DNA of 23,101 bases from a virus: positions 1 to 23,101 of the IMG/VR virus record IMGVR_UViG_3300008952_000317; one strand, written 5' to 3'. The translations under genes and the position numbers were made by a program. The notes beneath the pieces were generated by a model. That model searched no databases. It saw only the letters and a list, made by a program, of their open reading frames with translations, and was not told where the DNA came from. Positions 1 to 23,101 of the stretch are shown piece after piece; within the stretch, counting starts at the first letter, position 1, and each line of letters opens with the position of its first letter.

Positions 1-45
1 TTTAATAAGAAATAATATACTTACTTTACATTTTAACGAGGTGAC

Positions 46-1410
46 ATGGAAAATCTAGGCGTCTTTGGTAAAAATTTCCAAGAAAATTTATGTAAATTAC
101 TGGTGCAGGATCGGGCATTTTGCGATCAGATGCAAGAAGTTTTGGACACTGGCTTCTTCGAACTAAAATATCTTCAAGTGTTCGCAAAAAAACTCTTTGA
201 CTACAAGGATAAGTATAAAACCCACCCAGCGAATGGAACGTTAAATTCCATATTCAATACAGAGCTGGAACTTGAGAACGATGTTATTCAGAAACAAGTG
301 AAAGACTTTTTTGTTCGAGTTCAAGCGGCATCGGAACTTAGAGATGTCGAGTACATCAAATCGGTCAGTTTAGACTTCTGTAAGAAACAGGTCTTGAAAG
401 ACGCAATGATGAAGTCTGTACCGCTCTTAAACCAGTGTTCTTTTGAAGAAATCGAAAAGTTAATTACGAAAGCTTTACGATCTGGTATGGATAATGATTT
501 TGGATATGACTATATAAAAGACTTTGAAGAGCGTTTTAAATTCAAAGCACGTCATCCAGTTGGAACCGGCTGGAACAAAATAGATAATCTAACGAAAGGC
601 GGCCTCGGAGCAGGTGAATTAACAGTTGTTATAGCACCAACAGGCGCAGGAAAATCACATGTGCTTGTTCACTTGGGCTCCGAAGCATTAAAGCAGGGTA
701 AAAACGTTGTACATTATACACTAGAATTGTCCGATACTGCAGTTGCCCGACGATATGACGCCTGCCTCACCGGGCACAACCTAGACGAGCTTCTAGAACA
801 AAAAGATTCCATTTTTGATAAGATTAAAGATGTCGATGGACAGCTCATAATTAAAGAGTACCCAACAAAATCTGCAACGACAGTTACGATTAAAAATCAT
901 TTGGAAAAAGTTCGACAAAACCAAATGGAAGTTGATATGGTTATTGTGGATTATGGCGATCTTTTACGAGGGACTTATAGAACAGCGGAGAAGCGCCACG
1001 AGCTAGAATCAATTTATGAGGAGCTGAGAGGAATCGCACAAGAATTCAATTGTCCCCTCGTCACAGCCTCACAAACAAACCGCAAGGGACTAAGTGAAGA
1101 GGTAATCACTATGGAGTCGATCTCAGAAGCATTTAATAAATGTTTTGTTGCAGACTTCATTATCAGTCTATCAAGGACAATCAAAGATAAAAATAGCAAC
1201 ATTGGAAGAATATTTGTTGCAAAGAACAGAAATGGCCCAGACGGAATTATCTTTTCCATTTTTATGGATACTGGTTCTGTTTCTATAAAAGTTTTGGAAC
1301 AAGACGATGTTTGTCAAATCCAACGGGACGAACAAAGGAATAGAAACCAGCGAGATTTAGATACCGCCAAGAGAATCTACAAGCAGATGTTAAAACAGAA
1401 GGAGAAATGA
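46..1410 (+). CDS. DnaB-type replicative DNA helicase
   Basis: This is a RecA-fold, ATP-driven ring helicase that would unwind the phage replication fork. The 454-aa product carries a Walker A motif APTGAGKSH at residues 197-205, preceded by the family-typical GTGWNKID...GGLGAGEL stretch. A Walker B strand, VDMVIVDYGD, lies at residues 296-305, with a sensor-like TASQTNR segment about 50 residues later. The first ~165 residues do not resemble the Walker core and would be the N-terminal (primase-interacting type) domain. The C-terminal ~35 residues are highly charged and probably a flexible tail. The start ATG at 46 follows a Shine-Dalgarno-like GAGGTG at 38-43. The gene ends 1 nt before the ribonucleotide reductase start. 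Only 45 nt of upstream sequence are in the window. They contain a TATACT (16-21) that could be a -10 box, but its -35 region would lie outside the window. The family is secure; whether it also has primase activity is not (I see no zinc or TOPRIM motif). Confidence 0.9.
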   Translation: MENLGVFGKNFQENLCKLLVQDRAFCDQMQEVLDTGFFELKYLQVFAKKLFDYKDKYKTHPANGTLNSIFNTELELENDVIQKQVKDFFVRVQAASELRDVEYIKSVSLDFCKKQVLKDAMMKSVPLLNQCSFEEIEKLITKALRSGMDNDFGYDYIKDFEERFKFKARHPVGTGWNKIDNLTKGGLGAGELTVVIAPTGAGKSHVLVHLGSEALKQGKNVVHYTLELSDTAVARRYDACLTGHNLDELLEQKDSIFDKIKDVDGQLIIKEYPTKSATTVTIKNHLEKVRQNQMEVDMVIVDYGDLLRGTYRTAEKRHELESIYEELRGIAQEFNCPLVTASQTNRKGLSEEVITMESISEAFNKCFVADFIISLSRTIKDKNSNIGRIFVAKNRNGPDGIIFSIFMDTGSVSIKVLEQDDVCQIQRDEQRNRNQRDLDTAKRIYKQMLKQKEK

Positions 1411-1411
1411 T

Positions 1412-3280
1412 ATGGAAGAGAACATTGCTAATGAAATATTGTCAGATATCACGGTACACATGAAATATGCGCGTTATTTGCCAAAGAAAGAGCGCCGAGA
1501 ATCATGGAAAGAGTTAGTTACAAGAAATAAAAAAATGCACCTCAAGAAGTTTCCAGAACTGAAAGAGGAGATCAACGAAGCGTATAAATATGTTTATGAA
1601 AAAAAAGTTCTTCCTTCTATGCGTTCGATGCAATTTGGCGGCAAACCGATTGAGGTAGCTCCAAACAGAATTTTTAATTGTGCATATCTTCCCATTGATG
1701 ACTGGCGAGCCTTTAGTGAAACAATGTTCCTTCTTCTTGGTGGTACTGGTGTCGGATTTAGTGTTCAGAAACATCACACTGAAAAACTTCCAGAAATTCA
1801 AAAACCTTCAGTAAAGAGAACACGTAGGTTTCTTGTCAATGATTCCATTGAAGGTTGGGCAGATGCTGTAAAGGCATTGATGAGAAGTTATTTTAAGGGT
1901 GGCTCCAAGGTTAGATTTGATTACAGCGATATTCGACCGAAAGGCGCTAAACTTTTGACCTCTGGAGGCACCGCTCCGGGACCACAGCCTCTCAAAGAGT
2001 GCTTGGTAAAAATTGATGGCATCTTGCGAGAGAAAGAATCAGGAGATAAGCTATCCACCATTGAAGTTCATGACATTATCTGCTATGTTGCAGATGCAGT
2101 CCTTGCTGGTGGCATCCGCCGAGCGGCGTTGATTTCCCTATTCAGCGCAGACGATAAGGAAATGCTTGCTGCCAAGAGTGGCAACTGGTGGGAAAAGAAT
2201 CCGCAGAGAGGTCGAGCAAACAACTCAGTTGTATTAATGAGACATTTGATCACCAAGGGGTATTTTAAAGACCTTTGGCAGAGAGTACAAGCTTCAGGTT
2301 GTGGAGAACCGGGATTTTATTTTTCCAACGACAAAGACTGGGGTACCAACCCCTGTTGTGAAATCGCTCTGAGGCCCTACCAGTTCTGCAATTTAGTGGA
2401 AGTAAATGCAAGTGATTTATCGTCCCAAAAGGATTATGAAGAGAGAGTCAGAGCTGCAACGTTTATTGCCACTTTACAAGCGTCCTACACTGATTTTCAT
2501 TATTTGCGTGAAGTGTGGAGAAGAAATACGGAAAAAGATGCTTTGATCGGAGTTAGTATGACCGGGATAGCTTCTGGTAAAGTTTTAAAACTTGATATGC
2601 AAAAAGCAGTCAAGACCGTTCTTGAAGAAAATAAAAGAGTTGCGGAGAAGATTAATATTAACCCAGCTGCTAGAACAACGTGCGTTAAGCCAGCTGGAAC
2701 AACCTCTCTAACCTTGGGAACTTCTAGTGGGGTTCATGCATGGCATGATAAATATTATATTCGACGTATTCGCGTGGGGAAAAATGAGGCTATCTACACT
2801 CATCTAATAAGAAGGCACCCGGAGTTGGTCGAAGATGAATACTTTAGACCACACGATACCGCTGTGATTTCCGTTCCTCAAAAGGCACCGCATGGGTCAA
2901 TTCTGAGATCAGAAAGTGCTTTAAATATGTTGGAGCGCGTTAAAGAAATTAGCACTGATTGGACCAAAGAAGGACACATCAAGGGACAAAACACCCACAA
3001 CGTCTCAGCAACTGTTAGCATCAAAGACAAAGAGTGGGATGACGTTGGTGCATGGATGTGGGAAAATCGGAACAGCTACAATGGTTTGAGTGTCTTACCG
3101 TTTGACGATAAAGAGCACACTTACGTGCAGGCACCGTTTGAAAGCTGTACAAAAGAGCGATATGAAACTTTGTTAAAAACTCTTAAAAAGGTTGACTTAA
3201 CAAAAGTTTTAGAGTATGATGATAATACAAATTTAACTGGCGAGCTTGCATGCGCAGGCGGTCAGTGTGAAATAAAATAG
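1412..3280 (+). CDS. nrdJ: Class II (B12-dependent) ribonucleotide reductase
   Basis: Reduces ribonucleotides to deoxyribonucleotides in the cytoplasm using adenosylcobalamin, supplying dNTPs for phage replication without oxygen or a second subunit. The 622-aa product matches the monomeric ribonucleoside-triphosphate reductase type. The active-site loop NPCCEI at 313-318 gives N313, the thiyl-radical cysteine C315 and E317. C326 lies 11 residues later, the same spacing as C408/C419 in the Lactobacillus leichmannii enzyme, and C90 (motif FNCAYLP) would be its redox partner. The C-terminus has the shuttling pair C614/C619 (CAGGQC), again with the family's five-residue spacing. The protein is about 117 residues shorter than the 739-aa Lactobacillus enzyme; the loss is spread over several regions. 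The start ATG at 1412 has an AAGGAG at 1399-1404 inside the helicase end. Substrate level (NTP rather than NDP) is inferred from the family. The glutaredoxin at 20198 is a possible electron donor. Confidence 0.93.
   Translation: MEENIANEILSDITVHMKYARYLPKKERRESWKELVTRNKKMHLKKFPELKEEINEAYKYVYEKKVLPSMRSMQFGGKPIEVAPNRIFNCAYLPIDDWRAFSETMFLLLGGTGVGFSVQKHHTEKLPEIQKPSVKRTRRFLVNDSIEGWADAVKALMRSYFKGGSKVRFDYSDIRPKGAKLLTSGGTAPGPQPLKECLVKIDGILREKESGDKLSTIEVHDIICYVADAVLAGGIRRAALISLFSADDKEMLAAKSGNWWEKNPQRGRANNSVVLMRHLITKGYFKDLWQRVQASGCGEPGFYFSNDKDWGTNPCCEIALRPYQFCNLVEVNASDLSSQKDYEERVRAATFIATLQASYTDFHYLREVWRRNTEKDALIGVSMTGIASGKVLKLDMQKAVKTVLEENKRVAEKININPAARTTCVKPAGTTSLTLGTSSGVHAWHDKYYIRRIRVGKNEAIYTHLIRRHPELVEDEYFRPHDTAVISVPQKAPHGSILRSESALNMLERVKEISTDWTKEGHIKGQNTHNVSATVSIKDKEWDDVGAWMWENRNSYNGLSVLPFDDKEHTYVQAPFESCTKERYETLLKTLKKVDLTKVLEYDDNTNLTGELACAGGQCEIK
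3192..3220 (+). promoter_or_regulatory. Candidate sigma70-like promoter before groES
   Basis: TTGACT (3192-3197) and TATGAT (3215-3220), each five of six bases from consensus and 17 nt apart, lie within the end of the reductase gene. A transcript from here would begin near 3227 and carry the 96-aa gene and groES. It lies in coding sequence and could be chance in AT-rich DNA. Confidence 0.35.
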
Positions 3281-3288
3281 GAGAAATT

Positions 3289-3579
3289 ATGAGACTTGTT
3301 ACGCAGAAAAAAGAACTTATTGAAGAGGAATTTTCGAAAGAACAACTTGTTGTGAACTACATTAAATCTATGCTTGCATTGGAACAAGCTATAGAGCCCT
3401 TCAAGGAACAGAAGAAAGAGCTAAGAAGTGAGTATATTGAGCAGGGCTGGTTAACTAAAGATGAGATTTGGTCTGCCGTAAAAGCCTACCGCCTTTATGA
3501 AAAGGGTGCCGATATGGACGATCTAAATGATATGTTCGAAGCAGTCGAAAAACAGTTCGGAGTGAAAAATGAACTTTAA
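3289..3579 (+). CDS. Hypothetical helical protein before groES
   Basis: I do not recognise this 96-aa protein. It is highly charged, with many Lys and Glu and few glycines or prolines, and reads as mostly alpha-helical. The middle (about 25-50: LALEQAIEPFKEQKKELRSE) could form a short coiled coil. There is no signal peptide, transmembrane segment or cysteine. An AGGAG lies just upstream of the ATG at 3289 (TAGGAGAAATT), which supports the start. The gene follows the reductase by 8 nt and overlaps the GroES-like gene by 11 nt, so the two are probably translated together. A candidate sigma70-like promoter at 3192-3220, inside the end of the reductase gene, would give a transcript starting with this gene and groES. 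Confidence 0.8.
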   Translation: MRLVTQKKELIEEEFSKEQLVVNYIKSMLALEQAIEPFKEQKKELRSEYIEQGWLTKDEIWSAVKAYRLYEKGADMDDLNDMFEAVEKQFGVKNEL

Positions 3580-3853
3580 TCCTTATAACCGTCATGTGTT
3601 GTTGAGGAAGACAGAAAAAACACCAGAAGAAAAAAAATCAACAGTTCTGGTTCCGGAGTCCTTCAAAACAAGTTTTAGACCCTATGACGCCTATGAGGTT
3701 GTTGATGTGGCAAAAGATTGTGAGAAAGTTAATTCCAAACATATTAAAAAACGAGTTGTCGTCAATAACAGCATGGTTGAAAAGATTATGATTGATGGAC
3801 GTGAAATTCTTCTGGTTTTAGAAAATCATATCTATGGTGTGATTGAAAAATAA
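3569..3853 (+). CDS. groES: GroES-like co-chaperonin (Cpn10)
   Basis: Predicted lid of the chaperonin chamber, which would cap the phage GroEL (17473) or the host GroEL during protein folding. The 94-aa length fits Cpn10 (E. coli GroES is 97 aa). The N-terminus reads NPYNRHVLLRK, matching the conserved R-P-x-x-D-R-V strand. A polar loop with the hydrophobic triplet V26-L27-V28 sits where GroES has its GroEL-binding mobile-loop triplet I25-V26-L27. A glycine-rich roof is not evident: the middle (about 38-60) is more charged and lacks the usual G-x-G turns. The C-terminus EILLVLENHIYGVIEK resembles the E-V-L-I-x-x-E-x-D-I-L-A-V-V ending of GroES. Overlap with the previous gene is 11 nt. The gene is separated from groEL by about 14 kb, unlike bacterial groESL operons. 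Sequence similarity is low, so the call rests on motif layout, length and the presence of groEL. Confidence 0.75.
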   Translation: MNFNPYNRHVLLRKTEKTPEEKKSTVLVPESFKTSFRPYDAYEVVDVAKDCEKVNSKHIKKRVVVNNSMVEKIMIDGREILLVLENHIYGVIEK

Positions 3854-3996
3854 TGAATAAACTTTCTTTAGTTCATATACTGTTGATGTTGATAGGATTC
3901 TTACCCCTAGTTATATTTGCCATGCAGTTTGTATTTGTGTTTTTGTCGCTTTTCACCTGCGTAGCAATGGTGGTAGCGGATAAAATCTTGGCTTGA
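3853..3996 (+). CDS. Small membrane peptide (47 aa)
   Basis: A short open frame fills the gap between groES and the next gene. It begins with an ATG that shares its A with the groES stop (TAATG at 3851-3855) and ends at TGA 3994-3996. The 47-aa product is almost entirely hydrophobic: a first segment around residues 5-24 (VHILLMLIGFLPLVIFAM) and a second around 25-41. It would span the membrane once or twice. It has no recognisable family. The exact stop/start fit on both sides (TAATG before, TTGA after) supports it as a real gene. Possible roles such as a holin-like or superinfection peptide are guesses only. Confidence 0.6.
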   Translation: MNKLSLVHILLMLIGFLPLVIFAMQFVFVFLSLFTCVAMVVADKILA

Positions 3997-4676
3997 ATGA
4001 AGAATACACATACGGAAGCTCCCTACAGGCTCTGCAACACGCTGAGCAAAATAATACTAAGTTAGTGATTGGTGATTTAAAATTTGTAAAAGATTTTGAA
4101 CCACATTACCTCAAAGAAGCGTGGGGATTAATTTATTCCAAATTGATGTTGGCAGGTCGTATCTTCGGCGGAGATTCCGTTAAAAATGCGAGAGTGAACG
4201 AGGACGAAATAACGGTAGTCTGTCAGGGCAATGTGGTCAGAACAGCCAAATTCGATAAGCTTTTTGTATTCAGTGATAAAAATATAACTGGTCTGCCACC
4301 AACTATAAAAAGAAATAATCTCTATGAAGTGGTTGACTGTATGGTTCCCAACTCTCTCGTCGCAGATAAAGAGGTGGTTATCTCCACAGAAGACAATTTT
4401 GTTTCAAAGCTGTATCTGAAAAAAAAGCACAAGAATTCCCCAATAAAGCTCTACGCGGTCTCTAATTTACATGAAAAACAACTGTACAGCTTTGACTATT
4501 CAGACACTATGGCAAAGTTTAAGAGCGAGCATCTGTTGGGTGAAAGTTCTTTTTTAGGCTCCCACTCTGGAGGTAAAAGGCTTAAGATATCCTTAGAGGT
4601 CACAGAGAGACAAATAAACAAAAAAATGGATACCTACGAAAATACGGAAAAAATAAAATTTGTTTATGGAAGTTAA
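3993..4676 (+). CDS. Conserved-looking phage protein of unknown function
   Basis: The frame opens with TTG at 3993, overlapping the stop of the membrane peptide (TTGA); the first in-frame ATG is about 50 residues further on and would remove a well-structured N-terminus. The 227-aa product is soluble-looking, mixed alpha/beta, with no signal peptide or obvious catalytic motif. Its N-terminal part (SSLQALQHAEQNNTKLVIGD, then a Phe-Glu-rich helix) and a mid-region with GLPPTIKRNNLYEVVDCM have the look of a conserved family, and I have an impression of similar proteins in marine phages but cannot name one. The 3' end overlaps the next gene by 11 nt, and the pair probably acts together. The start has no strong Shine-Dalgarno, so translation is probably coupled to the upstream stop. 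Confidence 0.75.
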   Translation: MNEEYTYGSSLQALQHAEQNNTKLVIGDLKFVKDFEPHYLKEAWGLIYSKLMLAGRIFGGDSVKNARVNEDEITVVCQGNVVRTAKFDKLFVFSDKNITGLPPTIKRNNLYEVVDCMVPNSLVADKEVVISTEDNFVSKLYLKKKHKNSPIKLYAVSNLHEKQLYSFDYSDTMAKFKSEHLLGESSFLGSHSGGKRLKISLEVTERQINKKMDTYENTEKIKFVYGS

Positions 4677-5550
4677 CCCAGTAAACAAGACAAGATTTAA
4701 TCTTGCTGGCGTCATACCAGTCGACGGCCAACCTTTGGATTTTGATTTTCCTTGGCACGATAGTTTAATATCGATTGGCCACAATTACTTAGCAGCAGAA
4801 AAAGCAGTTTTTGATTGTGCAATGGCGGGGTGTGACACGATATGGCTTGTATGCCCAAAAAATATGCAACCTCTTATAAGACATCGACTGGGTGACTATG
4901 TTGTTGATCCCTACAAATATTACAAGACTGCAAAGTTTGCTAACTATCCGGAAATAAAAGAAATTCCAATATATTATGTTCCATCCCACCCAAGAGACGT
5001 GGACCGCCGCACTTCTCTTTCTTGGAGTATCATCACTGGCGCTCACAATGCATGGCGTGTTGGAAGGAAGATAAGCAAGTGGACAACACCAGATAAATAT
5101 TTTGTTTCTTTTCCGTATGGGATGTTTACACCATACTATATGGGTGAACATAGAACAAAAATAAGAAGTGAACAGCCTTTTTGTCTGTCTTATGAGGGAA
5201 AAAATTATAAAAATGGTCTGTATCTACCCTTTACTTTTGGTAGTGCAGATTATTTAAATGTGAGAAGAAAATTTAGAAGTTGCGAGGTGAGGGGAAGTGA
5301 CAAAGATATGAATTATATTAAAAGAAAAGATGCCTATACTGGTAGATTTTTTACTCATGACTCTGTTTTTTCTGACGTTTTCGATGAAGGGGTTCACAAC
5401 GTAGATATACCTTGGTACTATGATGTATCAAGTTGGGATGGCCTAAAAAAATGGCTATCTTCAAACAATTCACTTGACAGACCAAAAGATTTTATATTAT
5501 CATATAGCGAGTTTAATTTACTGGGGAGAGAACTTAATGAAGAAGAGTAG
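4666..5550 (+). CDS. Putative nucleotidyltransferase-like protein
   Basis: The 294-aa product (ATG at 4666; a TTG two codons earlier is an alternative) may adopt a GT-A/nucleotidyltransferase-like fold. The N-terminus has AGVIPVDGQPLDFDFPWHDSL, where an early strand, a glycine-containing loop and a Pro-Trp segment resemble sugar-nucleotidyltransferases. It is followed by a helix and a strand TIWLVCPKNMQPLIRHRLGD, similar to the second Rossmann-like unit. Further on, HPRDVDRRTSLSWSIITGAH and a YFVSFPYGMFTPYY strand would hold the acceptor side. I do not see a fully diagnostic G-x-G-T-R-x9-P-K signature, so activity and substrate are unknown. It overlaps the gene before by 11 nt and the polymerase after by 14 nt. 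A role in modifying nucleotides, DNA or sugars is inference from fold impression only. Confidence 0.55.
   Translation: MEVNPVNKTRFNLAGVIPVDGQPLDFDFPWHDSLISIGHNYLAAEKAVFDCAMAGCDTIWLVCPKNMQPLIRHRLGDYVVDPYKYYKTAKFANYPEIKEIPIYYVPSHPRDVDRRTSLSWSIITGAHNAWRVGRKISKWTTPDKYFVSFPYGMFTPYYMGEHRTKIRSEQPFCLSYEGKNYKNGLYLPFTFGSADYLNVRRKFRSCEVRGSDKDMNYIKRKDAYTGRFFTHDSVFSDVFDEGVHNVDIPWYYDVSSWDGLKKWLSSNNSLDRPKDFILSYSEFNLLGRELNEEE
5474..5503 (+). promoter_or_regulatory. Candidate sigma70-like promoter before dnaE
   Basis: TTGACA (5474-5479) is exact consensus and TATCAT (5498-5503) is five of six, 18 nt apart. They lie in the last part of the upstream gene, with dnaE starting at 5537 after GGGGAGAG at 5523-5530. 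A transcript would begin near 5510. The coding context makes this uncertain. Confidence 0.4.
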
Positions 5551-8500
5551 TGTGCCATTTGTTGGGCTTCATGCACATAGTGGCGTCGGTTCGCCATTCG
5601 ACGGACTAGGATATCCAGCGGAGCATATGGACTTTGCTTTTGAGAATGGTAATAATTCTCTAGCCTTAACCGATCATGGAAATATGAATGGGTTGGCATA
5701 TCAGATTCAGCATGCTCAAGAGATGCACAAGCAAGGAAAGGACTTTAAGCCCATTTTTGGAGTAGAAGCCTATTTTTTACCAAGCCTTTCCAAATGGAAA
5801 GAGGAACTTGAGAGAGTCAGACAAGATAAGAAAGCTAAAAGACAGATTGACACTTCCAAGTCAGGTACAACAATAGAAGACGAAAGTACGAAATCTGCCA
5901 GTAAAAACATATTAAATCGTAGAAGACATTTAATTCTCTTAGCGCAAAACCAAACTGGGTTGAATAATATTTTCTCTTTAGTTTCCAAATCATTCCAGTC
6001 CGACAGCTTTTATCGATTTCCAAGAATGGATTATAAAATGCTTGCCAAACACAGTGAGGGAGTGATTGCCACAAGTGCATGTCTCGGCGGTGTATACGCT
6101 GGTAATTATTGGGAAAACAGAGAACAAGGCTCCGACGCCGTTATAGAAGCGATGAGAAAATCAACAGAAAAGATGCTTTCAATCTTTGGAGACCGTTGGT
6201 ACGGTGAGCTGCAATGGAACAACATTACTGAGCAACACGAGCTTAACAAATATATTATTCAGATTAGTAAAGAGTATGGCATTGAATTGATCTCGACAGC
6301 GGATAGTCACTATCCGACGAGGGATGCTTGGAAAGATCGCGAGTTGTACAAGAGGCTTGGGTTCTTGGGGAAGGGCAAGTTTCCAGAATGGCTGCCTACA
6401 GAACTACCGGCAGGCGTCGAGGAAGTTGGTTATGAAGCCTATCCAAAGAACGGTGATGATATGTGGTCATCATATAAACACTATTCAGACAAGGTTGGAG
6501 CTTCTTACAATGACGACCTTGTGCGAGAGAGTATTGAGAAAACATATAAGATTGCCCATGAGGATATAGATTCTTTCATGCCAGACAACTCGGTGCAGCT
6601 TCCTAGCTTTGTCGTACCAGCCGGAATGAGCGCCGATCATGCACTGGTCGCTGCATGTGTTGATGGAATGCGTTCAATGAATCTGCAGGACAACAAAGAA
6701 TATTTGAGTAGAATGAAAGAGGAACTCTATACGATTAGTGACAGAGGGTTCAGCAAATATTTTTTAACAATGAAGGCAATCACAGACAGAGCCTCCGAGC
6801 TACAGCTAACCGGCGCTGGCCGAGGTTCTGCTGCCGGAAGTTTGGTCGCATATGCACTGGGTATTACCCAAGTTGATCCCATCAAATACAGTCTTCTCTT
6901 CTCTAGATTTTTGAGGAAAGATGCGAAAGATTATCCAGATATCGACTATGATGTTAGTGACCCAATGGAACTTAAAGAGGTTCTCATAAACGAATGGGGC
7001 TCCAACACTGTTGTGCCTATCTCCAACTTCAACAAGTTGCAGCTTCGGTCTCTTATCAAAGATATTTCAAAGCTTTACGATGTCCCCTTCACAGAAGTCA
7101 ACGCAGTTACTTCTAAAATGATGGCCGAGGCCACACCACTGGCAAAGCGTTTCCATGGTATAAAAGCCGGTGTTTATACTCCAACCTTTGAAGAGGTCAT
7201 GGAGTTTTCCCACAGCTTAAAAAGTTTTCTGAACAAGTACCCTAATATCAAGACGCACGTAGAGGCTTTGATGGGGCAGGTTCGTTCTGTCTCTAGACAC
7301 GCCGGAGGAGTTGTTATTGGGGAAAATCTTGACAAGAGAATGCCTCTTATTAATAGCGGAGGAGTCACGCAAACACCGTGGGGTGAAGGTCAGCATGTCA
7401 GACAACTTGAACCAATGGGCTTTATTAAATTTGACATTCTTGGCCTTTCAACCCTAAAAATGATCGAAGGCGCCATATATCACATTTTGAAGCGCCATCA
7501 CGACGTTGAGGAGCCAACGTTCGAGCAAATTAAAAAATATTATGATGAAAAGCTCCACCCAGATGTGATAAGCTTAAAAGACAAAAAAGTTTATGAGAAT
7601 ATTTTTGGAGAAGGCAAGTGGGCGGGAGTGTTTCAGTTCACTGAGAAAGGTGCTCAAAACTTTTGTAAGCGTGTGAAACCAAAGAACATTGTTGATATTG
7701 CAGCTATAACCTCTATTTTCCGCCCCGGCCCTCTCTCTGCTAATGTTCACGAGGATTACGTTGACACCAAAAACAATGCCAAAGGCATACGGTATGGTCA
7801 TGAAATCGTAAAAGAGGTGACGAAGGAAACATATGGATTTCTCATCTTTCAAGAACAGATTGCGCTTTTGGCCCATAAGTTAGGTAATGACATTAGCTTA
7901 GACGAGGCCAACCTGCTCAGAAAGCTTTTGACAAAAAAGGGTACCGGTAAAGTAAATGAAAAAAAACAACAAATCTATAGAAAATTCGTCGAAGGTTGTG
8001 AATCTAAGGGAATATCGACTAAAGAGGCACAAAAGCTATGGCAGAAGTTTGAGTATTTTAGCGGTTACGGTTTTAACAAGTCTCATGCTGTTTCCTATTC
8101 TATTATTTCTTATCAATGCGCTTGGTTGTTGAATTATTACCCCGCAGAATGGATGGCGGCATTTTTAGACAAGGAGCCAGAGTCGAGAAAAGAAAAAGCG
8201 ATCAACCTTGCTAAGACTTTTGGGTTTGAAATAGAACCGATTCACATAAATAAATCAGGAAAAGTCTGGGAAATATCTGCTGATGGCAAAACCCTCATCC
8301 AGCCCCTTACTTCGATTAAAGGGTTAGGGGAAAAAGCAATTGAACAAATCATTCTCCACCGGCCCTTCAACACCGTTGAAGAGTTTCTTTTTAACGAAGA
8401 GGTCATTTATTCAAAATTAAATAAAAAGGCCATCGACGTTCTGATAAGAGCGGAAGCTTTGAATAATCTTGTAGACGAAAGATTTAACAACCTCAAACAC

Positions 8501-8962
8501 TTCTGGTCCGCTATTGCTGAAAATAGGCCAAAGAACAAAAAGAAACTAGGGGAAATGATAGAAGAATACAAGCATGTTGAGGATTTTACCCGTGATGAAG
8601 TTATTGAAAATAAGATCAACTTGAGTGGGATATATCCCTTTGGGTTAATTATGTCGGAAGATATAAAAAAGCGGTTGGAATATTATTGTGTGTCGCCATT
8701 GTCCCAGTATGACCCAGACTTGAAGGTTTCGTGGTTTATACCTCGCGAGGTGATCATAAAGAAAACACAGAAAGGAAGATACTATTATATTGTGAAAACT
8801 TTGGATATAAATTCTGAAATGATTGATATTAAATGCTGGGGGATAGACCCAAAGAAAGATAAAATCTATTTAAATAGACCGTATATGGCCAAACTAGACT
8901 ATCAAGAGCAGTGGGGCTTTTCTAGCCGTGCCGGTACTAAGAGTTGGAAATTATTAGGTTAA
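5537..8962 (+). CDS. dnaE: DNA polymerase III alpha subunit (DnaE type)
   Basis: Family C replicative polymerase that would copy the phage genome. I choose ATG 5537 (1141 aa) because GGGGAGAG at 5523-5530 sits just upstream and the protein then begins directly at the PHP domain; an upstream TTG at 5474 lies within the previous gene. The PHP metal-site residues all appear present: H12/H14 (HAH), D46-H47, E77, H131, C182 (TSACLGG) and D256/H258 (TADSHY). The palm has the PDIDYD motif at 467-472 (aspartates D468, D470, D472) and the third catalytic aspartate at D633 (KFDILGL). A GAGRGSAAGSLVAYALGI segment and the finger motif FRPGPLS follow. A helix-hairpin-helix (IKGLGEKAIEQI) lies near 925-940, and the rest suggests an OB-type C-terminus. 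The length is close to bacterial DnaE (~1160). No intein or frameshift is seen. The only exonuclease candidate in this window is the PHP domain itself. Confidence 0.95.
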   Translation: MKKSSVPFVGLHAHSGVGSPFDGLGYPAEHMDFAFENGNNSLALTDHGNMNGLAYQIQHAQEMHKQGKDFKPIFGVEAYFLPSLSKWKEELERVRQDKKAKRQIDTSKSGTTIEDESTKSASKNILNRRRHLILLAQNQTGLNNIFSLVSKSFQSDSFYRFPRMDYKMLAKHSEGVIATSACLGGVYAGNYWENREQGSDAVIEAMRKSTEKMLSIFGDRWYGELQWNNITEQHELNKYIIQISKEYGIELISTADSHYPTRDAWKDRELYKRLGFLGKGKFPEWLPTELPAGVEEVGYEAYPKNGDDMWSSYKHYSDKVGASYNDDLVRESIEKTYKIAHEDIDSFMPDNSVQLPSFVVPAGMSADHALVAACVDGMRSMNLQDNKEYLSRMKEELYTISDRGFSKYFLTMKAITDRASELQLTGAGRGSAAGSLVAYALGITQVDPIKYSLLFSRFLRKDAKDYPDIDYDVSDPMELKEVLINEWGSNTVVPISNFNKLQLRSLIKDISKLYDVPFTEVNAVTSKMMAEATPLAKRFHGIKAGVYTPTFEEVMEFSHSLKSFLNKYPNIKTHVEALMGQVRSVSRHAGGVVIGENLDKRMPLINSGGVTQTPWGEGQHVRQLEPMGFIKFDILGLSTLKMIEGAIYHILKRHHDVEEPTFEQIKKYYDEKLHPDVISLKDKKVYENIFGEGKWAGVFQFTEKGAQNFCKRVKPKNIVDIAAITSIFRPGPLSANVHEDYVDTKNNAKGIRYGHEIVKEVTKETYGFLIFQEQIALLAHKLGNDISLDEANLLRKLLTKKGTGKVNEKKQQIYRKFVEGCESKGISTKEAQKLWQKFEYFSGYGFNKSHAVSYSIISYQCAWLLNYYPAEWMAAFLDKEPESRKEKAINLAKTFGFEIEPIHINKSGKVWEISADGKTLIQPLTSIKGLGEKAIEQIILHRPFNTVEEFLFNEEVIYSKLNKKAIDVLIRAEALNNLVDERFNNLKHFWSAIAENRPKNKKKLGEMIEEYKHVEDFTRDEVIENKINLSGIYPFGLIMSEDIKKRLEYYCVSPLSQYDPDLKVSWFIPREVIIKKTQKGRYYYIVKTLDINSEMIDIKCWGIDPKKDKIYLNRPYMAKLDYQEQWGFSSRAGTKSWKLLG

Positions 8963-8973
8963 GGGGGTGAATT

Positions 8974-9444
8974 ATGGACCTTAGAGTAGCAAAGATTAGG
9001 GAAAGCGCAAAGCTTCCCAAAAGGGCTTACCCGACTGATGCCGGTATGGATTTATATTTCTGTCCAGATGAAGAGCTAGAAGAAAAAATTGTTAGTCGCC
9101 AAGGCTATCCGATAGAGACAAGAGAGTCTATAGTTTTGCCGACAGGACTGAAAATAGAAGTGCCTATGGATTATATGCTGGAAATAAAAAATAAATCTGG
9201 AATTGCTTCAAAGCGTCAACTTTTAGTTGGGGCATGTGTTGTTGACCATGGGTATACTGGAGAAATATTTGTTAATCTCCACAACATTAGTTTGAAAACA
9301 CAGTATATAAAGCCGGGGGATAAAATAGCACAAGCTGTTCTGATGCCAATTAATTGTTGTGGTATAGAAGAAGTTACACGAGAAACATTTGAACAAGCAA
9401 CAGCACGAGGCAGCGGGGGGTTTGGCTCTACAGGAGATAAATGA
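8974..9444 (+). CDS. dut: dUTP diphosphatase (trimeric dUTPase)
   Basis: Hydrolyses dUTP to dUMP and pyrophosphate, which keeps uracil out of phage DNA and feeds dTMP synthesis. The 156-aa length fits the homotrimeric family and all five motifs can be read: motif I DAGMDLY (about 22-28), motif II NKSGIASK, motif III GACVVDHGYTGEI with the catalytic-type Asp, motif IV PGDKIAQAVLMP, and the C-terminal P-loop-like motif V ARGSGGFGSTG. Motif II has Lys-Ser-Gly in place of the usual Arg-Ser-Gly. A short extra loop (about 33-46, rich in Glu) follows motif I. A strong AAGGGGGTG lies upstream of the ATG, 11 nt after the polymerase gene. The stop overlaps the next start (ATGA). Confidence 0.93.
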   Translation: MDLRVAKIRESAKLPKRAYPTDAGMDLYFCPDEELEEKIVSRQGYPIETRESIVLPTGLKIEVPMDYMLEIKNKSGIASKRQLLVGACVVDHGYTGEIFVNLHNISLKTQYIKPGDKIAQAVLMPINCCGIEEVTRETFEQATARGSGGFGSTGDK

Positions 9445-10397
9445 TGAGATATTTTATATTAGTTCTAAGCATGCAGTTTTTGTTTTCACTCAGTGCGCAT
9501 GCACTTACTTTAGTTTACGCTTCGGGCTCTTATGCGCCCACTAAGAAAACGTGGGTAAAGGTTTATGAAAAATTGACAGAGAAAGGAACCTCCGTCAAAG
9601 GAACCACATACATAATGCCAGTTAAGGGCAACGGGTTCAAGGATAGGCTTCATAAAAATGGCGCGCGGGATACCATTATTTTTATTCCCGATTCTACTAA
9701 TTTTAAACAACCGATAGACGTTATATTTTATTTTCATGGTTTAGGTGGGTTTAAGGAAAGAGATTTTGATACGAGAGTACTGAGCCACACCGCGACCATC
9801 GACTCCACAAAAAATTATGTAATTGTAATACCTGAGATGCCGTGGTCGAAGAACACATCCACACCAAGAACACGCCAAGGTCGCGTTTTTACGAAGAAGG
9901 GGCAGTTTGGCGTGTTTGTCGAATCGGTAAGGGATCGTTTGCGAGAACATTTTCACCCTAATTGCTTAGAAGATCGCTGCCCAGTGACCCCGCCACATGT
10001 TTTGGGCGATATAACCTTGTTAGGCCATAGTGCAGGTGGTAGCACTATTATGTCGATTTCCCGTTCGGGGGGGTTAAATTGGCTTTATGACGCAGCTGGA
10101 GCTTCTTCGGTGAATGTTATTTTTTCAGATGCATCATACGGTCGATGGCTGGACATCGCGTGGAAATATTTTAATCCTCATGTTCCACGCACTGAATTCA
10201 TTATATTGACAAGAAAATGGGACAAGCCATACAGACATACAAAAAGATTTTTGAACAAATTTAAGAAACCACCAGTCAACATTAAGCACATAGTTTTTAG
10301 CAGAAAGACAACGCATGCTGGGATTGGCGACCAATCGTTTGATTGGGTATATGGACCGAATGCTGATTCTGGATGTGGTGAAGGAGAAAATAAATGA
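9441..10397 (+). CDS. Exported alpha/beta hydrolase (putative esterase)
   Basis: The 318-aa product starts with a clear Sec signal peptide: MMRYF, a hydrophobic core, then an A19-H20-A21 cleavage site, so it should leave the cytoplasm. The mature part is an alpha/beta hydrolase. It has a strand with the oxyanion motif FYFHGLGG (near 95-102), and a nucleophile elbow LLGHSAGGS with catalytic S197. A His in TTHAGIGD (H292) near the end is placed where the triad histidine belongs; the acid residue is uncertain. Two starts are possible (9441 or 9444, both following CAGGAG at 9431-9436). The ATGA overlaps on both sides place it between dUTPase and the M15 peptidase, at the head of the cell-wall block. 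An esterase acting on envelope lipid or cell-wall ester bonds is a reasonable inference, but the substrate is not shown by the sequence. Feruloyl/PHB-type esterases are alternatives. Confidence 0.8.
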   Translation: MMRYFILVLSMQFLFSLSAHALTLVYASGSYAPTKKTWVKVYEKLTEKGTSVKGTTYIMPVKGNGFKDRLHKNGARDTIIFIPDSTNFKQPIDVIFYFHGLGGFKERDFDTRVLSHTATIDSTKNYVIVIPEMPWSKNTSTPRTRQGRVFTKKGQFGVFVESVRDRLREHFHPNCLEDRCPVTPPHVLGDITLLGHSAGGSTIMSISRSGGLNWLYDAAGASSVNVIFSDASYGRWLDIAWKYFNPHVPRTEFIILTRKWDKPYRHTKRFLNKFKKPPVNIKHIVFSRKTTHAGIGDQSFDWVYGPNADSGCGEGENK

Positions 10398-10810
10398 GTA
10401 ATCAAATGAGTAAAAACTTTAAAAAGAGCGAGTTTAAATGTCGCGATGGCACCGACGTACCGGACGAGTTCATGGATAATTTAGAAGAGTTGGTTAAAAA
10501 TTTACAAATTATTCGTGACCACATTGGGGTACCAATGCATATCATATCTGGGTATCGTTCTCCAAAATATAATAGAAAAATCGGAGGAGCTAGAAAATCT
10601 CAGCACATGAAAGCAAAGGCAGCGGACATTGTTGTAAAAAGTATAAAGCCAGCAGAGTTGAGAGAAATTATTATCAATCTAATTAAAGATGGAAAAATTA
10701 AAAAGGGCGGCATCGGCCTTTACCGAAGTTTTGTCCACTATGACACACGTGGGTGGAACGCTCGCTGGAAAGGCCGAGGCGTTAAAGATTATAGAGGAGA
10801 TAAAAAATGA
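10394..10810 (+). CDS. M15-family zinc peptidase (endopeptidase lysin)
   Basis: The 138-aa protein looks like a Peptidase_M15_3-type D-Ala-D-Ala carboxypeptidase/L,D- or D,D-endopeptidase that cuts peptidoglycan stem peptides. The zinc site is readable: H71 and D78 in SQHMKAKAADI, and H115 in FVHYDTRG, with D117 near it. The substrate-binding segment ISGYRSPKYNR precedes the first histidine, as is typical. There is no signal peptide, so its access to the wall would need a holin or release at lysis. An AAGGAG at 10381-10386 supports the ATG at 10394, which overlaps the hydrolase stop (ATGA). It could also serve as a tail-associated wall-piercing enzyme, but a lysis role fits its position next to the muramidase. 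Confidence 0.88.
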   Translation: MSNQMSKNFKKSEFKCRDGTDVPDEFMDNLEELVKNLQIIRDHIGVPMHIISGYRSPKYNRKIGGARKSQHMKAKAADIVVKSIKPAELREIIINLIKDGKIKKGGIGLYRSFVHYDTRGWNARWKGRGVKDYRGDKK

Positions 10811-11658
10811 TTGTAAAATACACCTTAAAAAAAGGAGACTCTGGACAAGAAGTTAAAAGACTTCAAAGCAAACTGCCAACTGTTGCTGATGGCAAATTTG
10901 GACCAAAAACAGAAAAAGCAGTGAGAAGGTACCAGAACCATAACGGCCTCACTGTTGATGGCTTAGCTGGAAAACAAACTCTTACATCGCTAGGAATCAA
11001 TGTAGTACCAGCGGTTGACCTATCGAGTTGGAACGGAACCGTGGATTTTGAGAAAATTAAAAGAGCGGGATGTTCTGCAGCATGGATTAAACTCACGGAA
11101 GGCACCACCCATCAGAACCCCGGACGTGAAAAAAAGTTTGAAACCGCTAGAGATGCCGATGTCACTGTGGGAGCGTATCATTTTGGCCGCCCAGACACAT
11201 ATTCTGGAGATCCAAACGACTGGGAAAAAGAAGCAAATAACTTTCTCATACAACTTGAAAAGGTAGGGTGCCATAGCGGCGACCTAGTTCCCGTCTTAGA
11301 TGTCGAAGCTGGTATGAAAACGGATGATAATCATAATGTCAACTGGTGTCTTGATTGGTTAAATTATGTGGGTAAGGAGACCAGTAGCACTCCGATGATT
11401 TATACTGCTCGCTGGGCGTGGCAGTTGTTTCTTATGAGAGCTGACAAGGCTGCCCTGAAAAGGTTGCTAGAATATCCAGTCTGGTATGCATCTTATATAA
11501 GGGACACACGCCTTGTGGGGCCTGAAGAGAAGCTGAGAGGCTGGAAGGAATGGGACGTGTGGCAGTACACAGGCCACGGCGAAATCGCCGGAGTCAAAGG
11601 CCGCGTAGACCTAAACTGGATCGCAGGTGAACAATTGGAAAAGTTGGTTGTCAAATGA
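10807..11658 (+). CDS. GH25 muramidase with N-terminal PG-binding domain
   Basis: This endolysin would cut the glycan strand of peptidoglycan between MurNAc and GlcNAc. The 283-aa product has two domains. Residues ~5-62 form a peptidoglycan-binding-1 repeat (GDSGQEVKRLQSKL...DGKFGPKTEKAVRRYQ...DGLAGKQTLTSLG). Residues ~67-283 form a GH25 lysozyme barrel with D71 in AVDLSSWNG and the catalytic DxE pair D165/E167 in PVLDVEAG. Later landmarks are MIYTARWAW, VWYASY and the end motif VDLNW. In Gram-negative phages an N-terminal wall-binding domain is uncommon outside globular lysins, but it occurs in larger phages. The ATG overlaps the M15 stop (ATGA), and the gene overlaps the next one by four bases, so the block is probably one transcript. 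Confidence 0.93.
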   Translation: MIVKYTLKKGDSGQEVKRLQSKLPTVADGKFGPKTEKAVRRYQNHNGLTVDGLAGKQTLTSLGINVVPAVDLSSWNGTVDFEKIKRAGCSAAWIKLTEGTTHQNPGREKKFETARDADVTVGAYHFGRPDTYSGDPNDWEKEANNFLIQLEKVGCHSGDLVPVLDVEAGMKTDDNHNVNWCLDWLNYVGKETSSTPMIYTARWAWQLFLMRADKAALKRLLEYPVWYASYIRDTRLVGPEEKLRGWKEWDVWQYTGHGEIAGVKGRVDLNWIAGEQLEKLVVK

Positions 11659-11945
11659 GCATAGAAAGAAAATTACGCAGAAAAAACGCAAAGAAATCAA
11701 AAAAAATAGCTGAAAAAGAAATGGCCACGAAAATTGGTTTATTTGAAAAAATACCAGATAATTGCTTGACATGTAAAAAGGATTTTGATAAACTGAATCG
11801 TGAGCAAGTTACAACATGGAGTGTTGTAGTCCGTCAACAAGAAGGGAAAGTAAATCTTTATTGTCCTGATTGCTGGGAGAAAGCAGTTAACCTAATTAAA
11901 GATATGAAAGAAGGACTTCTTGATAGGAGAAAGGAAAAAGAATAA
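11655..11945 (+). CDS. Four-cysteine zinc-binding protein, unknown function
   Basis: The 96-aa protein starts with a strongly basic, Lys-rich helix (about 1-25) and then a zinc-ribbon-like arrangement: C37-x2-C40 (DNCLTCKKDFDK) and C70-x2-C73 (YCPDCW), separated by 29 residues with two beta-type strands. The rest is a charged helix at the C-terminus. A nucleic-acid or protein-binding zinc ribbon is the likely reading; the basic N-terminus favours nucleic acid, but no function is known to me. The gene sits after the muramidase with an ATGA overlap and ends at TAATG with the next gene. A TTGACA at 11766-11771 falls within the codons for the first cysteine knuckle and is not thought to be a promoter. 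Confidence 0.8.
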   Translation: MSIERKLRRKNAKKSKKIAEKEMATKIGLFEKIPDNCLTCKKDFDKLNREQVTTWSVVVRQQEGKVNLYCPDCWEKAVNLIKDMKEGLLDRRKEKE

Positions 11946-12286
11946 TGCAATATCATATTATGCAGAAAAAGGGATTCCCCATCGACACAGATTTGGCATC
12001 CGAGCTTAATTTGCTGGACGAATATTTGATCTGGGAAGAACAAAGTGACCCAGAGGATTTTTGTGTTGAATTCGAAAACAGATTTGGCTTGACTCCAGAG
12101 AGTCTTCATTATTTTGAATATAATGTCGAAGGAGCGATTCAGAACCTTGAAGGATTCGAGTGGGATAGAGCATATGTTGTTTTTGACAATGATGTGGATG
12201 AACAACAGGAATGGGAAAGACTTGATGATATTTTGAACGAACAAGACATTTTCTTAGAGGAGGGAGAATGGCAGGAAGTGAACTAA
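11945..12286 (+). CDS. Hypothetical acidic protein
   Basis: I do not recognise this 113-aa protein. It is strongly acidic, with many Asp and Glu and nine aromatic or Trp-containing clusters (for example YLIWEEQSDPEDF and FEWDRAYVVFD). There are no cysteines other than one at about 40 and no membrane segment. A run of acidic residues follows near the C-terminus (DEQQEWERLDD). The start ATG at 11945 shares its first base with the previous stop (TAATG). The gene overlaps the DUF3310-like gene by 19 nt. Acidic, small and conserved-looking proteins next to nucleotide-metabolism genes are common in phages, but I can give no function. Confidence 0.75.
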   Translation: MQYHIMQKKGFPIDTDLASELNLLDEYLIWEEQSDPEDFCVEFENRFGLTPESLHYFEYNVEGAIQNLEGFEWDRAYVVFDNDVDEQQEWERLDDILNEQDIFLEEGEWQEVN

Positions 12287-12519
12287 AGGAAGACAAAGTT
12301 AACCACCCCACACATTATACTATCAACTGGAGGGGAAATAAAGCCATAGAGACTTATGATTATATCAAGTCTTGGGAAATGGGGTACCCTGAAAGCAATA
12401 TAATTAAATATGTTACAAGACATCCCTATAAAGGAAAATCTCTGCAAGATTTAAAAAAAGCTCGCTGGTATCTTGATCGGCTTATCGAAGATATTGAAGA
12501 GGGTCAAAATGGAAACTAA
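12268..12519 (+). CDS. DUF3310-like protein (phage nucleotide-kinase-like)
   Basis: The 83-aa product matches the DUF3310 family seen in many phages: the N-terminal signature VNHPTHYT (about 12-19), then a helix with EXYDYIKSWEMGYPESNIIKYVTRH reading close to the family core, and the ending QDLKKARWYLDRLI. The family is often described as an unknown-function protein linked to a nucleotide kinase annotation; no kinase motifs such as a P-loop are visible here, so I do not assert an activity. An AGGAGGGAG just before the ATG supports the start at 12268. It overlaps the acidic protein by 19 nt and the IMPDH/GMP-reductase gene by 11 nt. Confidence 0.85.
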   Translation: MAGSELKEDKVNHPTHYTINWRGNKAIETYDYIKSWEMGYPESNIIKYVTRHPYKGKSLQDLKKARWYLDRLIEDIEEGQNGN

Positions 12520-13543
12520 GAAAGCGTTAACCTATGATGACGTGCTACTCGTCCCACAATACTCAGACATAAAAAGTAGGAAGGAAATTTACATTGGCAA
12601 TATTTTAGATAACGCCCATTGGTTTGCATTACCAATTATTTCTTCCCCGATGGACACCATCACAGAGTCAGAAATTGCCTACCAAATGTGTAAGAATGGC
12701 GGTCTAGGTATCATCCACCGTTACAACACGATAGAAGAGCAGGCGTTGCTTGTTCATGAAACATACAATCTACTTCTCAAAGCTGCAGTTAAACCACAGG
12801 TCGGAGCAGCCGTTGGAGTTACCGATGGGTACCTTGAACGCGCAGTGACGCTTTGCGCCAATGGCGCAGAAATAATCTGTATTGATGTGGCACATGGCCA
12901 CCATCTTCTCGTTAAAAACGCTATTGAAGCTCTTAAAAAAGAATTAGATTCTAATATTCATATCATGGCTGGCAATGTAGCCACCCTTGAGGGGTTTAAT
13001 GATTTAGCGGACTGGGGAGCGGACAGTATTCGATGTAACATCGGTGGGGGTTCTATCTGTTCGACGAGGGTCCAAACCGGCCACGGCTTACCGGGTCTTC
13101 AAACAATTATGGATTGTGCCAGAACTGACCGAGATGTTAAAATAATTGCTGACGGCGGCATACGGTCCAGTGGCGATATAGTTAAAGCACTTGCCGCAGG
13201 AGCGGATTTTGTTATGGTTGGCTCATTATTGTCAGGCACAGACGAGACACCCGGTGAAACGATTACAACCTCCACTGGCCTCGTTAAAAAATATCGAGGT
13301 ATGGCCAGTAGTGACGCGCAAATGGATTGGAGAGGTCGAACCTCGTCAGAAGAGGGAATAAGCACTCACGTAAAATATAAGGGTTTAGTGGGAGATATTT
13401 TAAAAAGCCTCCGCAAAGGAATAAAATCTGGCTTGTCCTATTCCGGCGCAAGAACAATTCAGCAGTTCCAGACGAAGGCTAAATTTGCCTGCCAAACGTC
13501 TGCAGGACTTAACGAAAGCAAAACTCATATTTTATTCGGATGA
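12509..13543 (+). CDS. IMPDH/GMP reductase family enzyme, CBS-less
   Basis: An (alpha/beta)8 purine nucleotide oxidoreductase of 344 aa. It lacks the CBS (Bateman) domains of ordinary IMP dehydrogenase. The N-terminus LTYDDVLLVPQYSDI and the active-site loop GGGSICSTRVQTG, with the catalytic cysteine C184, are clear. The phosphate site ADGGIRSSGDIVKALAAGADFVMVG also fits. After KYRGMASSDAQMDWRGR there is no Arg-Tyr flap dyad expected of IMPDH; the stretch TSSEEGISTHVKYKG reads closer to the GMP reductase loop (RASEG-type). GMP reductase (GMP to IMP with NADPH) is therefore the likelier activity, but the C-terminus ACQTSAGLNESKTHI resembles IMPDH. I choose ATG 12509 because GAGGG lies upstream and the frame upstream (12473) would start inside the previous gene. 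The neighbours are small unknowns; purine-pool control during replication is an inference. Confidence 0.85.
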   Translation: METKKALTYDDVLLVPQYSDIKSRKEIYIGNILDNAHWFALPIISSPMDTITESEIAYQMCKNGGLGIIHRYNTIEEQALLVHETYNLLLKAAVKPQVGAAVGVTDGYLERAVTLCANGAEIICIDVAHGHHLLVKNAIEALKKELDSNIHIMAGNVATLEGFNDLADWGADSIRCNIGGGSICSTRVQTGHGLPGLQTIMDCARTDRDVKIIADGGIRSSGDIVKALAAGADFVMVGSLLSGTDETPGETITTSTGLVKKYRGMASSDAQMDWRGRTSSEEGISTHVKYKGLVGDILKSLRKGIKSGLSYSGARTIQQFQTKAKFACQTSAGLNESKTHILFG

Positions 13544-13875
13544 AAAAAAAGATACCAGAAGGCGGAAAATATATTATGTTCCCGTCTCTTGAAAATTTGG
13601 ATGTTAATCTAATAATCAAACTAAATTTTGATGACATTACAAAGTTTTTTTTCTTTAATGAGTATATAAAAGGTTATTTGAATGAAGATGAGGATTTAAT
13701 GCCATTTGTAAACAAGGTAAAAGAAAAGAGTATGCTTGCTAGGAAATTTAGATTGAAAAAAGCAAAACAACTACGCAAGAGGGAACAAGAAATAATAAAC
13801 AGATTTGGATTAAATCAAAAAGAAATAGAAAACATATTCGACTTAATCGAAGATGATAAGAATGGAGGCGAGTGA
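13540..13875 (+). CDS. Hypothetical protein, lysine-rich C-terminal helix
   Basis: I do not recognise this 111-aa product. The first half has a hydrophobic pattern (FPSLENLDVNLIIKLNFDDITKFFFFNEYIKGYL) without a clear transmembrane segment. The second half is a long basic helix (about 60-92), rich in Lys and Arg, and an acidic end (IFDLIEDDKNGGE). It could bind nucleic acid or a partner protein. Two starts are possible: ATG 13540, overlapping the previous stop (ATGA), or ATG 13576, which has AAGGCGGA upstream. The 13540 start is listed. The gene end lies 4 nt before the most likely start of the next gene. Confidence 0.7.
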   Translation: MKKKIPEGGKYIMFPSLENLDVNLIIKLNFDDITKFFFFNEYIKGYLNEDEDLMPFVNKVKEKSMLARKFRLKKAKQLRKREQEIINRFGLNQKEIENIFDLIEDDKNGGE

Positions 13876-13879
13876 GATT

Positions 13880-14119
13880 ATGGAATTATGTGCGAGCAAA
13901 TGCATGAAAGAAAAAACCAGTTGTAAAGAAAAGCAATGCAGAAAGTGGATAGACTTTCAACAAGACTTAAATTGTATACAAATTGCGGTTAAAAATAATG
14001 GTTCAATGACACTACAAGAAGTGGCCAAAAGATTAAAGATTTCTCACGTGAGGATTTCTCAGATTGAAAAAGAGGCTATTCGCAAACTTCAAAAGAAGTT
14101 TTACAAAATAACTAACTAA
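13880..14119 (+). CDS. Cys-rich sigma-region-4-like HTH protein
   Basis: A small DNA-binding protein: the C-terminal half (MTLQEVAKRLKISHVRISQI, then a basic helix EAIRKLQKK) matches the region-4 helix-turn-helix of sigma-70 factors. It therefore may recognise a -35 element or act as a phage sigma or anti-sigma-like regulator. The N-terminus (about residues 1-20) has four cysteines, C4, C8, C15 and C20, in a pattern CxxxC-x6-CxxxxC that could bind zinc or form an iron-sulphur site; a fifth, C32, lies in NCIQ. I choose ATG 13880 (79 aa) because GGAGG at 13864-13868 lies upstream and the homologue-like start MELC fits; ATG 13853 or 13862 would add 9 or 6 residues but overlap the previous gene. 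Regions 1-3 of sigma-70 are absent, so it is not a complete sigma factor. Confidence 0.75.
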   Translation: MELCASKCMKEKTSCKEKQCRKWIDFQQDLNCIQIAVKNNGSMTLQEVAKRLKISHVRISQIEKEAIRKLQKKFYKITN

Positions 14120-14177
14120 TTATTACATTGAATACCAACAATTTACCCACCGAGGTTTGTTGAGAAGGAGAAACCAA

Positions 14178-14723
14178 ATGAGTGACAAAACCTTACTAAA
14201 CGAAGGTACTATTCGTCGATTTATGAAATTAGCTGAAATTGAACCTCTCACTAATCCATTCGTAGATCGTTTGAATGAAGAAATATATGAAGACGTAGAG
14301 AATCTTGAGGAACAAGATGACGAAGGAATGGACGTAGAGCTTGATGAGCCTGACATGGATGCAGAGCCTGATATGGGTGACATGGGAATGGACGCGGAAG
14401 AAGATCCCATGGACGATATGGGTGACATGGATGATGATCCAGCAGATGATCCAATGGAGGAACTTAAAACGGGCATTGCTAGTGCCGTGGGCGAGTATCT
14501 GGAGGATGCAATAGCCGATGGAACACTGGAGATTACCACAGGTGATGACATGGAAGCTGGCGACGAGCTTGATTTGGAAGCCGAGCCAACCGATGAACCA
14601 GACGTAGGCGTAGACGCAGAGGTTGATGTCGATGTCGAAGAAGAGCCAGAAGAGTTGGAAGAAAAAGCCCTTGTAGCAGAGGTTGCTCGACGAGTCACAA
14701 AAAGAATTCTAGCTTCTCGATAA
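14178..14723 (+). CDS. Highly acidic protein with basic helical ends
   Basis: The 181-aa product has three parts. A short N-terminal helix (LLNEGTIRRFMKLAEIEPL, about 5-23) and a basic C-terminal helix (LVAEVARRVTKRILASR) flank a long Asp/Glu/Met/Gly-rich stretch (about 42-160) that looks disordered. The acidic part includes a 16-nt direct repeat (14370-14385 and 14415-14430). Its charge is very negative. This layout is reminiscent of phage scaffold-core or DNA-mimic type proteins, and it stands just upstream of a ClpP-fold protease, but neither role is shown. The ATG at 14178 has AAGGAG upstream (14164-14169). The gap before it (14120-14177) contains the ACTAATTA-type motif described in the findings. 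There are no cysteines. Confidence 0.75.
   Translation: MSDKTLLNEGTIRRFMKLAEIEPLTNPFVDRLNEEIYEDVENLEEQDDEGMDVELDEPDMDAEPDMGDMGMDAEEDPMDDMGDMDDDPADDPMEELKTGIASAVGEYLEDAIADGTLEITTGDDMEAGDELDLEAEPTDEPDVGVDAEVDVDVEEEPEELEEKALVAEVARRVTKRILASR
14370..14430. repeat. Direct repeat within the acidic gene
   Basis: The 16-base word GATATGGGTGACATGG occurs at 14370-14385 and again at 14415-14430, exactly 45 nt (15 codons) apart and in frame. It encodes a repeated Asp-Met-Gly-Asp-Met pattern within the acidic stretch. It suggests that the acidic part grew by duplication. Confidence 0.8.
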
Positions 14724-14767
14724 ATTTATACTCTATCTTCAGCACACCTCAACGGAGCAAGTAACTT

Positions 14768-15181
14768 ATGTGGGAATTTTTTTGGTTTTTCCTTGGCGCG
14801 TTCTTTTATAAATTTTTAGCTTATATTTTAGGTGTCGCTCAGAAGGGACGCTTCGTAAACGATATCAGACTGCTTGCTCTCCAGTTATTGGGTCAGGCTA
14901 TGATGGAATTGGCCACGGTTAGGACTTTGAGAGGCAACGCGATTAGAAGAGATAATTCATTGTCTGATGAAGAGAGCAAACTGATTGAAAATGATGATGA
15001 GCTATTTTTTGACAAATGGAAGAGAGACGCTGTTGAAAAATTGAACAGTTCTGTCCCGCCCGTGTATAAGCCGTATGTTGACGTAAAAGATTGGGAAGAG
15101 GTAACACAAATTTTAATTGATTGTCATGATTATTCCCTTACAAGAAGTAGAGAAAGGGGACTAAATGATGAGCGATACTAA
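14768..15181 (+). CDS. Membrane-anchored protein of unknown function
   Basis: The 137-aa product begins with one hydrophobic segment (about 2-22: WEFFWFFLGAFFYKFLAYIL) that looks like a membrane anchor without a cleavage site. The rest is a soluble, charged domain with a helix (FVNDIRLLALQLLGQAMMELATV), an acidic turn and a final Asp/Arg-rich helix. I do not recognise it. It overlaps the ClpP-like gene by 17 nt and may be translationally coupled to it, which could tie it to head assembly at a membrane or to a different process. CGGAG (14753-14757) lies about 10 nt before the ATG. Few cysteines are present, so a disulphide role is unlikely. Confidence 0.8.
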   Translation: MWEFFWFFLGAFFYKFLAYILGVAQKGRFVNDIRLLALQLLGQAMMELATVRTLRGNAIRRDNSLSDEESKLIENDDELFFDKWKRDAVEKLNSSVPPVYKPYVDVKDWEEVTQILIDCHDYSLTRSRERGLNDERY

Positions 15182-15785
15182 AGATAACAAAGAGACAGAA
15201 CAAGAAAAAGATACTTTAAGAATTAGCCTTTCCGACCTTGCCCCGCCCGAAGCCCCCCAAACGAAAACAATTGCCCTTTTTGGAGACCTAGATGAAGAAG
15301 CTGTTGAAAATGTTTGTATGGCCCTTGTTACTCTAAAAGATTATTGTTCTAAAGAGAAAACAGAAGAAGAAAATACTATTAATTTTTGCATTTCAACTTG
15401 GGGCGGCGATGCACTGGGGATGTTTGCGATTTATGATCTTATGCGCATGGTAAAAAAAGATTGTCCGATAAGCACATTTGCCATTGGAAAAGTAATGTCC
15501 GCTGGTGTACTGTTGTTAGCTGCAGGCACGAAAGGAAAGAGAAAAATTGGTAAGAATACAAGAATTATGATACACTCTATACGAGGTGGACACTACGGCC
15601 CAGTCCATCTTCTAGAAAATGAAATGAAAGAGACTAGATGGGTGCAGGAACAACACATAAATGCCATAGTGGCAGAGACAAACCTCACAAAGCGCGACTT
15701 GAAAAAAATGTTAGATAAAAAAGTTGATGTCTATCTGAACGCCGAAGAGGCGGTTAAGATGGGCATAGCTGATATTATCATATAA
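15165..15785 (+). CDS. ClpP-fold serine protease
   Basis: A serine protease of the ClpP/crotonase fold, 206 aa. The triad reads S112 in GKVMSAGVLLLAAGTKGKR (the ClpP nucleophile strand GQAASMGAVLLAAG), H137 in RIMIHSIRGG and D188 in KKVDVYLNAEEA, whose ending EAVKMGIAD equals the ClpP EAVEYGLVD. The first ~35 residues are charged and Pro-rich and lack homology. In phages, ClpP-like proteases next to structural genes are generally prohead maturation proteases, but this one lacks a fused scaffold domain. ATG 15165 and 15168 are both possible starts; AGGGG (15157-15161) favours the second slightly. It overlaps the membrane protein by 17 nt and is followed after 18 nt by the 537-aa protein. A free ClpP-like protease acting on host proteins is the alternative. 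Confidence 0.9.
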   Translation: MMSDTKDNKETEQEKDTLRISLSDLAPPEAPQTKTIALFGDLDEEAVENVCMALVTLKDYCSKEKTEEENTINFCISTWGGDALGMFAIYDLMRMVKKDCPISTFAIGKVMSAGVLLLAAGTKGKRKIGKNTRIMIHSIRGGHYGPVHLLENEMKETRWVQEQHINAIVAETNLTKRDLKKMLDKKVDVYLNAEEAVKMGIADIII

Positions 15786-15803
15786 AGGGGACTATTTACT
15801 TGT

Positions 15804-17417
15804 ATGGCTACAATTGATAATCTAATAAGCAAATACTTTGAACCAAAACAACCCGTTGGCTTAGAATCTCTCCTTGAGATGATTCAAGGAGCGAGGTTCC
15901 ACGATGACTCCATAAACGAAGAGGAGCAAATCGTTGAACAGGAAATGAGTACCGAACTTTCTGGTATTCCCGAGATTGGTGTTTCAGAATTGGGCTGGGC
16001 AGGTTTGAGGACCGGCGATGCTGGCCCCATTCCATCGGAACAAAGAGCACAGCTGGCAAATTTTTTAAACAATGTTGCCAAGGGTGGAGATCTACAAGAT
16101 AAGATTGCAAAGTTAGCTGAGTTTTATTCGATGAATGAAGAGACTATGAAAGAACTTCAAAGCACGAATCAAGCAGAAACTATTAGAAAGACGATGGGTT
16201 ATTTAACTTTTTATAAAACTTTAACTAAAATTATCACCAATTTTAATGCCTCTGCCGCAGGCTTTGCTTTTGAGTCTTTTCTTGGCGTTTTGCTTGGAGG
16301 CAATCAAATATCAACAGGTAACAAAACAATTGCCGACCTAACAACTGCCGATGGCACTCCCATCTCTTTAAAACTTTACAATGAGAAAACAGTACATGTC
16401 GGCGGTAGCTATACGGACTTGGTTAACGATTTAGTGCGAGAGCCAAATCTTATGCAATATGTTGTAGTCATGAAAAGTCTTGAAGGTGAAGGCTTAGATT
16501 TAGAAGGAACTTTGAAATTTTATAGATTTAATTTCACGTTAGACAATGTATATGAGATCTTAGGAGCAAGCCGTCACCCGGAGGTTTTACAACTCCCTAG
16601 CGGCTTTGTTAACAACCCAGAAGAGTTTAACATTGAACTTCCAGAATATATGTCCGCAGAAGAATCTGAGAAAATGTTTGTAGATGCGATTAAAAACTCT
16701 GTTCAAGATGCTGCCATGGCTGAGAGACTTTTACAGGCCGTTAACTGGGCAAAGAACCCAGCTATCTTTTCTTCACCCAGAAAACCCGGCTTTTCAAAGA
16801 TTAGCGTCGGCCAAGGTGGCCGCTCATGGAGACCTAGTTGGAGTGCACCACTGCTTAGGTTGCTGAAAAACTTTGCAGAAGAGGGCAATATCGAATCCAA
16901 TCAAGTATTGGATTACTTTGAGCTGATTTATAATGCCAATGAAGAGGTTCGTAAAAATCATATTGCAGTTAACAGTGCTCGAAGGGCAATTGTGAATAAA
17001 GTCCTCGGGGATAACTTTATAAGTTCCAGCCGCTCTGCGGAATTTTACGACACTTTATCTCCCCAGCTAAAGAAAATAGCCCTGCGAGTGTCTCGTGGCT
17101 TTATTAATACACACCAGTTCAGCATGAATAGGCGTGATGTCTTATATGTTCCTGATTCAGCACTGCCAGAAGGTCAGTCAGACGTAAAAATAGGTGAAAT
17201 TGAAATTGGTGCTTCAAGGATTCAAAGAATGATAGACGGTGTTAGAAACGTGATCAACACGGCGATTTTTGACATTTTCAACAACTTGAAGCTTTTGACG
17301 ACCAATATTCAAGGTTATTTTGCTGGTGGAATGGAAGATGACAAACTTGCCGACACCGCCATTCAGGCGTCAACGCAAATTAGTGAAAAGACCACACAAA
17401 TAAAATCTGAAAAATAA
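15804..17417 (+). CDS. Large protein with possible PD-(D/E)xK core
   Basis: The 537-aa product has no name I can give. The N-terminal ~50 residues are acidic (INEEEQIVEQEMSTE). At 150-200 lies the most readable block: E157 in a helix (AFESFLGVLLGG), D178 (IADLTTADG; also D183), and S188-L189-K190 (PISLKLY). That spacing resembles the PD-(D/E)xK nuclease fold (helix E, strand D, SxK). A VGGSYTDLVNDL segment follows. The C-terminal half is helical (about 330-470) with a final region rich in Gln/Thr/Ser. A structural or portal-associated head protein is possible, since the block lies with the ClpP protease. The start ATG 15804 follows AAGGGG at 15785-15790 at a long spacing of about 13. The nuclease reading is tentative, as the DxE/ExK acid is replaced by Ser. 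Confidence 0.75.
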   Translation: MATIDNLISKYFEPKQPVGLESLLEMIQGARFHDDSINEEEQIVEQEMSTELSGIPEIGVSELGWAGLRTGDAGPIPSEQRAQLANFLNNVAKGGDLQDKIAKLAEFYSMNEETMKELQSTNQAETIRKTMGYLTFYKTLTKIITNFNASAAGFAFESFLGVLLGGNQISTGNKTIADLTTADGTPISLKLYNEKTVHVGGSYTDLVNDLVREPNLMQYVVVMKSLEGEGLDLEGTLKFYRFNFTLDNVYEILGASRHPEVLQLPSGFVNNPEEFNIELPEYMSAEESEKMFVDAIKNSVQDAAMAERLLQAVNWAKNPAIFSSPRKPGFSKISVGQGGRSWRPSWSAPLLRLLKNFAEEGNIESNQVLDYFELIYNANEEVRKNHIAVNSARRAIVNKVLGDNFISSSRSAEFYDTLSPQLKKIALRVSRGFINTHQFSMNRRDVLYVPDSALPEGQSDVKIGEIEIGASRIQRMIDGVRNVINTAIFDIFNNLKLLTTNIQGYFAGGMEDDKLADTAIQASTQISEKTTQIKSEK

Positions 17418-17420
17418 CAC

Positions 17421-17449
17421 TTGACAAAGTTATAATTGTTTTCTATAAT
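17421..17449 (+). promoter_or_regulatory. Consensus sigma70 promoter for groEL
   Basis: A TTGACA (17421-17426) and a TATAAT (17444-17449), both exact consensus hexamers, are separated by 17 nt. Transcription would start near 17456, and the groEL ATG is at 17473 with AGAGGT at 17462-17467. It lies in the 55-nt gap after the 537-aa gene, so it is outside any open frame. No T-run hairpin stops the upstream message before it. Confidence 0.85.
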
Positions 17450-17472
17450 TTATTAAAATACAGAGGTACCAC

Positions 17473-19050
17473 ATGAAACAGTTTAGTAGTTCTAATACCC
17501 TTAGAGGTAAATTGGAAGAAGGTATGCGCATTGTTGCGCAAAATGTAGCTTCTACGCTTGGGCCGAAGGGAAGAACGGTGATTCTTCATCGGAAAGACAA
17601 AATGCCATTTGCAACCAAAGATGGAGTAACAGTGGCCAAGTTTATAGACTTGGAAGATCCATTCGAGAATACTGGTGCACAAATCGTAAAACAAGCAGCA
17701 GAAAAAACAAATCAAGAAGCTGGTGATGGGACCACAACGACAACGGTCTTAACCTATGCAATGTATCGCGAAGCTCAAAAATATTTAACCTCTGGTGCCC
17801 CTCCAATAGAATTAAAGAAAGGGATGGAATTGGCTATAGAATATCTGGTTAAAGAAATTGAGAATTCAGCAACGCCGGTCAAGTCGCTGGAAGACGTTGA
17901 GAACATTGCAACTATTTCTGCAAACGGGGACAAAACAATTGGAAAGCTTGTAGCCAAAGCAATAGACTTGGCTGGCAAGGACGGCTCTGTGACTATTGAA
18001 GATGCTCGCTCTATCGAGACGAGCCTTGATCTGGTAGAAGGCTTTAGGTTCAACTCAGGTTACCTAGCCTCTGCGTTCATTAATGAAGAGCAACGAGGAC
18101 TAGTTAAGTATAACGAGTCTTTGGTAATGGTAACAGACGAAAAGATAGAGTCTGTAGAAGAAATGCTTCCTGCCCTAGAGATTGCCTCTCGGGAGGGAAG
18201 ACCCTTTGTTATCGTCGCAGAGGACATTCAAGACCAAGCCCTCGCAGCTTTAATAATGAATGCAATGCGTGGAACTATGCGCGTCGTAGGGATAAAAGCT
18301 CCAAACTATGGCGAGGAACGCAGAAATACACTTAAGGATTTGGCCCTTTCAGTGGGCGCTACATTTATTTCAAGGGAGCAAGGGGTCTCTTTGAAGGAAG
18401 TTAAGCTAACAGACTTTGGAGAAATTAAAAAACTTGAAGTGAGTAAAAATTTAACCACCATGGTTGGAGGTTCCGGAGACTTAGAATTAATTGAAAAAGA
18501 GATTGACAAATTAAAAGCAATAATGCAAGATACAGATAGCATGACAGAGTGTGAGAAACTACAGGAGAGAATTACGAGGCTTGCCTCCGGCGTATCTGTA
18601 ATTAGAGTCGGCGGCGCCACAGAAATTGAGATGATTGAAAAACGCCACCGTGTTGCAGACTCGCTGGAAGCTGTTCGCTCTGCCCAGCTGGAGGGTATTC
18701 TCCCCGGCGGCGCCTCGTTCCTAGCTCAACAATCTAAAAAATTGTTTAAAAAACTTGAATCTGAAACTGAGAATGAGTGGCAATCTATGGGAATAAAAAT
18801 TATAGAGCAGTCCATAAAAGAACCGCTCAAGCAAATGGCATTGAACGCAGGGGAGTCTGTTGATATTATACTGGACAAGGTAGAAAATGGCAAAAAGGGA
18901 ATGGGCTATGACTTCAAGATAGGAAAACCTGTCAACGTACTCAACGCAGGTATCATTGATCCAGCAAGAGTGACACGATGTGCCCTTCAAAATGCTGTCT
19001 CTGTTGCTGGTACACTTATTTCATCTAATTATGCGATTATTGAGAGCTAA
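17473..19050 (+). CDS. groEL: GroEL-type chaperonin (Cpn60)
   Basis: ATP-driven folding chamber protein, expected to form a ring of seven or fourteen subunits in the cytoplasm and assist phage protein folding. The 525-aa product has the ATP-binding motifs: LGPKGRTV (29-36), D50 in TKDGVTV, and GDGTTTTTV at 84-92 with D85. The catalytic Asp, D396 (RVADSLEAVRSA), equals E. coli D398. The apical domain has GYLASAFIN (196-204): the E. coli Tyr199 and Phe204 equivalents are kept, but Tyr203 is replaced by Ala201. It also has the conserved AEDIQDQALAALIMNAMRG stretch. The C-terminus ends at SSNYAIIES and lacks the GGM-repeat tail of E. coli GroEL (548 aa). An exact-consensus sigma70 promoter lies directly upstream. 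There is no groES beside it; the GroES-like gene is 14 kb upstream. A phage enzyme, not a host fragment, is indicated by the surrounding gene density. Confidence 0.97.
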   Translation: MKQFSSSNTLRGKLEEGMRIVAQNVASTLGPKGRTVILHRKDKMPFATKDGVTVAKFIDLEDPFENTGAQIVKQAAEKTNQEAGDGTTTTTVLTYAMYREAQKYLTSGAPPIELKKGMELAIEYLVKEIENSATPVKSLEDVENIATISANGDKTIGKLVAKAIDLAGKDGSVTIEDARSIETSLDLVEGFRFNSGYLASAFINEEQRGLVKYNESLVMVTDEKIESVEEMLPALEIASREGRPFVIVAEDIQDQALAALIMNAMRGTMRVVGIKAPNYGEERRNTLKDLALSVGATFISREQGVSLKEVKLTDFGEIKKLEVSKNLTTMVGGSGDLELIEKEIDKLKAIMQDTDSMTECEKLQERITRLASGVSVIRVGGATEIEMIEKRHRVADSLEAVRSAQLEGILPGGASFLAQQSKKLFKKLESETENEWQSMGIKIIEQSIKEPLKQMALNAGESVDIILDKVENGKKGMGYDFKIGKPVNVLNAGIIDPARVTRCALQNAVSVAGTLISSNYAIIES

Positions 19051-19099
19051 GATTCTTAAGCAAACTATTTAATGTTACAGTGCACCACCGGAGTAAAAA

Positions 19100-19384
19100 A
19101 TGGCTGACAAATCAATAGTAGACGGCGCTTTAGCTATCATGGAATTGAATGGCAAACTTGATATTATGATGCAAAACATCAATACGGTCAAAGACAAACA
19201 AGAAGAAATGGCCGAAGACATCAGCCAGATCAAACAAGCAGTTTATCATCCCGATTCTGGACTTTACGCAAGATTGAGGGAATTAGAACAATGGAAAGAA
19301 ACATCATCTCGTTTGCTCTGGATGATAATCACATCAGTTATAACACTTACTGTTGCCACCATCTATAAGGCAACATTTGTATAA
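19100..19384 (+). CDS. Coiled-coil protein with C-terminal TM segment
   Basis: The 94-aa product has a long N-terminal helix with heptad-like spacing (about 8-48), then YHPDSGLYARLRELEQWKE, and a C-terminal hydrophobic segment (about 72-90: LLWMIITSVITLTVATIYK) ending a few residues before the stop. It resembles XhlA-like hemolysin/holin-associated proteins of phages in layout: coiled coil first, single membrane span last. A role with lysis or the membrane side of assembly is possible, but it is not next to the endolysin block. CCGGAG (19089-19094) precedes the ATG by about 5 nt. The 49-nt gap before it shows no terminator. Confidence 0.8.
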   Translation: MADKSIVDGALAIMELNGKLDIMMQNINTVKDKQEEMAEDISQIKQAVYHPDSGLYARLRELEQWKETSSRLLWMIITSVITLTVATIYKATFV

Positions 19385-19396
19385 AAGAGAGGAAAA

Positions 19397-19711
19397 ATGA
19401 AAGTAAATATCTCCTATTCGGTGGACTTGGAAGAAGTATTATCAAGTGCTTTTTCTTTGTATAAGAAAGAAGTTGCTTCGGCAGAAAAAGCACACGAAGA
19501 ACTTCAGGAAAAAGCAGGAACCACTTTTGAAGATGACAATTTAATTGAAGTTCTTCAGGCCATCAAGAAATACCTTGACTCGTCTAAAAGATTTAATGAT
19601 AAACTCCTTGAAATAAACAATATTTTGGTTGGCTATGCGCAGATTCGTTACTCACAGGAGCAAGAGGGCCAAAGGACACCAGAACCGCAGAGAGAAGCGG
19701 AAAATGATTAA
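19397..19711 (+). CDS. Hypothetical helical protein
   Basis: I do not recognise this 104-aa protein. It starts with a short strand (KVNISYSVDLEEV) and is otherwise helical and charged, with a Glu/Lys/Ala-rich stretch at about 22-45 and a Gln/Glu/Pro-rich tail (EGQRTPEPQREAEND). There is no membrane segment, no cysteine and no catalytic motif. GAGAGG lies directly upstream of the ATG at 19397, 12 nt after the previous stop. The stop overlaps the next start by 8 nt. Its place in a run of small genes suggests it is part of the same transcript as groEL or of the gene set around it. Confidence 0.75.
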   Translation: MKVNISYSVDLEEVLSSAFSLYKKEVASAEKAHEELQEKAGTTFEDDNLIEVLQAIKKYLDSSKRFNDKLLEINNILVGYAQIRYSQEQEGQRTPEPQREAEND

Positions 19712-19964
19712 TTTTAACGTTGGCGATTTGGTGTGGATTCTGGAGGGTTCTCTAGGCCACAGCGATGCTTACTACTCGGTGATTCCTCACTACAAAACAA
19801 AGAAGCCAAATTATGGTGTTGTAACAAAACAAAAAGATTCTTCAGACGGTTTAATCAAAGTGTCTTTCTGGGATGAAACAAAGAAGAATTTACTTTTTAA
19901 AGAAAAAAGTCTTAGAAAACATGAAATGGAGGTCAATCATGATAAAGCTTATAGAAGTTGTTAA
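19704..19964 (+). CDS. Small hypothetical protein, SH3-barrel-like
   Basis: The 86-aa product begins at ATG 19704, 8 nt inside the previous gene. A frame from 19629 would add 25 residues encoded within that gene, so the shorter start is preferred. It is made of short strands: NVGDLVWIL, then GHSDAYYSVI, YGVVTKQ, LIKVSFWDE and a basic end. A small beta-barrel such as an SH3- or KOW-like fold is conceivable from the VGDLVW / GVV / IKVSFW spacing, but I have no firm match. It overlaps the next gene by 26 nt. Confidence 0.65.
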   Translation: MINFNVGDLVWILEGSLGHSDAYYSVIPHYKTKKPNYGVVTKQKDSSDGLIKVSFWDETKKNLLFKEKSLRKHEMEVNHDKAYRSC

Positions 19965-20205
19965 AGATATTGGGAGGATTAGTCTTAGAGATGTTTTTGT
20001 AAACCCCAAGCATGTCGTTTATCTACGTGAAGACAACTTAACAAAAAACTATGTTAATGAAAACAAAAATTCAAATTTTGATGACAATCAAATTTTTACG
20101 AAATTATTCATTCAAAATGGCTCCGGCGGTACTGAATTCGTTGTTGTTGGAGATCCGAACCTGATTGAGTCGAAACTGAAAGGAAAAACATTGCTAAATG
20201 GATGA
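19939..20205 (+). CDS. Small hypothetical beta-rich protein
   Basis: The 88-aa product starts at ATG 19939, chosen because GGAGGT at 19928-19933 sits five bases upstream. An upstream frame from 19873 would add 22 residues from within the previous gene. The protein has strands with polar loops: IKLIEVVKDIGRISLRDVFV, NPKHVVYLRED, then a polar loop (NENKNSNFDDNQ), TKLFIQNG and EFVVVGDP. The NPKHVVYL...TKLFIQNG...FVVVGD pattern is loosely like the FlbD-type fold, which is only a shape impression. Function unknown. It overlaps the glutaredoxin gene by 8 nt. Confidence 0.7.
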   Translation: MIKLIEVVKDIGRISLRDVFVNPKHVVYLREDNLTKNYVNENKNSNFDDNQIFTKLFIQNGSGGTEFVVVGDPNLIESKLKGKTLLNG

Positions 20206-20455
20206 CCATTACTACGTTTGGGCATTATCTGATTGTCCCTTTTGTCTACAGGCCGTTGAGGAGCTTGTAAAACAGAAAACTTTCTTCTCTACTTTTGTAA
20301 TGGATGAACAACGAGATGAACTAAACGCGCTTAAGAAGGCTCGCGAGTGGAGTACGGTTCCACTAATTGTTGTGAAAGAAGGAAATGGCAAAGAAAAATT
20401 GATTGGCGGATTCACTGATTTAAAAAAATGGTTTGAAACATCGGAGGAAAAATGA
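20198..20455 (+). CDS. Glutaredoxin-like thiol-disulphide oxidoreductase
   Basis: The 85-aa product has the thioredoxin-fold layout of a small glutaredoxin. The active site C13-P14-F15-C16 follows a strand (YYVWALSDCPFC), a cis-Pro motif T-V-P-L-I-V is near residue 53, and GGFTDLKKWF ends the protein, matching the GG[Y/F]xDL helix start. It would reduce disulphides with glutathione or NADPH systems. A likely partner is the class II ribonucleotide reductase at 1412, whose C-terminal C614/C619 pair needs reduction, though the genes are 17 kb apart. The ATG at 20198 overlaps the previous gene by 8 nt. It overlaps the next gene by four bases (ATGA). Confidence 0.88.
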   Translation: MDDHYYVWALSDCPFCLQAVEELVKQKTFFSTFVMDEQRDELNALKKAREWSTVPLIVVKEGNGKEKLIGGFTDLKKWFETSEEK

Positions 20456-20856
20456 TTGAGTGTGACTTACTACCCATTATAAAAAGATATTCTAGAACGG
20501 AAAGCAAGAAACCAAAGCATGGCATGTATTGCCAAAGTTGGTTTTGGGCGATAAAGGGATATGCAAAGAAAAAATGGGTTGTTTTGGTTAATATTGACTT
20601 GGATTACGAAGAGGCCAAAAAAGAATGTGAGGATGACGAAGCCATAGTCAAAAGATGCGTTGAGTTTCTCAACACCCCTCCAAAAAGTAAATATGGCAAG
20701 GTTAGAAAGAGAAAAGCGCTCTATGGAGATTTTGATCCCGAGCCGTATTCGTTCCAGATAAAAGAAGATGACAAAGGCAAGAAATATATTTTAGCTAGAT
20801 TGGTGACAAGCCAACAAAAAAATAAAAAGTTTCATGGTACCGGCCCCAGCATATGA
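20452..20856 (+). CDS. Hypothetical basic protein
   Basis: The 134-aa product is Lys-rich (about 20% Lys) with a hydrophobic/aromatic strand, GMYCQSWFWAIKGYAKKKWVVLVNIDLD, and a long charged region with PPKSKYGKVRKRK at about 77-89 that looks exposed. The C-terminal portion (FDPEPYSFQIKEDDKGKKYILARL) has beta-type spacing. No family is recognised and there is no catalytic motif; nucleic-acid binding would fit the charge. GGAGG (20442-20446) lies upstream and the start overlaps the previous stop (ATGA). The next gene overlaps by four bases. Confidence 0.7.
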   Translation: MIECDLLPIIKRYSRTESKKPKHGMYCQSWFWAIKGYAKKKWVVLVNIDLDYEEAKKECEDDEAIVKRCVEFLNTPPKSKYGKVRKRKALYGDFDPEPYSFQIKEDDKGKKYILARLVTSQQKNKKFHGTGPSI

Positions 20857-21200
20857 GCAAAAAAGTTGTCTACGCTCTGAAGAAGGCTGAACAAGAATAT
20901 TACCTAAGAGATCTATTAAACAAAAGAGACAAAGCCTTTTTCACACTTCGAGAAGTTTTTGATGATAAACAACCCGATGAGTGGGTAACTTTTTATTCTC
21001 TTCTCTGTGAATACATCGGCATACTTTACCATTTAGGGGACATTCTTGAGGACTTGGAACTCACTTGTGAATGGGATGACGAAAACAAACAGTGGATCAT
21101 GGGTCCGCAGTTAGCGATGCGAGTTTCTGTTTATCTTACTTCTGAGCGTACCTCCTACCGAGAATTATTATTCCACAATACCAGCCTTTCTTTACATTGA
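20853..21200 (+). CDS. Hypothetical helical protein
   Basis: The 115-aa product is not recognised. It has an N-terminal Lys-rich helix (KKVVYALKKAEQEYYLRDLL), an aromatic-rich middle (WVTFYSLLCEYIGILYHLGDIL) that could be buried, and a short acidic region (DLELTCEWDDENKQW). No strong membrane segment: the middle helix has too many charges at its edges. The start overlaps the previous stop (ATGA) and there is no Shine-Dalgarno, so it probably relies on coupling. It ends 15 nt before the 557-aa gene. Confidence 0.7.
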   Translation: MSKKVVYALKKAEQEYYLRDLLNKRDKAFFTLREVFDDKQPDEWVTFYSLLCEYIGILYHLGDILEDLELTCEWDDENKQWIMGPQLAMRVSVYLTSERTSYRELLFHNTSLSLH

Positions 21201-21215
21201 TAAACTAATTAATAC

Positions 21216-22889
21216 ATGCGCAAACTCTTTGAATCATTCCGAAAGTATAGTTTGTTAACCGAAGATCAACTTCTTATCGAGGGCCGCAAACAAGATGCGG
21301 CTAAAAAATACCCAGAACTAGCTAAGAAACGTGAAGAACTCGATGGCGAAAGTTTGTTGGATGTTCTCATAGATAAAGACCCTTCCGGCAATCAAAAATA
21401 TCTAATGCGAGCAGCTTATTTGCTGCAGCGTTCAATAGAGATGGCAGAGCAGAACGATGGGTATTACCCTTTTTACGGCAAACAATGGCCAGAAGATGCC
21501 GATGACAATCTTTATTCCCCATGGGGAGTAGCTAATAATATAGCCAATCAATTATCTCAGTATCACAAATTAACGCCGTGGCTTCGAGGCAGTCAAGAAA
21601 CTTATAAAGATATAAACAACATTGATTCTTACTCGCAATTGCAAATGGTAGTCCAAAGGGCCTTGGGAGCCAAAGAAGATGCAGAGCGTAAAAAAGAAGA
21701 GAAGAAGCGTGAAAGCGCTGCAGCCAGAGAGGGAAGCGAGCTTGTTGATGATAACGACCACCAATTGGTCATTCGACCTCTTACAGCAGAAGCCTCTTGT
21801 TATTATGGCAAGTCCACAAAGTGGTGTATCTCAGCAACGCGGTCGACCAACTACTTTGATCAATACACTTCCGAGGGTAAATCATTTTATTTCCTTTTAG
21901 CCAAGCGCAAGAACGTAGAACCAGCGTATAAAAAAATAGCGATGGTGGTAGACAGTGACGGCAGCATTGATGAATACTTTGACTCGGAAGATGATACCAT
22001 GCGTAGTAGTGAATTTAGGGATGCCATTCGACAAATAATGGTTGGCCCCGAGGTTAGTGGTAGGATGGTGAGTTTAGAAGAGCGTGAGCCTTATAAGAAA
22101 GATGCTATTTTAGATGGATTAGAGGAGTGGAAGGGCATTAACGGTTTTGATTTTGATCGTGAAGACCACGAGGACGAAGATGGCCTACTTGATTTAGTGA
22201 TGATGTTTAACGACTTTATTGTAGAAGAATATATCAAAAATTTGCACAACATGGCGCAAGAGGATACTCAAAACAATCCCGCAGGAACCCCCGAAGAAGA
22301 TTACGAAGAAAAGTTACGAGAATACCAAGGGGGATGGAACCATATAGATGTTTCACTAATGTTCCCCTCCGAGACAGGCGCCGACAAAACCCTTTGGGAG
22401 TCCAATATCTGGGTGGATGTAGAAAATTATGTTCTTAATGTGTTCTCGGCACAAGGCTACCAGTTTGCCCCCGGCGTGATGGAGGGAGAAATGGAAGAAG
22501 AGCTGCGCACGTCTGTAGACAACGCTCTTAATAATATTAACATCTGGCCAGAAGAAATAGAACAAGAGAATTGGGGTGATGCTCCGGGCACCGAGTTTAG
22601 AATTCGTGTTGAAGATGGCGGTGGCTCCCTAGAGGAGTTTGAGCAGTTCTTAGATAATCAAGGCGCCAATGATGTAAACTTCAACGACGACTTTGCTGAA
22701 TACCTGAGAGATCATCTTGAAGACGAAGGCGTTATCTTCAGTCCTGAAAAAGTGGAAGCAGAAAAAGAAGCCGAGCGCCAAAAAACTAGAGATGCCGAGT
22801 ACTGGCCCGACCCCGAAGAAAAGAAACAGCAACTAGAATTACCCCTCCAAGAAAATAAGAAAAAAATTAGAATATTACTCAAATCTTAA
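21216..22889 (+). CDS. Large protein with a KWC-type conserved block
   Basis: The 557-aa product has a distinctive N-terminus (LFESFRKYSLLTEDQLLIEG) and a conserved-looking block at about 180-235: LVIRPLTAEASCYYGKSTKWCISATR with C195 and K202-W203-C204, then FDQYTSEGKSFYFLLAKR and IAMVVDSDGSIDEYFD. I have an impression of similar TKWCTA-type blocks in phage proteins but no named function. Residues 140-180 are a charged helix (KEDAERKKEEKKRE). After ~270 the protein is acidic, with many Glu and Asp, aromatic clusters and Pro-Glu stretches, and it ends in a Lys-rich tail (KKKIRILLKS). No Shine-Dalgarno lies before the ATG at 21216. The 15-base AACTAATTAATACAT overlaps the start codon's first bases. 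Confidence 0.75.
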   Translation: MRKLFESFRKYSLLTEDQLLIEGRKQDAAKKYPELAKKREELDGESLLDVLIDKDPSGNQKYLMRAAYLLQRSIEMAEQNDGYYPFYGKQWPEDADDNLYSPWGVANNIANQLSQYHKLTPWLRGSQETYKDINNIDSYSQLQMVVQRALGAKEDAERKKEEKKRESAAAREGSELVDDNDHQLVIRPLTAEASCYYGKSTKWCISATRSTNYFDQYTSEGKSFYFLLAKRKNVEPAYKKIAMVVDSDGSIDEYFDSEDDTMRSSEFRDAIRQIMVGPEVSGRMVSLEEREPYKKDAILDGLEEWKGINGFDFDREDHEDEDGLLDLVMMFNDFIVEEYIKNLHNMAQEDTQNNPAGTPEEDYEEKLREYQGGWNHIDVSLMFPSETGADKTLWESNIWVDVENYVLNVFSAQGYQFAPGVMEGEMEEELRTSVDNALNNINIWPEEIEQENWGDAPGTEFRIRVEDGGGSLEEFEQFLDNQGANDVNFNDDFAEYLRDHLEDEGVIFSPEKVEAEKEAERQKTRDAEYWPDPEEKKQQLELPLQENKKKIRILLKS

Positions 22890-22974
22890 AATAAATTTAA
22901 AAACTTTGATGACAAGTGTGAATTTTGTTACGCAGCTCTATAGTTATTTTAGAGTCCATTTGTAAAAGTCCCAT

Positions 22975-22989
22975 GAACTCGTTGAGTTC
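22975..22989. promoter_or_regulatory. Perfect inverted repeat in a gene-free region
   Basis: GAACTC at 22975-22980 and GAGTTC at 22984-22989 form a perfect six-base inverted repeat around GTT. A run of eight T (23010-23017) follows 20 nt later, preceded by GGAG. It could be a hairpin, an operator, or part of a weak terminator; the distance from stem to T-run argues against a classical terminator. The stretch 22890-23039 has no convincing gene. Confidence 0.4.
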
Positions 22990-23039
22990 TGACCCAACAA
23001 ATACAGGAGTTTTTTTTGATCGAACGAAGGGGTTAAAGC

Positions 23040-23101
23040 GTGTTGATGTATCCATTTTTAGTTTTATTAGCTTTTGTATATGCTAATTTCTTAGAGTGGT
23101 C
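23040..23101 (+). CDS. Partial membrane peptide, runs off the window end
   Basis: A frame beginning GTG-TTG-ATG (23040, 23043, 23046) follows AAGGGG at 23027-23032 and runs past the end of the window. The visible product (from ATG: MYPFLVLLAFVYANFLEW) is a hydrophobic, membrane-like N-terminus. No more can be said without the rest of the gene. GTG 23040 has the best Shine-Dalgarno spacing (7 nt). Confidence 0.45.
   Translation, partial: MLMYPFLVLLAFVYANFLEW

Follow-up and report, generated by a model that had tools for sequence, protein, structure and literature searches.

The KWC gene and its surroundings

The window, the whole stretch of DNA that was analysed, was a virus record of 23,101 bases from IMG/VR. 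The ORF list and its translation gave an ATG-started ORF of 557 aa at 21216-22889 on the plus strand, the large protein to which a sequence-only reading of the window had pointed. The ORF is supported by full-length homologues, the two closest of which (IMG/VR loci L002 and L003) showed 71% and 63% identity, respectively, and further homologues were found in L144, L145 and L146. The product, a putative capsid-targeted cargo, is here called the KWC protein after the motif YGKSTKWC at residues 197-204 (21804..21827).

The neighbours of the KWC gene in the window were replication, nucleotide and chaperone genes. PHROG matches among the ORFs at 1412-3280, 5474-8962, 12473-13543, 15165-15785 and 17473-19050 included ribonucleotide reductase, DNA polymerase, a ClpP-like protease and GroEL, a bacterial-type gene set gathered in one phage fragment. 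The set also contains an ORF that we take to be IMP dehydrogenase, an assignment made by reading the sequence alone.

The same-strand ORF at 20853-21200 stops 15 nt ahead of the ATG of the KWC gene. The absence of a Shine-Dalgarno sequence, noted in the sequence-only reading, was confirmed, as no such word of 4 nt or more was present in the gap (21201..21215, plus strand) or at -20 to -4 of the ATG. A word of this kind was present in 21 of the 29 other window ORFs examined (at the first start or first ATG) and absent in eight. The same reading had placed the ATG next to a repeated AT-rich motif and proposed a leaderless transcript, and neither proposal was supported. The repeated motif was rejected, since TAATTAATAC occurred only once in the window; ATTAATAC was found twice on the plus strand and once on the minus strand. 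A promoter scan detected no sigma-70-like site on the plus strand in 20400-21216, and the six sites detected in total in the region were no excess over the 5.3 expected by chance. The 60 nt 5' of the gene had one mismatch to those of the nearest relative, L003, and differed in the five other relatives read (L002, L144, L145, L146 and L111). The leaderless start was therefore unsupported, given the upstream ORF 15 nt away, the absence of a promoter-like site and upstream DNA that was unconserved beyond L003. It is simpler to assume that the gene is translated from a polycistronic message.

The KWC domain and its viral family

The KWC protein had a pI of 4.49 and contained 21.5% Asp and Glu. The remainder of the protein outside the KWC block had been described as acidic and low-complexity; the former was correct, while the latter was not. 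The segment entropies were ordinary (3.44-4.05 bits), and the full-length AlphaFold2 model, based on a 69-sequence alignment, showed a mean pLDDT of 90.2 and a pTM of 0.66, with pLDDT of 70 or more for 527 of the 557 residues. Given this high pLDDT, the acidic rest of the protein is predicted to fold and is not low-complexity. The weakest blocks of the model were residues 1-20 (pLDDT 68 and 66) and 201-210 (56). A helical module was modelled at residues 24-172 (21285..21731), ahead of the KWC domain at residues ~174-260 (21735..21995), and an alpha+beta domain at residues 377-508 (22344..22739) was followed by C-terminal helices at residues 510-557 (22743..22886), all encoded on the plus strand. 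When residues 135-290 were modelled alone, the KWC domain was also predicted to fold with confidence (pLDDT 90.7, pTM 0.77). Foldseek gave no PDB fold match at E <=0.001 for the full-length model, and VIA structural re-comparison gave only middling scores: the KWC domain reached a Z of 4.3, and the best Z overall, 5.4, lay in the C-terminal part. The absence of a PDB match does not show that the predicted KWC fold is new. The search of BFVD gave 19 matches to the KWC domain with E <=0.001, including a PA5oct structural protein, CcrBL9 and three Marseillevirus LCMAC201/LCMAC202 proteins.

The block LVIRPLTAEASC...TKWCIS contained two cysteines, Cys195 and Cys204, and was followed by an Asp-rich stretch in the sequence and by strands in the model (residues 223-229, 240-245 and 251-255), in agreement with what had been read from the letters. 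The proposal of a distinct domain in a family without known function also stood. The whole protein had no Pfam match and no PDB relative by sequence, and the low-E PHROG matches were two families of unknown function that covered residues ~160-271. The match to PHROG 17056 (E 1.7e-14) placed residues 160-271 on profile positions 107-215 of 420 and left the rest of the profile unmatched. No curated family matched the KWC domain above its cut-off.

A degenerate pattern, [FY]GKxTKWC, was found in at least 119 stretches of IMG/VR, in which at least 111 distinct KWC ORFs were read, a count that includes ORFs clipped at locus ends and at least one spurious ORF (25 aa). Among named phages, 14 of the 50,697 INPHARED records carried the domain at E <=0.001 with L096 and L124 as queries, and a third query recovered 13 of the same 14. 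They consisted of 11 PA5oct-like Pseudomonas records, two of CcrBL9, a Caulobacter phage, and one of Salicola phage SCTP-2. A family profile built from 75 KWC domains matched all of 50 KWC records, including PA5oct, SCTP-2 and CcrBL9, which were all outside its building set. Two or more matches were seen in 28 of the 50 records, with a range of 1 to 8. The profile matched none of 793 bacterial genomes from two phyla (0/398 and 0/395), and a pattern scan of one genome per species for 84,980 species found no cellular KWC protein. The eight cellular stretches that fitted the pattern were rejected as chance matches, because their open frames were short (20-79 aa) and lacked the domain. As far as sampled, these sequence searches point to an essentially viral family.

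The SCTP-2 paralogues (CDS 435 and others) resembled the window protein in having the domain with TQWC or TKWC and in matching PHROGs 17056 and 28193, whereas they differed in their C-terminal parts and in their number, with seven profile matches in one genome. The C-terminal part of one paralogue matched DUF4116 just below the cut-off of that family. The Marseillevirus LCMAC201/LCMAC202 proteins A0A481YZT2, A0A481Z016 and A0A481YW50 matched the domain fold in BFVD at E 2.2e-7 to 3.8e-7 with 21-26% identity, and their annotations differ, one being an ankyrin repeat protein and one a glutamate-tRNA ligase. Marseilleviruses have eukaryotic hosts. These three proteins with the predicted KWC fold therefore suggest that the domain extends beyond phages.

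Because the search pattern itself fixed GK.TKWC, residue conservation was judged on 22 thinned domains outside the pattern selection, a few of which belong to close kin of the window's virus. Gly198 (21/21), Trp203 (21/21), Cys204 (22/22) and Tyr217 (22/22) were invariant where readable, and Thr201 (20/21), Phe214 (20/22), Gly221 (20/22) and Asp259 (20/21) were nearly so. Lys199, Lys202 and Lys240 were rejected as invariant residues, as their conservation was partly made by the pattern and fell below 65% in the unselected domains. Cys195 was kept in 15 of 21 domains; judged by conservation, the second of the two cysteines is the one that matters more. The claim that the block is conserved thus proved right far beyond chance, on the evidence of the homologues, the PHROG 17056 match and the invariant residues. 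The helical module was also common to distant members, with the motifs DPSxNQKYL (DPSGNQKYL in the window protein) and KDIN. We found no published description of the family in the literature searched, including a word search of the available portions of PMC7824862 and PMC5512222. KWC is a large viral family that we could not find described, and the window protein is a real member that is predicted to be folded.

The domain is probably a distant relative of PcfJ (PF14284), a domain carried by phages and by mobile elements of bacteria, for which no functional study was found in the literature searched. The window domain matched PF14284 with 17.3 bits (E 0.0044), below the curated cut-off of 25 bits. 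The same family was the commonest Pfam match among the 75 single KWC domains, at sub-threshold level in nine of them (best E 0.0019), compared with at most two domains for any other Pfam family. In BFVD, eight PcfJ-like proteins came next after the KWC proteins, at ranks 21, 25, 26, 27, 31, 33, 34 and 38 among the best 50 listed, with E 1.1e-3 to 0.21 and a TM-score on the query of only 0.36-0.45. An hhalign comparison with 16 bacterial PcfJ domains gave a score of 20.1 (P 0.012) at a probability of only 3.5%, and one of 60 column shuffles beat the real score, at 22.9. The alignment set Cys204 on the Cys of the PcfJ His-Cys motif. The hhalign comparison with five PcfJ-like neighbours, for which the alignment was shallow, gave no match. 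The His-Cys motif and close aromatic residue of PcfJ were absent from KWC, which has Trp203-Cys204 instead and Tyr217 13 residues on; all 16 bacterial domains had His-Cys, a motif that had served to pick them. We speak of a relative and not of a member because the match lay below the PcfJ cut-off and the His-Cys motif was lacking. A clear PcfJ protein (PF14284, E 6.5e-12) was encoded near a KWC gene at L056:12588-14411, and relatives of this protein adjoined KWC genes in 11 loci.

The N-terminal L/I-x-E motif and mosaic divergence

Three L/I-x-E sites, LFE (4-6), LTE (14-16) and LIE (20-22), were located within the first 22 residues of the KWC protein (21216..21281, plus strand), a putative propeptide. 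L/I-X-E is described as the cleavage site of the T4 prohead protease gp21, which cuts after it, in the text available from PMC9026906, and the N-terminal propeptide of T4 cargo proteins, ~10-20 residues long, as a capsid-targeting sequence in the portions available of PMC9026906 and PMC7411985. The T4-type trait of an N-terminal, propeptide-like segment with L/I-x-E was present in the window protein, at residues 4-22.

The motif was frequent across the family. Among thinned KWC proteins, 56 of 69 carried [LI]xE somewhere in their N-terminal 30 residues, while shuffling of these residues gave a mean of 29.7 and a maximum of 41 in 500 trials. When the neighbouring ORFs of the same loci served as the comparison set, with the KWC and other proteins classed by the profile, the loose motif was found in 56/74 KWC proteins and 239/655 neighbours. 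The stricter form [LI]xE[GSAND][RKST] was found in 36/74 and 21/655, respectively, and the Fisher p value of 9e-26 is overstated because KWC proteins share ancestry and the counts are not independent. The control motifs [LI]xD and [LI]xK were enriched 1.03- and 1.04-fold. The related motifs [LI]E, [LI]xxE and [LI]xQ were also enriched near the N-terminus (1.8-, 1.9- and 2.2-fold, respectively), and a Leu-rich first helix therefore accounts for part of the loose signal. Residues 2-11 and 16-31 were indeed modelled as helices by AlphaFold2, and the N-terminus may be no more than a part of the fold.

One of the 21 neighbours with the strict motif was a Gp23 major capsid protein (L039, E 5.7e-98), encoded 4 kb from the KWC gene. 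In the Gp23-type capsid proteins of KWC records, [LI]xE was located 13-18 residues ahead of the Gp23 domain in all eight readable loci (L174-L179, L185 and L186, of which L176-L178 are near-identical); ten more were internal pieces or misread.

Comparison of the KWC protein with its nearest relatives revealed a mosaic divergence. Relative to L003, residues 1-155 were 97% identical, residues 156-508 only 34-59% and residues 509-557 79%, when GroEL and IMP dehydrogenase of the same two loci were 82% and 81% identical. Relative to L002, residues 377-508 were 79% identical and residues 291-376 41%. These segment identities indicate that the protein is a mosaic whose middle part, with the alpha+beta domain, is fast-changing or exchanged among relatives, and whose C-terminal helices are kept in near relatives. 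Paralogues, and a body that changes behind a kept, putative targeting end, recall the internal proteins of T4 and the head proteins of giant phages as described in the excerpts available. Another ORF of the window, of 537 aa at 15804-17417, was hypervariable, with 25% identity to its L003 counterpart between a ClpP-like protein (77%) and GroEL (82%). It had no Pfam match and only weak PHROG matches.

A putative head cargo and its alternatives

The closest link of the family to a virion was EST35_0205 of phage PA5oct (QCG76086.1), which contains the KWC domain and is annotated in its record as "structural protein" with the note "ESI-MS/MS". We take it to be gp205 of PMC6950013, which is counted as virion-associated in the available part of that paper. 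EST35_0205 shares with the window protein an N-terminus of MKLFE..LYE, the helical module with DPTSNQKYL and KDIN, and a domain with TRWC that matched PHROG 17056 (E 8.4e-9) and the domain fold in BFVD (E 7.8e-5). The alignments show only 23-29% identity between the two proteins, and EST35_0205 differs in its C-terminal half and in its gene position, which adjoins the large terminase and MS-detected proteins. An S77 prohead protease was found in 16 of 50 KWC records, Gp23 in 16 and both in 15, most records being fragments. Of the eight records longer than 280 kb, seven carried S77 and Gp23 (two of them near-identical), and the exception, CcrBL9, had the KWC domain and neither of the two. Neither S77 nor Gp23 turned up in the larger, though incomplete, records to which the relatives L124, L091 and L143 belong, and no portal, capsid or S77 gene was seen in the 23-kb window. 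The ClpP-like protein at 15165-15785 matched PHROG 94, "head maturation protease" (E 3.1e-24), and could serve as the maturation protease of this phage.

The best explanation, to which we give an even chance, is that the KWC gene product is head cargo in the T4 style, a protein that is packaged, trimmed and ejected. The first ~22 residues would serve as the capsid-targeting propeptide with which the protein enters the prohead core, where the prohead protease would cut after L/I-x-E, most likely after Glu22. The mature protein would then be ejected with the DNA, and in the host the KWC domain, with its invariant Trp203, Cys204 and Tyr217 and its probable relation to PcfJ, would do the work. It would probably counter host defence or aid host takeover. 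The middle and C-terminal parts of the protein change fast. We infer packaging, cleavage, ejection and activity for the window protein; the evidence on virion presence (PA5oct) and on an S77 prohead protease (some KWC phages) came through homologues. The internal head proteins and Alt of T4, which are capsid-targeted, cut by gp21 and ejected, likewise begin with an L/I-x-E propeptide, and the internal head proteins combine a conserved targeting end with a variable body, according to the portions of the literature available. In contrast, no sequence relation of their bodies to KWC was found. If the cargo reading is true, a large unannotated family of proteins from environmental phages would be predicted head cargo, the N-terminal L/I-x-E would provide a sequence rule for finding more ejected proteins of uncultured phages, and PcfJ, a domain of mobile elements, would gain a context for its activity.

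Alternatively, the KWC protein may act in the cytoplasm during infection, in takeover or in an auxiliary role, with the Leu-rich N-terminus as an uncleaved part of the fold. The replication, nucleotide metabolism and chaperone genes of the window fit such a role, as do the nucleotide-kinase-like and DNA-methyltransferase-like proteins that are frequent neighbours in the largest KWC lineage, and the N-terminus is modelled as helical. KWC genes are also mostly distant from Gp23: among the 15 records with both S77 and Gp23, just two (G139 and G141) had the KWC gene less than 5 kb from the main Gp23 match. Adjacency to head genes was thus rejected as a general rule, although L039, which is not in this set, has the two genes 4 kb apart. 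The MS annotation of the PA5oct homologue, the excess of the strict motif over neighbouring ORFs and the same motif ahead of the Gp23 domain in KWC phages nevertheless argue against a purely cytoplasmic protein, and we regard this explanation as rather unlikely.

The PA5oct annotation would also suit a head component, structural or scaffolding, which is retained in the particle or destroyed at maturation and has no role in the host. The several L/I-x-E sites recall the fragmented core proteins gp22 and gp67, as described in the part of PMC9026906 available, and the motif is shared by the acidic window ORF at 14178-14723. However, presence in only some phages, 1 to 8 paralogues and fast divergence of the body are a poor fit to an essential building block, and we judge a solely structural role improbable. 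A virion-borne polysaccharide hydrolase is hardly credible: it derives from the guess for gp205 in the accessible text of PMC6950013 (alpha-N-acetylglucosaminidase, 66.5% model confidence), and glycosidase identity was rejected, as no glycosidase family matched the window or PA5oct protein, a glycosyl hydrolase family matched one of the 75 single domains (E 0.025) and the PDB fold search was empty at E <=0.001.

A wider form of the cargo reading would make KWC a virus-specific and possibly catalytic (Cys204, Asp259) branch of a PcfJ superfamily, delivered by the capsid behind a T4-type peptide and built with exchangeable parts under the pressure of an arms race with the host. Given its occurrence in marseilleviruses, the domain would then serve as an effector module for viruses of both bacteria and eukaryotes. 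In this full form, we think the reading unlikely.

Several other ORFs resembled the KWC proteins at their N-termini. The ORF at 14178-14723, with ATG 14178 as the likely start and AAGGAG upstream, was strongly acidic (36.5% D+E) and began with MSDKTLLNEGTIRRFMKLA, which bears L-x-E; similar N-termini were seen in L003, L144, L111 and L145. This ORF could encode a prohead core protein. A ~900-aa protein 3' of the KWC gene in the two closest relatives (L003:12238-14916 and L002:2687-5386) had the same kind of N-terminus, and its L003 copy had no Pfam match; the window ends before the position of this gene. ADP-ribosyltransferase-like neighbours with the motif (L041 and L141) were dropped as evidence, since their Pfam matches were weak and sub-threshold (E 0.014 for L041:3678-4898, the larger of two L041 neighbours, and 0.027 for L141). 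In the largest KWC lineage, one family of neighbours (L113:2090-3301) matched the phiKZ-like internal head proteins (PF12699) weakly and below the cut-off (E 0.0013). The KWC neighbours L041:3209-3673 and L041:3678-4898 both begin with MKRFKEFL..E, and this pair is possibly further cargo with the same tag.
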